Source: Gilliamella apis (lineage in GTDB: Bacteria > Pseudomonadota > Gammaproteobacteria > Enterobacterales > Orbaceae). From it: DNA of 60,314 nucleotides. The position numbers and the translations under genes are program-made. Location of the stretch: the NCBI RefSeq assembly GCF_002142155.1, contig NZ_NASD01000016.1:1-60314 (forward strand), given 5' to 3'. Positions 1 through 60,314 of the stretch are shown here, in pieces. The notes under the pieces were generated by a model. That model worked only from the letters and a program-made list of their open reading frames with translations, was not told where the DNA came from and searched no databases. The stretch's first letter is position 1; each line of letters starts with the position of its first letter.

Positions 1-296
1 CAATAAGATAAGTATTAAACATTACATTTGTAATGTTTAATAATCCATCAAACTAAAATCACAAAAAATGTACATAGAATATTAATCTAAAATTGATGAT
101 ATGTAATATTTTTTTATGTAAACATTTGTTAAGCAATATATTAAGCAATAATAAAAATGTTGCGAAACAGTTTTTTTGAGTGAGTTATTGTTCCGATTTT
201 ATAATTACTTACGATTCAAGCAACTTTAACAAATATTGCTTGCTAATAGCAAAGCCATTACAATGAAGCACAATTAACCATAACTCTTTTATTCCT
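1..296. other. Gene-free left edge with a perfect inverted repeat
   Basis: No convincing coding frame is visible before the acetyltransferase. Positions 14-41 form a perfect 13-bp inverted repeat (arms ATTAAACATTACA and TGTAATGTTTAAT) around a TT centre. It is not followed by a T-run, so it looks more like an operator or cruciform-prone palindrome than a terminator. The rest is very AT-rich and could hold the promoter of the gene at 297. Confidence 0.45.
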
Positions 297-791
297 ATGA
301 TTACTTATGTTAATGCCACTTTAGATGATTTACCTTTTATTGTTGATGTTTATAATTCAACCATTGCTAGCCGTCAAATTACCGCCGACTTACAACCTGT
401 TTCAGTCGAAAGTCGCTATGCTTGGTTTGAGCAACATAATCCGCAAAAACGTCCGCTTTGGTTAATCAAATATCAAAATCAACCTTGTGGCTGGGTCAGT
501 TTGTCATCTTTTTATGGTCGTCCAGCTTATGATAAAACAGTTGAAATCAGTCTATATCTTCATCAAGATTTCCGAGGTAAGAAAATTGGCCAAACCACGG
601 TGGCACAGATTGAAGCTTTTGCCAAACAAGCGGGTATTGATGCTATATTGAGCTATGTTTTTGGCCATAATATTCCAAGCATTAAGCTATTCGAAAAAAT
701 GCATTATCAACAATGGGCATTATTACCCAAAATTGCTGAACTTGATGGTATTAAACGTGATTTGGTTATTTTAGGTAAACGATTTGATTAA
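297..791 (+). CDS. GNAT-family N-acetyltransferase, phosphinothricin acetyltransferase-like
   Basis: A 164-residue protein with the layout of single-domain GNAT enzymes that acetylate a small amine with acetyl-CoA. The central strand plus the acetyl-CoA loop is visible near residues 85-105 (EISLYLHQDFRGKKIGQ), and a late FGHNIPSIKLFEKMHY stretch matches the 'N..S..L..K.GF' region of this family. Length and N-terminal sequence fit the Pat/YncA-like branch; the true substrate cannot be told. No good ribosome binding site is seen before ATG 297. The gene is followed 47 bp later by the rhomboid gene on the same strand, so the two may be co-transcribed. Cytoplasmic. Confidence 0.85.
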   Translation: MITYVNATLDDLPFIVDVYNSTIASRQITADLQPVSVESRYAWFEQHNPQKRPLWLIKYQNQPCGWVSLSSFYGRPAYDKTVEISLYLHQDFRGKKIGQTTVAQIEAFAKQAGIDAILSYVFGHNIPSIKLFEKMHYQQWALLPKIAELDGIKRDLVILGKRFD

Positions 792-838
792 ACTAATTAT
801 CTAATTTAATGTGAGTTTTTCAACGGAAACTTTAGCAT

Positions 839-1567
839 ATGTCTATCTTAAAAAATGTTCAACCGCTCTATAATCAAGCGAAAATTACCAGTATTTTGAT
901 ACTGATTAATATTGCCTGTTTTTTTATTTCTCGACTACTTGATGAGCGGGGATTCTCAACATTCAGTCAGAATAGATTCCTGATTGATTGGGGTGCTGAT
1001 ATTGCTCAATTAACTTTTTCTGGGCAATATTGGCGCTTATTTACTAATATTTTCATGCATGTTAGCTTAACCCATCTTGCCATGAATATGTTAGCATTGT
1101 GGAGTATTGGCACTATTCTAGAACGCTTGATACCACCATTAGCATTTATTGGCATTTATCTATTATCAGGATTATTTGGTAGTTTAGCCAGTGATGTTGC
1201 CACTATTAATTATAATGTCATTAGTTGTGGCGCATCAGGTGCAATTTTAGGGATTATTACCGCATTACTTGCTTATAGCTTAATTAATCGTACTGACTTA
1301 CAAGAGATGCCAATCAAATCAATCGTAGTCAGTTTATTACTGACCTTTGGTTTAGGGTTGCTACCTTCTATTGATAATATGGCGCATATTGGTGGAGCAA
1401 TCACAGGGCTTATTTTAGGCGGATTAATTAGCTTTTGTTTAGAAAAATTCCGCAATCAAAAACAGATCTGCACAATATTAATTATCACGATATTAATAGT
1501 TTCATCTTTACTTTTATATTGGGGCTATCAGCATTATCAATTGATAAGTGGCTATCTATATTATTAA
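839..1567 (+). CDS. Rhomboid-family intramembrane serine protease
   Basis: A 242-residue multi-spanning membrane protein that would cleave transmembrane helices within the inner membrane. Family signatures are visible: HVSLTHLAMNMLALWSIG (about residues 77-94, the His/Asn helix 2 region), the nucleophile motif GASGAILG (Ser near residue 133) and the helix-6 histidine in AHIGGAITGLILGG (near residue 182). The catalytic Ser-His pair is therefore intact and the protein is expected to be active. Hydrophobic segments are spread over the whole length. The ATG at 839 is taken as start. A strong hairpin follows the stop codon, so the transcript probably ends there. Confidence 0.92.
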   Translation: MSILKNVQPLYNQAKITSILILINIACFFISRLLDERGFSTFSQNRFLIDWGADIAQLTFSGQYWRLFTNIFMHVSLTHLAMNMLALWSIGTILERLIPPLAFIGIYLLSGLFGSLASDVATINYNVISCGASGAILGIITALLAYSLINRTDLQEMPIKSIVVSLLLTFGLGLLPSIDNMAHIGGAITGLILGGLISFCLEKFRNQKQICTILIITILIVSSLLLYWGYQHYQLISGYLYY

Positions 1568-1571
1568 AAAT

Positions 1572-1601
1572 AAGGCGCAAATCAGATATTGCGCCTTGTT
1601 T
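1572..1601. terminator. Intrinsic terminator between convergent rhomboid and lolE genes
   Basis: Arms AAGGCGCAA (1572-1580) and TTGCGCCTT (1589-1597) pair perfectly over 9 bp with an 8-nt loop and are followed by GTTTAT. It lies between two convergent genes and can serve both strands. Confidence 0.8.
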
Positions 1602-1621
1602 ATATTCTGTTTAATTGTAAA

Positions 1622-2860
1622 TTAATAACTACTTAACACTCTGGCCGGATCGATTTTACAAGCTCTTTGCGCTGGATAATAGCTGGCAATCAAACTTAGT
1701 AACATAGCCGTAATAAATACCAAGATGACATCCAAAAGATGAATTTCTGATGGTAAAAAATCAACAAAATAGATATTGCTGTTTAAAAATTTGTGCCCCA
1801 TTATTGATTCAACCGCTGCCATAATATTGGAAAGTTGCCATGCCAAAATAGATCCAAGCAATACACCAATCACACTACCAATTAATCCAGAAAGCACACC
1901 ATACCAAATAAAAATGCGTTTTATTAGACGATTAGTCGCCCCGAGTGTTTTTAAAATAGCAATATCACGTTGTTTATCTTTTACCGCAATAACCAGCGTC
2001 GACACAATATTAAAACAAGCCACACCAATAACCACAATCATCGCTAAATACATAATTTGTCTAATCATTTGAATATCACGATACATGAAGCCAAAGGTAT
2101 GTTCCCAACTGTTAAAACTAAGATCTTCTTCCAGATTCAATATTGCATGACCAATAATAGCACTAGCTTGATAGACATTATCAACATTAAGCATTAATCC
2201 CGTGACACTGTCACCAATAGCAAGTAACTTTTGTGAATCAGCTAATGGTAATAATGCAACATTGTTACTTAACGTACCACTTAGATCTAAAATACCGTGT
2301 ACTTGCAAACGAACACGACGAGGAGGCTTAAGTTGCTCAGGATTGTTTGATACAGGAATAAGTAAGGTAACCCACTGCCCTTCATTAACTGCTAACGATT
2401 TAGCTAATCCGGCACCTAAAATGATTTGTTGGCTATCAGCTTTAAAATCTTGCCATTTATTATTAAGTACATAGCTAGGTAAAGAACTAATTTTCTGTTC
2501 TTGTTCAGGATCAAGTCCTTGTACTTCAACAGCACCAAGCTTACTTCCATTTTCAATCAATCCGGTAAAACTAACATAAGGCGTCACCGATAAGATATTT
2601 TTGTTCTCTTGTAACTCGGTTTGTACCTGTTGCCAATTATCTAAATTGCCATATTGTGAATAAATTTGGCCATGTGGTACTACCGATAACACCCTATCGT
2701 TGAGTTCTCGTTCAAAACCATTCATGGCGCTTAAACCAATAATCAATGCGGCAATACCGATAGCAATGCTCAAAGTTGAAATAATTGATATCAACGAAAC
2801 CATGCCACTTTTACGGCGACCTTTACGAAATTTAATGGCTGTAATTAATGATAAATTCAT
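1622..2860 (-). CDS. lolE: Lipoprotein-releasing ABC transporter permease LolE
   Basis: A 412-residue inner-membrane subunit of LolCDE, which extracts mature outer-membrane lipoproteins and hands them to LolA. The N terminus has one membrane helix after a basic KFRKGRRKSGM stretch. It is followed by a long periplasmic domain (about residues 45-265) and three C-terminal helices typical of the MacB/FtsX permease family (AVKDKQRDIAILKTLGATNRLIKRIF is the cytoplasmic coupling segment). It is the last gene of lolCDE on the minus strand, 20 bp downstream of lolD. LolE is distinguished from LolC by position and by its N-terminal sequence. Having separate LolC and LolE, rather than one LolF, is typical of enteric gammaproteobacteria. 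Confidence 0.95.
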   Translation of the reverse strand: MNLSLITAIKFRKGRRKSGMVSLISIISTLSIAIGIAALIIGLSAMNGFERELNDRVLSVVPHGQIYSQYGNLDNWQQVQTELQENKNILSVTPYVSFTGLIENGSKLGAVEVQGLDPEQEQKISSLPSYVLNNKWQDFKADSQQIILGAGLAKSLAVNEGQWVTLLIPVSNNPEQLKPPRRVRLQVHGILDLSGTLSNNVALLPLADSQKLLAIGDSVTGLMLNVDNVYQASAIIGHAILNLEEDLSFNSWEHTFGFMYRDIQMIRQIMYLAMIVVIGVACFNIVSTLVIAVKDKQRDIAILKTLGATNRLIKRIFIWYGVLSGLIGSVIGVLLGSILAWQLSNIMAAVESIMGHKFLNSNIYFVDFLPSEIHLLDVILVFITAMLLSLIASYYPAQRACKIDPARVLSSY

Positions 2861-2880
2861 GTTTAATTATCCATTCACCC

Positions 2881-3579
2881 TTAATTAACAGAATTACTGG
2901 CAGATAACTGACCATCACTCATAATCAACTGTTGATCAAGTTTGTTCGCTAAAACTAAATCATGAGTTACGACTAAAAACGCTGTGCCGTGTTCACGGTT
3001 AAGTTTGATTAACAGATCAAAAATGGCATCAGCGGTTGATTTATCTAAGTTACCAGTAGGTTCATCGGCCATCACTAAAGCCGGATTATTTATCAATGCC
3101 CTGCCTATTGCCACTCGTTGACGTTCACCTCCAGATAATTCTGCAGGACGGTGATTAGCTCGTTTAACTAAATTTACCGACTCTAGCATTGCCATAGCGC
3201 GTTTTTTAGCCTCATTTGGAGAGGTACCAGCAATTAATAACGGCATCGCCACATTTTCCAATGCAGTAAAGTCTGGAAGTAGATGATGAAACTGATACAC
3301 GAAACCAATTTCTTGATTACGTAAATGTGCTTTTTCTTGTTCTGATAACTGATTAAGTTGTTGTGATTTAAATATAATTTCACCTGAAGTTGGTTTGTCT
3401 AATCCACCCAATAAATGCAATAAGGTACTCTTTCCAGATCCTGAGCTACCAATAATAGCGAGTAATGATTGCGGATAAATATCAAATGAAACATTTTTTA
3501 GTACTTCAGTGACCATTTTGCCTTCTTTATAGGTTTTATAAAGATTTTTAGCCGAAAGAAGTGGCTGTAAATTATTCAT
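2881..3579 (-). CDS. lolD: Lipoprotein-releasing ABC transporter ATPase LolD
   Basis: A 232-residue ATPase that powers LolCE. Visible motifs are Walker [10 protein letters not shown], the Q-loop region [20 protein letters not shown], the signature [15 protein letters not shown], Walker [14 protein letters not shown] and the switch histidine VTHD. The frame is open upstream to 3615, but the ATG at 3579 ([17 protein letters not shown]) gives the usual LolD length and N terminus. It overlaps the end of lolC by 8 bp, which suggests translational coupling. Cytoplasmic face of the inner membrane. Confidence 0.96.
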
Positions 3580-4783
3580 AACGTAAAGCCTCCGCTGGTT
3601 GAATATTGGCTGCACGGTAGGCAGGATAAAGTGTTGAAATTAGTGATAACATAAGTAATCCGAAAATAATAAATACTATCTGTGAAGGCTCAACCAAACT
3701 AGGTAATTCAATACCAGCAAAGGATAATCCAAGTACTGACATCAATTCATTGAGATAGGAAGCCAGTAACAGTCCTATAGCACTACCAAGTAAAGTACCA
3801 ATGACACCAGAACTAGCACCTTGAATAATAAAAATCAGCATAATTTTAAAACGTGACAAGCCTTGCGTTTTTAAAATCGCGACTTCTCCTTGTTTTTCCA
3901 TAACCAACAAACTTAATGAAGTAATAATGTTAAAAGCTGCCACAATTACAATCAAACTGATCAATAAGCCCATTACATTTTTTTCCATCTTGATTGCTTG
4001 AAACAATTCACCACGTTTAGCTCGCCAGTCAGTAAAAACTAAATCATCGGGTAACGAACGATTAGTTACTGATGAGATGTCCAGTGGATGTGTTAAAAAT
4101 AATCGCCAACCACTAATATTATTCGCTGGATAACGTAATAAATTTTTGGCATCAGATTGATTGATATAGATTAACGCTTGGTTAATATCATGATTGACCG
4201 AAAATAAACCACTTATAGTAAACAAACGTTGTGAAGGAATGCGTCCAACTGGTGTTATCTGGCTAGCATCGGTAACCATTAAGCGAATTTTGTCACCAAC
4301 CAAAACACCAAGTTGATTAGCCAATGTCTGTCCCAGTATCACATTATAGCTACCCGCTTGTAATGAATCGATTGAACCTGTATAAACATAATTTTCTATT
4401 GGATCATGATCCTCTGCGGTGATACCCATTAAGGTACTAACCGTAATACTTTGTTGACTTTGTAGTACCACATCACCGGTAATTATTGGCGTAATTCGTT
4501 CAACGCCAGGGGTATTTTCAAATTGTTTAGAATGAATGACTGTTGTATTGATTCTTCCGGTTTTTGAAGTAATTTGCGCTTGGGGGAAAAACTTTAAGAT
4601 ACTATTTTGCATCTGATCTTCCAATCCATTCATTACCGACAAAACCACAATCAAACCGATAGAACCGAGCATGATGCCAATCATAGATAGCCAAGAAACA
4701 AAGCGACCAAACCCATCGGTTTTTTGCCCGTATACATAGCGTAAACCTATATAAAATACTAATGGACGAAATATTTTTGACAT
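3572..4783 (-). CDS. lolC: Lipoprotein-releasing ABC transporter permease LolC
   Basis: A 403-residue permease paralogous to LolE and first gene of lolCDE. ATG 4783 ([19 protein letters not shown]) is chosen over upstream in-frame starts because it matches the usual LolC N terminus and length, and an AGGTAC element lies upstream. One N-terminal helix is followed by a periplasmic domain of about 220 residues and three C-terminal helices; [20 protein letters not shown] is the coupling segment. LolC normally contributes the hook that recruits LolA. The operon starts about 150 bp from the divergent mfd gene, so both promoters lie between 4784 and 4933. Confidence 0.95.
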
Positions 4784-4933
4784 AATAGTTATAAAGTACC
4801 TAAAGTTTTCAATTAAGTTTAACCAGTTAAATTTTAACTGCTTATCATACAGGATTAAACAGTTATAGAAAACAACCATATAATTACGTTATAATCTTAG
4901 GCTAACTTTGTCGCAATTATCTATTATTCTAAC

Positions 4934-7900
4934 ATGTCAAAAAAATACAATATTTCTAACATCATTCCTAAAAAATCAGGTGAAGTAAAACAAGTCGGTC
5001 AACTTGTTGGTTCTTCCCTATCCCAATTTTGTGCACAGGCTATTGCTGCGCACGATGGTTTAGTGGTGATTGTTACCGATGACATGCAACAAACAACTCG
5101 TCTTCATGAAGAGTTGAAACAATTTTCAACTTTCCCATCGATTTTTTTCCCCGATTGGGAAACACTACCTTATGATAGTTTTTCACCGCATCAAGATATT
5201 GTTTCCGAGCGGCTATCTTGTCTTTATCAACTTGGTCATTTAACTAAAGGTGCCTTAATCCTACCAATTAATACTCTTATGCAAAAAGTATGTCCACAAA
5301 ACTACTTAGGTGGGCATGTATTTATGATGAAGAAAGGCTTAGCTATAAGCCGTGAAAATCTGCGATTACAACTTGAAAATGCCGGTTATCGTTCAGTAAG
5401 TCAAGTCATGGAGCATGGTGAATATGCTACTCGCGGTGCGCTATTTGATATCTACCCAATGGGCAGTGAAAAACCATATCGTATCGACTTTTTTGATGAC
5501 GAAATAGATAGTATTCGCACTTTTGATGTTGAAAGCCAGCGAACACTCGATGAAATTAATGAAATTCAACTTCTTCCAGCCCATGAGTTTCCATTTGATA
5601 AAGCATCCATTGAACTGTTTCGTAGTCAATGGCGAGAGCAATTTGAAGTAAGACTCGATCCTGAAAGTATCTATCAACAAGTCAGTAAAAATATTTTACC
5701 TACAGGTATCGAATATTGGCAGGCACTATTTTTTAACGAGCCACTCACGCCACTATTTTCTTACTTTTTATCCAATACGTTGATCATTAACACAGCCAAT
5801 ATTGAACAATTTGCTAATAAATATTGGCAAGATATCACGCAACGTTATGAGAGTCGCAAAGTCGATCCGATGCGACCATTGTTAACGCCAGCGGTAATCT
5901 GGTCAAAAACCGATGAGATCTTTGCCCATTTTAAACAATACCCTCGAATCACAATATCACATACTGAAATTAGTGATTCGAACAAAAGTGTTAATTTACC
6001 ATTTAGTTTTTTGCCAGAGATTGCGATACAAATTCAGCAAAAACAACCTTATTTACATTTTCAGCAATTTACTCAAGATTTCCATGGTAAAATCATTTTT
6101 TCAGTTGAATCGGAAGGCCGTAAAGATGCCTTACAAGAGATCTTAGGCCGAATGCGAATACATCCGACATCCATCTCGCAACTTGATCAATTAGCCAATA
6201 CCGAAAATCGCTACTTTTTAATGATCGGTGCCAGCGAACAAGGTTTTATCGATCAGCAACAAAATTTCGCTTTTATCACTGAAAACGAACTATTAGGTCG
6301 TCGGGTTATTCGGCGAAAAAAAGAGAGCAAACAGGCGATCAATACCGATAGTTTAATTCGTAGCTTAGCCGAATTAACCCCTGGCAAACCAGTGGTACAT
6401 TTAGAGCATGGAGTTGGTCGATATGCGGGTTTAACAACATTAGAGACCGGTGGTATAACAGCCGAATATCTTATCTTGCTCTATGCGAATGAAACTAAAC
6501 TCTATGTACCGGTTTCATCACTAAATTTAATTAGCCGTTATTCAGGTGGTGATGAAGATAATGCCCCGCTAAACAAATTAGGAACGGATACATGGAGTAA
6601 GGCACGACAAAAGGCAGCCGAAAAAGTACGAGATGTTGCCGCTGAATTACTTGATATTTATGCTGAACGAGAAAGCAAACCTGGCTTTGAATTTAAACAA
6701 GATCGTGAACAATATGAGCTGTTTTGCCAAGCTTTCCCGTATCAAGAAACTGACGACCAACAAAATGCCATTGGTGCAGTTATTGGTGATATGTGTTCAC
6801 CTTACGCAATGGATCGATTAGTCTGTGGTGATGTTGGTTTTGGTAAAACCGAAGTGGCTATTCGTGCCGCATTTTTAGCAGTGATTAACCATAAACAGAC
6901 CGCCGTATTAGTTCCGACCACATTACTGGCTCAGCAACATTATGAGAGTTTTTGTGATAGATTTGCCAATTGGCCAATCCGTATCGAAAGTTTGTCTCGA
7001 TTTAAAACCGCTAAACAGCAGCAAGCCATTATTCAAGAACTTGCTGAAGGTAAAATCGATATTGTCATCGGTACCCATAAATTATTACAAGAAGATGTAA
7101 AATGGCAAGATTTAGGCTTATTAATTGTTGATGAAGAACATCGCTTTGGTGTTCGTCAAAAAGAACGAATCAAAGCAATGCGCGCCAATATCGATATACT
7201 CACTTTGACCGCCACCCCTATTCCGCGTACCTTAAATATGGCAATGAGTGGTATGCGTGATTTATCAATTATTGCCACACCACCTGCACGTCGATTAGCT
7301 ATAAAAACCTTTGTTCGAGAATCTGATGATTTAGTTATTCGTGAAGCAATTCTACGGGAAATTCTCCGTGGTGGTCAGATTTATTATCTACACAATGATG
7401 TGTCGGACATTGAAAAAGTGGCAGAAAAACTAACGGAATTGGTACCTGAAGCTCGTGTTGCTATAGGCCATGGTCAGATGCATGAACGTGATCTTGAGCG
7501 AGTTATGAATGATTTTCATCACCAACGATTCAATTTATTAGTATGTACAACTATTGTCGAAACAGGAATCGATATTCCTAATGCCAATACGATTATTATC
7601 GATCGTGCTGATAAATTTGGTCTTGCACAATTACATCAATTGCGAGGTCGAGTTGGGCGTTCATATCATCAAGCCTATGCTTATTTATTGACACCACATC
7701 CAAAATTATTAACTAAAGATGCTAAAAAACGTCTTGACGCTATTGCTACTTTAGAAGATTTAGGTGCTGGATTTGCCTTAGCCACCCATGATCTTGAAAT
7801 ACGAGGTGCCGGTGAGTTACTTGGTAGTGATCAAAGTGGTCAAATTGAAACAATAGGTTTTAATTTATACATTGAATTACTTGATGATGCGGTTAAATCA

Positions 7901-8395
7901 CTTAAAGAAGGCAAAGAGCCTACCCTCGAATCACTACTTAATAATCAACAAACTGAAGTTGAATTACGGTTACCAACACTGATTCCAGATGATTTTATTC
8001 CTGATGTAAATACCCGATTATCACTATATAAACGAATTGCGAGTATTGAAAACCTAGATGAACTTACCGATATACAAGTTGAAATGCGAGACCGTTTTGG
8101 TCAATTACCCGATCCAGTGCTATTTTTATTAGAAACGACTAAAATCCGCTATCAAGCAAGTAAATTGGGCATTACAAAAATCGAATATGGTGAAAAAGGC
8201 GGCTTTATAGAATTTGGCTCTAACAACAAAATTGCGATAGATTATTTAATCGAAACGATTCAAAAATCGCCAAAAAATTATCGCCTAGAAGGAACAAATC
8301 GATTAAAATTGCTTAAATCTGATTTACAGCGAGTTGATCGCATTGATTATATTAAAAATTTATTAGCTGATTTTGCAGAGCATCAAGAAAAATAG
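4934..8395 (+). CDS. mfd: Transcription-repair coupling factor Mfd
   Basis: An 1153-residue DNA translocase that dislodges RNA polymerase stalled at lesions and recruits UvrA. The N-terminal UvrB-homology region spans roughly residues 15-340. The RNA-polymerase-interacting domain is marked by GKPVVHLEHGVGRYAGL near residue 483. The RecG-like motor has Walker A GDVGFGKTE near residue 632 and the DEEH box near residue 733. Motif VI and the TRG region include QLRGRVGRSY. A C-terminal UvrA-masking domain follows after about residue 1000. The length is close to that of E. coli Mfd. It is monocistronic or leads into the YdgA-like genes 31 bp downstream. Its position beside lolCDE matches the enterobacterial arrangement. 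Confidence 0.97.
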   Translation: MSKKYNISNIIPKKSGEVKQVGQLVGSSLSQFCAQAIAAHDGLVVIVTDDMQQTTRLHEELKQFSTFPSIFFPDWETLPYDSFSPHQDIVSERLSCLYQLGHLTKGALILPINTLMQKVCPQNYLGGHVFMMKKGLAISRENLRLQLENAGYRSVSQVMEHGEYATRGALFDIYPMGSEKPYRIDFFDDEIDSIRTFDVESQRTLDEINEIQLLPAHEFPFDKASIELFRSQWREQFEVRLDPESIYQQVSKNILPTGIEYWQALFFNEPLTPLFSYFLSNTLIINTANIEQFANKYWQDITQRYESRKVDPMRPLLTPAVIWSKTDEIFAHFKQYPRITISHTEISDSNKSVNLPFSFLPEIAIQIQQKQPYLHFQQFTQDFHGKIIFSVESEGRKDALQEILGRMRIHPTSISQLDQLANTENRYFLMIGASEQGFIDQQQNFAFITENELLGRRVIRRKKESKQAINTDSLIRSLAELTPGKPVVHLEHGVGRYAGLTTLETGGITAEYLILLYANETKLYVPVSSLNLISRYSGGDEDNAPLNKLGTDTWSKARQKAAEKVRDVAAELLDIYAERESKPGFEFKQDREQYELFCQAFPYQETDDQQNAIGAVIGDMCSPYAMDRLVCGDVGFGKTEVAIRAAFLAVINHKQTAVLVPTTLLAQQHYESFCDRFANWPIRIESLSRFKTAKQQQAIIQELAEGKIDIVIGTHKLLQEDVKWQDLGLLIVDEEHRFGVRQKERIKAMRANIDILTLTATPIPRTLNMAMSGMRDLSIIATPPARRLAIKTFVRESDDLVIREAILREILRGGQIYYLHNDVSDIEKVAEKLTELVPEARVAIGHGQMHERDLERVMNDFHHQRFNLLVCTTIVETGIDIPNANTIIIDRADKFGLAQLHQLRGRVGRSYHQAYAYLLTPHPKLLTKDAKKRLDAIATLEDLGAGFALATHDLEIRGAGELLGSDQSGQIETIGFNLYIELLDDAVKSLKEGKEPTLESLLNNQQTEVELRLPTLIPDDFIPDVNTRLSLYKRIASIENLDELTDIQVEMRDRFGQLPDPVLFLLETTKIRYQASKLGITKIEYGEKGGFIEFGSNNKIAIDYLIETIQKSPKNYRLEGTNRLKLLKSDLQRVDRIDYIKNLLADFAEHQEK

Positions 8396-8426
8396 CTAAA
8401 AATATAACAGAATATAAAGAGTAAAA

Positions 8427-9944
8427 ATGAAAAAGACGACACTGGCTGTTGGCGTTATCGCTATATTAGGTTTAAGTTATGTCGGTATTGTCTGGCATAC
8501 AGGAAACCTAATTGAAAGCAATCTTGATAAATCATTAACGCAAGTTACTGAGCAATTTAACAATAGTCAAAATGTGTTTAAAATCAACATCAGCCATTCT
8601 AATGATGAAAAACAGCTATTTTCAACCAAAACTCATATTAATATGACCCTATCTTCCAAAGATGGCAGTTTTGCTGATGTTTTAACGCTTGCTGATAAAG
8701 ATTTCACAATCCATCATGGTCCATTACCAATCGCGGGCTTAAAACAAGGCATATTTTCACCGCAAATGGCTTGGGTGGAATATGAAACTAGCGAAGAATC
8801 TAATCCATTATTATGGAAGACTAATGGTAATCGCCCCTTTATTACTGGTTATATTAGTTTAGATTATAGTAATAATATAATTATAAAACTTTTCAGCAGG
8901 AAAATAATTCATCATAGAGAAACAGATAATCATATTAAATTCGAATCCGAATTAGGCAATGGTAATTTCACATTTATTAGTAATATTGATTCGGCTATCC
9001 CTTCGATAACACTAAATTTAGATAGATTTCACACTAAAAAATCAGTTCAATATATTACATTAGATAAGCTTCACATTGATCTTGATGGCGAAAAACAGTC
9101 AAATATGATTCGTTATAATTTGAATTTAGATTCTTTAAAGACTAATTTAAAAGATATTTACTTCAATTATGAATATGACTATGACAAACCTGATAACAAT
9201 ACCTTTTTAATTGAAAATTTAAAAGCAAATGGGATTATTGATTACGTTAATCAAAATATAACTTTAAATACTAATCTTGATAAATTCAGCTTAATGGCTG
9301 AATCAGATGAACAACTACCCTCTACTAAATTAGACAAACTATCTATTAAGCAAAAAATCGATTTAAGTGATACTCGCGTTCTTAATGGCTCGTTCACTTG
9401 CAGTGTTGACTCAATCTTATATGGACAACAGAACTTAGGTAATGCAAATATAGATATAGATTATCAAGGTATAGATAAAGCACTGTTTGGTGATGGATTC
9501 ATAAATGGAGATGCTACAGATAATCAACCTATTCACAGTAAAATTGAACTTAAACAACTAAATTGGCACAATCTTGATGGTGATATCAATATTAGTGGCA
9601 TAACGACTATCAACAATTTTGATAACACCATGTTAGACGATGACAATTTAAATAGAATCAATAGTTTTAAATTAAATATTGATGCACCACTTAAAGTCTT
9701 AGCCCGTAGCTATGCTCAATTTCATCATCCAGAAAATAATGAACTAACTGAACAACAGCTTAACGAATCGAAACAAATCGTTAAAAATCTATACCAACAG
9801 ATATTAAATAATTCACCACTATTCAAATATAATAAAGGTGACGAACAAGGAATATTTACTAATATTGATATCCCTAACAACAGTGGCCAAGCTAACGTTA
9901 ATGGTGATATTTTTAACAAAGATGATATGCTTAGTCTATTTTAA
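8427..9944 (+). CDS. YdgA/DUF945-family protein, copy 1
   Basis: A 505-residue protein with a single N-terminal membrane anchor (MKKTTLAVGVIAILGLSYVG) and a large, probably periplasmic, repetitive beta-rich body. The anchor is followed by a conserved WHTGN motif and, further on, HHGPLPIAGLKQGIFSPQMAW, both typical of the YdgA (DUF945) family. The family function is not established; envelope or motility roles have been suggested for relatives. It starts 31 bp after mfd and is followed 96 bp later by a diverged paralogue with a near-identical first 30 residues, so the pair arose by tandem duplication. AAT/GAT-rich composition resembles the neighbouring copy. Confidence 0.8.
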   Translation: MKKTTLAVGVIAILGLSYVGIVWHTGNLIESNLDKSLTQVTEQFNNSQNVFKINISHSNDEKQLFSTKTHINMTLSSKDGSFADVLTLADKDFTIHHGPLPIAGLKQGIFSPQMAWVEYETSEESNPLLWKTNGNRPFITGYISLDYSNNIIIKLFSRKIIHHRETDNHIKFESELGNGNFTFISNIDSAIPSITLNLDRFHTKKSVQYITLDKLHIDLDGEKQSNMIRYNLNLDSLKTNLKDIYFNYEYDYDKPDNNTFLIENLKANGIIDYVNQNITLNTNLDKFSLMAESDEQLPSTKLDKLSIKQKIDLSDTRVLNGSFTCSVDSILYGQQNLGNANIDIDYQGIDKALFGDGFINGDATDNQPIHSKIELKQLNWHNLDGDINISGITTINNFDNTMLDDDNLNRINSFKLNIDAPLKVLARSYAQFHHPENNELTEQQLNESKQIVKNLYQQILNNSPLFKYNKGDEQGIFTNIDIPNNSGQANVNGDIFNKDDMLSLF

Positions 9945-10040
9945 ACTAGCTTAGTCATAATTTAACTAAATAACTAAATCATATTTTAATGAAATATATT
10001 TATAAATAATTTAAAGAAAATAGAAGGTAAGAGAGTAAAC

Positions 10041-11426
10041 ATGAAGAAAAGTACACTGGCAATTGGCGTTATTGCAATATTAGGCCTTGGTTATGTTGGT
10101 ATAGCTTGGCATACAGGCAATGTAATTGAAGCTGAGTTAGATAACACATTAAAAAACATAACAAAACAAGTTAATAATTTACAGAATGATGTTGAAGTAC
10201 AAATCACCCATTCTAATGATGAAAAAGGTATTTTTTCAACTAAAACACATATAAAAATTATAGCTCAGCCAGATGATGAATTCGATCCTATTACACTATA
10301 CGATGATGATATCATTATTCATCATGGCCCATTCCCACTAGCAGCCTTAAAACAAGGTACTTTTTCGCCACAAATGGCGTGGCTTGAGTATCAAGGTACA
10401 GAAAAATCTAACCCAATTTTATGGAAACTTGCTGGTAACCGGTCATTTGTAAATGGGCATATCAATTTGTCTTATTCTAATAATCTAACCTTTAATATGA
10501 CCACCCAACCGCTTGTTTTGAGTGATGAAGATCTTATTTTCCAATTTCTTGAAGGTAAGCTTGAACTAGGCCAAATAAATTATGAGGTGTCTAGCAACCT
10601 AGACTATGAAAAACCTTCTTTTTCAATATTTATTGATAATTTAAATTATAAAAGACACGATGGTGATGAAATTAAACTAAAAAATTTAAAAGTTATTAAT
10701 AAAATTGATTATCAAAATTATTTCTTCGAAGCACAAAATAGAGTTGATGATTTATTTATTAATTTAAAGGCTAATACCAACAAACCAACAATTGTGCTTA
10801 AAAATTTTGTAATGGACTATAAACTTGCCAATAAAACAACTGGCCTTGAAGGTAATATGGATATTGCAATTGATGCCTTTAATTACGGCAAGCAACAAAT
10901 GGGAAATGGTACTCTTGAACTTAATGTTCAAGGATTAGATAAATCATTTTTAGACGATTATACGCAAATATCTTGGTTATTAGATTCAACTAATAACTCA
11001 AACATCACCAATACTAAAATAGACATTAAAAAATTTCATTGGCACAATGCTTCTGGTGATTTCAACTTTAGTGCATTAGTTGATATTGCTAACCTTAACC
11101 AAATGACAATTTATGATAGAGACATTGACAAAATTAACCAACTTTCAATAAATCTTGAAGCGCCATTTGCTGTAATGGCAAGATTTATGTCACAAATAGA
11201 AGCTCCTGAGTCAGAACAAATAACCGACAATCAGCTGCAAAAAACAAACAATAATTTACAATTAATGGCACAAATGGCACTGAGTACTTCGCCATTAGTC
11301 ACCTTTAAAAAAGGTAATACCTCTGGTATATTTAGCGAACTTGATTACTCAAAATCAAAAGATCAAGTAACCATCAATGGCAATAAAATTAGCAAACAAG
11401 AATTTCTTAACAATTTAAACTTCTAA
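10041..11426 (+). CDS. YdgA/DUF945-family protein, copy 2
   Basis: A 461-residue paralogue of the preceding gene. The N-terminal anchor MKKSTLAIGVIAILGLGYVG, the WHTGN motif, THSNDEKGIFSTKTH and HHGPFPLAALKQGTFSPQMAW are shared. The middle and C-terminal parts have diverged and are about 44 residues shorter overall. It is likely tethered in the inner membrane with the body in the periplasm. GTAAGAGAG provides a ribosome binding site before ATG 10041. A strong hairpin at 11433 ends the transcript. The function is unknown; duplication followed by divergence is the noteworthy point. Confidence 0.8.
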   Translation: MKKSTLAIGVIAILGLGYVGIAWHTGNVIEAELDNTLKNITKQVNNLQNDVEVQITHSNDEKGIFSTKTHIKIIAQPDDEFDPITLYDDDIIIHHGPFPLAALKQGTFSPQMAWLEYQGTEKSNPILWKLAGNRSFVNGHINLSYSNNLTFNMTTQPLVLSDEDLIFQFLEGKLELGQINYEVSSNLDYEKPSFSIFIDNLNYKRHDGDEIKLKNLKVINKIDYQNYFFEAQNRVDDLFINLKANTNKPTIVLKNFVMDYKLANKTTGLEGNMDIAIDAFNYGKQQMGNGTLELNVQGLDKSFLDDYTQISWLLDSTNNSNITNTKIDIKKFHWHNASGDFNFSALVDIANLNQMTIYDRDIDKINQLSINLEAPFAVMARFMSQIEAPESEQITDNQLQKTNNNLQLMAQMALSTSPLVTFKKGNTSGIFSELDYSKSKDQVTINGNKISKQEFLNNLNF

Positions 11427-11432
11427 TCTAAA

Positions 11433-11463
11433 AAATTCCGCCTATCATCAGGCGGAATTTCAT
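11433..11463 (+). terminator. Intrinsic terminator after the second YdgA-like gene
   Basis: Perfect 11-bp arms AAATTCCGCCT (11433-11443) and AGGCGGAATTT (11450-11460) close a 6-nt loop, with part of the T-run formed by the stem itself. It lies 7 bp after the stop codon at 11426. Confidence 0.8.
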
Positions 11464-11493
11464 TTAAAAACAATTTAATGAGTCAATATTTAT

Positions 11494-12885
11494 ATGAACA
11501 CTAACTCTTCTGCTGTGCCTGAAAATCAATTTAAACGATCAATGAAGACTCGCCACTTAATCATGTTATCACTAGGTGGTGTTATAGGAACTGGATTATT
11601 TTTTAATACTGGTTATATCATTGCTACTGCTGGTGCTATCGGTGCAATTATTGCTTATTTAATTGGTGCAATTGTTGTCTATTTAGTTATGCTTTGCTTG
11701 GGTGAGCTGGCTGTCGCGATGCCTGAAACGGGCGCATTTCATACTTATGCATCAAAATTTATTAGTCCTGCAACGGGCTATACGGTTGCTTGGCTCTATT
11801 GGTTAACCTGGACTGTAGCATTAGGATCAAGTTTTACTGCTGCCGGTTTATGTATGCAATATTGGTTCCCACAAGTATCAGTTTGGATTTGGTGCTTAGT
11901 TTTTTGTGTAGTCATTTTCTTGTTAAATATTATTACCGCACAATTTTTTGCCGAAAGTGAATTTTGGTTTTCCATTATTAAAGTGATTACCATTATTGTA
12001 TTTATTATCGCTGGTAGTGCGGCTATCTTTGGGTTTATTCCAATGAAAAATAACCTACCTGCGCCATTTTTGCATAATATTACTGAACATGGCTGGTTTC
12101 CTAATGGTATTATACCGATTGTTATGACCATGGTATCAGTGAACTTCGCATTTTCAGGAACAGAACTTATCGGTATAGCCGCTGGCGAAACCCATCAACC
12201 AGAAAGAACCATTCCCTTAGCGATTAAAACCACTATTCTAAGATTGATTATCTTTTTTGTTGGTACCATTTTTGTGTTAGCTGCCCTGCTACCAATGGAA
12301 CAAGCAGGAGTTATTAAAAGTCCATTTGTCGAAGTATTTGAAAGTATCGGTATACCTTATGCTGCTGACATTATGAATTTTGTTATCTTAACTGCCATTT
12401 TATCCGCAGCTAACTCTGGATTATATGCTTCTGGTCGTATGTTGTGGTCGCTATCTAATCAGGGTACATTACCAAAATGCTTTGGTAGATTAAATCCCAA
12501 AGGTATTCCAACTACCGCTATTGCCGTTAGTATGATTGGTGGTTTATTAGCACTGTTTTCCAGTGTTATTGCACCAGATACTGTGTTTGTAGGCTTAACG
12601 GCAATTTCAGGATTTGCCGTCGTTGCTGTTTGGTTAAGTATTTGTGCCTCACATTACTTTTTTAGAAAACAATTATCTGCCTCTGAAATACAATCTCTAA
12701 AATATAAAGCACCTCTTTATCCATTAGTGCCTATTTTAGGGTTTATATTATGTTTAATTGCTTGTATTGGACTGGCTTTCGATCCTGAACAACGGATTGC
12801 CCTTTATTGTGGTATTCCATTTGTAGTGGTTTGCTATATCGCCTATCATGTTACCCGAGCTTATCAACAACGAGTAAATCGATAA
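11494..12885 (+). CDS. mmuP: Amino-acid permease, S-methylmethionine type
   Basis: A 463-residue APC-superfamily permease with about 12 hydrophobic segments. The N-terminal signature is [23 protein letters not shown], with the unwound first helix motif [28 protein letters not shown] follows, as in the AAT/LysP-like family. The assignment to S-methylmethionine uptake rests on the directly overlapping homocysteine S-methyltransferase gene: the stop TAA and the next ATG share a base (TAATG at 12883-12887). Together they would import S-methylmethionine and use it to methylate homocysteine to methionine. By sequence alone it could be another amino-acid permease of the same family. Confidence 0.85.
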
Positions 12886-13829
12886 TGTCAAAAGAAAATC
12901 CTATATCGCAGCTATTAAACCAAAATAACTACGTAATTATTGACGGTGCTTTAGCAAGTGAGCTACAGCGCCGTGGTTGTGATCTTAATGATAGCTTATG
13001 GTCAGCTAAAGTATTAATTGAACAACCCGATCTTATTAGACAAGTTCATTATGATTATTTTAATGCCGGTGCTGATTGTGCTATTACCGCTAGTTATCAA
13101 GCGACACCATTAGGTTTTGCCCAAAAAGGGATATCACTTGCCGAATCAATAAATTTGATTAAACAAAGTGTAACATTAGCTCAACAAGCCAAACAACAAT
13201 ATCTAGATCAAATTAAGTCAGATAAGTTATTAGTTATCGCTGGTTCGGTGGGGCCTTATGGAGCCTATTTGGCAGACGGTTCAGAATATACAGGCAATTA
13301 TCAACTCAGTGAAAATGAATTTATCGATTTTCATCAGGCCAGAATGCAAGCACTTATAGATGCAAAAGTTGATATTTTAGCTTGTGAAACCCTACCCAAT
13401 TTTGTTGAAATAAAAGCGTTAGCTAAACTACTACAACAATATCCAACAATGACAGCATGGTTTTCGTTAACGTTAAAAGATGCCAATCACCTTAGTGATG
13501 GAACTCCACTTGTCGAAGTGATTGATTATCTAAATCAGATTGATCAGGTAGTTAGTATCGGTATTAATTGCATTGCCTTAGAAAAGGTCTCTCAGGCATT
13601 AACTGAATTACAAACACTCACGGCGAAACCTTTAATTGTTTATCCTAATTCAGGTGAGCAATATGATCCAACCACTAAACAATGGCACAAAGATCATCAA
13701 CATAATTGTACCTTTGATAATCAATTGCCAGTTTGGATCAAGTTAGGGGCAAAATTGATTGGTGGCTGCTGTCAAACGACTCCAAATGATATTGCAAAAA
13801 TTGCTCACTATTTAAAAGCAGCTAATTAA
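12885..13829 (+). CDS. mmuM: Homocysteine S-methyltransferase
   Basis: A 314-residue TIM-barrel methyltransferase that moves a methyl group from S-methylmethionine (or S-adenosylmethionine) to homocysteine, giving methionine. The zinc-binding cysteines are visible as GINC near residue 228 and GGCCQTTP near residue 297. IDGALASELQRRGCDLND at the N terminus matches the family. The long frame opens at 12807, but ATG 12885 overlaps the permease stop codon and gives the standard N terminus. It is translationally coupled to mmuP and followed by a terminator. Confidence 0.93.
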   Translation: MSKENPISQLLNQNNYVIIDGALASELQRRGCDLNDSLWSAKVLIEQPDLIRQVHYDYFNAGADCAITASYQATPLGFAQKGISLAESINLIKQSVTLAQQAKQQYLDQIKSDKLLVIAGSVGPYGAYLADGSEYTGNYQLSENEFIDFHQARMQALIDAKVDILACETLPNFVEIKALAKLLQQYPTMTAWFSLTLKDANHLSDGTPLVEVIDYLNQIDQVVSIGINCIALEKVSQALTELQTLTAKPLIVYPNSGEQYDPTTKQWHKDHQHNCTFDNQLPVWIKLGAKLIGGCCQTTPNDIAKIAHYLKAAN

Positions 13830-13874
13830 GTATAATCGATAGATTAAATTTATAGCCATAGACAAATAAATCAG

Positions 13875-13916
13875 CACCGTTAATTAAATCGCTAAGATTG
13901 ATTAACGGTGTTTTTT
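13875..13916 (+). terminator. Intrinsic terminator of mmuPM
   Basis: Perfect 10-bp arms CACCGTTAAT (13875-13884) and ATTAACGGTG (13901-13910) are followed by TTTTTT. It is 45 bp after the mmuM stop codon. Confidence 0.88.
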
Positions 13917-14098
13917 ATAAAATTAGGAATTTTATAACCTAAAAAACCCCTCTCCTCAATTTTTTTGCTTCAAAAAAGTGCTTTCCTCAAAATTTTTTCA
14001 CCCACATTTAATAACATAACATTCATCGGACCTATCTAGCATCGGAACTACTGTAATAAGTAGAATTTTATATCAAGAATGTAAGTTTAGTTTGTATT

Positions 14099-14635
14099 CT
14101 ATTCGATATTAGCATGACGGTTTTTCATTATTTCTGGCGTCTGTTGCAATTCGGTCATTAGACTGTAAATAATGCTGTCATAAGTGAGTAATGATAGTTG
14201 TTCAAACGTACTGCCCATCGGTTGATTTAGTTCAAGCACTTTTATTGGAATTGCCACAATATTATCCGCTAATTTGGCTAAGCTAGAGTTGCTATTGGTA
14301 GTAAATAATATTATTTTAACGCCGAGTGCTTTTGCTTGATTGGCATAAGCAATTAAGCTTTTGGTTTCACCGGAACTCGATCCTAAAATTAATAAATCAC
14401 CAACATTTGCTCTTGGTTTACTAATTTCAGTTATCAAACTAACATTCAAGCCCAAATGCATTAATCGATTAGCAAATGCCCCAATCATTAATCCAGAGCG
14501 GCCTGTCCCAGCAAGAAAGATATGTTGTGCAGCAATAATGGCATTTTTAAATTGTCTGAGTTGTTCCTCATTGATAGAGCTTACTTGTGCTGATATTTCA
14601 GTTAATATTTTTGATAATACATCTTTAGTATCCAT
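14099..14635 (-). CDS. SIS-domain sugar-phosphate isomerase, 6-phospho-3-hexuloisomerase-like
   Basis: A 178-residue single SIS-domain protein. Family marks are the phosphosugar loop GTGRSGLM near residue 44, SSSGETKSL near residue 88 and QPMGSTFEQ near residue 138, which resembles the active-site region of HxlB enzymes. HxlB interconverts arabino-3-hexulose 6-phosphate and fructose 6-phosphate. Here it is the last gene of a PTS operon, 10 bp after the epimerase, so a role in feeding an unusual ketose phosphate into glycolysis is likely. GutQ/KdsD-like arabinose-5-phosphate isomerase is less likely because the CBS domains are absent. Confidence 0.8.
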   Translation of the reverse strand: MDTKDVLSKILTEISAQVSSINEEQLRQFKNAIIAAQHIFLAGTGRSGLMIGAFANRLMHLGLNVSLITEISKPRANVGDLLILGSSSGETKSLIAYANQAKALGVKIILFTTNSNSSLAKLADNIVAIPIKVLELNQPMGSTFEQLSLLTYDSIIYSLMTELQQTPEIMKNRHANIE

Positions 14636-14645
14636 TATTATTTCC

Positions 14646-15296
14646 CTATTTGATTGCCGCTTTTAATCTTTCTATATTGCTTTCGAGCGGATTATTGTTA
14701 AAGATAAAGCCACCCGATACGATACTGTTGGCGCCAGCTGTAACACATAAAGATATGTTTTGATCGTTAATATTGCCATCAACCTGAATATCGTAATGGT
14801 AATTATCGATTTGCTTTAAACTTTTTAATTGTTCTATTTTTTGTAGCGTAAAAGGTAAAAAACTTTCATTTTTTTGGCCTGGATTGACCGTCATAACTAA
14901 AACCTGATCGACCTGAGGTAATAAGAGCTTCAGATTTTCAACTGGAGTACAAGGGTTTATAGCTATACCGACTTTAATATTACTATTTTTGATTTTATTA
15001 ATAATATATGAATGATGCGCTGTCGCTTCATAATGAAAGGTAATAATATCAGCTTTAGCATCAATAAAATCAACTATAGCTAATTCAGGTCTTTCAACCA
15101 TTAAATGGCAATCTAAAATAAAATCAGTATGCGCTTTTAGATTTTTAACAAAGCTAGCATTAAAGCCTAGATTTGGTACATAATGATTATCCATTACATC
15201 AATATGTAGTTGGCGAATACCTAAAGTTTGTAGATTTTCTAGAGTTTCTTTGATCTGATAAAGATCAGAATTAAATAGTGATGGAGACAGTATCAT
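14646..15296 (-). CDS. Ribulose-phosphate 3-epimerase-family protein (SgcE/AlsE-like)
   Basis: A 216-residue TIM-barrel epimerase of the Rpe superfamily. The metal and catalytic motifs are HIDVMDNHYVPNLGF near residue 31, LDCHLMVE near residue 61 and DGNI near residue 173. The usual phosphate-loop sequence after VNPG is altered to VNPGQKNESF. This departs from housekeeping Rpe and is in keeping with a paralogue acting on a six-carbon ketose phosphate, as AlsE does with allulose 6-phosphate. It sits inside the PTS operon between the YjbQ gene and the isomerase gene. The substrate is inferred from context only. Confidence 0.82.
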   Translation of the reverse strand: MILSPSLFNSDLYQIKETLENLQTLGIRQLHIDVMDNHYVPNLGFNASFVKNLKAHTDFILDCHLMVERPELAIVDFIDAKADIITFHYEATAHHSYIINKIKNSNIKVGIAINPCTPVENLKLLLPQVDQVLVMTVNPGQKNESFLPFTLQKIEQLKSLKQIDNYHYDIQVDGNINDQNISLCVTAGANSIVSGGFIFNNNPLESNIERLKAAIK

Positions 15297-15311
15297 AATT
15301 ATCTCCTTTTA

Positions 15312-15827
15312 TTAAAGACCCATCAGCATAAAATTAACATTACGTTTCCTTTCACGTAGTGCATCCCAATCAACAAAATAAATTCGTCCTAACTGCCCTA
15401 ATAACGGCTGACCATCTTTAATAATTAATACAATTGAAAAATGACCAAACAGTGATGATTTGATATGAGCATCGGTATTTAACATAACCCATTTTTCAGC
15501 TGGATAATTAGGATCACTAAGACTTAAACCAAATTCAACATGCTTTGGACCTGGTGAGTTATATTGATTTTCGCTGGTCATCCGTGGAGCAATTTTTTCT
15601 AATGTATTGTTGATATCCACTTGCAGAAATTCATCACCAAAAAAATTGGTATCATGCATGCATTCTTCAAAAAAAAGTGAACATGTTGTATGGCTAGTAG
15701 CTATCGTTAATTGACCATTTTGGATATTGGATTGCTTTACAAACTGTTTTAATTGCTCAGTAATATCGTGGTATGAATGCCTACCTGCAACTGTGTTGAT
15801 TTCAATGGCGTGATGAATAATATTCAT
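15312..15827 (-). CDS. YjbQ/UPF0047-family protein in a PTS operon
   Basis: A 171-residue protein of the YjbQ (UPF0047) family. The conserved THTTCSL-like segment is present as ATSHTTCSLFFEEC near residue 43. The other family block is NTDAHIKSSLFG near residue 117, then LGQLGRIYFVDWD. It is longer than the usual stand-alone YjbQ of about 140 residues. YjbQ proteins can show weak thiamine-phosphate synthase activity, but their real role is not settled. Here it sits between the EIIB gene and the epimerase gene, so it probably takes part in metabolism of the PTS substrate. Confidence 0.85.
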   Translation of the reverse strand: MNIIHHAIEINTVAGRHSYHDITEQLKQFVKQSNIQNGQLTIATSHTTCSLFFEECMHDTNFFGDEFLQVDINNTLEKIAPRMTSENQYNSPGPKHVEFGLSLSDPNYPAEKWVMLNTDAHIKSSLFGHFSIVLIIKDGQPLLGQLGRIYFVDWDALRERKRNVNFMLMGL

Positions 15828-15922
15828 AATAGTTTATTCCTTGTTATAGCCCCATCTAATTTGTAGTTAAGCTTTACAAAATAAATGAGGCGATCATTAT
15901 CAATACTTAAGATTAATTTGGA

Positions 15923-16207
15923 TTAAATAGCTAAACGCTTTTTCAATTCAGCAAAAAATTCATTTAATCCAACACCAGTAAGTAGTGGTAATCCATTAAT
16001 TACTTTCGCTTTAATTGAATCAGGTACAATAGTAGTGCTTACAACCACATCATAAGAGTCTATCTTATTAAGTTCATCAGCAATCTTAGATTGATAGATT
16101 TTTACCTGATCTGTTAATTTTTCATCACTAAGCCATTTATTCACTTTGCTTACTGCGATGGTTGAAGTTGCATGCCCTGCACCACACATGATAAGTAAAT
16201 TCTTCAT
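15923..16207 (-). CDS. PTS EIIB component, galactitol family
   Basis: A 94-residue EIIB protein. The phosphorylatable cysteine lies in the P-loop-like start MKNLLIMCGAGHATSTIAVSK (Cys8), the form seen in GatB and SgcB. It would accept phosphate from EIIA and pass it to the sugar bound by EIIC. It is encoded 14 bp after EIIC, consistent with one transcript from the regulator gene. A 95-bp gap separates it from the YjbQ gene. Confidence 0.92.
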   Translation of the reverse strand: MKNLLIMCGAGHATSTIAVSKVNKWLSDEKLTDQVKIYQSKIADELNKIDSYDVVVSTTIVPDSIKAKVINGLPLLTGVGLNEFFAELKKRLAI

Positions 16208-16221
16208 ATGATTATTTCCTT

Positions 16222-17559
16222 TTAATACATTTCAATTTTTTTGATTTTGTTGATATAGATAAGTAAGCAAAGAATAACTAGCGCTAAACCAATTAAACCA
16301 ATAAAACCAAGATGGGTTAACAATAGTACGAATAAGGTTACTGGCCATAATCCACATAAAATCACAGTAACAATACCAGCAGTACCTACATCGTAATTAG
16401 CCAAATGGAATACATCAGTAATAACTGGAGCAAGCCATGTTGCCATATATAAGCAGACGACCAAATAGATGGTGCCACCTAAAATTGAACGAATAATATT
16501 ACCTTTGAAAAACGGTACCATTAAACAGATGCCAAAGGCATAGAAAGCTAAATCACCAAAAGGTAGCACTTTATTACCCGGTAAAATTAAGGCTAATAAT
16601 AATGAAACTGGCACCATAATTAACGCAGTTGCCATTACCGCAGGATGACCAACAGTTAACGCAGCATCCATACCGATGTTAACTTGTTTGCCATTGAGTT
16701 TTTTACTGGTAAATTCACGAGCAGCATCAGCAACAGGAAGTAAGCCTTCCATAAACATAGCCACCATTTTCGGCATAATTTTCATGATTGCTGCTGTTGA
16801 AATTGCTAATTTACCAATTTGTGGAACATCGTAATTAGCTAAGATACCAACAACAATACCGATGATTAAACCAATTACCACTGTATCACCGAAAATCCCA
16901 AATCGTTTGGTTAATGTTTCTGAATCAGCATTTAATTTGTTTAGTCCTGGAATACGGTCAAATATCCAATTTAATGGGATTGCAACAATTGCCCCTGATA
17001 ACGCCATAAGGTGAGTAACGGCAATACCCGGATATCCAAAGAATGAACTAATTGGTTTTTGTAAAAGATCAGCCAAAAACCATTGCAACATTACAGCAGT
17101 GATACAACCAATAATACCAACCCAATATTCACCAGTTACTGAATAAGCCACCAAGCCGAGGAAAATTGCAAACCAGAAGTTCCAAATATCAACATTTAAC
17201 GTTCTAGTCCAACCTAGTGAAATAAATAAAAAGTTGATAATTAATGAAGCAGGAATGAGTAATAATCCCAATGTAGTTGAGAATGCTAACGGACCACCTA
17301 CTCCACAACCAATATCCATGATGCTTAATGACGTTCCATATTGCTCACCCATTTTTTGAATCGCAACACCTAACGTATCTGATAATAAACCAATAACTAA
17401 ACCAAGACCGACAATACCAATACCGACGGTAATACCAGACATTATTGCTTTGGAAAAGCTAACTCTGAAAAACAAGGCGATAATAAAAATGATGATAGGT
17501 AAAAAAACGACCCCACCTAAATTTATTAGCCATTGAAAAATATTAATGACACTATCCAT
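16222..17559 (-). CDS. PTS EIIC component, galactitol family
   Basis: A 445-residue, strongly hydrophobic transporter with about 10-12 membrane segments, of the GatC/SgcC (EIIC-Gat) family. Conserved features include the GVGGPLAFSTTLGLLLIPASL segment, LAISTAAIMKIMPKMVAMFMEGLLPVADAAREF and NIGMDAALTVGHPAVMATALIMVP. It binds and translocates the sugar while EIIB phosphorylates it. The operon contains neither a dehydrogenase of the GatD type nor an aldolase. The substrate is therefore probably not galactitol itself. Confidence 0.92.
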   Translation of the reverse strand: MDSVINIFQWLINLGGVVFLPIIIFIIALFFRVSFSKAIMSGITVGIGIVGLGLVIGLLSDTLGVAIQKMGEQYGTSLSIMDIGCGVGGPLAFSTTLGLLLIPASLIINFLFISLGWTRTLNVDIWNFWFAIFLGLVAYSVTGEYWVGIIGCITAVMLQWFLADLLQKPISSFFGYPGIAVTHLMALSGAIVAIPLNWIFDRIPGLNKLNADSETLTKRFGIFGDTVVIGLIIGIVVGILANYDVPQIGKLAISTAAIMKIMPKMVAMFMEGLLPVADAAREFTSKKLNGKQVNIGMDAALTVGHPAVMATALIMVPVSLLLALILPGNKVLPFGDLAFYAFGICLMVPFFKGNIIRSILGGTIYLVVCLYMATWLAPVITDVFHLANYDVGTAGIVTVILCGLWPVTLFVLLLTHLGFIGLIGLALVILCLLIYINKIKKIEMY

Positions 17560-17588
17560 TTGTAACTCCTTAATAAAAATAATCCATC

Positions 17589-18044
17589 CTATTTAACACC
17601 AGCGCTATTTAAAATAGAGATAAATTCGTTAGTTGACTGACATTGTTCTAATAATTTTATTTGCTCCTCATTTTGAAATAAGCCGATTAAATTTTGTAAA
17701 TTCTCAACCTGTTCATGTGGTTGCTTCATTGCTAACATGAAAATAAATTTGACTGGTATTTGCTCTTTATCATCGGTCATACCAGAAAAAATCACCGGAT
17801 GTTTTAGCGATGCAAAACAAATTTGTGATTGATTCACTTTTGAGGAATCGGTGTGGGGAATTGCAAAACCAATCGAATTAACTAATAAACCAGTCGGGTA
17901 TTGCTGTTCTCTTTCTAAAATACCTGTTAAATAATCTTGTTTAACAATGCCATGTGACAATAACATTTGTGCCATTGTGGTTAAGATCTCTTCTTTGGTT
18001 TTTGCCTCAATGTTAAATAGGCATAAATGTTGATCAAAGTACAT
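17589..18044 (-). CDS. PTS EIIA component, fructose/galactitol type
   Basis: A 151-residue EIIA domain protein. The phosphorylatable histidine lies in VNSIGFAIPHTDSSKV near residue 68. Length and fold match GatA/PtsN-type EIIA. The start codon overlaps the end of the regulator gene by 11 bp (18034-18044), so the two are probably translationally coupled. It would pass phosphate from HPr to the EIIB encoded two genes downstream. Confidence 0.92.
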   Translation of the reverse strand: MYFDQHLCLFNIEAKTKEEILTTMAQMLLSHGIVKQDYLTGILEREQQYPTGLLVNSIGFAIPHTDSSKVNQSQICFASLKHPVIFSGMTDDKEQIPVKFIFMLAMKQPHEQVENLQNLIGLFQNEEQIKLLEQCQSTNEFISILNSAGVK

Positions 18045-20010
18045 TCTTGATTCCTCTTTGATTATCCAAAAATTGTTTAAGTTGTTTAAAATTTATAAGA
18101 TTTTTTAAGGATGAAATTGCTTGTTTATTTGAAACAATTTCATAAATTTCGGTAAAAACGTCATTAATGCTATTGATATTGTCTTCGGAAAGACTAACCA
18201 TAATAATAATACTGACATCAATCATGCCCCATTTTATTGGTCGTTTGAGGGTCATAATTGAGATACTTGATTTAATAACAAACATTGGCGAACCATGCGG
18301 TAAAGCAATGCCGTTTTCGATTGAAGTGTCGCCGATTTCTTCTCGATATAAAACTGAGTCACGATAGTTTTTAGTCACTAAGCCTTTATCTTCTAACTTA
18401 CTTATCAGCAAATTAAGGCAGTCACTTTTATGCTGAATATCAACATTTAATTCAATTAAATCCGCATTGACAAATTTGGCGGTAGATGGGTAATAATTAC
18501 CTTTGTCTGAAAAATCGGATTGTTTATTCAAGACATAGTTAGCGTAAGCTTGAATAATATTTTGATAGTCTTGTTTGTTCAACAAAGATGATATTTTGAC
18601 CATCGGTTTATTAATATTTTTGATATCGAGAGTGGTGATGATCAAGTCGACATTACTAAGCTTAGTCGAATTCAGTTTAGCCACAGAATAGACTTCAATA
18701 TTGTCTTTAGATGGCAAAAATTTGCGGACTTTATTTAAGATTAAATTTGATGATGAACATCCATATTGACATATAATAACGATGTTATTGGCATCAGCGG
18801 CTTTATCTAAGGCTATCTGGAAATGAATCAATAAAAAAGATATTTCATGATCATTTAAATGAATATCAAATTTACGTTCTAAGTCTGAAAGTGCATACCA
18901 TAACACACTAAATAATTTCGAATATTCCTGTTTTATTTCATCTAATATTGGATTAATAATACGAATTTGCTTTTGTAACCGAGTAATCATCGGTGGAAAA
19001 TGCGACAATAATGAGTGAAATAATTTTCCATCACCCGAGAGATCGACACTTTCAATATCGCCTATTTTTTTGATGATCCTACGAATAATTTGCTCATAAA
19101 AACTATCATCAACAATGACATTTTCATCAATAATACGATGAGCAAAAAACAATTTACTTAGGTATTTAATATCATTGGTCGAAAACGTCACATTAAAAGT
19201 CAACTCTAACGTTTTAGCCAGTTCCGAGGCAATCAAATAAGATTGCATATATCGGATATGATTAAATAAGAAATCACTCTCTTCCGGAATTGAATAACCT
19301 AAACACAATCTTTTTAGCTGAATGGTGATAGATATCAGTAATGAAGATAAATAATGTTCCGAAGATTGTACGACTACCGATTCAAAACGTTCAAATAATA
19401 ACTGAGTTATCTGTTCAAAAGAGTCATCGCCAATAAATGATTTCATCAATTGATTGAGATAATAATCATCTTGTTTATGAATATACAAAGATAAGAAATG
19501 TTTAATCGCTCGTTGAATTTGATTTTCATTACCGTCAATATAAATTCCTTTATGAGTGACATTTAATAGAATATTTTCTTGTTCAAGAGCCCGATTAATA
19601 AATTCAATATCTTTGTGTAACGATGTTTTACTGACTAAATAATCATCCGATAATTGTTCCAGTGATACTGATTCACTTTTAAGTAAACAGCGTTTGACGA
19701 TATCTAATCGACGGTATTCAGGACTTAAGCGTCGTGATTTTTGATTAAAATAGCTATGACTATTTTTTTGTTCTAAATAGCTAATAATCGGCTCAATATC
19801 GGTTTTTTCACCTACTAGCATTAGCCCTTTACGGGGAGACTTTTCGATTCGAATATCCGTATTCGGTACCGTTATTAACTGTTCATTTAGTTTTTCAATA
19901 TCGTAATATACCGTTTTAGTTGAAATTGATAATTTTGAACTAAAAAAAGCAGCCGGTTTAAATTCCGATTGGCTAAAAAGTAGTTTAAGTAATTTGATTT
20001 GTCTTTCCAT
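18034..20010 (-). CDS. PRD-domain transcriptional regulator with EIIB- and EIIA-like domains
   Basis: A 658-residue activator of the MtlR/LicR type. The order is an N-terminal HTH (residues 1-60, FSSKLSISTKTVYYDIEKLN), a second Mga-like HTH (residues 85-160), and two PTS regulation domains (about 190-400) with candidate phosphorylation histidines. A GatB-like EIIB domain follows with a Cys in IVIICQYGCSSSNL near residue 425. The C-terminal EIIA domain has a His in IENGIALPHGSPMF near residue 576. PTS-dependent phosphorylation should tune DNA binding to substrate supply and to general carbon status. It heads the operon and overlaps the EIIA gene. A perfect palindrome lies 93 bp upstream of its start. 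Confidence 0.92.
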   Translation of the reverse strand: MERQIKLLKLLFSQSEFKPAAFFSSKLSISTKTVYYDIEKLNEQLITVPNTDIRIEKSPRKGLMLVGEKTDIEPIISYLEQKNSHSYFNQKSRRLSPEYRRLDIVKRCLLKSESVSLEQLSDDYLVSKTSLHKDIEFINRALEQENILLNVTHKGIYIDGNENQIQRAIKHFLSLYIHKQDDYYLNQLMKSFIGDDSFEQITQLLFERFESVVVQSSEHYLSSLLISITIQLKRLCLGYSIPEESDFLFNHIRYMQSYLIASELAKTLELTFNVTFSTNDIKYLSKLFFAHRIIDENVIVDDSFYEQIIRRIIKKIGDIESVDLSGDGKLFHSLLSHFPPMITRLQKQIRIINPILDEIKQEYSKLFSVLWYALSDLERKFDIHLNDHEISFLLIHFQIALDKAADANNIVIICQYGCSSSNLILNKVRKFLPSKDNIEVYSVAKLNSTKLSNVDLIITTLDIKNINKPMVKISSLLNKQDYQNIIQAYANYVLNKQSDFSDKGNYYPSTAKFVNADLIELNVDIQHKSDCLNLLISKLEDKGLVTKNYRDSVLYREEIGDTSIENGIALPHGSPMFVIKSSISIMTLKRPIKWGMIDVSIIIMVSLSEDNINSINDVFTEIYEIVSNKQAISSLKNLINFKQLKQFLDNQRGIKNVL

Positions 20011-20103
20011 TACTCAACTCCTTTTCTAATTGTTGTTGCAATACATTCATAACTTGATGATTTAAAGTATAGTTAGTTAAATAAATAAGACGATTACATT
20101 TTT

Positions 20104-20121
20104 TTCCAGATTAATCTGGAA
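20104..20121. promoter_or_regulatory. Perfect 18-bp palindrome, candidate operator of the PTS operon
   Basis: TTCCAGATTAATCTGGAA is a perfect self-complementary 18-mer in the otherwise AT-rich 225-bp gap upstream of the PRD regulator. Its place fits autoregulation by that protein. That link is an inference. Confidence 0.5.
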
Positions 20122-20235
20122 TAGAATGTGATCTTAATTAATGTAGAGTGATGAGATTGACTGAATATCAAGCTTAAAATAGGGTATTTGTTTTAATATA
20201 GATAACCAATAATTGGTAGATATTAAAATAGAAAC

Positions 20236-20631
20236 TTATGCAGAACGTAACATCTTAGGCGAAATACCAAAACGTTTTTTAAAATAATAGGCAAAACGAG
20301 AACCACTATCATAACCAACTGATTGGGCGATAAGTTGGCTTTGCACAGGAATATTTACCACCTGCCAATGCCACCAACCGGATCCCGTCGGTGCATCAGG
20401 ATCATACATGGTCAATACTAAACTTTTAGCATTAGTTGGAACATTCTGCCATTCAATTTGCGGTGAGATGTTATCGCCAGTACAACCAAATTGATTGGCA
20501 ATAAATTTACTAGTAAATCCATCTTTAGCTAATTCTGGAATGATTAATTTTAATTGATCGGCTAAACAATCAAAAGGTGCAAGCATCGCCAAGCTTAATA
20601 ATAATGGTTTAAAGTGTTTTGCTATAAACAT
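20236..20631 (-). pseudogene. Chimeric relic: PEBP (YbhB/YbcL-like) N terminus fused to an AraC-type C-terminal tail
   Basis: A 131-residue frame with two unrelated halves. Residues 1-100 are a secreted phosphatidylethanolamine-binding-protein domain of the YbcL type: signal peptide ending near CLADQ, then SPQIEWQNVP and the DPDAPTGSGWWHW motif. About half of that domain is missing. From about residue 101 the sequence becomes IAQSVGYDSGSRFAYYFKKR and ends FGISPKMLRSA. This is the last helix-turn-helix of an AraC-family regulator. In E. coli, ybcL and the AraC-family gene ybcM are neighbours, so an in-frame deletion joining two adjacent genes is the simplest origin. The product is unlikely to fold as either parent. 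Confidence 0.75.
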
Positions 20632-20732
20632 GTTGTTTCCTTTTTTATTAACATATGAATGTTTAACAATAAACCATTATTAACGAACAATCAGTACACT
20701 ATCAGCCAATTTAGGTACAAATTAGCTTAACT

Positions 20733-21341
20733 TTATTTTTTTGTTGCTAATACCCTTTCTACCGTATCAACGATAGCTTGAGTTTGTGAGTCAATTTCAA
20801 TATTTACTTCATCACCAATCTTTTTACTATCTAGAGTGGTAATCGCTAATGTTTCAGGAATTAGATGGATATTAAATTGATTATCTTTTACTTCTCCTAC
20901 CGTTAAACTTGCACCATCTATACCAATAAAACCTTTGAATAAAACATATTTTATAAATCTTTCTGGTATAGCTAATGTCATTTGACAATTAGTTGCTGTT
21001 TTCTGGATGTCAATAATGGAAGCACGGCAAGAGACATGCCCAGACATTACATGACCACCAATTTCATCGCCGTATTTAGCACTTCGTTCAATATTTACCA
21101 AATCATTTAACTTTTTACTGCCGAGAGTTGTTAAGGCTAACGTTTCTTGCATAATATCAAAAGTAACCCAATCATCTTGAAAATCGGTCACGGTTAAACA
21201 ACATCCATCGTTAGCAATGGATGCACCGATTTCGATATGTTGTGTTAATTTTGCTGGTAATTTTACCTTATAAGTACGTAATTTATCTTGATCGATGATA
21301 TCAATAATTTGACCAACACCTTGAACGATTCCAGTAAACAT
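20733..21341 (-). CDS. ribE: Riboflavin synthase alpha chain
   Basis: A 202-residue enzyme that dismutates two 6,7-dimethyl-8-ribityllumazine molecules to riboflavin. The duplicated lumazine-binding barrel is clear: MFTGIVQGVGQI at the start, CCLTVTDF with IGASIANDGCCLTV in the first half, GDEIGGHVMSGHV at the domain junction, and GIDGASLTVGEV in the second half. Length is close to the norm. It appears monocistronic. No RFN (FMN riboswitch) element is seen in the 190 bp upstream. It is also named ribC in E. coli usage. Confidence 0.95.
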   Translation of the reverse strand: MFTGIVQGVGQIIDIIDQDKLRTYKVKLPAKLTQHIEIGASIANDGCCLTVTDFQDDWVTFDIMQETLALTTLGSKKLNDLVNIERSAKYGDEIGGHVMSGHVSCRASIIDIQKTATNCQMTLAIPERFIKYVLFKGFIGIDGASLTVGEVKDNQFNIHLIPETLAITTLDSKKIGDEVNIEIDSQTQAIVDTVERVLATKK

Positions 21342-21535
21342 TATTATAACCTTTATTATTCATCATGATTATCAGCTATTTTAGCGCAAACGATAAAAAA
21401 ATAATAATGATTACAATCAAATGATTTTGGTTAACCTGCCTGATAAATGAAATAATTTACTCTGTAAAAAGATACCCATTTTATTAGTCTACTGATATGA
21501 TCATGGTTAATTAATGATTTAAAGGTTTTCCATTT

Positions 21536-21913
21536 ATGTTAAAACTTATTTTAGCTATTTCGGTCGGTTCAGTTGCTGGAGGCTTATTGCGCTGGTTTTT
21601 ATCGTTAAAGTTAAATGTGATTGCTTTTACTATTCCGTTAGGAACCTTAGTTGCTAATTTAATTGCTGGTTATATTATCGGTTTAGCCATTGCCTTTTTT
21701 AATCACACGCCCCTATCCCCTGAATGGCGATTGTTAATAATTACTGGTTTTTGTGGTGGATTATCGACTTTTTCCACCTTTTCAGCTGAGATTGTTAATT
21801 TTCTTCAGGAGGGACGTTTTGGTTGGGGATTAACTACCATCGTGATTCATGTCGCAGGTTCAGTATTGATGACCTTTTTAGGTGTTTTAACCTATCAATA
21901 TTTTCGCTCATGA
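21536..21913 (+). CDS. crcB: Fluoride exporter CrcB (Fluc)
   Basis: A 125-residue small membrane protein with four helices that forms the dual-topology fluoride channel. Characteristic segments are [29 protein letters not shown] (Asn in the pore) and the highly conserved [15 protein letters not shown]. No fluoride riboswitch was recognised upstream. Inner membrane. Confidence 0.94.
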
Positions 21914-21975
21914 AGATATATTACTCCATAATAATCTAAAAAATGAGCATAAATAGTATTTACAACCGCAAAATA

Positions 21976-22006
21976 CTGTATTAATATACACTGTATAAGT
22001 AAACAG
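21976..22006 (+). promoter_or_regulatory. Tandem LexA (SOS) boxes upstream of sulA
   Basis: CTGTATAAGTAAACAG (21991-22006) matches the gammaproteobacterial LexA box CTGT-N8-ACAG exactly. A second, imperfect box CTGTATTAATATACAC (21976-21991) abuts it with one mismatch in the distal half-site. Both lie within 45 bp of the ATG at 22020, where they would block the promoter or early transcription. Their presence supports identifying the next gene as sulA. Confidence 0.88.
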
Positions 22007-22019
22007 TATAGAGGTTATT

Positions 22020-22418
22020 ATGCTTATTGAACATTCATCACCACAACTTATGGCTATAAATTTTGAAACACCTTTTCAACAAGTGTTGCAACAGCAGAGA
22101 CCTTTATTACGTTCATTCAATAAAGAAAAAAAATGGCAATTATGGCTATCAGATCGTCCAATGTTAAAACGTTCATGGTTAAATATTGCCGGGCTTGATA
22201 AACAAAAAGTCGTACATTTGGCTAACTTAACTAATAATAATTTAGTCTCGACTATAGAAAAGGCACTACAAAGTAAAACCTGTAGTTATGTGGTTGCTTG
22301 TATTAACGATCTTAATGAGCAGGACAAACAACGTTTACAACAGGCCGTATTAACTAGCGATACATGTTTATTCTTAGTTCACGATGAACAAAGTCAGCCA
22401 GCTATTCAATACCATTAA
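22020..22418 (+). CDS. sulA: SOS cell-division inhibitor SulA
   Basis: A 132-residue divergent SulA. The E. coli core pattern of a glutamine-rich stretch followed by RWQLWLTPQQKL, SREWVQASGL and a KV..LS.L run has clear counterparts here: KKWQLWLSDRPMLKRSWLNI, AGLDKQKVVHLANLTNNN, then a YVVACI strand. The protein is shorter than E. coli SulA (169 residues), mostly at the N terminus and at the C-terminal tail that carries the Lon degron. Under DNA damage it would bind FtsZ and stop division. The tandem LexA box directly upstream is independent support. Confidence 0.82.
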   Translation: MLIEHSSPQLMAINFETPFQQVLQQQRPLLRSFNKEKKWQLWLSDRPMLKRSWLNIAGLDKQKVVHLANLTNNNLVSTIEKALQSKTCSYVVACINDLNEQDKQRLQQAVLTSDTCLFLVHDEQSQPAIQYH

Positions 22419-22498
22419 TTTGAAAATTAACCGTTCAAATAAAAATAGTGTTTGGCATACCATTTAATTATTTTTTATTAACAGCCGTTGTTATAAAA

Positions 22499-22530
22499 AG
22501 ACACTATCTAATGTGGTAGTGTCTTTTTTT
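22499..22530 (+). terminator. Intrinsic terminator after sulA
   Basis: Perfect 8-bp arms AGACACTA (22499-22506) and TAGTGTCT (22517-22524) are followed by a T-run. It lies about 80 bp after the stop codon, with A-rich flanks on the other side that could allow reverse use. Confidence 0.8.
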
Positions 22531-22692
22531 ATTTATACCACTATCATTAATGTTAAATCACCGAATAAGTTAAATTGTTTACTGTAGCAAAATATAAGCG
22601 AACTTTTATAAAAGTTGTTGAATCAAGTTAAACTGCTAGTTGGAATTGTAAGTTAAATGAGTGAAAAAAATTGTTAACCGAACTCAGAGCAA

Positions 22693-23355
22693 TCAAGATT
22701 CGGTCATCGATTCATCTTGCGCTTCTTGTTTAGCTTGATTGATGATAGCTTTAACAATCCATTGTGAAAGATCTATCACTTGCTCACTCTCAAAGTTCCA
22801 AATATCTTTTAGCACCATGAATATTTCAGAACCATATATGATTGAAATTGAGTAGATAACTTTATCAAAAAGCTCATCAGAGAATTGAGCTCTGAGTGGC
22901 TGTAATAAATTGGTAAGAATTTCCTTACGATTACCTCGCACAAGTTTTTTAGTCTTTTCCGTTATTTGTGAGCGTTCATCTGCCCATTGTTTTAAAGAAA
23001 GGCTTAAAGCTGCACGTAATGTTCCCTCATGTTTTAACATTTGCGGCAAAGCAAAAGCTAAAAAATCATTTATCCGATCTTCGACATTTTCTCTATCTGA
23101 TTGCCATAAGAATATTGGACTAAGTGATTGTTCAACAGCCGCTGATATTAAATCGGTTTTAGTCGGGAAATAGCGATAAGCAGTAGCTCTAGAAATACCT
23201 GTTCTATCTGATAATTCAGTAATAGATATATCTTTACCCTGCTCTAAAGCCTCAATCGCAGTTTCGATAAGACGATCGTAAGTTCTTTTTTTGGCCCCAG
23301 AATATTTCTTAGAGTTCATTAAGCTATTTATATTCATATTGTTATTTATTGCCAA
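22693..23355 (-). CDS. TetR-family transcriptional regulator
   Basis: A 220-residue repressor. The N-terminal HTH is clear around residues 27-75: TYDRLIETAIEALEQG, then ISITELSDRTGISRATAYRY and FPTKTDLISAAVE. The remaining 140 residues are an all-helical ligand domain with no recognised ligand. It is divergent from the UPF0261/PEP-hydrolase-like pair across a 182-bp gap that contains a perfect inverted repeat. The gene probably controls that pair. An alternative start at MNINSLMNSKK would shorten it by six residues. Confidence 0.88.
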   Translation of the reverse strand: MAINNNMNINSLMNSKKYSGAKKRTYDRLIETAIEALEQGKDISITELSDRTGISRATAYRYFPTKTDLISAAVEQSLSPIFLWQSDRENVEDRINDFLAFALPQMLKHEGTLRAALSLSLKQWADERSQITEKTKKLVRGNRKEILTNLLQPLRAQFSDELFDKVIYSISIIYGSEIFMVLKDIWNFESEQVIDLSQWIVKAIINQAKQEAQDESMTES

Positions 23356-23431
23356 CTAGTAAACTTTTGTAAATTATACAACTTTTTTTAACAAACTATA
23401 ATATTTAAAAAATTTTCAAAAAAATTTAAAA

Positions 23432-23455
23432 AAAATGAGACTAATGTCTCATTTT
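23432..23455. promoter_or_regulatory. Inverted repeat, candidate TetR operator
   Basis: Perfect 10-bp arms AAAATGAGAC (23432-23441) and GTCTCATTTT (23446-23455) are separated by TAAT, in the gap between the tetR-type gene and the UPF0261 gene. Symmetric GAGAC/GTCTC half-sites are common in TetR-family operators. It is followed by AGC rather than a long T-run, so a terminator role is less likely. Confidence 0.55.
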
Positions 23456-23537
23456 TAGCTTATAATTATCAAAGTAGTAATCGCTGATAGTTGAGTAAGA
23501 AGTATCGAGTTCTATTTTATCTGTTAAGGAGAAATAA

Positions 23538-24749
23538 ATGGCATCGCATAACATGGTTTACTTAGTCGCGACACTAGACACAAAAGGAGAAGAGATTGTT
23601 TACGTCAAACATTTACTTAGTAAAAGAAATGTTGAAAGTAAAATAGTTGATATCTCTACTAAACAACCGCATTCTTTTAATCACATTGCTGATATTAGCG
23701 CCAGCACTGTTGCTAAATATCATCCCGAGGGTGAAAAAGCTGTTTTTGCCACCGATAGAGGAAAGGCTATCGTTGCAATGGCTAATGCATTTAAACAATT
23801 TTTAATAGCGCAAAATGATGTTGACGCTATCCTCGGTTTAGGTGGCTCGGGTGGTACCGCATTAATCACTCCAGCTATGCAAGCACTGCCTATTGGCGTA
23901 CCAAAGTTGATGGTTTCAACCATGGCCTCAGGTGATATATCTGGGTATATCGGTGCAAGTGATATTGCGATGCTCTATTCCGTTACCGATATTGCTGGCG
24001 TAAATGTTATATCAAGAAAAGTACTCGCCAATGCAGCTAATGCTATCGCAGGTTCAGTGTTATTTAAAACACAAGAACAAGTCGAAGATAAACCAGCAAT
24101 TGGATTAACCATGTTCGGAGTTACAACCCCGTGTGTTCAATCGCTTTCAGCAAAATTAAATGATAAATATGATTGCTTAGTTTTTCATGCAACGGGTAGT
24201 GGCGGTAAAGCAATGGAAAAATTAGCTGATAGCCATTTATTAAAAGGTGTACTTGATATTACTACAACGGAAGTTTGTGATCATCTATTTGATGGAGTAC
24301 TTGCTTGTGATGATGACCGATTTGAAGCCATCGCAAGAAGCGAAGTCCCATATATTGGATCATGTGGCGCCCTTGATATGGTTAATTTCGGTAGTCCAGA
24401 TACTATTCCAGAAAAATATCGAGATCGTCTGTTTTATCCTCATAATCCACAAGTTACTTTAATGCGAACCACGCCTGAAGAAAATAAAATCATGGCAAAT
24501 TGGATCGCTACAAAACTAAATAAATGTCAAGGTGAAGTAGTTTTTATTATTCCTGAAAGTGGTTTTTCTGCCCTTGATATTGAAAATGGGGATTTTTGGT
24601 CACCGCAAGCGGATCAAGCTTTCATAGATGAGTTTGAAAAAGTCTTTATTCAAACTGAAAAACGACGGTTAATAAAAACCTCGCATCATATTAATTCACC
24701 AGAATTTTGTAATTTAGTTATTAACGAATTTAAAAATATAATTAAATAA
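23538..24749 (+). CDS. Tm-1-like ATP-binding domain protein (UPF0261)
   Basis: A 403-residue protein of the UPF0261/Tm-1 N-terminal family. The nucleotide-binding features are visible: [14 protein letters not shown] at the start, [34 protein letters not shown] around residues 95-130, and [14 protein letters not shown] near residue 220. GGAGAAATAA upstream is a good ribosome binding site. The family is named after the tomato Tm-1 resistance protein; its bacterial reaction is not established. The next gene encodes the matching TIM-barrel half. In plant and fungal homologues the two halves are fused into one chain, so a complex is likely. Confidence 0.9.
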
Positions 24750-24765
24750 AGTAATGGAGAAAATT

Positions 24766-25599
24766 ATGAGTAGTAAACGTGCTCAATTATTAAAAAAATT
24801 CCATGATATGATTGCTAAAGGTCAACCAATCATCGGTGGAGGAGCTGGTACAGGATTATCGGCAAAATGTGAAGAAGCTGGTGGTATTGATCTGATTGTA
24901 ATTTACAATTCTGGTCGCTATCGTATGGCGGGTCGTGGATCACTAGCAGGCTTATTAGCTTATGGTAATGCCAATGAAATTGTTATGGATATGGCAAAAG
25001 AAGTATTACCGGTTGTAAAACATACCCCTGTGTTAGCTGGTGTTAATGGCACCGACCCCTTCTGCCAATTCGATCAGTTTTTAGATCAAATTAAAGCTAC
25101 CGGATTTGCTGGCGTACAAAACTTCCCTACTGTTGGTTTAATTGATGGTAATTTTAGAGCTAATCTTGAAGAAACGGGTATGGGCTATGCGTTAGAAGTT
25201 GAGATGATTCGCAAAGCACATGAAAAAGATCTGCTAACTACACCATATGTATTTAGTGAGCAAGATGCTATTGACATGACCAAAGCTGGGGCGGATATTT
25301 TAGTTCCACATATGGGCTTAACCACCGGTGGTAGTATTGGTGCCCAAACTGCATTAAAACTTGCGGATTGTGTTCCTTTAATCAATCAATGGGCCAAAGC
25401 AGCTAAAGCAATTCGTCCAGATATTATCATACTTTGCCATGGCGGACCTATTTCATCCCCTGAAGATGCAGAATATATTTTACAAAATTGTCCTGATTGT
25501 AATGGTTTTTATGGCGCAAGTTCAATGGAACGTTTGCCAACAGAAACAGCATTAACTCAGACGACAGAAAGATTTAAAGCTATTCGACACCAACAATAA
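24766..25599 (+). CDS. Phosphoenolpyruvate hydrolase-like TIM-barrel protein
   Basis: A 277-residue TIM-barrel protein of the PEP-hydrolase-like family that pairs with UPF0261 proteins. Characteristic stretches are [54 protein letters not shown] and, near the C terminus, [14 protein letters not shown] and [12 protein letters not shown]. The frame opens at ATG 24754, but ATG 24766 is preceded by ATGGAGAAAATT, a well-placed ribosome binding site, so 24766 is preferred. The gap to the previous gene is 16 bp, so one operon is likely. Substrate unknown; the barrel resembles the isocitrate-lyase/PEP-mutase group. Confidence 0.88.
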
Positions 25600-25612
25600 G
25601 TAAGCAATAACG

Positions 25613-25646
25613 GTGCGACCACTCGTCGCACTGCTATTTTTTCTAT
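25613..25646 (+). terminator. Intrinsic terminator of the UPF0261 operon
   Basis: GTGCGAC (25613-25619) and GTCGCAC (25625-25631) form a GC-rich 7-bp stem with loop CACTC. TGCTATTTTTTCT follows. Confidence 0.82.
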
Positions 25647-25853
25647 TCTCCAACCTAAGCAAATTATACTTATACCATCTTAATTTTCAGTGATAAAAAT
25701 TGATGATAATTGTCTACTACTTTACTATTGATTGTTAACTGTGAGACAATCGTAACTGCAGTATCCTATGTTTTAAAAAAGTAATAACGTTTGTAAGAAA
25801 TTTTTATGAGTTTCATTATTGTTATTTTGCTAACTTAATATAGGAAACACAAA

Positions 25854-26270
25854 ATGAGAGAATATCAAACTGATGTAGCTGCATTTGTATTACGAATTGC
25901 TTTAGGTATGATGTTTTTGGCCCATGGGTTTACCAAATTACTTGTTCTAACCCCAGAAGGTACCGCAGAGTATTTTCATACTCTTGGCTTTCCCGGTTTT
26001 TTTTCTTATATCGTTATCATTTTTGAAATTGGTGGCGGTGCACTATTGTTACTCGGTATTTTAACCCGTGCGGTAGCGCTAATTGCTTTCTTTCAATTAG
26101 CAATAATAACTATTGTACATTGGACTAATGGTTGGTCATTTACTAATCCAGGAGGTGGTTGGGAGTATCCAGCTTTTATGTCATTAACTGCTTTTAGTTT
26201 GGCATTATTAGGGACTGGTCGGTTTAGTGTTTTAGCAGGTAAAAAATATCCACAAATAACTCAACAATAA
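25854..26270 (+). CDS. DoxX-family membrane protein
   Basis: A 138-residue protein with four hydrophobic segments. The DoxX signature LRIALGMMFLAHGFTKL is near residue 14, followed by FEIGGGALLLLGILTRAVAL near residue 60. Family members are small inner-membrane proteins linked to thiol or quinone redox balance, but the exact role here is unknown. It is monocistronic with a good ribosome binding site (ATAGGAAACACAAAATG). The 254-bp gap upstream holds the terminator of the preceding operon and an AT-rich promoter region. Confidence 0.88.
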   Translation: MREYQTDVAAFVLRIALGMMFLAHGFTKLLVLTPEGTAEYFHTLGFPGFFSYIVIIFEIGGGALLLLGILTRAVALIAFFQLAIITIVHWTNGWSFTNPGGGWEYPAFMSLTAFSLALLGTGRFSVLAGKKYPQITQQ

Positions 26271-26281
26271 GATGCTAAATA

Positions 26282-26322
26282 TTTAGGAAAGGTAGCGCCA
26301 ATTATTTATTACCTTTCCTAAA
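26282..26322. terminator. Long hairpin between convergent doxX and DUF4261 genes
   Basis: TTTAGGAAAGGTA (26282-26294) pairs with TACCTTTCCTAAA (26310-26322) over 13 bp. T-rich sequence is present only weakly on either side. A bidirectional terminator is the simplest reading. Confidence 0.6.
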
Positions 26323-26338
26323 AATTGCATAGTTAAAA

Positions 26339-27214
26339 TTAATTATTAATTTCAATTACTAAAAGATCACCTTGATCTTTTAAGAAATATTCATCATCTT
26401 GAGGCGCTCGTAATGACATCATACGATTATCACCCATTTCCATCGTATCACCAGGATTCATTGTCGCTTGACTTTGTCGCAAATAATTTAAAATGTTACT
26501 AAACATGTCAAAATAATACTCACTTTCCTGATAACTATTGGCTAATGCTGCAAAATTAGGTAAACCAAATTTATTAGCGCCATAAGTGCGCATCCAAATC
26601 CCTTTAATATTTTCTATTTCATATTTAACAAAACCACAAAACAATAAAGGTAAACATTCCCCTAAAGTGGCTAAACCATCTTTTTCCGAAGCTAGTGAAT
26701 TAATAAAGTTAACTGGTAATGAAGTATGAGCATCTTCATTAATTACTGCTAACGCATTAAATTGTTCAAAGCATGCTACTAAACGAGTTAAAGCTAAGTA
26801 CTGCTCTAATACATCTTGTTCATAGCCAACATAATATAATAATAAATGACTATCACTTTCATAAACTTGTTGTTTTATTTCTTGACTATAACTAGCAGGA
26901 GTAACACATGCTTCTAATACAGCTTTAGGATAAGGCGCATTGAGACCAACTATTCTAATAACATGTTTACCCCAACTTACTAAAATACACATACCTTCTT
27001 CAAGTTGTCCGAACGGTGTTTCATATCGAATATCTTTTATGATCGGATTAATCGATTTAAGTTTTGTTAATAATTCATCGTTATTAATATTAAGCACACC
27101 GCTAAAAACAACACTTAAGCTAACGGCATTTTCAATATCAGGATTTGGGACAATCGAATTATCCATCTGTTTTGATTCTGTTTTTTTACCAAAAAAACGA
27201 GAAAATATACCCAT
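26339..27214 (-). CDS. DUF4261-domain protein
   Basis: A 291-residue, apparently cytoplasmic protein; no signal peptide or membrane helix is seen. The sequence pattern, with VSWGKHVIRIVGLNAPYPKAVLEACV and a C-terminal LPNFAALANSYQESEYYFDMFSNILNYLRQS block, matches my recollection of the DUF4261 family. Members often sit near secretion or toxin-related genes, but nothing of that type is adjacent here. Function unknown. The start MGIFSRFFGKKTE, with a short basic leader, is typical of this group. Confidence 0.65.
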   Translation of the reverse strand: MGIFSRFFGKKTESKQMDNSIVPNPDIENAVSLSVVFSGVLNINNDELLTKLKSINPIIKDIRYETPFGQLEEGMCILVSWGKHVIRIVGLNAPYPKAVLEACVTPASYSQEIKQQVYESDSHLLLYYVGYEQDVLEQYLALTRLVACFEQFNALAVINEDAHTSLPVNFINSLASEKDGLATLGECLPLLFCGFVKYEIENIKGIWMRTYGANKFGLPNFAALANSYQESEYYFDMFSNILNYLRQSQATMNPGDTMEMGDNRMMSLRAPQDDEYFLKDQGDLLVIEINN

Positions 27215-27481
27215 TTAATATTCCTTATGACAACTATTTTAAATTAAATCCAATTTAGTACACTTTATGGTAATTGGCGCTATAAAACTTTAGCAATAAT
27301 ATCTACTTACCTATATTAAGTAAATATTTTATTTATCATTTTTCATCATTGTAAATTTTTTAATTCAATAATTAAAAAATCAATCAAATATCAAGTTCTA
27401 AGTGGTAATAATTTGCAACTTAGGTAAATGGTATAAATATTTAAATGCTCTTAATTAATAAAATATTATAATTTCCATGAT

Positions 27482-27544
27482 TTAATCGAATGTTAATACT
27501 TGTTCTGGTCTTCCAAATTTTCTATAAAATAATGCAGCATTCAA
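27482..27544 (-). pseudogene. Possible start fragment of an MDR-type quinone oxidoreductase gene
   Basis: The 383-bp gap 27215-27597 has no intact gene. It holds a 21-codon frame beginning TTG (NAALFYRKFGRPEQVLTFD, then stop). This resembles the first strand of zinc or quinone medium-chain dehydrogenases, which usually begin with a pattern like MKAxxYxxFGxPEVL. If real, it is the stub of a decayed gene. The rest of the gap is AT-rich with nothing recognised. Confidence 0.25.
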
Positions 27545-27597
27545 GTTTTCTTATTCCTATTTTGATATTTACTATGACTAAAAAGTATAATATTAAT

Positions 27598-28755
27598 TCA
27601 TTTCACACTTAGACCTTCAATGAAATCTTCAACTATTTGATGAGCTTTTTGCGCACCTTCTAAATTCATATCAATGAAAGTTTGATCATAAACTGGCATA
27701 TTATTATCGTCATTTTCATTTTCGATACTATCGCCAATATTGAATATATAGAAAACTGATACATTCCAATCTTGATTATACTCATAATTATAACTACACC
27801 TTAAAACACTTTTACGGTAGCAATTAATTTCTAAAGCTTCTGTTTGCGGTGGCAACCAATCTACTTGAGGAATGATTAGTGTGTTTTCATGTTTATAAAA
27901 TCTATGTAATTCTATGCCATTATTGAATTGTTTTGTCTCAAGCCAATCTCCATACCAATCTTCTGAATTTCTATTTCTCTTTATCTCCTTTATATTTTCT
28001 AATCTTTTCTGAAATGATTTAAGCCGAATACCACTAACTTCATCTTTATTTTTTTTCACAAATTCGATGTCTAAACTATCCAATTTTAAAAGTTCATTTT
28101 TTAGATTACTGCAATAAGCTATTATTGCTTTAGATGTTGGATGAATGCATAAATTCCCTGAATTAATTCTAATTTCACTGATTTTGTCAATTTGATAGGC
28201 TTGAGTATGGGAAAACTGCTCACAAAAATCTTTTTCAGAATTATTTACAGAAGTAGAATCATGTAATTTTCTAATCCAAAATGGTGAATATTTGGAATTA
28301 GGATAAACTCGCAGAATAGTATCTTTAGACAATTCAACTAAACGTCCATTTTCTCTACATTCACTACTGGGTCTACTTTCTACAAATTCTACAACTATAG
28401 GAGCTATTAAATAGGCAGGCCAAAAGAAAGTACAAAATAATGGTAATAATACATAACTAAATATTGAAGCGAATTTACGTTTTATACCATAAGATTTTTT
28501 TGCTTGTAATTGGCATAGTCGAAGTATTATTGGAAAAACCATACCTGTTAATGTAAATAGAAAAATAATAAGATTGGTATGCATAAAGCAAAATATTAAC
28601 CAAACAACCATTGGAATTGTAAAAATTGCTTTGATAATCCAATGCATCCGGACAAAAACAAATATTAACGAAAACGTATAAATACCATAAAAAAATGGTA
28701 GCATGAAAAACCAAACAAAAATGTAACTATCGATATGATTAGCAGGATGATCCAT
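27598..28755 (-). CDS. Membrane protein of unknown function
   Basis: A 385-residue protein that I do not recognise. The first 135 residues contain about four hydrophobic segments (FVWFFMLPFFYGIYTFSLIF, WIIKAIFTIPMVVWLIFCFM, LIIFLFTLTGMVFPIIL and a segment near FASIFSYVLLPLFCTFFW). The remaining 250 residues are polar, with several cysteines (ECRENG, DFCEQF, NLCIHP, INCYRKSVLRCSYNY) and would lie on one side of the membrane. It has no close operon partner: 383 bp follow it and 388 bp precede it. Composition is very AT-rich, suggesting accessory content. Confidence 0.6.
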   Translation of the reverse strand: MDHPANHIDSYIFVWFFMLPFFYGIYTFSLIFVFVRMHWIIKAIFTIPMVVWLIFCFMHTNLIIFLFTLTGMVFPIILRLCQLQAKKSYGIKRKFASIFSYVLLPLFCTFFWPAYLIAPIVVEFVESRPSSECRENGRLVELSKDTILRVYPNSKYSPFWIRKLHDSTSVNNSEKDFCEQFSHTQAYQIDKISEIRINSGNLCIHPTSKAIIAYCSNLKNELLKLDSLDIEFVKKNKDEVSGIRLKSFQKRLENIKEIKRNRNSEDWYGDWLETKQFNNGIELHRFYKHENTLIIPQVDWLPPQTEALEINCYRKSVLRCSYNYEYNQDWNVSVFYIFNIGDSIENENDDNNMPVYDQTFIDMNLEGAQKAHQIVEDFIEGLSVK

Positions 28756-28886
28756 ATAAAATCCAATTTATAAAACTAGCTATAACAAAATTCCTTTCAG
28801 TTATGATTATCACGGATAAATATTTATGTCAAAAAATGAGGATTTTTTATTAATCCTCAAAAATTAAGAAAAAGTATTTTAACTTA

Positions 28887-29084
28887 TTAATTTGTTTCAA
28901 TGAATGATTCAATATCCATTACTGTTGCAAATTGCATCAATGCTGACATAAAGCTATTATGAACATCTGACGATGAAATAATATTACCGTTAAATTCAAG
29001 ATCACGGAATGAATTAAGACAAAACAGATAATTAAAAAATTTGAATTTTTTATATTTTTTTAATAAATCGACAAAATTAAGTTG
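28887..29084 (-). pseudogene. Orphan C-terminal-like coding fragment
   Basis: The stretch between the membrane-protein gene and the his leader (28756-29143) has no intact gene. On the minus strand an open frame of 65 codons without an early ATG reads in part FCLNSFRDLEFNGNIISSSD and later SALMQFATVMDIESFIETN before a stop. It looks like the tail of a protein whose 5' part has been lost. No family recognised. Confidence 0.3.
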
Positions 29085-29143
29085 CTAGTTAGTCATTTAT
29101 ATTATATTTTGTACAACAGTTAAATTTAAAGGTTTTATTTTTT

Positions 29144-29197
29144 ATGAATTGTTTTTGTGTTTTCGTTACTAAACATCATCATCACCATCATTCCTGA
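29144..29197 (+). CDS. hisL: his operon leader peptide
   Basis: A 17-codon leader: MNCFCVFVTK followed by six consecutive histidine codons (CAT CAT CAT CAC CAT CAT), Ser and TGA. When charged tRNA-His is scarce, the ribosome stalls on the His run and prevents formation of the downstream terminator. Its position 144 bp before hisG and the attenuator hairpins that follow leave little doubt about its role. E. coli hisL has seven His codons, so this one is slightly shorter. Confidence 0.95.
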   Translation: MNCFCVFVTKHHHHHHS

Positions 29198-29220
29198 ATA
29201 GTCTTCGGGCGATTGGTGCT

Positions 29221-29298
29221 GGAAGACAAAAGGTCTTCCGGTGATATCGCAAAAGCATTTAGAGAACCCTCGGAAGATCAGTCTTCCGAGGGTTTTTT
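29221..29298 (+). promoter_or_regulatory. his attenuator
   Basis: Terminator arms AACCCTCGGAAGA (29265-29277) and TCTTCCGAGGGTT (29282-29294) are perfectly complementary over 13 bp and run into a T-tract. Upstream, GGAAGAC (29221-29227) and GTCTTCC (29233-29239) form another stem. Because TCTTCC recurs in both stems, the upstream strand can pair with GGAAGA of the terminator and act as antiterminator. This is the classical alternative-hairpin arrangement. Confidence 0.92.
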
Positions 29299-29340
29299 AT
29301 TTGTGGTTTATAAATTTATTTAAACAAGTTGGAGAAGAAT

Positions 29341-30240
29341 ATGTTGGATAATTCACGTTTACGTATAGCAATGCAAAAATCGGGACGTTTAAGCGATGAG
29401 TCGAAAAAATTATTGGCTCAATGTGGCATAAAAATCAATTTGCAAGAACAACGCTTAATTGCTTTTGCCGAAAATATGCCAATTGATATTTTACGCGTTC
29501 GCGATGATGATATACCCGGACTAGTCATTGATGGCGTTGTTGATATTGGTATTGTCGGTGAGAATGTGTTAGAAGAAGAAGTTCTTGATAGACAAGCCGA
29601 AGGTGAAAACCCACAATATAAAACCTTACGTCGCCTTGATTTTGGTGGCTGTCGCTTATCAATTGCTGCTCCTCGTGATTTTGTTTATAGCGGACCAGAA
29701 TGTTTAAATAATTTACGCATTGCAACCACTTATCCTCACCTACTCCGCCGTTACCTTTCACAATACAATGTCAATTTTAAAACCTGTCTACTTAATGGTT
29801 CTGTAGAAGTTGCACCACGAGCTGGCCTTGCTGATGTAATTTGTGATTTAGTATCCAGTGGAGCCACACTTGAAGCTAATGGTCTACAAGAAATTGAAGT
29901 TATTTATAAATCGAAAGCTTGTTTAATTCAACGTGAAGGTGAAATGTCTGCCACCAAACAGGCGTTAATCGATAAAGTGATGACGCGTATTCAAGGTGTG
30001 ATTCAAGCTCGTGAATCTAAATACATTATGCTGCACGCGCCAACAGCCGTTTTAGATCAAGTCGTATCACTATTACCAGGAGCAGAAAATCCAACCATTT
30101 TACCATTAACTGGCGAACAAAATCGGGTAGCACTACATATGGTGAGTACTGAATCATTATTCTGGGAAACCATGGAAAAACTAAAAGCATTAGGTGCAAG
30201 TTCAATCCTTGTATTACCAATTGAAAAAATGATGGAGTAA
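29341..30240 (+). CDS. hisG: ATP phosphoribosyltransferase HisG
   Basis: A 299-residue long-form HisG, which joins ATP and PRPP in the first step of histidine synthesis and is feedback-inhibited by histidine. It begins [18 protein letters not shown]. The PRPP-binding loop region is [19 protein letters not shown], and the C-terminal ACT-like regulatory domain is present. The open frame begins at a TTG at 29329, but ATG 29341 is preceded by GGAGAAGAAT and is the clear start. It is the first structural gene of hisGDCBHAFIE. Confidence 0.97.
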
Positions 30241-30244
30241 TCAA

Positions 30245-31546
30245 ATGAAACTATCATATTGGCAACAATGTTCTAAAGAAAAACAAGCAGAATTACTAAC
30301 TCGTCCTGCTATAGCTGCTTCTGATACTATTAGCCAAGCGGTTAAAGATATTTTGACGCAAGTAAAACAAAATGGCGATGAAGCTCTAAAAGAATTAAGT
30401 AATAAATTTGATAAAGTACAAATTAAGCAAATCAAATTAACTAAAGATGAGATAAAAACAGCAACTAGCCGTGTTAAACCAGAATTAAAACAGGCAATGC
30501 AATTAGCGGTAAGTAACATCGAAAAATTCCACCAAGCACAAGTAAGACAAACTATAACAGTGGAAACGATGCCTGGCATCAAATGTCAATTAGTCACTAG
30601 ACCAATTGATTCGGTAGGTCTGTATATACCGGGTGGTTCGGCACCTTTATTATCTACCGTATTGATGCTAGCAATACCAGCTAAAATTGCTGGTTGTCGT
30701 AAAGTGATTTTATGCTCACCGCCACCAATTGCTGACGAGATTCTATATGCTGCAGAACTTTGTGGTGTAACAGAAATTTATCAATTGGGTGGCGCACAAG
30801 CGATTGCAGCAATGGCATTAGGTACCGCATCAGTACCAAAAGTCGATAAAATATTTGGTCCCGGTAATGCTTATGTTACCGAGGCGAAACGCCAAGTTAG
30901 CCAACGATTGGATAGCGCAGCAATAGATATGCCAGCCGGCCCGTCAGAAGTCTTGGTGATTGCTGACAGTTTTGCTAATCCAGCATTTATTGCCGCTGAT
31001 CTACTTTCTCAAGCTGAACATGGCCCCGATTCACAGGTTGTACTACTTACACCAGATGAGAAGATCGCCCAAGCAGTCTCAATCGAAGTTGATAAGCAAC
31101 TTGCTCAACTTTCACGTCAAGGAATTGCTGAAAAAGCGTTACAAGAGAGCCGACTTATTGTTACTAAAGATTTAGAAGAATGTGTGAATATCAGTAATCG
31201 CTATGGACCGGAGCATTTAATTATTCAAACGCAAAATGCTGATGAATTAGTTGATAAAATTAATAGCGCTGGCTCGATATTTTTAGGTGATTGGTCACCG
31301 GAATCAGCAGGTGACTATGCTTCGGGTACTAATCACGTTTTACCTACTTATGGTTATACCGCTACTTACTCGAGCCTTGGCTTAGCCGATTTTCAAAAAC
31401 GTATGACAGTACAAAAATTAACTGCTGAAGGGTTAAAAGCAATCGGTAATGCTGTTGAGCTAATGGCTCAAGCTGAGCAACTTACCGCCCACAAAAATGC
31501 CGTAACAATTCGTTTAGCTAAACTTAACTCAGATTCTGAAAAATAG
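30245..31546 (+). CDS. hisD: Histidinol dehydrogenase HisD
   Basis: A 433-residue zinc enzyme that oxidises histidinol to histidine in two NAD-dependent steps. Typical segments are [65 protein letters not shown] and the catalytic GPEHLIIQT. It follows hisG by 4 bp and leads into hisC with no gap, which indicates tight translational coupling. Confidence 0.97.
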
Positions 31547-32614
<1,068 letters not shown>

Positions 32615-32622
32615 GAGCAAGT

Positions 32623-33690
32623 ATGTTACAAAAATATTTATTTATCGACCGTGATGGAACATTGATAGTTGAACCGCCTATCGATTTTCAAGTTGATAGT
32701 TTTGCAAAACTTGCATTTGAACCTAATGTGATCCCGGCGCTACTAAAACTACAAGCAGCTGGTTACAAATTAGTGATGGTGACCAATCAAGATGGATTAG
32801 GAACCAGTAGTTATCCGCAAGCTGATTTTGATGGACCGCATAATTTAATGATGCAAATATTCGAATCACAAGGTGTTAACTTTGAAGATGTACTGATCTG
32901 CCCTCATTTTCCTCAAGATAATTGTGAATGTCGTAAGCCGAAAATCACTTTAGTTCTACCTTATTTAACTAGTGGTAAGTTAGATAAACAAAATAGTTAT
33001 GTAATCGGTGACAGGGTCACAGATATGCAGCTTGCTGAAAATATGCAAATAAAAGGATTACAATATAATCCAGAATCACTTAATTGGAATGAAATAGCAC
33101 AACGTTTAACCACAGCAGATCGTTATGCTAAAGTTGAACGAAATACCAAAGAAACCAAAATTTTAGTTGAAGTTTGGTTAGATAGACAAGGTGGCAGTCA
33201 AATTAATACCGGCATTGGTTTTTTTGATCACATGCTTGACCAAATCGCCACTCATGGCGGTATCAAATTAAACATTCAAGTAGAAGGCGATTTACATATA
33301 GATGATCACCACACTATTGAAGATACTGGTCTTGCCTTAGGCGAAGCACTAAAAAAAGCACTTGGCGATAAACGAGGTATCACTCGTTATGCATCTGTTA
33401 TTCCAATGGATGAGTGTTTAGCAAAATGTGCAATGGATATTTCAGGTCGGCCTTACCTCAAGTTTTCGGCGCAATTTAGTGATCCGAAAGTTGGTGATAT
33501 GAGCACGCAAATGGTCGAGCACTTCTTCTATTCTTTGAGTTATGCGATGGCAATTACTTTACATATTGCAACAACTGGCGACAACGACCATCACCGAATC
33601 GAAAGTTTATTTAAAGCTTTCGCGCGTACGCTTAAACAAGCGATTAAAATTGAAAGTGACAGATTACCTAGCTCGAAAGGAGTGTTATAG
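32623..33690 (+). CDS. hisB: Bifunctional histidinol-phosphatase / imidazoleglycerol-phosphate dehydratase HisB
   Basis: A 355-residue fusion. The N-terminal HAD phosphatase (about residues 1-165) carries FIDRDGTLI (nucleophile Asp), VTNQDG, the zinc-loop [14 protein letters not shown] and [10 protein letters not shown]. The C-terminal dehydratase (about 166-355) carries the metal-binding [14 protein letters not shown] and [17 protein letters not shown]. The fused form is typical of enteric gammaproteobacteria. It follows hisC by 8 bp. Confidence 0.97.
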
Positions 33691-35784
<2,094 letters not shown>

Positions 35785-35791
<7 letters not shown>

Positions 35792-36411
35792 CTCAACATT
35801 CCCAAATACAAATAGATACCAAACAACTTGATTGGCAAAAAGTTGATAATTTAATGCCGGTTATCATACAACACTATGTTTCTGGTGAAGTGCTTATGCT
35901 TGGCTATATGAATCAAGAGGCATTAACTCAGACACAAACGAGTGGCAAAGTAACCTTCTATTCGCGTACCAAACAACGCTTATGGACCAAAGGTGAAACC
36001 TCGGGTAACTTTTTAAATGTGGTAAGTATCTCGACCGATTGTGATAATGATACTCTACTGATTTTAGTTAATCCAATTGGCCCTACTTGCCATACTGGAA
36101 CAAATAGCTGTTTTAACAATAACCAAACTGAATGGGGCTTTTTATACGATCTAGAACAATTACTTGGTGCTCGTAAAAATGCTGATCCTAAATCATCTTA
36201 TACGGCAAAACTCTACCATGATGGTACCAAGCGTATTGCCCAAAAAGTGGGAGAAGAAGGTGTTGAAACTGCACTTGCAGCTACAGTACACGACAAAGAA
36301 GAGTTAAAAAATGAATCAGCCGATTTAATTTATCACTTATTGGTCTTACTACAAGATCAAAATCTGTCAATGCAAGATGTCATTGCTATTTTAAAAGCTA
36401 GACATAAATAA
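35785..36411 (+). CDS. hisI: Bifunctional phosphoribosyl-AMP cyclohydrolase / phosphoribosyl-ATP pyrophosphatase HisIE
   Basis: A 208-residue fusion of HisI (about residues 1-115; zinc ligands in [11 protein letters not shown] and [12 protein letters not shown], plus [18 protein letters not shown]) and HisE (about 116-208; [18 protein letters not shown] and the [11 protein letters not shown] helix). It catalyses steps two and three of the pathway. It is the last gene of the operon and is followed by a terminator. Confidence 0.97.
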
Positions 36412-36418
36412 CATTAGT

Positions 36419-36450
36419 CACCAAGCATAATCTGTTGTGCTTGGTGTTTA
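36419..36450. terminator. Terminator between convergent hisI and cysB
   Basis: Perfect 9-bp arms CACCAAGCA (36419-36427) and TGCTTGGTG (36438-36446) are followed by TTTA. Only 8 bp after the hisI stop codon and 26 bp from the cysB stop codon. Confidence 0.82.
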
Positions 36451-36476
36451 AAATTTATAAGCAAAATATTTTCCTA

Positions 36477-37448
36477 CTACCTAACTGGTAACTTGATCCC
36501 ATTAAACATAGCCTGTACTGCCACATTATTTTCACATAAGATAAGTCTATCAACTGTTTGCCTATTTAAATGCGCCGAAAACTGATTAATAAAATCATAC
36601 ATATAATTGCGTAGAAATAGCGAACGAGCAAAGGCAATATAAGTGGTACTATATGGAAATATATGCCCAGCATTAAGTACCACAAAATCACTATCAGATC
36701 TTTCATTAACCGCCATTTTAGCGACAATGCCAACACCTACCCCTAACTTAACATAAGTCTTAATCAGTTCCGCATCAGTGGTACTAAAAACAATATTAGG
36801 AATTTGATTGGCTTTAATAAAAGCTTGATTCAAATCAGATCCATCATTAGAAAAGTCATAACTGACTAAAGGATATTTAGACAATTCGTCGATAGTAATT
36901 AAACTGCTTTTAGCTAATGGATGATCTTTCATTACAATCACCGCTTGGTTCCAATGATAGCAAGGTATAGCAATCATATCATCGCTAAGTTCAGATAAAT
37001 CAGTAACGATAGCAAAATCAGCTTGGCCGGTTTGTGCTTGTAAGAGACATTGCGGCGATGATCCTTGCTCCATATGAAGGGTGATACTTGGATATTGCAG
37101 CATAAATTGCTGGATAACCAACGGTAAAGTATACCGAGCTTGAGTATAGGTTGTTGTAATGGTTAATGAGCCTTGATTAGGCTGGCTAAATTCTTTAGCA
37201 ATAATTTTAATATCTTGCGATTTAGTTAAAATCTCTCTAGCTAAAGCAATAATTTGCTCACCAACTGGCGTAACTTCTGAAAGATGTTTACCTACTCGGG
37301 TAAAGATTTGTACATTGAGCTCATCTTCCAATAATTTAATCTGCTTACTGATCCCAGGCTGAGAGGTATAGAGTTTTTCAGAGGTAAGAGACACATTTAG
37401 ATCGTTATTGACGACCTCAACAATATAACGCAGTTGTTGCAACTTCAT
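36477..37448 (-). CDS. cysB: LysR-family regulator CysB
   Basis: A 323-residue regulator of cysteine biosynthesis, expected to respond to N-acetylserine and activate sulfate-assimilation genes. The N terminus MKLQQLRYIVEVVNNDLNVS and the HTH LYTSQPGISKQIKLLEDEL match CysB closely. TTTYTQARYTLPLVI, MIAIPCYHWNQAVIV and the C-terminal RSLFLRNYMYDFI are also CysB-like. ATG 37448 is chosen over upstream starts on that basis. It follows topA on the same strand, which is the order in E. coli. Cbl, a close paralogue, is less likely given the topA linkage. Confidence 0.92.
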   Translation of the reverse strand: MKLQQLRYIVEVVNNDLNVSLTSEKLYTSQPGISKQIKLLEDELNVQIFTRVGKHLSEVTPVGEQIIALAREILTKSQDIKIIAKEFSQPNQGSLTITTTYTQARYTLPLVIQQFMLQYPSITLHMEQGSSPQCLLQAQTGQADFAIVTDLSELSDDMIAIPCYHWNQAVIVMKDHPLAKSSLITIDELSKYPLVSYDFSNDGSDLNQAFIKANQIPNIVFSTTDAELIKTYVKLGVGVGIVAKMAVNERSDSDFVVLNAGHIFPYSTTYIAFARSLFLRNYMYDFINQFSAHLNRQTVDRLILCENNVAVQAMFNGIKLPVR

Positions 37449-37626
37449 GACAAAGGCTCCTTTAACCATATACCTTTCCCTCTTTTTAAAACTATTCAAA
37501 AAGTTAAAAAGAGGGAAATCGTAAGGTAATTCCTTTCACACTTTAGCACAAACAAAAAACAGCTTTTTATACTAAAACGATTCCTAAACCTAAGCGATTT
37601 TAAACAAAATCATCAGGTGTTCTTAC

Positions 37627-40227
37627 CTATTTTTTACTATTAACCCACTTACCATCAACGTATTGCATTACCCAGCCAGTCGATTTGCCATTGACTTCCG
37701 AAGTAACATATTGCTGTTTACTTTTACGGCTAAATCGCACAATAGCTGGATTACCTTCTGGATCTTGACTCGGCGCTTGCGTTAAATAAATAAATTTTTC
37801 CGGTAAACGATCTTTAAAACGTTGCAGTTCTTCAATTAGTGGTGCACGAGTTTCTCTTGATTTCGGGAAATTATGTGCCGCTAAAAAGATACCTGAAGCA
37901 CCATCTCGTAATACAAAATGTGCATCTGACTTAGTACATTTTAACTCAGGCAGATCAACAGGATCTTCTTTAGGTGGCGCTACATCACCATTTTTTAAGA
38001 TCTTACGAGTATTTTTACAATCTTGATTGGTACATCCCATATAAAGTCCAAAACGGCCTGATTTAAGATGCATTTCTGATCCACATTTTTCACATTCAAT
38101 AATTGGACCTTCATAGCTTTTTACCTTAAATGTGCCTTTTTCAACCAACGAACCATCACAAATTGGATTATTACCACAAATATGTAATTTACGCTCATTA
38201 TCCAGCAAATAACTATCCATAGCCGTATGACATTTAGGACAACGTTTAAGTGCTCTTAGCGCGTCAGTTTCGGCTGTCTCTGCCTCTTCCAAAATATTTA
38301 ATGTTTCATATTCTGGAATTAAGTTAATTGTTTGCTTACAACGCTCTTTAGGAGGTAATGCATAACCCGAACAGGCTAAAAATACACCAGTGCCGGCAGT
38401 TTTAATACCCATTTCACGGCCACAATTAGGACATTTAATTTCCGGCGTTAAAACGAGTGGATTTAATTGCATGCCACCACGATCAGGATCTTGTTCTGCA
38501 ATGGTTAAATGTTGGCTGAAATCATCAAAAAATTGATCTAAAACTTCACGCCATTCTTGCTTTTTATTGGCAATTTCATCAAGGGCATGCTCCATGCGAG
38601 CAGTAAAATCGTAACTCATTAAGTCATTGAAATTTTCACTTAAACGATCTGTGACAATTTCGCCAATTTTTTCCGCATAAAAACGACGATTATCTAATCG
38701 TACATAACCACGATCTTGAATAGTTGAGATAATCGTTGCATAAGTCGAAGGACGACCAATCTCCCGTTTTTCAAGTTCCTTAACTAATGACGCTTCGTTG
38801 TAACGCGCAGGAGGCTTGGTAAAGTGTTGATTAGGATCTAAGCCAATTAATTCCAACATATCTTGCATAGATACTGCCGGCAACAGCTTATCTTCATTAT
38901 TTTTAGTTAATTGTGGTTGCACTTTTGTCCAACCATCGAAACGTAAGGTACGACCTTTAGCTTTTAAGGTAAAATCACCCGCTTTAACTGTAATAGTTGT
39001 TGAGTTGTATTCGGCAGATGTCATTTGGCAAGCCACAAATTGACGCCAAATTAACTGATATAATTTAGCCGCATCAGCCTCAACATCGCCAAGACTATCC
39101 GCAAGAATATTCACGTCCGATGGACGAATTGCCTCATGCGCCTCTTGCGAATTTTTCTTACTGCTATAAACGTTAGCGGATTTAGGCAAATACTTTTCGC
39201 CGAAGTTTTGTCCAATGTAGTCCCGAACCATAGTTAACGCATCCTGACTCAAATTAGTCGAGTCGGTACGCATATAAGTAATATAACCAGCTTCATATAG
39301 GCGTTGTGCTAACATCATTGTCTTTTTAACACCAAAACCTAAACGAGTACTTGCCGCTTGTTGCAAAGTTGACGTAATAAACGGCGCAGTTGGATTACTT
39401 TTAGTCGGTTTTTCTTCAATATTAGTAACTTGATATTGGCTTTTATTCAATTCATCCAAAGCAATATCAATAGCAACACGATCCTTAGGTTCAAACGCAT
39501 CATTTTTATAATGCGTTACTTGCATAGTTAATTGCTCTTGATGAGCGGTTTTTAAATCAGCATAAAGATCCCAGTACTCTTCAGGAATAAATGCATGAAT
39601 TTCTCGCTCACGTTCAACCACTAGGCGCACCGCAACTGATTGAACACGACCAGCTGATAAGCCACGCGCGACTTTTTTCCAAAGAAGTGGTGATAACATA
39701 AAGCCAACCACACGATCCATAAATCGTCTTGCTTGTTGAGCGTTAACCCGATCCATGTCCAACATTGCTGGATGATTAAAAGCATTTTTAATCGCCGTTT
39801 TGGTGATCTCGTTAAATACAACTCGACGATACTTATTATCATCACCGCCAATAACATCTTTTAGATGCCAAGCAATAGCTTCCCCTTCTCTATCCAAGTC
39901 GGTTGCCAGATAAATCATATCGGCATCTTTGGCTAACTTTTTAAGTTCGGCAACCACTCGTTCTTTGCCAGGTAAAATTTCATAATGCGCTTGCCAGCCA
40001 TTGTAAGGATCAACGCTCATACGATCGACTAACACTTGTTTTTCTGATCGTTTAACTTTTTTCTCGGCTTTATCTTTACTTGTTTTTTCAGTGCGTTGAC
40101 TACTACCACTCACTGGCAGATCGCGAATATGTCCGACACTTGATTTAACTACGAAATCTTTGCCAAGATATTTATTAATCGTTTTTGCTTTGGCTGGTGA
40201 TTCCACAATAACAAGGGATTTTCCCAT
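37627..40227 (-). CDS. topA: DNA topoisomerase I
   Basis: An 866-residue type IA topoisomerase that relaxes negative supercoils. The Toprim domain starts [20 protein letters not shown] and has the acidic [13 protein letters not shown] motif. The active-site tyrosine is in [14 protein letters not shown] near residue 319. Three C-terminal zinc-ribbon cysteine clusters are visible ([24 protein letters not shown]...C). The length matches the gammaproteobacterial enzyme. It lies upstream of cysB and 30 bp after matP on the same strand. Confidence 0.97.
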
Positions 40228-40256
40228 AATTAAACCTATTTATCCTGTAGTTTAAG

Positions 40257-40721
40257 TTATTTACCGTCTATATTGACATCAAGTAATGACAGTAAATCAT
40301 CTTTAATTGTCGATACTTTACTAGCATACTGCTCTTTTTGCTCAGCATCTTCAATTAGTTGCGTAATTGTTTGTGACAACGTACATCCTCGGCGCTTAGC
40401 TAAATTAGCCAATCGTTGCCAGACAAGAAATTCCAAATCAATAGACTTTTTACGTGTATTTTGCTGTTCGGCATTAAAATGTCGTTTTCGTCGTGCTCGA
40501 ATGGTTTGCTTCATGCGATTATCTAAATCTGGATTTAAATGCTGCTTAATCCAATCAATAACCGCAGTCGGTTTGTGTTCCAATAACAATAATTCATTTA
40601 CGGCTTGCTCTGCTGCACTCTTCTCAATATAACGAGTGATAAGCTCCCCTTCCAAATGTCTTTTTACTAAATAGTGCCACTTCCAACCGCATTCAAGGTT
40701 TTCTAACTGCTGGTATTTCAT
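40257..40721 (-). CDS. matP: Macrodomain Ter protein MatP
   Basis: A 154-residue DNA-binding protein that organises the chromosome terminus by binding matS sites and linking to the divisome through Zap[21 protein letters not shown], the [16 protein letters not shown] segment, [15 protein letters not shown] and the ribbon-helix-helix region [14 protein letters not shown] match E. coli MatP closely. ATG 40721, with AAGGTGAACC upstream, is preferred over an earlier in-frame start at 40781. No full matS consensus was found in the window. Confidence 0.95.
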
Positions 40722-40869
40722 CGGTTCACCTTGTGACGCTGTAACTAAATATGTTAGTTGTAACATAATCTTGACACACAATAAAGAAAATTATTGCATT
40801 TGACAAATTTTTTATAAATCTGCTATCGTTCACCCTTAACTTTAGATCTTTTTTAAGGAATCAAAAATA

Positions 40870-42552
40870 ATGGCAAAAGCCGATGTTATTTATATTAATG
40901 GTTACATCTACACTGCTGACCAACACGATACGGTTTGTGAAGCGATTGCAATTCAAAATGGCTATATTATTGCAATCGGCTGCACGCAAGAGATAAATAA
41001 CAGTCAATATGTTGATAATTCCACGATAATCTATGACCTACAAGGTAAAACTATGATGCCAGGGATTATTGATGCCCATTTACATACCTTTTGGGGCGGC
41101 ATGCAATTATCCTCATGTAATCTAAATTACCAGAGTTTAACTGTAGATGATACTTTAGCCATTATTCAACAATATTTAGACAATGATTCCGTTCACAATA
41201 GTAGTAGTTGGTTACAAGTTCGAGGTTGGTTGCGCCAAGAAGTTTTACCAATTGGTACAGATATTACTCGATTCGATTTAGATAAACTTAATACTCAGCG
41301 TCCTATCATTCTATTTTCAAATGACTGTCATACGCTAGTTGCCAACAGCATTGCATTAGAAAAATTTGGCCTTGATCGTAATACACCTGAACCATCTGAT
41401 GGCAAAATTGGGCGTACTGAGGATGGTGATTTAAACGGTATATTAGAAGATGCCCCTGCAATGCGTGCATTTGACAGTATTTCCAAACTTACTGACGAAC
41501 AAGCAGTAAACATTGCTAAATTAACACAAGAAGAATTAAATAAGCAAGGTGTAACAGCGGTAATGGATGCGCGGATAACAGAAACCCAAGCCGATGCATT
41601 TCTAAAATTACAACAACAAGATCAACTGTCAATCCGATTATTTGGTGCTCGAGAATTACCACCTGATGATGTTGGTAGCATTGAAGATATCCCAGCTGTT
41701 ATTAATCGCGTAAAACAATTTGCTGAGCGTTATAATGACCAAAACTGGCAACCAAAACCAGGAATTAAAGTATCTCATACCAAATTATTTGTCGATGGTG
41801 TAATGCAAGCGCCACTAATGACCGCTCGTTTATTACAACCTTATCAATTAGAAAATGAAAAAGATCGCTATGGTGACCTCTATTATTCGATAGAAATGCT
41901 TGATGCATTAATTTTAGAATCATCACGGGCAGGCTTTCATCCTCACATGCACACCGTTGGCGAAGGCGCCATTGAAGTGGTGCTTAATGCGATTGAAAAA
42001 ATGCGTAAAGCACTACCCAATGCGGATATTCGACCAAGCACGGCTCATAATGAACTTAGTGCGATGCATCAATTTGACCGTTATAAACAATTAAAAGCCA
42101 GTGTGGTATTCTCATTCCAATGGGCTGGCTGTAGCTCGGCAATGGTTGAACAATACCAAACTCTGTTTGGTGCTGAACGTTATAATGGTTTAGAAGCACA
42201 CGGTCAATATATTGATGCTGGGGTAACTTGTGCTTTTGGTAGTGATTGGCCAATTGATCCGCTTAATGAATGGTATGATTTCCAAATAGCTATGACTAGA
42301 CAGATTGATGCTGAACATCCACGTTTAAACAGTGATCGCAATTTAACAGCACTTGAAGTACTACGCTGTGCGACCATCGGTGCTGCTTATGTTTTAAAAC
42401 AAGAAGACTATATCGGATCTATTGAGAAAGGTAAGTTTGCTGATGTAATTATTTTAGATCGTAATCCATTTACCATTCCGGCAACAGATATACAAAACGT
42501 CAAAGTATTAACCACAATTGTAGGCGGCAAAACAGTTTACCAACAAGCATAA
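40870..42552 (+). CDS. Amidohydrolase-family protein, YtcJ-like
   Basis: A 560-residue metal-dependent hydrolase of the amidohydrolase_3 type. The metal-binding MPGIIDAHLHTFWGG is near residues 62-76. A lysine-containing central region (GIKVSHTKLFVDGVMQAPLM), the HMHTVGEGAIE histidines near residue 360 and the Asp in AFGSDWPIDPLNEWYDFQ complete the active site. YtcJ relatives hydrolyse varied N-acyl or cyclic amides; the substrate is unknown. No signal peptide is seen. It is divergent from matP and ends in a terminator. A PuuP-like permease follows, so its substrate might be the one imported there. Confidence 0.85.
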   Translation: MAKADVIYINGYIYTADQHDTVCEAIAIQNGYIIAIGCTQEINNSQYVDNSTIIYDLQGKTMMPGIIDAHLHTFWGGMQLSSCNLNYQSLTVDDTLAIIQQYLDNDSVHNSSSWLQVRGWLRQEVLPIGTDITRFDLDKLNTQRPIILFSNDCHTLVANSIALEKFGLDRNTPEPSDGKIGRTEDGDLNGILEDAPAMRAFDSISKLTDEQAVNIAKLTQEELNKQGVTAVMDARITETQADAFLKLQQQDQLSIRLFGARELPPDDVGSIEDIPAVINRVKQFAERYNDQNWQPKPGIKVSHTKLFVDGVMQAPLMTARLLQPYQLENEKDRYGDLYYSIEMLDALILESSRAGFHPHMHTVGEGAIEVVLNAIEKMRKALPNADIRPSTAHNELSAMHQFDRYKQLKASVVFSFQWAGCSSAMVEQYQTLFGAERYNGLEAHGQYIDAGVTCAFGSDWPIDPLNEWYDFQIAMTRQIDAEHPRLNSDRNLTALEVLRCATIGAAYVLKQEDYIGSIEKGKFADVIILDRNPFTIPATDIQNVKVLTTIVGGKTVYQQA

Positions 42553-42581
42553 TTGAACTAACCTATTGTTTTAAAAAATAT

Positions 42582-42613
42582 AACACCCTGCCATTGTCAG
42601 GGTGTTTTTTTAT
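42582..42613 (+). terminator. Intrinsic terminator after the amidohydrolase
   Basis: AACACCCTG (42582-42590) and CAGGGTGTT (42598-42606) form a perfect 9-bp stem followed by TTTTTT. It is 30 bp after the stop codon. Confidence 0.9.
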
Positions 42614-42814
42614 AACTAATCAACATCAAACCTGTGCAACAATCGATTGGAAAATACATTTTTCAAACAACAATAAAGCCATCAAATAGCCAATTAAATT
42701 ATTCAACTTTAGTATTTATTGAACACAATTAACAAGCTGACTTATTTTTTTTATCAAAAAAAGCTCACAAATTACGCGGACTTATGATCTTTACTAAAAA
42801 TTAGCTTGCATAAT

Positions 42815-42905
42815 TATAATAATATGGGAGAATTCCCTGCCGCTTTAAGCGGGTAAAAAGGCAAAACTATACTTAGTAGTTTTTTATTGTTTTTTGGGAC
42901 AGAGG
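42815..42905 (+). promoter_or_regulatory. Hairpin-rich leader before the PuuP-like permease
   Basis: A TATAAT box lies at 42815-42820. It is followed by three possible hairpins: GGGAGAATTCCC (42826-42837), CCGCTTTAAGCGG (42840-42852), and AAAACTA (42863-42869) with TAGTTTT (42877-42883) running into TTATTG. The third resembles an intrinsic terminator placed 36 bp before the start codon. TGCC (42838-42841) and GGCA (42860-42863) could add an outer stem around the second hairpin. The layout fits an attenuator or compact riboswitch, but no known class was recognised. The rest of the 366-bp gap holds only the preceding terminator and AT-rich sequence. Confidence 0.45.
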
Positions 42906-42918
42906 AGCAAATTAAATC

Positions 42919-44298
42919 ATGTCCGCAATAAAAATGAAACGAGTTTTAACCACACCTGCATTGATTGCATTTGGTTTAGCTTATATGGTTCCTTTAGGGA
43001 TCTTTACCACTTATGGGGAAGTTACCGTTGTCAGTAATGGACACTTGCCTGTAGCCTATATCATCACCCTTGCCATGATCTTTTTCACAGCATTAAGTTA
43101 TTGCCGAATGGCAAATAAACTGCCTATTGCTGGTTCGGCTTATACCTATGTACAACGAACGTTTGGTGGAAAAGCAGGTTTCTTAGTTGGTTGGGCACAA
43201 ATTCTTGATTACCTATTTTTACCAATATTAAATTATTTGGTTTTAGGGATCTATCTACATGAACTATATGATAGTATTCCAGCTTATGTATATGTATTGG
43301 CATCGATTATAGGTGTAAGTGTATTAAATTACCTTGGAATCAAGTTAATTAATTGGGCCAATATTACTTTGAATTTCTTTCAAGCATTATTCATCGTATT
43401 GTTTATTATTTTGACATTGACAAATGTTCATTTGACACCTGAAACAATGTTAAAACCAATATCCGTCACAACCGATGATTTTAGTGGTTTATTTTCTGGA
43501 GCTGCCATATTATGTCTTGCCTTCTTAGGTTTTGATGCTATAGCAACACTAGCAGAAGAATCCAATGATGCGAAAAAAACCTTACCAAGAGCAATTATCG
43601 GCACCGTATTGATTGCTGGTTGTATATTTTTAGTTGTCTCATATTGTGCACATTTAGCTTACCCACAATGGACAGATTTTGTTGATAATAAAGATACTGC
43701 CAGTTTAGATGTAATGCGTAAAGTTGATAGCATAAGTCATCTAACCAGTATACTTGGCAAATACGGTAATGATTTTATGTATAATTTCTTCCAAACCGCT
43801 TATTTGACAGGTGTATTTGCCTCTACAATGACCGCACAAACTAGTGTGTCACGAATCTTTTATGCGATGGGACGTGAAGGTGTGTTACCAAAACAGATCT
43901 TCTATAAAATTCATCCACGTTTTCGAACACCTTATTTATCAATTATTTTTGTTTCCTGTTTTTCCCTACTCTCTTTGGTACTTGATTTAAGCTTAGTCGT
44001 TTCGATGATCAGTTTTGGCGCCTTAGTAGCCTTTACCTTCGTTAACCTATGTGTAATAAAAAGCTACCTAAGTGGTACGAAAAAAACAGTACCAATGCTT
44101 TTAAAATATGGATTAATGCCAGCAATTGGCGTATCACTTTCGTTATGGCTATGGACCAGTCTTGAAGCGACAGCGATGACGGTAGGTTTAATATGGTTAG
44201 TAATTGGATTTTGTTATTTACTTTATCTAACTCGATGTTTTACCAAATCACTACCTTCTATTGATCATACAGAATTGGATTCAATCATCAAAGATTAG
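42919..44298 (+). CDS. APC-family permease, PuuP (putrescine importer)-like
   Basis: A 459-residue transporter with about 12 membrane segments. The opening TPALIAFGLAYMVPLGIFTTYG, the AGSAYTYVQRTFG segment, GWAQILDYLFLPILNYL, CLAFLGFDAIATLAEES and the late FGALVAFTFVNLCVIKSYL block resemble E. coli PuuP across the whole length. The substrate is therefore likely a polyamine or related amine or amino acid, but none of the other puu genes is nearby. AGAGGAG upstream is a strong ribosome binding site. The long structured leader suggests regulated expression. Confidence 0.85.
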   Translation: MSAIKMKRVLTTPALIAFGLAYMVPLGIFTTYGEVTVVSNGHLPVAYIITLAMIFFTALSYCRMANKLPIAGSAYTYVQRTFGGKAGFLVGWAQILDYLFLPILNYLVLGIYLHELYDSIPAYVYVLASIIGVSVLNYLGIKLINWANITLNFFQALFIVLFIILTLTNVHLTPETMLKPISVTTDDFSGLFSGAAILCLAFLGFDAIATLAEESNDAKKTLPRAIIGTVLIAGCIFLVVSYCAHLAYPQWTDFVDNKDTASLDVMRKVDSISHLTSILGKYGNDFMYNFFQTAYLTGVFASTMTAQTSVSRIFYAMGREGVLPKQIFYKIHPRFRTPYLSIIFVSCFSLLSLVLDLSLVVSMISFGALVAFTFVNLCVIKSYLSGTKKTVPMLLKYGLMPAIGVSLSLWLWTSLEATAMTVGLIWLVIGFCYLLYLTRCFTKSLPSIDHTELDSIIKD

Positions 44299-44347
44299 TA
44301 ATCTATTAGGTCTACTTAAAAGTATTTAGTTGATGCCCTTTTAAAAC

Positions 44348-44380
44348 AATTCCGTCGACCAAGGTCGACGGAATTTTCAT
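44348..44380. terminator. Bidirectional terminator between permease and HPr genes
   Basis: Perfect 13-bp arms AATTCCGTCGACC (44348-44360) and GGTCGACGGAATT (44363-44375) with a 2-nt centre lie between convergent genes. T-rich sequence follows on the plus strand. Confidence 0.85.
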
Positions 44381-44421
44381 TTCTCAGTAAATAAAATAAG
44401 CTAAATTAAAATCGCTTAAAA

Positions 44422-44685
44422 TTATTCACCAAAGCCTGTAGCAAATAATTCACGGATTTCATCCATTGCTGCTTGTTCATCTTCACCATCACAGATGATT
44501 TCAACAGTTGAACCACCTTTAACGCCAGCACCAAGTAAACCCATCATGCTTTTTAATTTAATGGTTTTATCGTTATAAACAAGTTCAATTGATGATTTAT
44601 AACGGCCAGCTAATTTAACCAGAGTTGTAACTGGTCGTGCATGTAAACCAGTTGCATTTTTTACTACCATTTGCTCTTTTAACAT
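44422..44685 (-). CDS. HPr-family phosphocarrier protein, Bacillota-like
   Basis: An 87-residue HPr. The phosphorylatable histidine is in ATGLHARPVTTLVK (His15). The region around Ser46 reads IKLKSMMGLLGAGVKGG, and the protein ends FATGFGE. These resemble Gram-positive HPr (KSIMGVMSLG and a GLGE end) more than E. coli PtsH. The gene stands alone, with no ptsI or crr beside it. It could be the general HPr of this genome or a second, special-purpose one, such as the donor for the galactitol-type PTS at 15.9-18.0 kb. Confidence 0.9.
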   Translation of the reverse strand: MLKEQMVVKNATGLHARPVTTLVKLAGRYKSSIELVYNDKTIKLKSMMGLLGAGVKGGSTVEIICDGEDEQAAMDEIRELFATGFGE

Positions 44686-44829
44686 ATTATAGTCCTTACA
44701 TATATATAACGTTAATACAATGCATGTATTTATATCATAAATTAACTTTTTTTGCTCTTTTTTAGCATCAATTTTTGAAATTATTTGATTATATTTCAGT
44801 TTTAATATAATTTTTCATCACATAAAAAA

Positions 44830-45771
44830 CTATACTAACCAAAAATACCTTACGATATGAAAAAATATCGGCGCGGCAAAGCAAATAGAATCAAAACGAT
44901 CAAGTATTCCACCGTGACCACCTATTAGTTTGCCCCAATCTTTTACTCCGCGATCACGTTTAATAGCCGACATAACTAGACCACCCATAAATCCTAACAA
45001 AGTGATCATTAAAGAAATAAGACCTGATTGCAGAAAAGTAAACGGAGTGATCCAACACATACAGGCACCAATAAAACTAGCAGATAAAACGCCACCAATA
45101 AAGCCTTCAATCGTCTTTGATGGTGATACGTTTGGGCTAATTTTATGTTTACCAAACAATTTACCAAATACGTACTGCAACACGTCAGATAACTGAACGA
45201 TTAACACTAAATAAGCAATGAGTAATAGATTACGGCCTTGGTAATTTTCGATATCTAATACTAATAATGCCGGCACACACGAGATACTATATACCGTAAT
45301 CATCAATCCCCATTGCACATCGGCTATTCTCGCCAAAAAATTAGTGGTTGAACCAGTTATTGTGGCAAATATCGCCAAAAACAAGAAAGCATAAACTGGA
45401 ATAAAGATACTAAATAGACCATACCATGCTAAGGCGACCAAAATATATTGCACGGGTAAAGCAACTGCAAAAGCAAAGATTAGGGCAAAAAAGTCAGAGC
45501 GATTGATAGGAGTTAAAATAAGAAACTCTCGCAATGCTAAAGCAGAAATAACAAAAAACAAAAAAATTACTGCCAGTTGTCCAAACCAAAACGCTAAACC
45601 AATAATGGCAACCATTACCCACCACGCATTGATGCGAGTATTTAAATTATCGATAACACTATTAGGTGATGTAAGACGATATTTTAACAATTGACCAATA
45701 ATTGTTGCCACTAACAAAAACAAGCCGATGCCCAAAAATAATAATAGCGTATCATGTTGGAAATGGGACAT
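44830..45771 (-). CDS. ynbB: Phosphatidate cytidylyltransferase-family protein YnbB
   Basis: A 313-residue membrane enzyme with about eight hydrophobic segments. The CdsA-type signature is visible near the C terminus: GKHKISPNVSPSKTIEGFIGG, then MSAIKRDRGVKDWGKLIGGHGGILDRFDS with the catalytic acidic residues. It makes CDP-diacylglycerol from phosphatidate and CTP. The neighbours (CDP-alcohol transferase, hydrolase/methyltransferase, PAP2/phosphatase) mark it as the ynb-locus paralogue and not the housekeeping cdsA. It is the last gene of the operon. Confidence 0.88.
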   Translation of the reverse strand: MSHFQHDTLLLFLGIGLFLLVATIIGQLLKYRLTSPNSVIDNLNTRINAWWVMVAIIGLAFWFGQLAVIFLFFVISALALREFLILTPINRSDFFALIFAFAVALPVQYILVALAWYGLFSIFIPVYAFLFLAIFATITGSTTNFLARIADVQWGLMITVYSISCVPALLVLDIENYQGRNLLLIAYLVLIVQLSDVLQYVFGKLFGKHKISPNVSPSKTIEGFIGGVLSASFIGACMCWITPFTFLQSGLISLMITLLGFMGGLVMSAIKRDRGVKDWGKLIGGHGGILDRFDSICFAAPIFFHIVRYFWLV

Positions 45772-45806
45772 CTCAGCGCTCCTTATATTGCTGTAGTTCT
45801 AATCTA

Positions 45807-46271
45807 TTAACTTGTGATAATAGCATTAATCACCATAAAAACGATTAAACAATTTTGTAATAAAAATAGAATTATCTGCTTTTTAAACAAGGATAAAATC
45901 CCTTTTTGCCGTTCAGCGACCGTTCTTGATGATTGATAAGATTTGATTAATTGCAAATTGACTAATGCTTTATCCATAGCTAACAGCTCTTCTGACAAAT
46001 GATCAACATGCTCAGATAAATATACAAACAATTTTCTATCAAAATCTATCCTTATTGCATAATACTTACTTATTAAACCGAGAATAAAGATCATCAAACA
46101 AATAATGGTTAATAGTATTGCCCAAGAACTTAGCAAGGCAACAAAAACAACTAATAGCGATAATAGCATCGAAAAAAGATCAATCTGTTTACTTATCGAT
46201 AAAAAACAACAAAACGTTACTAAATCTAGTTTAGTTACACTATTTTGCCAACTATTATTACTACTCAACAT
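45807..46271 (-). CDS. Small membrane protein in the ynb operon, unknown function
   Basis: A 154-residue protein with hydrophobic segments at about residues 33-75 (two helices) and near the C terminus (QIILFLLQNCLIVFMVINAII), separated by a charged stretch of about 65 residues. No family was recognised. Its start overlaps the 3' end of ynbD by 7 bp and it precedes ynbB by 35 bp, so it is an operon member. E. coli ynbABCD has no counterpart, making it an extra component here. Confidence 0.6.
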   Translation of the reverse strand: MLSSNNSWQNSVTKLDLVTFCCFLSISKQIDLFSMLLSLLVVFVALLSSWAILLTIICLMIFILGLISKYYAIRIDFDRKLFVYLSEHVDHLSEELLAMDKALVNLQLIKSYQSSRTVAERQKGILSLFKKQIILFLLQNCLIVFMVINAIITS

Positions 46272-47587
46272 ATCACTGTCTCATCTTTAAAGTTAGCCAA
46301 CCAATTGGATAAAATCAGTTGTTGCTGGCGAGAAATCACAATTGAATTCCGTTGTTCTTTTACTATTCCTATCGCCTGTTGCAGCGTGTTAGCTCTTTTA
46401 GTCCACAATAACCATGCAATAACTGCAGTTGCACTCCTCGAATAACCTAAAGCACAACAGACTAATAATTTACCCTGCTGCCGATAATATTCGATAGCTT
46501 GTGCAGCCTGCTGACACTCTTGTTGTGATAAGGGCGTCATATCTAAAACCGGAATAAGCTTATAATTACCGTCAAAACATCCAATTGGCAACTCGGCACA
46601 AAGATCGACAACCGATATAAAATGATTTTGATTTAGCGATTTTGAGGATGGAATACGACCTAAATAGACTTCATCAATAATCAAATCATCAGTTGGATGT
46701 TTAATTGTCCATAACCTTGAATTGAGCCACATAATAGCAAAAAATGGCAAATAGAGCAGATAAACGGCTAACTTAAAATGACCATTTTGCTGTTTTTGCA
46801 AACCGCAGGCGCCAAACAACCAATAATTAGCTGCAATCAATAACCAGGCACCAGCCAACCATAACAACCAAAGTGCCCAGCCAGAAACATAAATAGCTAT
46901 AGTGAGTGACAGTAGGCATAAACAAAAATAGATCATCGCCCAAGTATAATTTTTAGTTAATGGTCGATGTTTTAATGGCGTCGTCATATTATCTGGCCAT
47001 AGCCAAATAGAAAAACACCCTACCCATAATCCAGTTGGAATATCGAAAAAATGATGCTGCCAAGTAGTTAAAACCGAAAGTGCAATTAACAAACACCAAA
47101 TATGTAAAAGATAACGCCCCATCCCCCGAAAATATTGCGCATAAAATTGCCACAAAATCACTAATAACGTGATATGTAATGATGGTGCTTGATTAAACGG
47201 CTTATCAAATCCCATTAAAATATCAAACATCAAGCCAAAAAAGCCATCCAAAGCAGGCCGTTCAAAATAGAACTTAAGCGGAAAAATTAGAAAACAGATG
47301 ATACAAATCACTTGTGCCGTTAACAGTCGCAAACCAAGAGTTTTCAGGGATTGCCAAGAAGTTGTCAATAAAATAGCAAGACCATACATCAGATCGATAG
47401 ACCAATAAGGAATTATCGTCCATGACCAAAGTGGAATAGAATATTCCCAACTAAAAAATAGACTTGCAACATCCTCACGCTGAGCTGATAGCCAGTTGGC
47501 AAAATTATAGCTAGCAAAAAAGAACACTGATAAACCGGCTAACCATACACATTTATAGACATTAAGTCGGCTAAACAGTTTTAACAT
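46265..47587 (-). CDS. ynbD: PAP2-like membrane phosphatase with C-terminal dual-specificity phosphatase domain, YnbD
   Basis: A 440-residue protein. The N-terminal part (about residues 1-290) has several membrane helices and PAP2-like residues (FNQAPSLHITLLVILWQF and LTTWQHHFFDIPTG supply the SxxH and HxxxD-type histidines). The C-terminal part (about 320-440) is a cysteine phosphatase domain with the CX5R loop LVCCALGYSRSATAVIAW. ATG 47587, three bases after the ynbC stop, is preferred to an overlapping upstream start at 47635. It probably dephosphorylates a phospholipid intermediate such as a phosphatidylglycerol-phosphate-like product. Confidence 0.88.
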   Translation of the reverse strand: MLKLFSRLNVYKCVWLAGLSVFFFASYNFANWLSAQREDVASLFFSWEYSIPLWSWTIIPYWSIDLMYGLAILLTTSWQSLKTLGLRLLTAQVICIICFLIFPLKFYFERPALDGFFGLMFDILMGFDKPFNQAPSLHITLLVILWQFYAQYFRGMGRYLLHIWCLLIALSVLTTWQHHFFDIPTGLWVGCFSIWLWPDNMTTPLKHRPLTKNYTWAMIYFCLCLLSLTIAIYVSGWALWLLWLAGAWLLIAANYWLFGACGLQKQQNGHFKLAVYLLYLPFFAIMWLNSRLWTIKHPTDDLIIDEVYLGRIPSSKSLNQNHFISVVDLCAELPIGCFDGNYKLIPVLDMTPLSQQECQQAAQAIEYYRQQGKLLVCCALGYSRSATAVIAWLLWTKRANTLQQAIGIVKEQRNSIVISRQQQLILSNWLANFKDETVIC

Positions 47588-47589
47588 AA

Positions 47590-49347
47590 TCAATGCCAAG
47601 TTCGTTGTGCCAGTGATACGGTAAAAATCCCCCACTGGTCTACTAACATGGTCACTTTACTAAAACCTGCTTCAGCAACTAACTGATCCATCTCGATCTG
47701 TGTTCGGCGTCGCATAATCCACGGTTGTCCTTGTCGATGTGAAGTTAACGCTCTGGCAATAAATTCTAATTGCGGATGCCAAGGTTGATTGGTGTAAAGT
47801 AAATAGCCACCTTGTGGTATTACATCAGCCAAGCCAGCTAAAGATTGCTGTAACAGTTGATTATCACCAAATAATTCATACAGTCCTGATACTACCGCTA
47901 AATTAGGCTGCGGTGATAATTGTGCAAGTTGCTCACGGTTAAATGCATCACCTTTTTCAAAACGGACAATATCACTTAACCCTTGTTGCGCAATTAATGC
48001 TTGTCCATCACGGATATTAATATCACTATAATCCCGCAACAACACCGAATTAGGTTTATTAGCGATTTGATTAATGGTTTCTAGAATGTATCGACCATGC
48101 CCTGCGGCTATATCAACAATATTTACTTCAGTAAATTGTTGTTGTAACTGTTCAATAGCTTGCTTTAAGAGCTGTTCAAGATGAATTTTTCGTTGCCGAA
48201 TCCCTCGCCAACCAATAGATTGCAAATAGAGATAATCAAAAAATTGCCCCAATTTTGAAGTGCCGGATGGCTGATTTCGATAAACATAATCAAGTGTACT
48301 ACCGGAATCAAAACCGGTTTCAAAGCCTAGTTTAATTCCCTCCGACAGATTACTCGCATATTTCAAGGTCGCTTTAACTAACTTCCAATACCATGGTTTA
48401 AGCCAACCAGAAGGCGGTAAAGCTAACTTATCGGATTCAGATCGAGTATAACCAACCCGATCGGCATTGGTTAACGTTGGAACATCGGGTTGATTCGCAA
48501 AACAGCCTTGAATAAATCGCCTTGCTCTATCAATTGCCATATAACGATCTTTCTCACCAAAGGTATCATGATAAAATTTTGGGAGGATATGAAACTCTTT
48601 TTGATTGGTTCCTAAATTATCATAAAACGCCTGTTGTGGTTTGCGTCGCACCACAAAATCACAGCCAGAAACTAATAACTGAGTGGGTACAGTGATCGCG
48701 TTGGCATCCTTAACAATTCGATCCGCTACCGCATACAAATCAAGTAGTAATCTCACCGAAATAGGTTTAGTAATTAAAGGATCTTTATTAAAAGAGTCTG
48801 CTCGACTGCCATCATGGGTTAACAAGTTCGGTTTAACATAACTATTTACAAAGAAATTGCCCTTCAAGTTATATAATAACTTAAGTCCAGGCACCGCTAA
48901 TGGCACATATAATTTAACGCTAAAAGCTGGAGCACCTAAAACTAAAGCGCGAATATTCGGTACATAATCATGCACCCAACCAGCAGCAATTACGGCACCA
49001 ACACTTTGAGCGATAATAGCAATATCTTGCATATCAATCGTATATTCTTTAATGATATGTTGTATAAAACAGTTAGCATCTTTGATTAACGTAGCAAAAT
49101 TAGGGGCATCACCACGTTGACCATCAGATTGGCCATTTCCTCGTGCATCCCAAGCAAAGATATGGAAATCAGGTAATTCCAGCTCTTCGGCTAAATGCGC
49201 CATTCGTCCCGAATGTTCATGCCCACGATGAAAAAGTACAATTGCTTTTGAAGCTGTTTTCGTATCACTATCGACTGCTGGCCAATAACGATAAAATAAT
49301 TGACAGCCATCATGACAAATAAATGTGTTTTGCTGCTGTTCGCGCAT
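47590..49347 (-). CDS. ynbC: Alpha/beta-hydrolase and methyltransferase fusion YnbC
   Basis: A 585-residue two-domain protein. Residues 1-300 form a monoacylglycerol-lipase-like alpha/beta hydrolase: LFHRGHEHSGRMAHLAEEL oxyanion region, AWDARGNGQSDG, and the nucleophile Ser in IIAQSVGAVIAAGW. Residues from about 330 form a class I methyltransferase with NIVDIAAGHGRYILETI as the SAM-binding loop. The same fusion occurs in E. coli YnbC. It starts 3 bp after ynbA and ends 2 bp before ynbD. It should act on lipid headgroups or acyl chains; the reaction is not established. Confidence 0.9.
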   Translation of the reverse strand: MREQQQNTFICHDGCQLFYRYWPAVDSDTKTASKAIVLFHRGHEHSGRMAHLAEELELPDFHIFAWDARGNGQSDGQRGDAPNFATLIKDANCFIQHIIKEYTIDMQDIAIIAQSVGAVIAAGWVHDYVPNIRALVLGAPAFSVKLYVPLAVPGLKLLYNLKGNFFVNSYVKPNLLTHDGSRADSFNKDPLITKPISVRLLLDLYAVADRIVKDANAITVPTQLLVSGCDFVVRRKPQQAFYDNLGTNQKEFHILPKFYHDTFGEKDRYMAIDRARRFIQGCFANQPDVPTLTNADRVGYTRSESDKLALPPSGWLKPWYWKLVKATLKYASNLSEGIKLGFETGFDSGSTLDYVYRNQPSGTSKLGQFFDYLYLQSIGWRGIRQRKIHLEQLLKQAIEQLQQQFTEVNIVDIAAGHGRYILETINQIANKPNSVLLRDYSDINIRDGQALIAQQGLSDIVRFEKGDAFNREQLAQLSPQPNLAVVSGLYELFGDNQLLQQSLAGLADVIPQGGYLLYTNQPWHPQLEFIARALTSHRQGQPWIMRRRTQIEMDQLVAEAGFSKVTMLVDQWGIFTVSLAQRTWH

Positions 49348-49350
49348 TAA

Positions 49351-49968
49351 TTATTCCTTATTATATTTCGCTTCTAGCAATCCTTTTCTCACTCTATTAA
49401 TCACCGTAATTAGTAGCAAAAAGGAGATAAACCATAATAGAACATTTAGCCATTCAAGCGGCAATAGATAGGTTGCAATGCCTAAACTAATTAGGCTAAA
49501 AGCTAAAGCTCGATCGCTTTTCCCCATAGGTCCATCATAACGTCGAGAGCTACCAATCATCACACCGAGTACACCCGCGTATTCGGTTAGAAATGATAAT
49601 AAGATCACTAATATCATTAAATTGGTATTAACTTGATTTATTTGAGTAAAGATTAACAGCAGAGCACTATCGGAAATCACATCACAAATCTCATTTAAAT
49701 AGGCACCTAAATTGGATTTCTGACGATATTCTCTGGCTAACATACCATCAATAGCATTAAGAGCCATCCGAATAAACATCCATATGGGTATTAACAAAAA
49801 TAACCATTGATGATCGGCAAAAAAGCCAACTACTAAAGCAATCAATATCGACCCAGCACAAGCAGCTAACGTAACTTGATTAGCAGTTATTCGTGAATAA
49901 TAAAGCGAATTCACATAAGGACGAAGCAGTGCTTGAAAGCGAGATTTTAATTGATAAATAGAAAACAC
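49351..49968 (-). CDS. ynbA: CDP-alcohol phosphatidyltransferase-family protein YnbA
   Basis: A 205-residue membrane protein, first gene of the ynb operon. The CDP-alcohol transferase motif reads DGMLAREYRQKSNLGAYLNEICD. The usual third aspartate (G-x3-D) is Asn here, a change that, as I recall it, E. coli YnbA also has (GAILNEVGD). That makes it a subfamily trait and not a sign of decay. It would transfer an alcohol to CDP-diacylglycerol made by YnbB. The gene is preceded by the activase gene, 21 bp upstream on the same strand. Confidence 0.9.
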   Translation of the reverse strand: MFSIYQLKSRFQALLRPYVNSLYYSRITANQVTLAACAGSILIALVVGFFADHQWLFLLIPIWMFIRMALNAIDGMLAREYRQKSNLGAYLNEICDVISDSALLLIFTQINQVNTNLMILVILLSFLTEYAGVLGVMIGSSRRYDGPMGKSDRALAFSLISLGIATYLLPLEWLNVLLWFISFLLLITVINRVRKGLLEAKYNKE

Positions 49969-49989
49969 AGATCGTCCCTTAATAGGTAA

Positions 49990-52900
49990 TTATACAATTC
50001 GTTGTAGTTGAGCATACTTTAATGAACTTACCATAAAATGCAAACGGTTAAGTACATTGACCTCACCTGCACCATCATCAAAATCCAAATAGAGCAGATT
50101 CAGTTTTGGATTAAGATCGCGCATCCGCTTCTCAACCCCTTTAGACACAACATGATTAGCAATACAGCCAAACGGTTGCAAACTAATAACATTATTGATG
50201 CCATGCTCAGCAAAGGTCATAATTCCAGCAGGAATTAACCAACCCTCGCCATATTGATTGGCTAAATTCAAAATTTCCTCTGCTTTTTTCGCCATATCAC
50301 GAATATTATGAAATGGTTGATAATGTTTAAAGCCAGATAAAATCTGATTAGTTTTATCAATATACTTTTGTGCCACCTTTTCAAAAAAGTGCACAAAATA
50401 AGCGACAAAACTCTTGTTAACAATATAATTGTCAACATTACTATCATAGTTAACAAAACATTGCGCAAAAAATTCAATCATTGGCGGAATAACAGGTTCA
50501 ATACCCTGATCGACAAGCCAATCAACACTATGTTGATTACCAAAACTGTTATATTTAACATAAATTTCACCAACAATACCAATTTGTGGGCAATCTTTAT
50601 TCAATGTCTCGATTTGATTAAAATGATCGACCGCCTCTTTCAACAGCGCAAAGATCGCCTTTTTGCCTTTATGTTGATTGATAAGTTGTTGTAATTTTCT
50701 AATATAAAGATCTTTCGCTTGGTTAGCTTGTTGTTTAAATTTGGCTCTAGGCGCAATCGAGTAAAACATCTTCGAAATCGAATCAGTAAATAACATCGCA
50801 AAAAACGTCGTTGGTAAAGTTTTTAGCCAATTAATTCTAAAACCTGGTTGCTCAATTTCATTAATATTACCAGTACTGAGCGACACGATAGGAATATCTT
50901 CAAAACCATTACTAATCATTGCTTTCTTAATCAAAGAAAGATAACTACTCGCTCGACACTGGCCACCCGTTTGAGTAATGCCGATTGCCACTTCATCACG
51001 TTGATATTTACCGGAATTTAGCGCTTTAATAATATCACCAACAATAATGGTTGCTGGATAGCATATCTCGTTATTACAGTATTTAAGTCCCCACTCAACC
51101 GAACTTTTATCTGGTTTTGGCAAGGTTTCAAGTTTATAACCTGACAACTCAAAAATCGGTGGTAATAATGGTGAATAAAAATCGGAGATATAAGGTGCTA
51201 AAATAGTCCTTCTCTGTTTATCTTGTTTAGCAAAAATAGCCGTCTTTTTACGCTCAACAACTTTTAACGGTTGTTGGTGATTCATACGGATTGACTCAAT
51301 AATCGAACGTAAACGCAAACGCACCGAACCAGTTGCGGTGATCTCGTCGACCCGAATTATTGTACATGTCTTACCTTTCGACTCTAAAATCGCCTTACAC
51401 TCATCGGTGACAATCGCATCAGGCCCACAACCAAACGAATTAAGTTGTACAAATTGAATATTTTTTGGTTGTTCAGCAACAAAACTAGCTGCTGCATATA
51501 AGCGATTTGGATAACTCCATTGTGAGCAAATTTGTAGTTCGGGCGATAATTGACTGATCGCCCCTAACACTGAATCTTCGGTTATTACATCGCAACCAAG
51601 CGCATTTAAAATCTCTGGCGTTTTATGATTAATTAAACTATCACTATGATAAGGACGACCTGCCAAAATAAATACATAACGCCCCGTTTGTTTAGCATTA
51701 TTTAGTACTTCAACCGCTTTGTTATACAGCGATTTTTTATATTCAGCTTGAGCCACTAATGCATCAGAAAATGCTTGATTAGCTATCTTTTCTGTAATAC
51801 CAAGCGAAGTTAAATAATTAATACAGCCCTTTTTCAATAATTTTTGATTACTGAAATTGATTACTGGATAATCCAGTGGCACGTCATATTTTTGGCTAGG
51901 ATTGATAGCACTATTCACCACCTCTGCATAGCTACTCACAATTGGACAGTTATAGCTATTAACTGTATTAGTAAACTGATCAGATTCAAACACCACCATC
52001 GGCATAAAAATACGATCAACCTTTTGCTCAATCAGCTCCATAATATGCCCATGAACTAATTTGGCAGGAAAACAGATACTATCCGACATTACTGTACCGG
52101 CGCCCTTTTCATAAATCTCATGCGTCGAGTATGGTGATAACGTTACATTAATACCACTATTGGTTAACAACGTGTGCCAGAATGGAAAATTTTCGTATTG
52201 TCCTAAAACACGAGGAATACCAACATTAAGCTTAGCTTGAGCATTATGGATATTGGTTCGATCAAATAACAACGCATTTTTATAATCAAACATATTAAAT
52301 GCATTTTTATCTTGATATTGATTATTACTCAAAAAGCGTTCACATTTATTACCAGAATAATAGCGCTGCCCATTGGCAAAACGATAAATCATAATATCGC
52401 ATTTATTCTCACACCCCTTACAGCGTGATGGTTTCGCTTTATTATCTTCAGCTTTATGTAAATTATCCAATCCAATAAATTGCGAAGGAGTTTGTTGTTG
52501 TGCATAATTGTTTTTGGCCACTAATGCTGCGCCATAAGCCCCCATCAGTTCAGGAATATTGGAGCTAGCAATCTGTGCGCCAGTTAACTGCTCTAGGGCA
52601 CGAAACACCGCCGGATTTTTAAAAGTTCCGCCTTGCACCACAATATGATCACCTAATTTGCGCATATCATGTAATTTCAGTACTTTATGAATGGCATTTT
52701 TAATCACCGAAAAAGCTAGACCCGCTGAAATATCGCCCATTGTTGCATTTTCACGCAGTGCTTGTTTCACTTTTGAGTTCATAAAAACCGTACAACGGGT
52801 ACCCAAATCACAAGGATTATTGGACTTACACGCTGCATCGGCAAAATCAATCGTATTTGAGTTAAGTGATTTTGCGAAAGTTTCAATAAATGAACCACAG

Positions 52901-54264
52901 CCAGAAGAACATGCTTCGTTTAACTCAATATGATTTACCACGCCATTAGCAATAAAGATGGCTTTCATATCTTGGCCACCAATATCCATGATAAAACTGA
53001 CCTTAGGATCGATATGTTTAGCGGCAGCAAAATGCGCCATTGTTTCGACTAAACCATCATCGATGGCAAAAGCGGCTTTTAGCAGTTCCTCACCATAACC
53101 AGTAACGCCAGTGCGAGCAATAATAATCTCTTTACCTGATGCCGCAATCTCATCTTTTAATACCGTTAAACCTTTAATTAATGCGGTAATTGAGTGGCCA
53201 TTATTCGGTGCATAATAAGTAAAAAGTAGCTCGTCATCCTCACTAATTAAGGTAATTTTAGTGGTAGTTGAACCACTATCAATTCCCAAATACGCTTTCT
53301 GCTTTTGATAAGCAGTTAAAGCTAGACGAGGGATTTGAATATATTTGCGTTTTTGTTGCCAATCATCAAAAGACAAAGCTTGATTAAAGAGCGGTTTTAA
53401 CCTAAAAGACTGATTAACTTGAATCTTGGTTGAGGCATTTAATCTATCAATAAATTCAGTGAGTGTAAGTTGACTACGTTCAATAGCATGAATCGCTGCG
53501 CCCCAAGCGGACAACAAAGTAGGATGCTCGGTGGTAACTATCTGATCTTCATTTAACTTTAGTGTCTCTAACGCGGCCTTGCCTAACGTTGGAATAAACG
53601 AAAACGGTCCACCAATCAACATTACTTTCGGTACAATATCATAACCACGAGCTAACGTATTGACCAATTGAATACAAACGGCATGTAAAACTGAATAGGC
53701 AATATTCTCTTTTGATACATTACGGCTAATTAAATTTTGCACATCAGTCTTAGCAAATACACCACAACGTGAAGCAATCGGATAGACTTTATCATGTTGA
53801 GTTGCCAGCAGATCAAACTCCTGCACTGGGGTATTAAGCAAGGTCGCCATCTGATCGATAAATGCCCCTGTGCCTCCAGCACAACTACCATTCATTCGAA
53901 TATCAGGCGGACGATCAGGAAAAAAGAAGATCATCTTACTATCTTCCCCGCCAATATCGATTAACGTTCTAACCTCTGGATATTTGCGCTGCACCACTTC
54001 CGATGCGGCAACTACCTCTTGAATAAAGGCAATATCAGCTTTTTCCGAAATCCCCATCCCAGCAGAACCAGTCACCTTGACCGATAATACAATCTCTTCA
54101 CCCAATTGCTGTTTAATTTCATCTAATAGCGATAAAACTGTAGAAACAATATGGGTATTATGGCGAACATAATTGGTATAAACAAAATTATCTTGCTCAT
54201 CAAGCACAACACATTTTGCAGTAGTAGAACCAACATCCAATCCAAGTCTATACATTTTTGACAT
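49990..54264 (-). CDS. Giant acyl-CoA-dehydratase-activase-related protein with two BadF/HgdC-type ATPase domains
   Basis: A 1424-residue protein. ATPase domain 1 (about residues 1-270) has GLDVGSTTAKCVVLDEQ, LIDIGGEDSKMIFF, NGSCAGGTGAFIDQMA and ASRCGVFAKTDVQNLI. Domain 2 (about 310-580) repeats the pattern: GIDSGSTTTKITLIS, IMDIGGQDMKAIFI, NEACSSGCGSFIETFA, GTRCTVFMNSKVKQAL. The conserved cysteines would bind the 4Fe-4S cluster. A CKGCENKCD cluster near residue 625 and a long DUF2229-type, 2-hydroxyacyl-CoA-dehydratase-like region with ICFPAKLVHGH, GCGPDAIVTDEC, NNEICYPATIIVG and TQTGGQCRASSY follow. Such proteins are typical of anaerobes. GTG 54276 is an alternative start. The reaction is unknown. 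Confidence 0.88.
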   Translation of the reverse strand: MSKMYRLGLDVGSTTAKCVVLDEQDNFVYTNYVRHNTHIVSTVLSLLDEIKQQLGEEIVLSVKVTGSAGMGISEKADIAFIQEVVAASEVVQRKYPEVRTLIDIGGEDSKMIFFFPDRPPDIRMNGSCAGGTGAFIDQMATLLNTPVQEFDLLATQHDKVYPIASRCGVFAKTDVQNLISRNVSKENIAYSVLHAVCIQLVNTLARGYDIVPKVMLIGGPFSFIPTLGKAALETLKLNEDQIVTTEHPTLLSAWGAAIHAIERSQLTLTEFIDRLNASTKIQVNQSFRLKPLFNQALSFDDWQQKRKYIQIPRLALTAYQKQKAYLGIDSGSTTTKITLISEDDELLFTYYAPNNGHSITALIKGLTVLKDEIAASGKEIIIARTGVTGYGEELLKAAFAIDDGLVETMAHFAAAKHIDPKVSFIMDIGGQDMKAIFIANGVVNHIELNEACSSGCGSFIETFAKSLNSNTIDFADAACKSNNPCDLGTRCTVFMNSKVKQALRENATMGDISAGLAFSVIKNAIHKVLKLHDMRKLGDHIVVQGGTFKNPAVFRALEQLTGAQIASSNIPELMGAYGAALVAKNNYAQQQTPSQFIGLDNLHKAEDNKAKPSRCKGCENKCDIMIYRFANGQRYYSGNKCERFLSNNQYQDKNAFNMFDYKNALLFDRTNIHNAQAKLNVGIPRVLGQYENFPFWHTLLTNSGINVTLSPYSTHEIYEKGAGTVMSDSICFPAKLVHGHIMELIEQKVDRIFMPMVVFESDQFTNTVNSYNCPIVSSYAEVVNSAINPSQKYDVPLDYPVINFSNQKLLKKGCINYLTSLGITEKIANQAFSDALVAQAEYKKSLYNKAVEVLNNAKQTGRYVFILAGRPYHSDSLINHKTPEILNALGCDVITEDSVLGAISQLSPELQICSQWSYPNRLYAAASFVAEQPKNIQFVQLNSFGCGPDAIVTDECKAILESKGKTCTIIRVDEITATGSVRLRLRSIIESIRMNHQQPLKVVERKKTAIFAKQDKQRRTILAPYISDFYSPLLPPIFELSGYKLETLPKPDKSSVEWGLKYCNNEICYPATIIVGDIIKALNSGKYQRDEVAIGITQTGGQCRASSYLSLIKKAMISNGFEDIPIVSLSTGNINEIEQPGFRINWLKTLPTTFFAMLFTDSISKMFYSIAPRAKFKQQANQAKDLYIRKLQQLINQHKGKKAIFALLKEAVDHFNQIETLNKDCPQIGIVGEIYVKYNSFGNQHSVDWLVDQGIEPVIPPMIEFFAQCFVNYDSNVDNYIVNKSFVAYFVHFFEKVAQKYIDKTNQILSGFKHYQPFHNIRDMAKKAEEILNLANQYGEGWLIPAGIMTFAEHGINNVISLQPFGCIANHVVSKGVEKRMRDLNPKLNLLYLDFDDGAGEVNVLNRLHFMVSSLKYAQLQRIV

Positions 54265-54446
54265 AAACAAACTCACATTTGCAAAATTAGACTTAACCTA
54301 TAATAGGGTCACAAATATTACTAAATAACTATATTTTTATTATGGGATTATTATAGCGAAATCTTTCTAATTTTTAATCTATTTGTTTGAAAAATGACAT
54401 TTTTGGATATTTTTTAACTAACAGAAACTAAAGAAAATAAATCTTA

Positions 54447-54467
54447 TTGGCGCTAATCCTGCGCCAA
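54447..54467 (-). terminator. Hairpin at the end of queH
   Basis: TTGGCGC (54447-54453) and GCGCCAA (54461-54467) form a 7-bp GC-rich stem overlapping the last codons and stop of queH. On the minus strand it is followed by TAAGATTTATTTTC, a moderate T-tract. Probable terminator. Confidence 0.55.
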
Positions 54468-55169
54468 ACCTTGCTTAGCCGTAGCAATAACATTCTTTAA
54501 ATCGATCCCTTGTGCTTTTGCAGCAAAAATACAACCGCAATAACATTGACGATAAACATCGTACTCCTTACAAAGTTCGATAGAACGCTTATAACCATTA
54601 TTCTTCTTAAAATCAGAAGGTAAATAATTAACCGAAAAAAGCTCTTGAATTTCAAAACCAAGTTGGTTAATTTTTTGACTATTCTTTTTCGGACTCAGTG
54701 TTAATGCACTAGCAAAATAGTCAAAACCCAACTCCTGAGCCTTGATTGCCGCCAAATCTAAGCGCATCTTATAACAAAGATGACAACGTTCACCGCCTTC
54801 TGGAGCATCACGTAGATGCTCAACCTTTTTAATAAATTCTGCTGGTTGATACGGAGCTTCTAAAAACTGTACATTGTTGCCGGTTTTTTGATTAAAGTCG
54901 GCAATAAACTTCTGCTGAACCTTACTGCGATATTCATATTCCACGCGCGGGTGAATATTGGAATTAGCAAAATAAATCGTAATATCGGCATACTGCGCCA
55001 AATACTCCAGTACATAAGTACTACACGGGGCACAGCAACTATGAATCAACAATTTTGGCCGAGCCGACGCCAACTGCCAATCAGCAATCACCTCTTGCAA
55101 AACTGAATCATAATTCACTTTATTATGTGGATTTAATTTTTCGAGAATATCTTTGGCATTAATTAACAT
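54453..55169 (-). CDS. queH: Epoxyqueuosine reductase QueH
   Basis: A 238-residue enzyme of the DUF208/QueH family that performs the last step of queuosine synthesis, reducing epoxyqueuosine in tRNA. Cysteine motifs expected to hold the 4Fe-4S cluster and second metal are visible: LIHSCCAPCSTYV near residue 41, GERCHLCYKMRLDLA near residue 110, and DVYRQCYCGCIFA near the C terminus. QueH is the non-homologous replacement for the cobalamin-dependent QueG. ATG 55169 gives the usual length. It appears monocistronic. Confidence 0.93.
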   Translation of the reverse strand: MLINAKDILEKLNPHNKVNYDSVLQEVIADWQLASARPKLLIHSCCAPCSTYVLEYLAQYADITIYFANSNIHPRVEYEYRSKVQQKFIADFNQKTGNNVQFLEAPYQPAEFIKKVEHLRDAPEGGERCHLCYKMRLDLAAIKAQELGFDYFASALTLSPKKNSQKINQLGFEIQELFSVNYLPSDFKKNNGYKRSIELCKEYDVYRQCYCGCIFAAKAQGIDLKNVIATAKQGLAQD

Positions 55170-55611
55170 TGGGATTCTTTCAGTATCAGACTGATTGATG
55201 AATTTTAACGCGCGTATAATATAGCGATCTGCTTAAGCGTTCAAGTTTAAGTTACAATTTTGTTTTTCCGGATTAACATTTAATTTTTTCACTAAATTTG
55301 CGGTGATTAAAAACCCCGTTCCTCAATTTTTTAAATGCCAATTTCACCATTTTGCAGCAGTCAAAAAGTGACAAATGCCTAAATCATGAGTTAGACATTT
55401 TTAATAAAGTGTTTCAACAGAATTTTTTGACTAACTATGCGGCGGTGAACTAGTCACAGACGATATCATTATCACCGCTAACTTTCTAAACTAACACTTA
55501 GGCAGTTTGTAATATTTTTTTATTTTTATCCCTTTATGTATAGGGAACTCGGATTGGTTTTATTTCTCAATAATATCGGATCCGGTTTATCACTATGCAT
55601 ATAGGGAACAT
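55170..55611. other. 470-bp gene-poor gap carrying repeat remnants
   Basis: No gene is supported between queH and the lipoprotein gene. The gap holds the motif AAAAACCCCGTTCCTCAATT (55309-55328), also seen at the start of the long repeats further right. It also holds a degenerate I-F-like repeat-spacer-repeat at 55423-55510. Two related short elements are present: TATGTATAGGGAAC (55535-55548) and TATGCATATAGGGAAC (55594-55609). Confidence 0.6.
55423..55510 (-). CRISPR. Isolated degenerate type I-F-like repeat-spacer-repeat
   Basis: Two 28-nt elements (55423-55450 and 55483-55510) flank exactly 32 nt, the same 28/32 geometry as the main array. Read on the minus strand, the left element starts GTTCACCGCCGCATAG. 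By hand alignment it matches 20 of 28 positions of the local array repeat and 21 of 28 of the canonical I-F repeat GTTCACTGCCG...AGAAA. The right element ends TTTAGAAA, where the array repeat has CTTAGAAA, and matches 17 of 28 positions. The hairpin stems are not fully maintained. It is either a decayed array remnant or a diverged mini-array. Confidence 0.5.
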
Positions 55612-55617
55612 GTTATA

Positions 55618-55636
55618 AAACCCTTTTAGAGGGTTT
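55618..55636 (-). terminator. Terminator of the lipoprotein gene
   Basis: AAACCC (55618-55623) and GGGTTT (55631-55636) form a short stem just after the stop codon. On the minus strand the hairpin is followed by TATAACAT, so the T-run is weak. Confidence 0.5.
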
Positions 55637-55638
55637 GA

Positions 55639-56184
55639 TTATAAGTGTGTAGCTATTTCTCTAGCCACGTCTAAAGCTATCTGATCCCACGCATACTCAA
55701 TAACCGAAGTAACTTTTGCATCTTTTACTCCGCTATCATTCTGTTTAGTAGAAAATTCTTTAGTCCATCTATTGCCTGATAATTCAAATGTTACATTTAA
55801 AATTACGCTCGCACTATCAATATTCGTTACTCCATAAGTGAATTTTGTTTTAGCATTATTAACTATTAATGTTAACTTTCTACCGCCAGAATTTAAATCT
55901 GCGTACGTGCTAATTGCTTCTTCAATTCTTGATGAAAGACCTATTCCAATCGGAATTCTAGTACGAGTCCCACCACCAACAAATCCTGAGGCCCCTTGTA
56001 TATCAATTCGTGACGTAAAATCACTAGGGATCCATGTAATATCTAAGCTTTGTTTTTTAGTAATATGTATCTCTGATTTTATTTGCTTTAATGATTGATA
56101 AGACAACCTATCATTAAATTGATGATGAACACTACAACCAGAGAAAACAAAACCTAAACACGTTAATAATAATAATTTTTTCAC
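55639..56184 (-). CDS. Putative lipoprotein of unknown function
   Basis: A 181-residue protein with a lipoprotein signal peptide: KKLLLLTCLGFVFSGC, with Cys17 as the lipidation site of the LxGC-type lipobox. The residue after Cys is Ser, so sorting to the outer membrane by Lol is expected. The mature part is polar and beta-rich with a glycine-rich loop (IQGASGFVGGGTRTRIPIG) and a C-terminal helix (VIEYAWDQIALDVAREIATHL). No family was recognised. It is encoded near accessory elements, with the pseudogene 56256-56630 upstream on the same strand. Confidence 0.7.
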   Translation of the reverse strand: MKKLLLLTCLGFVFSGCSVHHQFNDRLSYQSLKQIKSEIHITKKQSLDITWIPSDFTSRIDIQGASGFVGGGTRTRIPIGIGLSSRIEEAISTYADLNSGGRKLTLIVNNAKTKFTYGVTNIDSASVILNVTFELSGNRWTKEFSTKQNDSGVKDAKVTSVIEYAWDQIALDVAREIATHL

Positions 56185-56255
56185 CCCATTCTCCTATAAA
56201 TAATTTTGATAGATAGTATAAAATTTGTTAGCCAAGTGCAATAAAAGTTATTAAT

Positions 56256-56630
56256 TCAATCATTCTCATAATAGAGGAAATTATTTTTATCAATCTGGTA
56301 CGATATTTTATCGACAATACTTATTTTTCCAATATCAAATAAAGAAGAATGAAAATGTTCTATTGATGCCATTAAATCAATATAACTATATATTTTATTT
56401 GAGATCGCCATTTTATCAAAATCTGGGAACATAAAATAATCATTCCTTATTAAAATAGAATAAAAATAACATATTGAAGTGTTTTTTAAATCAACACCAA
56501 AATCATTTTTAGCTTCATAATCAACAAACAAGGTCACTCAATATTGAAACAAATTTCCATTCTCATAATCATCTTTAAAATAATCCTTACCTACAATTTT
56601 TACGTAGCTTATCGTTGCTTTTTTGTACAT
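56256..56630 (-). pseudogene. Small reading frame split by one in-frame TGA
   Basis: From ATG 56630 the minus strand reads 30 codons (MYKKATISYVKIVGKDYF... ending NLFQY), then TGA at 56538-56540. It then continues in the same frame for 93 codons (VTLFVDYEAKNDFGVDLKN... ending NFLYYEND). Removing the single stop gives a continuous protein of about 124 residues of uniform, AT-rich, aromatic-rich character. A nonsense mutation in a small accessory gene is the simplest reading. The downstream part alone could start at the GTG at 56537. No family recognised; the size would suit a small immunity-type protein, which is only a guess. Confidence 0.5.
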
Positions 56631-56700
56631 CAATGATAATTTTAGCTCTTTGTAAAAGTTTGGTTACTTCATCTGCTGAGTGGTCGAATGACAGGCATAA
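56587..56700 (-). mobile_element. Possible transposase-end fragment abutting the CRISPR array
   Basis: A minus-strand frame running out of the last degenerate CRISPR repeat reads LSFDHSADEVTKLLQRAK then IIIDVQKSNDKL before a stop at 56587. The coiled 'LLxxAxxIIxVQKK' pattern resembles a helix found in several IS-encoded proteins. It overlaps, in another frame, the start of the split gene at 56630. No terminal inverted repeats are visible, so this is at best a scrap of an element. Confidence 0.28.
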
Positions 56701-57145
56701 AAAAACCGCCTACACGGCAGTGAACCGTGTTCTGCAATTTGAGGAGTTGTAACTCGATTTCTAAACTACCTACACGGTAGTGAACCTTTTCGGTTATTTA
56801 AGCATTTATGCTCGGCATTTCTAAGCTACCTATACGGTAGTGAACAACGAGTGGTTTTTGTCGGTGGTAGTCATAACTTTCTAAGCTACCTATACGGTAG
56901 TGAACTTTTTGGCAGCAAGCCTCAATTCATCAATTGATTTCTAAGCTACCTATACGGTAGTGAACTATAGTTTTCACCGCTGCCGACCGCTACCACATTT
57001 CTAAGCTACCTATACGGTAGTGAACTCCGATGCATTACCAAGCACATGCTGGCTATGTTTCTAAGCTACCTATACGGTAGTGAACTATTTAATTATTTCG
57101 AAATTACCGCCGAACAGTTTCTAAGCTACCTATACGGTAGTGAAC
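56698..57145 (-). CRISPR. Type I-F CRISPR array, eight repeats and seven 32-nt spacers
   Basis: Repeats of 28 nt recur every 60 nt (starts 56698, 56758, 56818, 56878, 56938, 56998, 57058, 57118). Six are identical. On the minus strand they begin GTTCACTACCGTATAGG and end TAGCTTAGAAA, matching the I-F repeat GTTCACTGCCG...CTAAGAAA with stem CTACC/GGTAG. The repeat at 56758 has two changes and the one at 56698 about nine. This marks the left end as leader-distal and gives transcription on the minus strand. All spacers are 32 nt and distinct. No cas gene exists anywhere in the window, so effector proteins would have to be encoded elsewhere. Confidence 0.96.
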
Positions 57146-57300
57146 TAGAATCCCATATACTATAAATGCAGTTGGCAAAAAGAAAAAGCGCAATTTTACT
57201 ATTAAAAACCCTTTTTTTAAGTGATTTTTTAATATATTGATTTTTAATTATTTTATTTTAAGTTAAAAAAAAGGGTTAGTAGTAGGATGTTTTAGATTTC
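57146..57300 (-). promoter_or_regulatory. AT-rich CRISPR leader
   Basis: The 155 bp at the conserved end of the array are very AT-rich and non-coding, as expected for the leader. Near the first repeat the minus strand has TTGCCA and TATAGT elements that could be a promoter. A 12-bp inverted repeat, AACCCTTTTTTT (57207-57218) and AAAAAAAGGGTT (57266-57277), spans the centre and might be an IHF-bend or adaptation-related structure, or a terminator for incoming transcription. Confidence 0.65.
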
Positions 57301-57655
57301 AAAAACCCCTTTCCTCAATTTTTTTGGTTGTTTGAGTTTCGGACGTTTTGTTGTTTTGTGGTTGTTTTTATACGGCGATTACGTCCGAGTTAAGAGGGTT
57401 GGCGCCAACCCTCTTTACAATCTCCCGCGGCGACCACGCAAGTGGTCACGATGTGACTGCCTTCCGCCTTCGTTCGCTCTTAACGCTCCTTGGCAAACAT
57501 CCCTGTTTGCCATGCTAACCTCACTCAGTTGTCAGCACATTGCCAATGTCGCTAAATAAGAAGCATCAAACTGATTGATAAAAATAAACTTTTATTATTG
57601 GAATTAGCTGATGTTATAACTAACGTTAACGATTTATTGGATGGGTTTTGGCTTT
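57301..57655. repeat. Long direct repeat, copy A
   Basis: First of three near-identical units. It begins with AAAAACCCCTTTCCTCAATT, then GAGTTTCGGACGTTTTGTTG. A perfect 24-bp palindrome (AAGAGGGTTGGC / GCCAACCCTCTT, 57392-57415) follows, then the sequence CGCAAGTGGTCACGATGTGA and CTTGGCAAACATCCCTGTTT. Copy A lacks about 33 bp present in B and C just before CTTGGCAAAC. The open frame on the plus strand through it (57332-57559) is shared by the repeats and is not treated as a gene. Confidence 0.85.
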
Positions 57656-58059
57656 AAAAACCCCGTTCCTCAAAATTTTTTAGTTTTTTATTTTTTAGTT
57701 CTTTGAGTTTCGGACGTTTTGTTGTTTTGTGGTTGTTTCTATACGGTGATTACGTCCGAGTTAAGAGGGTTGGCGCCAACCCTCTTTACAATCTCCCGCG
57801 GCGACTACGCAAGTGGTCACGATGTGACTGCCTTCCGCCTTCGTTCGCTCTTAACGCACCGGCTGTGATTTGTTCCTGACAAAGCACCGCCTTGGCAAAC
57901 ATCCCTGTTTGCCATGCTAACCTCACTCAGTTGTCAGCACGTTGCGAATGTCGCTAAATTAAATACACCAAACTTATTTGCCAAAATAAACTCTTATTAT
58001 TGGAACTAGCTGATGTTATAACTAACGTTAGCGATTTATTGGATGGATTTTTGCGTTTC
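57656..58059. repeat. Long direct repeat, copy B
   Basis: Second unit, about 404 bp. It shares the opening AAAAACCCC..TTCCTCAA motif, the palindrome (57763-57786), and the tail TTATTATTGGAACTAGCTGA and ATGTTATAACTAACGTTA also found at the end of copy A. It contains the segment ACCGGCTGTGATTTGTTCCT and GACAAAGCACCGC absent from A. No gene is recognised. Confidence 0.85.
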
Positions 58060-58340
58060 AAAAACCCCTCTCCTCAAAATTTTTGGTTGTTTGAGTTTCG
58101 GACGTTTGTTGTTTTGCGGCTAATTCTATACGGCGATTACGTCCGAGTTAAGAGGGTTGGCGCGAACCCTCTTTACAATCTCCCGCGGCGACTACGCAAG
58201 TGGTCACTGCGTGACTGCCTGCCGCCTTCGTTCGCTTTTAACGCACCGGCTGTGATTTGTTCCTGACAAAGCACCGCCTTGGCAAACATCCCTGTTTGCC
58301 ATGCTAACCTCACTCAGTTGTCAGCACATTGCGAATGTCG
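58060..58340. repeat. Long direct repeat, copy C (truncated)
   Basis: Third unit. It starts AAAAACCCCTCTCCTCAAAA and ends GTCAGCACATTGCGAATGTC, without the AT-rich tail of A and B. The palindrome at 58150-58173 has one base changed in the centre (GGCGCGAACC), which breaks perfect symmetry. Beyond 58340 the sequence differs and leads to the surface-protein gene. Confidence 0.85.
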
Positions 58341-58420
58341 CACCACAAAATCGTTTTTTATCGCCCTAACATTATTTTTCTTATCCTCAGCTTCAATACC
58401 TAAGAACTAAGAAATAATAG

Positions 58421-59803
58421 CTAAGGATAGGCACAGACTACGTAGTAGTCGCGAGTATCCTCAAAGGTAGAAGAAATAGAACCATTGTACGAGTTAACCA
58501 AATAATACCGACTTTTACTAACTGTATTATTCCACTCGGAATCATTCGTCCAAAAGTATAACACTCTGGTGTCGTTGTAGTTGGGGAAATTAGCCCCCCT
58601 GTAATCGCGCATATCCCCCCATTCCGTGAAAAATCCGGCACCAATGTGACGACGAAATTCATTATCAGGTGACGAAGGCGTTGCACTTCGACATTCCTCA
58701 TAAAGATAATGACAACGCCCATTAGTTAAATCCCTGACCTTTGCGACACGATATCCAATCTTATTACAAAAAGATAACATATTAGAAAGGTTATTTTTAT
58801 GATTACCACGATTAATAAACCACTGCTTTAACTCAAATCCATATTTGACCACCGCATTACCACTGCTATCACGACCGACTAACTCAAATACCTGAGGCAA
58901 AGATGGTCTGGCGATTTCACCTGGATTATCTGCCCACCATTGCGAGTAAGTAGCAACAGGACCCGTTAGGGTGACTCGAACGCTGGTACTTGTTGAATCG
59001 GTCATAGTTGCCGTAATACCACCATGAGAAACCGGAGCCCAAGATAAGGCCTGATTAATACCACTAATATTTAAATCAAACCACAACTTATTAGCACCGG
59101 TAGTCGGGAAGTTTAAACCATAAGACGACGGTGTAACTGACTGGGTTAGAAAACCCTTCTCACGGTTCCAAACGGCAGCAGAAATAGCTCCATCCATGTC
59201 TAAGTTAGGTCTTGCAAAACAAATCGCTGGCGATGCCTTAGGATTAATATAATAAGTGGCATTACCTGCACTAAAACGACTTTCATTAGGTACCCCATAA
59301 CGTGTTGTTAATCTACCTTCACCATTAGATAAGGTTAATTTATATGGCGCTTTACAAATTGTCAGTACTTCACTACGGGCAACAGCTCGATTATTTTTAT
59401 CGACAATGGATAAATTTAAACTACCAGTAGCGGTGACACCATTAACTCCCTGACCATCGCCATCATCATCCCCCCAATAATTATACGGTGTGCCAATAAG
59501 TGAACTTAATGCAATAGAATTAGTATCCGTTGGTACTAACATACCAATATCCGCAAAACTCTGACCATCAACAGGTAACTCGATAGGATTGTAATAACTC
59601 GAATTATTGGTTGTGGGAGTAAATTTTCTACCATCAGAAAGGGATATCCTGAGTAGCGCTTCGCTATTTGTTACCCGGGTACGACCACCATCAAAGGTTA
59701 AATAAGGTGCTGAGCCATAAATAATATTGGTCGTTGTAGTGGTTAATGCATAATTAGCAAAAGAGATAGACTGTAAAACAACCACAGTTAATACCAAAAC
59801 CAT
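58421..59803 (-). CDS. Secreted surface protein, likely phase-variable 5' end (present phase out of frame)
   Basis: The body is a 460-residue protein. It begins with a hydrophobic signal core (MVLVLTVVVLQSISFA), then a beta-rich region with YWGDDDGDGQGVNG, and ends in a lectin-like domain (ECRSATPSSPDNEFRRHIG, AGFFTEWGDMRDYRGANF, FWTNDSEWN and a final YYVVCAYP). This end resembles domains I associate with adhesin-like proteins of gut Orbaceae. ATG 59803 has no ribosome binding site. The frame is open for 59 more codons upstream (reading LLFRQFPKFPKFRQ, then NFSKFLGLACLSRP), as in a long signal peptide, but has no start codon. ATG 59991 has a good site but is one base out of phase. One more heptamer copy would give 525 residues. 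Confidence 0.75.
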   Translation of the reverse strand: MVLVLTVVVLQSISFANYALTTTTTNIIYGSAPYLTFDGGRTRVTNSEALLRISLSDGRKFTPTTNNSSYYNPIELPVDGQSFADIGMLVPTDTNSIALSSLIGTPYNYWGDDDGDGQGVNGVTATGSLNLSIVDKNNRAVARSEVLTICKAPYKLTLSNGEGRLTTRYGVPNESRFSAGNATYYINPKASPAICFARPNLDMDGAISAAVWNREKGFLTQSVTPSSYGLNFPTTGANKLWFDLNISGINQALSWAPVSHGGITATMTDSTSTSVRVTLTGPVATYSQWWADNPGEIARPSLPQVFELVGRDSSGNAVVKYGFELKQWFINRGNHKNNLSNMLSFCNKIGYRVAKVRDLTNGRCHYLYEECRSATPSSPDNEFRRHIGAGFFTEWGDMRDYRGANFPNYNDTRVLYFWTNDSEWNNTVSKSRYYLVNSYNGSISSTFEDTRDYYVVCAYP

Positions 59804-59922
59804 CGGCCGAGATAAACAGGCTAAACCAAGAAATTTTGAAAAATTTTGCCGGAATTTCGGAAATTTTGGAAATTGTCGAAATAATAAACTGCGGTGAAAT
59901 AATAAACGGTGTGAGCTTAACT

Positions 59923-59991
59923 TTAGAAAGGTGAATTTATAGGTTGGGCAGGTTGCGTGTTGCGTGTTGCGTGTTGAAAATTATAATCCAT
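59923..59991 (-). CDS. Short out-of-phase frame from the probable true start of the surface protein
   Basis: ATG 59991 is preceded by AAGGA at a spacing of eight bases, the best initiation signal in the region. Reading from it gives MDYNF, then the heptamer-encoded QHATRNT, then QPAQPINSPF and a stop at 59923: 22 residues. The frame meets the surface-protein frame only if the number of 7-bp units changes by +1 or -2. It is therefore read as the OFF-phase start of that gene. Confidence 0.6.
   Translation of the reverse strand: MDYNFQHATRNTQPAQPINSPF
59953..59976 (-). repeat. Heptanucleotide tandem repeat, three full CAACACG units
   Basis: On the minus strand CAACACG is repeated three times (59973-59953), preceded by the partial unit CAA at 59976-59974 in plus-strand terms (TTG). 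Because 7 is not a multiple of 3, each gain or loss shifts the reading frame. It sits inside the 5' coding region between the well-placed ATG at 59991 and the signal peptide of the surface protein. Confidence 0.9.
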
Positions 59992-60314
59992 ATCAGATAT
60001 CCTTGTCAATCCAATTTTATGATTTATTTAAAATTTTAAGCCTAACGGCATAAAATTTATCCATTCGTATAAATATGCTATAAAAGTATAGTGATTGCAA
60101 AAAACCATGCAACTTTTTTTGATGGTTTAATTGTTAACTTTTGTAAAGATGAATACTGCTAGCCCGAAAACAGCATCGGTTATTTGCTGTTTATTAGAAA
60201 TAATATCCCCTTTATCCCCTCTTAAAAAATCACCATTTTTAATATTAATAATTTGCAGATTAGGCTTTTGATTTTGACAATTTTATAATCGTTTTTAGAA
60301 GGTAAAGACAGAAT
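59992..60314. other. Upstream region of the surface gene and right window edge
   Basis: An AT-rich region with possible minus-strand promoter elements upstream of ATG 59991 (for example TATACT and TATAGC between 60071 and 60095). A start-less minus-strand frame ending at 60127 reads in part GDFLRGDKGDIISNKQQITD and AVFGLAVFIFTKVNN. It could be the tail of a lost gene, but no family is recognised and it is not called as a gene. Confidence 0.4.

Follow-up and report, generated by a model that had tools for sequence, protein, structure and literature searches.

A heptamer repeat places an exported adhesin-like protein of Gilliamella apis out of frame in a probable phase-variable gene family

The genus Gilliamella belongs to the core gut symbionts of both honey bees and bumble bees. 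The closest described systems to the Gilliamella locus reported here come from other bacteria. In Neisseria gonorrhoeae, the opa genes carry CTCTT coding repeats that set the frame in the signal-sequence region of many unlinked adhesin loci. The Opa protein is an outer-membrane barrel, and the hmw genes of Haemophilus influenzae are adhesin genes. At hmw1a and hmw2a, heptamer repeats lie upstream, in the promoters, in 13-38 units according to the part of the source that describes them (PMC2651432). In Escherichia coli K1, an AAGACTC heptamer in the 5' coding region sets the frame of neuO, a single prophage gene for a capsule enzyme, with between 3 and 53 units across the genomes of one survey (PMC13001214).

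We asked how a repeat-bearing locus of Gilliamella apis compares with these systems. The window, i.e. the whole stretch of DNA that was analysed, is 60,314 nt long (contig NZ_NASD01000016.1, positions 1 to 60,314, assembly GCF_002142155.1). The locus lies at 58421-60154 on the minus strand and has the following features:

60004..60009, minus strand: TTGACA, perfect -35 box, sharing one base with the Shine-Dalgarno sequence
60000..60004, minus strand: Shine-Dalgarno sequence AAGGA, 8 nt from the ATG
59989..59991, minus strand: probable ATG start codon, 188 nt from codon 59803 and not in frame with the protein
59980..59985, minus strand: TATAAT, perfect -10 box, spacer 18 nt, ending 3 nt before the array
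59980..60154, minus strand: 5' block, 95-97% identity between own copies, similarity beginning sharply near 60154
59952..59976, minus strand: perfect heptamer array, CAACACG x 3.57
59923..59991, minus strand: 22-codon open reading frame from ATG 59991 in the present three-unit state, stop included
58424..59980, minus strand: protein frame, open for 519 codons (array, long signal sequence and mature protein)
59747..59951, minus strand: long signal sequence, its end set by eye from an alignment, not predicted
59234..59746, minus strand: N-terminal conserved domain taken from the structure model (residues about 20-190)
58424..59236, minus strand: Ig-like plus C-type-lectin-like tip, invasin/intimin-like according to the model (residues 190-460)
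58421..59803, minus strand: 460-codon open reading frame that a mechanical annotation would choose, beginning at an ATG (59803) within the signal sequence

The original prediction, made from this DNA, held that three CAACACG units right after ATG 59991 switch a surface protein on and off by frame. AAGGA was indeed present eight bases upstream of the ATG (60004-60000), and on recomputation the distance from the ATG to codon 59803 was again 188 nt (2 mod 3). The three units were also found (3.57 perfect copies, 59976-59952), but the array begins 12 nt past the ATG codon and not right after it. The ATG frame ends after 22 codons in the three-unit state, as had been stated, and the second frame, said to run from the repeat through the signal stretch into the 460-residue protein, was open from 59980 to 58424 (519 codons). 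The joined protein of 525 residues proposed for one added unit is right as arithmetic (65 + 460 codons). Since the protein frame is out of frame with ATG 59991, the sequenced copy would be OFF, in line with the prediction. The sequence CAACACGCAACACG was absent from 100 of 100 shuffles of the window. Elsewhere in the window, a 60-bp unit is present in 2.3 copies (56709-56845) and a 1428-residue protein with BadF/BadG-type ATPase and DUF2229 domains is encoded at 49990-54276.

Searches of Pfam (E 0.1) and NCBIfam found no family in the 460-residue reading frame, the scan starting after the 59 codons that precede it. A full inverse autotransporter was ruled out, with no barrel or LysM found by Pfam (E 0.1) in the same 460-residue reading frame, again downstream of those 59 codons. 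The structure model suggested an Ig-like and C-type-lectin-like tip as in invasin and intimin, and the tip end was the most variable part between copies. Over 11 own copies the 5' block was 95-97% identical; its left edge was sharp and the body a mosaic. In the signal region, the protein frame contained no stops, as compared with 2.4-4.5 per copy in the other two frames (13 of 29 own copies tested). The own OFF copies had pN/pS of 0.62-0.67, i.e. weak constraint; in the signal region, another frame gave lower values (0.47-0.51) than the protein frame (0.63-0.70). The signal-sequence coding region also contains a 9-bp repeat, both in the window (59830-59882) and in the leader at C23:92443 of the own genome (L013, ATTTCGACA x 5.6), which leaves the frame unchanged because its unit is a multiple of three. 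A single 1556-residue open frame with several N-terminal-domain matches was seen in another genome (G011 C1:1005519-1008845).

The closest homologues were found in Gilliamella species and in one Orbaceae strain. By these nearest relatives the host is a Gilliamella and not one of the Pasteurellaceae. A profile of the N-terminal domain gave 465 matches in 30 of the 35 genomes of the genus (fragments of one gene counted separately). For the comparison of unit number and frame we used 203 distinct loci: 30 own, 10 fetched by promoter pattern, 85 from the loci of the homologue search and 78 from the family regions of six genomes (11 of 26 matches in G011, 25 of 27 in G004 and all in G027, G006, G001 and G007), other genomes being represented by 69 closest-homologue loci and chance neighbours in them. 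Heptamer arrays of three units were out of frame in 96 of 97 cases, all 96 by one frame step (2 mod 3), and the sole in-frame three-unit locus (L149:6970) carries a natural 1-nt insertion. Four units were in frame in five of six loci (L118 is scored as four only through flanking bases that extend the array, and L132, with 3.9 units, has the same layout), and two units in none of seven. Arrays of at least seven units (4-, 7- or 8-bp) were in frame in 5 of 19, no different from one third. Because our first start rule favoured in-frame ATGs in array-less copies, we counted these with the ATG picked by motif and Shine-Dalgarno sequence, blind to frame; 22 of 23 were in frame, a count that leaves out 50 of the 73 copies without a counted array as having no ATG of the required motif. 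The difference between array-less (22/23) and three-unit (1/97) copies gives a Fisher p of 8e-22, which is not a true probability because the copies are related. In 19 of the 203 loci no start was assigned by the rule; these include L049 (3 units) and L130 (2.6 units), which were out of frame, and L177, which had no array (looser rule or by eye).

Long arrays were found in several relatives. In G004, 7- and 8-mers in 7 to 26 units directly follow the ATG, and G006 has GCCA arrays of 19-26 units. Long GCCA arrays (15-26 units) lie near the start codon in L170, L172 and L174 (G006) and in L137 and L138, and in L129, outside the 203 loci, about 11 GGGCATC units are in frame with the ATG (by eye). 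In a locus of Gilliamella bombi (L139, near 2880), 8 N stand where the array would be expected, reflecting assembler doubt or masking. Three units were common to 14 heptamer types, while two-unit arrays, equally silent, were rare. Our guess is that three may be the shortest array one step from a reversible ON state (four units), one unit being ON permanently.

In the own genome (G000), a 615-nt piece of the 5' region matched 40 places, some of them fragments. The TTGACA and TATAAT hexamers alone marked 42 sites, and 40 of these were leaders of the adhesin-like family, with a common layout of Shine-Dalgarno sequence, ATG, heptamer array, long signal sequence and invasin/intimin-tip-like protein; as they were picked by perfect hexamers, own copies with altered hexamers fall outside the 40. 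Three units were present in 38 of them, one had no array and one was cut by a contig end. A leader pattern blind to the array (TTGACA, 14-19 nt, TATAAT, 8-38 nt, CTGCC) returned 35 own leaders, every one with a three-unit heptamer array. The heptamers were identical inside an array and different from locus to locus (CAACACA, CAACACG, CAACATC, CAACACC and AAACACC are among them). The frame was readable in 29 own three-unit copies and in seven with more divergent proteins, and in all 36 the protein was shifted out of frame by an identical step; the remaining two of the 38 arrays (C6:64656 and C54:73) end with their contigs. Set against these 36, four own copies had an ATG where one would be expected and were in frame with it. 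C23:149149 has no array and reads for 533 residues from the family's usual ATG, C34:86912 and C16:14402 have neither array nor perfect hexamers, and C1:15800 (L208) carries about 23 GCCA tetramers after the ATG, a long classical repeat tract. A profile search of the own genome gave 38 matches, six without perfect hexamers: the in-frame copies C34:86912, C16:14402 and C1:15800, and three (C15:197, C35:4935 and C23:159220) whose contigs break off upstream. Some twelve contig ends fall within the family 5' block or next to it (on C2, C5, C6, C8, C12, C18, C19, C29, C36 and C54), so that the own copy number is uncertain and pieces on different contigs may be one gene. The family leader and a three-unit array also precede another protein subfamily (LTSLRASTVKVI...) at C28:12961, 14937 and 16935 and C2:79322 (L042, L039); the putative switch would thus be common to at least two protein types. 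With respect to the variation in unit number expected between strains, the evidence was divided: the 38 own heptamer arrays, all of three units, speak against it, while the relatives, with 2, 3, 4 and 7-26 units, speak for it.

Some near-identical genes had different numbers of complete units. L101, with one unit, is in frame and L133, with three, is not, and the two match at 100% over the 1056 nt that follow. Identity was 97.8% over 667 nt between two copies of L175 (three and four units), 97.7% over 1126 nt between two copies of L084 (one and three) and 98.7% over 1120 nt between L047 (two) and L052 (three); all of these are gene pairs, not proven alleles. As such pairs (one versus three, three versus four units) fall in and out of frame, unit number most likely sets the frame, which supports the predicted role of the repeat as a frame switch. 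The arrays also appear to have turned over, given that units are perfect and matching inside arrays but different between loci, in leaders that have diverged. None of the 21 distinct heptamers across loci contained a stop or a start codon in any frame; among random 7-mers of matching composition a fraction of 0.41 would lack both, and the 21 units are related. Shuffles of the units themselves were stop-free in 93%, so this freedom from stops mostly follows from their T-poor make-up.

By sequence match, TTGACA and TATAAT stand within the 16-18 spacing of a sigma-70 promoter. Transcripts from this promoter would be expected to begin within the array, past the ATG, and would therefore lack ATG 59991. 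In the 323 bases upstream of the start, up to the contig end, no other minus-strand promoter scored at least 9 of 12; a weak TATACT (60090-60085) is a candidate upstream box, and this stretch is also present in the array-less L076 and L177 (by eye). The best promoter score (of 12) averaged 11.37 in short-array leaders (n=109, 70 of them scoring 12) versus 9.60 in array-less ones (n=25) and about 7.6 in shuffles, with long-array leaders at 9.95 (n=19). The difference persisted without the own loci and those fetched by promoter pattern (11.03, n=71, versus 9.50, n=24; p 3e-6) and in the closest-homologue loci alone (10.64, n=50, versus 9.44, n=16; p 0.003). In G027, the score reached 11 in 16 of 16 array leaders versus 2 of 8 array-less ones, and all 19 perfect-consensus sites adjoined family matches, as did seven of nine in G006; G012, a genome without family matches, had no perfect-consensus site. 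The reversed pattern, used as a control, gave 2, 5, 3 and 7 sites in G000, G027, G006 and G012, respectively. In G004 the -10 box and the ATG overlap, and the box still stands directly before the array. A perfect sigma-70 consensus binds polymerase tightly and lets it escape slowly. The promoter may either regulate or hinder the full-length message or take part in repeat change. One speculative and rather doubtful idea is that promoter and array form one device, in which bound RNA polymerase would open the first units and drive their gain or loss, or would block read-through from upstream, thereby keeping the repertoire in the three-unit OFF state, a single step away from ON. Such a device would explain the homogenised units at a constant three and the frequent loss of the promoter in array-less copies.

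ATG 59991 is most likely the start codon and 59803 most likely not, because array-less homologues keep the Shine-Dalgarno sequence and ATG in frame, while 59803 has no Shine-Dalgarno sequence and is not conserved (ATT or ATC in some homologues). An annotation that starts at 59803, inside the signal sequence, would hide the switch, as originally argued. Constitutive synthesis from ATG 59803 or another internal start, which would make the repeat irrelevant, could draw on the in-frame internal ATG present in 51 of the 96 out-of-frame three-unit copies, or on the ATG, GTG or TTG present in 84. Under the strict rule that found a Shine-Dalgarno sequence at the upstream ATG in 62 of these 96, however, none of the internal in-frame ATGs had one, and an internal start of any kind had one in only three copies; together with the poor conservation of 59803, this makes an internal start highly improbable. 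Programmed -1 frameshifting, by which the three-unit form would be translated from ATG 59991 after all, would fit the constant step (2 mod 3) of the three-unit arrays (96 of 97), but there is no common slippery site, since neither the bases separating the ATG from the array nor the units are constant (TTTT, TTTA, TGTA, TGGA; by eye), and we find it scarcely credible.

Could the three-unit copies instead be silent donors, not switched in place, that feed in-frame copies by recombination? The nearly identical 5' block with its sharp edge and mosaic body, and the out-of-frame state of all 36 readable own arrays, would agree with this. A mere donor would not need an array kept perfect, however, and genes that are otherwise nearly the same differ by complete units and occur in both states, so we regard this explanation as unlikely. 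The array might also act on transcription, with TTGACA-N17/18-TATAAT starting RNA inside it and unit number tuning mRNA output or stability and not frame. The concentration of perfect-consensus sites in family leaders (40 of 42 in the own genome) and the higher promoter scores beside short arrays point in that direction. Such an RNA would nevertheless carry no protein start with a Shine-Dalgarno sequence (0 of 96 internal in-frame ATGs), and array-less relatives retain this sequence and the ATG in frame; a transcriptional role of this kind is quite improbable.

The observed layout, frames and unit differences between near-identical genes suggest that the gene is probably one member of a large family of exported, adhesin-like proteins that undergoes phase variation through unit number. 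Translation would proceed from ATG 59991 through the heptamer array and reach the signal sequence only at the right unit number. Three units, as in the gene at 58421-59803 and in all 38 own heptamer arrays, would be OFF, and one or four units ON, the state changing as 7-bp units are gained or lost, presumably by slipped-strand mispairing or recombination. The cell would thus keep dozens of silent, mostly intact invasin-tip-like variants, with a lectin-like end differing by copy, and read few of them. Living cells would switch between these states, and the proteins may be located on the surface and attach the cell to the gut of its host or to neighbouring bacteria. Against phase switching speak the constant unit number of the own heptamer arrays, the shortness of three units for fast slippage, the weak constraint on the own OFF copies, with a lower pN/pS in another frame of the signal region, and the promoter, whose single strong match close to the start (12 of 12) would begin RNA past the ATG.

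A search of paper listings, mostly from outside the subscription journals, turned up nothing about phase variation in Gilliamella, and in the literature searched an Opa-like phase-variable family in this genus is undescribed. If our reading is true, a symbiont has dozens of switchable invasin-like proteins, and gut commensals make use of means of antigenic variation that are familiar mostly from pathogens; such a repertoire might help strains to coexist, contribute to host specificity or allow escape from phages. Where a predicted gene begins within the signal sequence, its OFF state goes unnoticed, and surveys would take silent genes for expressed ones.

In mechanism, the family appears to be of the Opa type: the sequences contain paralogous exported-protein loci, a repeat that is not a multiple of three between start and mature protein, and unit differences that change the frame. 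As with opa, the loci are many and unlinked, and the repeat lies in the signal-sequence region. Opa by descent was ruled out, since the 460-residue reading frame has no Pfam or NCBIfam family and its model is Ig-like and lectin-like. Whereas opa uses one pentamer at 9-12 loci and encodes an outer-membrane barrel, here we found locus-specific heptamers in about 40 copies, with three units in nearly all, before an invasin-tip-like protein. In both systems fewer genes are in frame than expected by chance; for opa, the pertinent part of the source gives a mean of 1.7 genes in frame per isolate versus 3.4 expected (PMC13183285). The locus shares with neuO a 5' coding heptamer that would set the frame, but belongs to an adhesin-like family, and it shares heptamer repeats with hmw1a and hmw2a, where they lie in the promoter. 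With intimin and invasin it shares, in the fold of the model and not necessarily in function, a C-terminal Ig-like and C-type-lectin-like tip.
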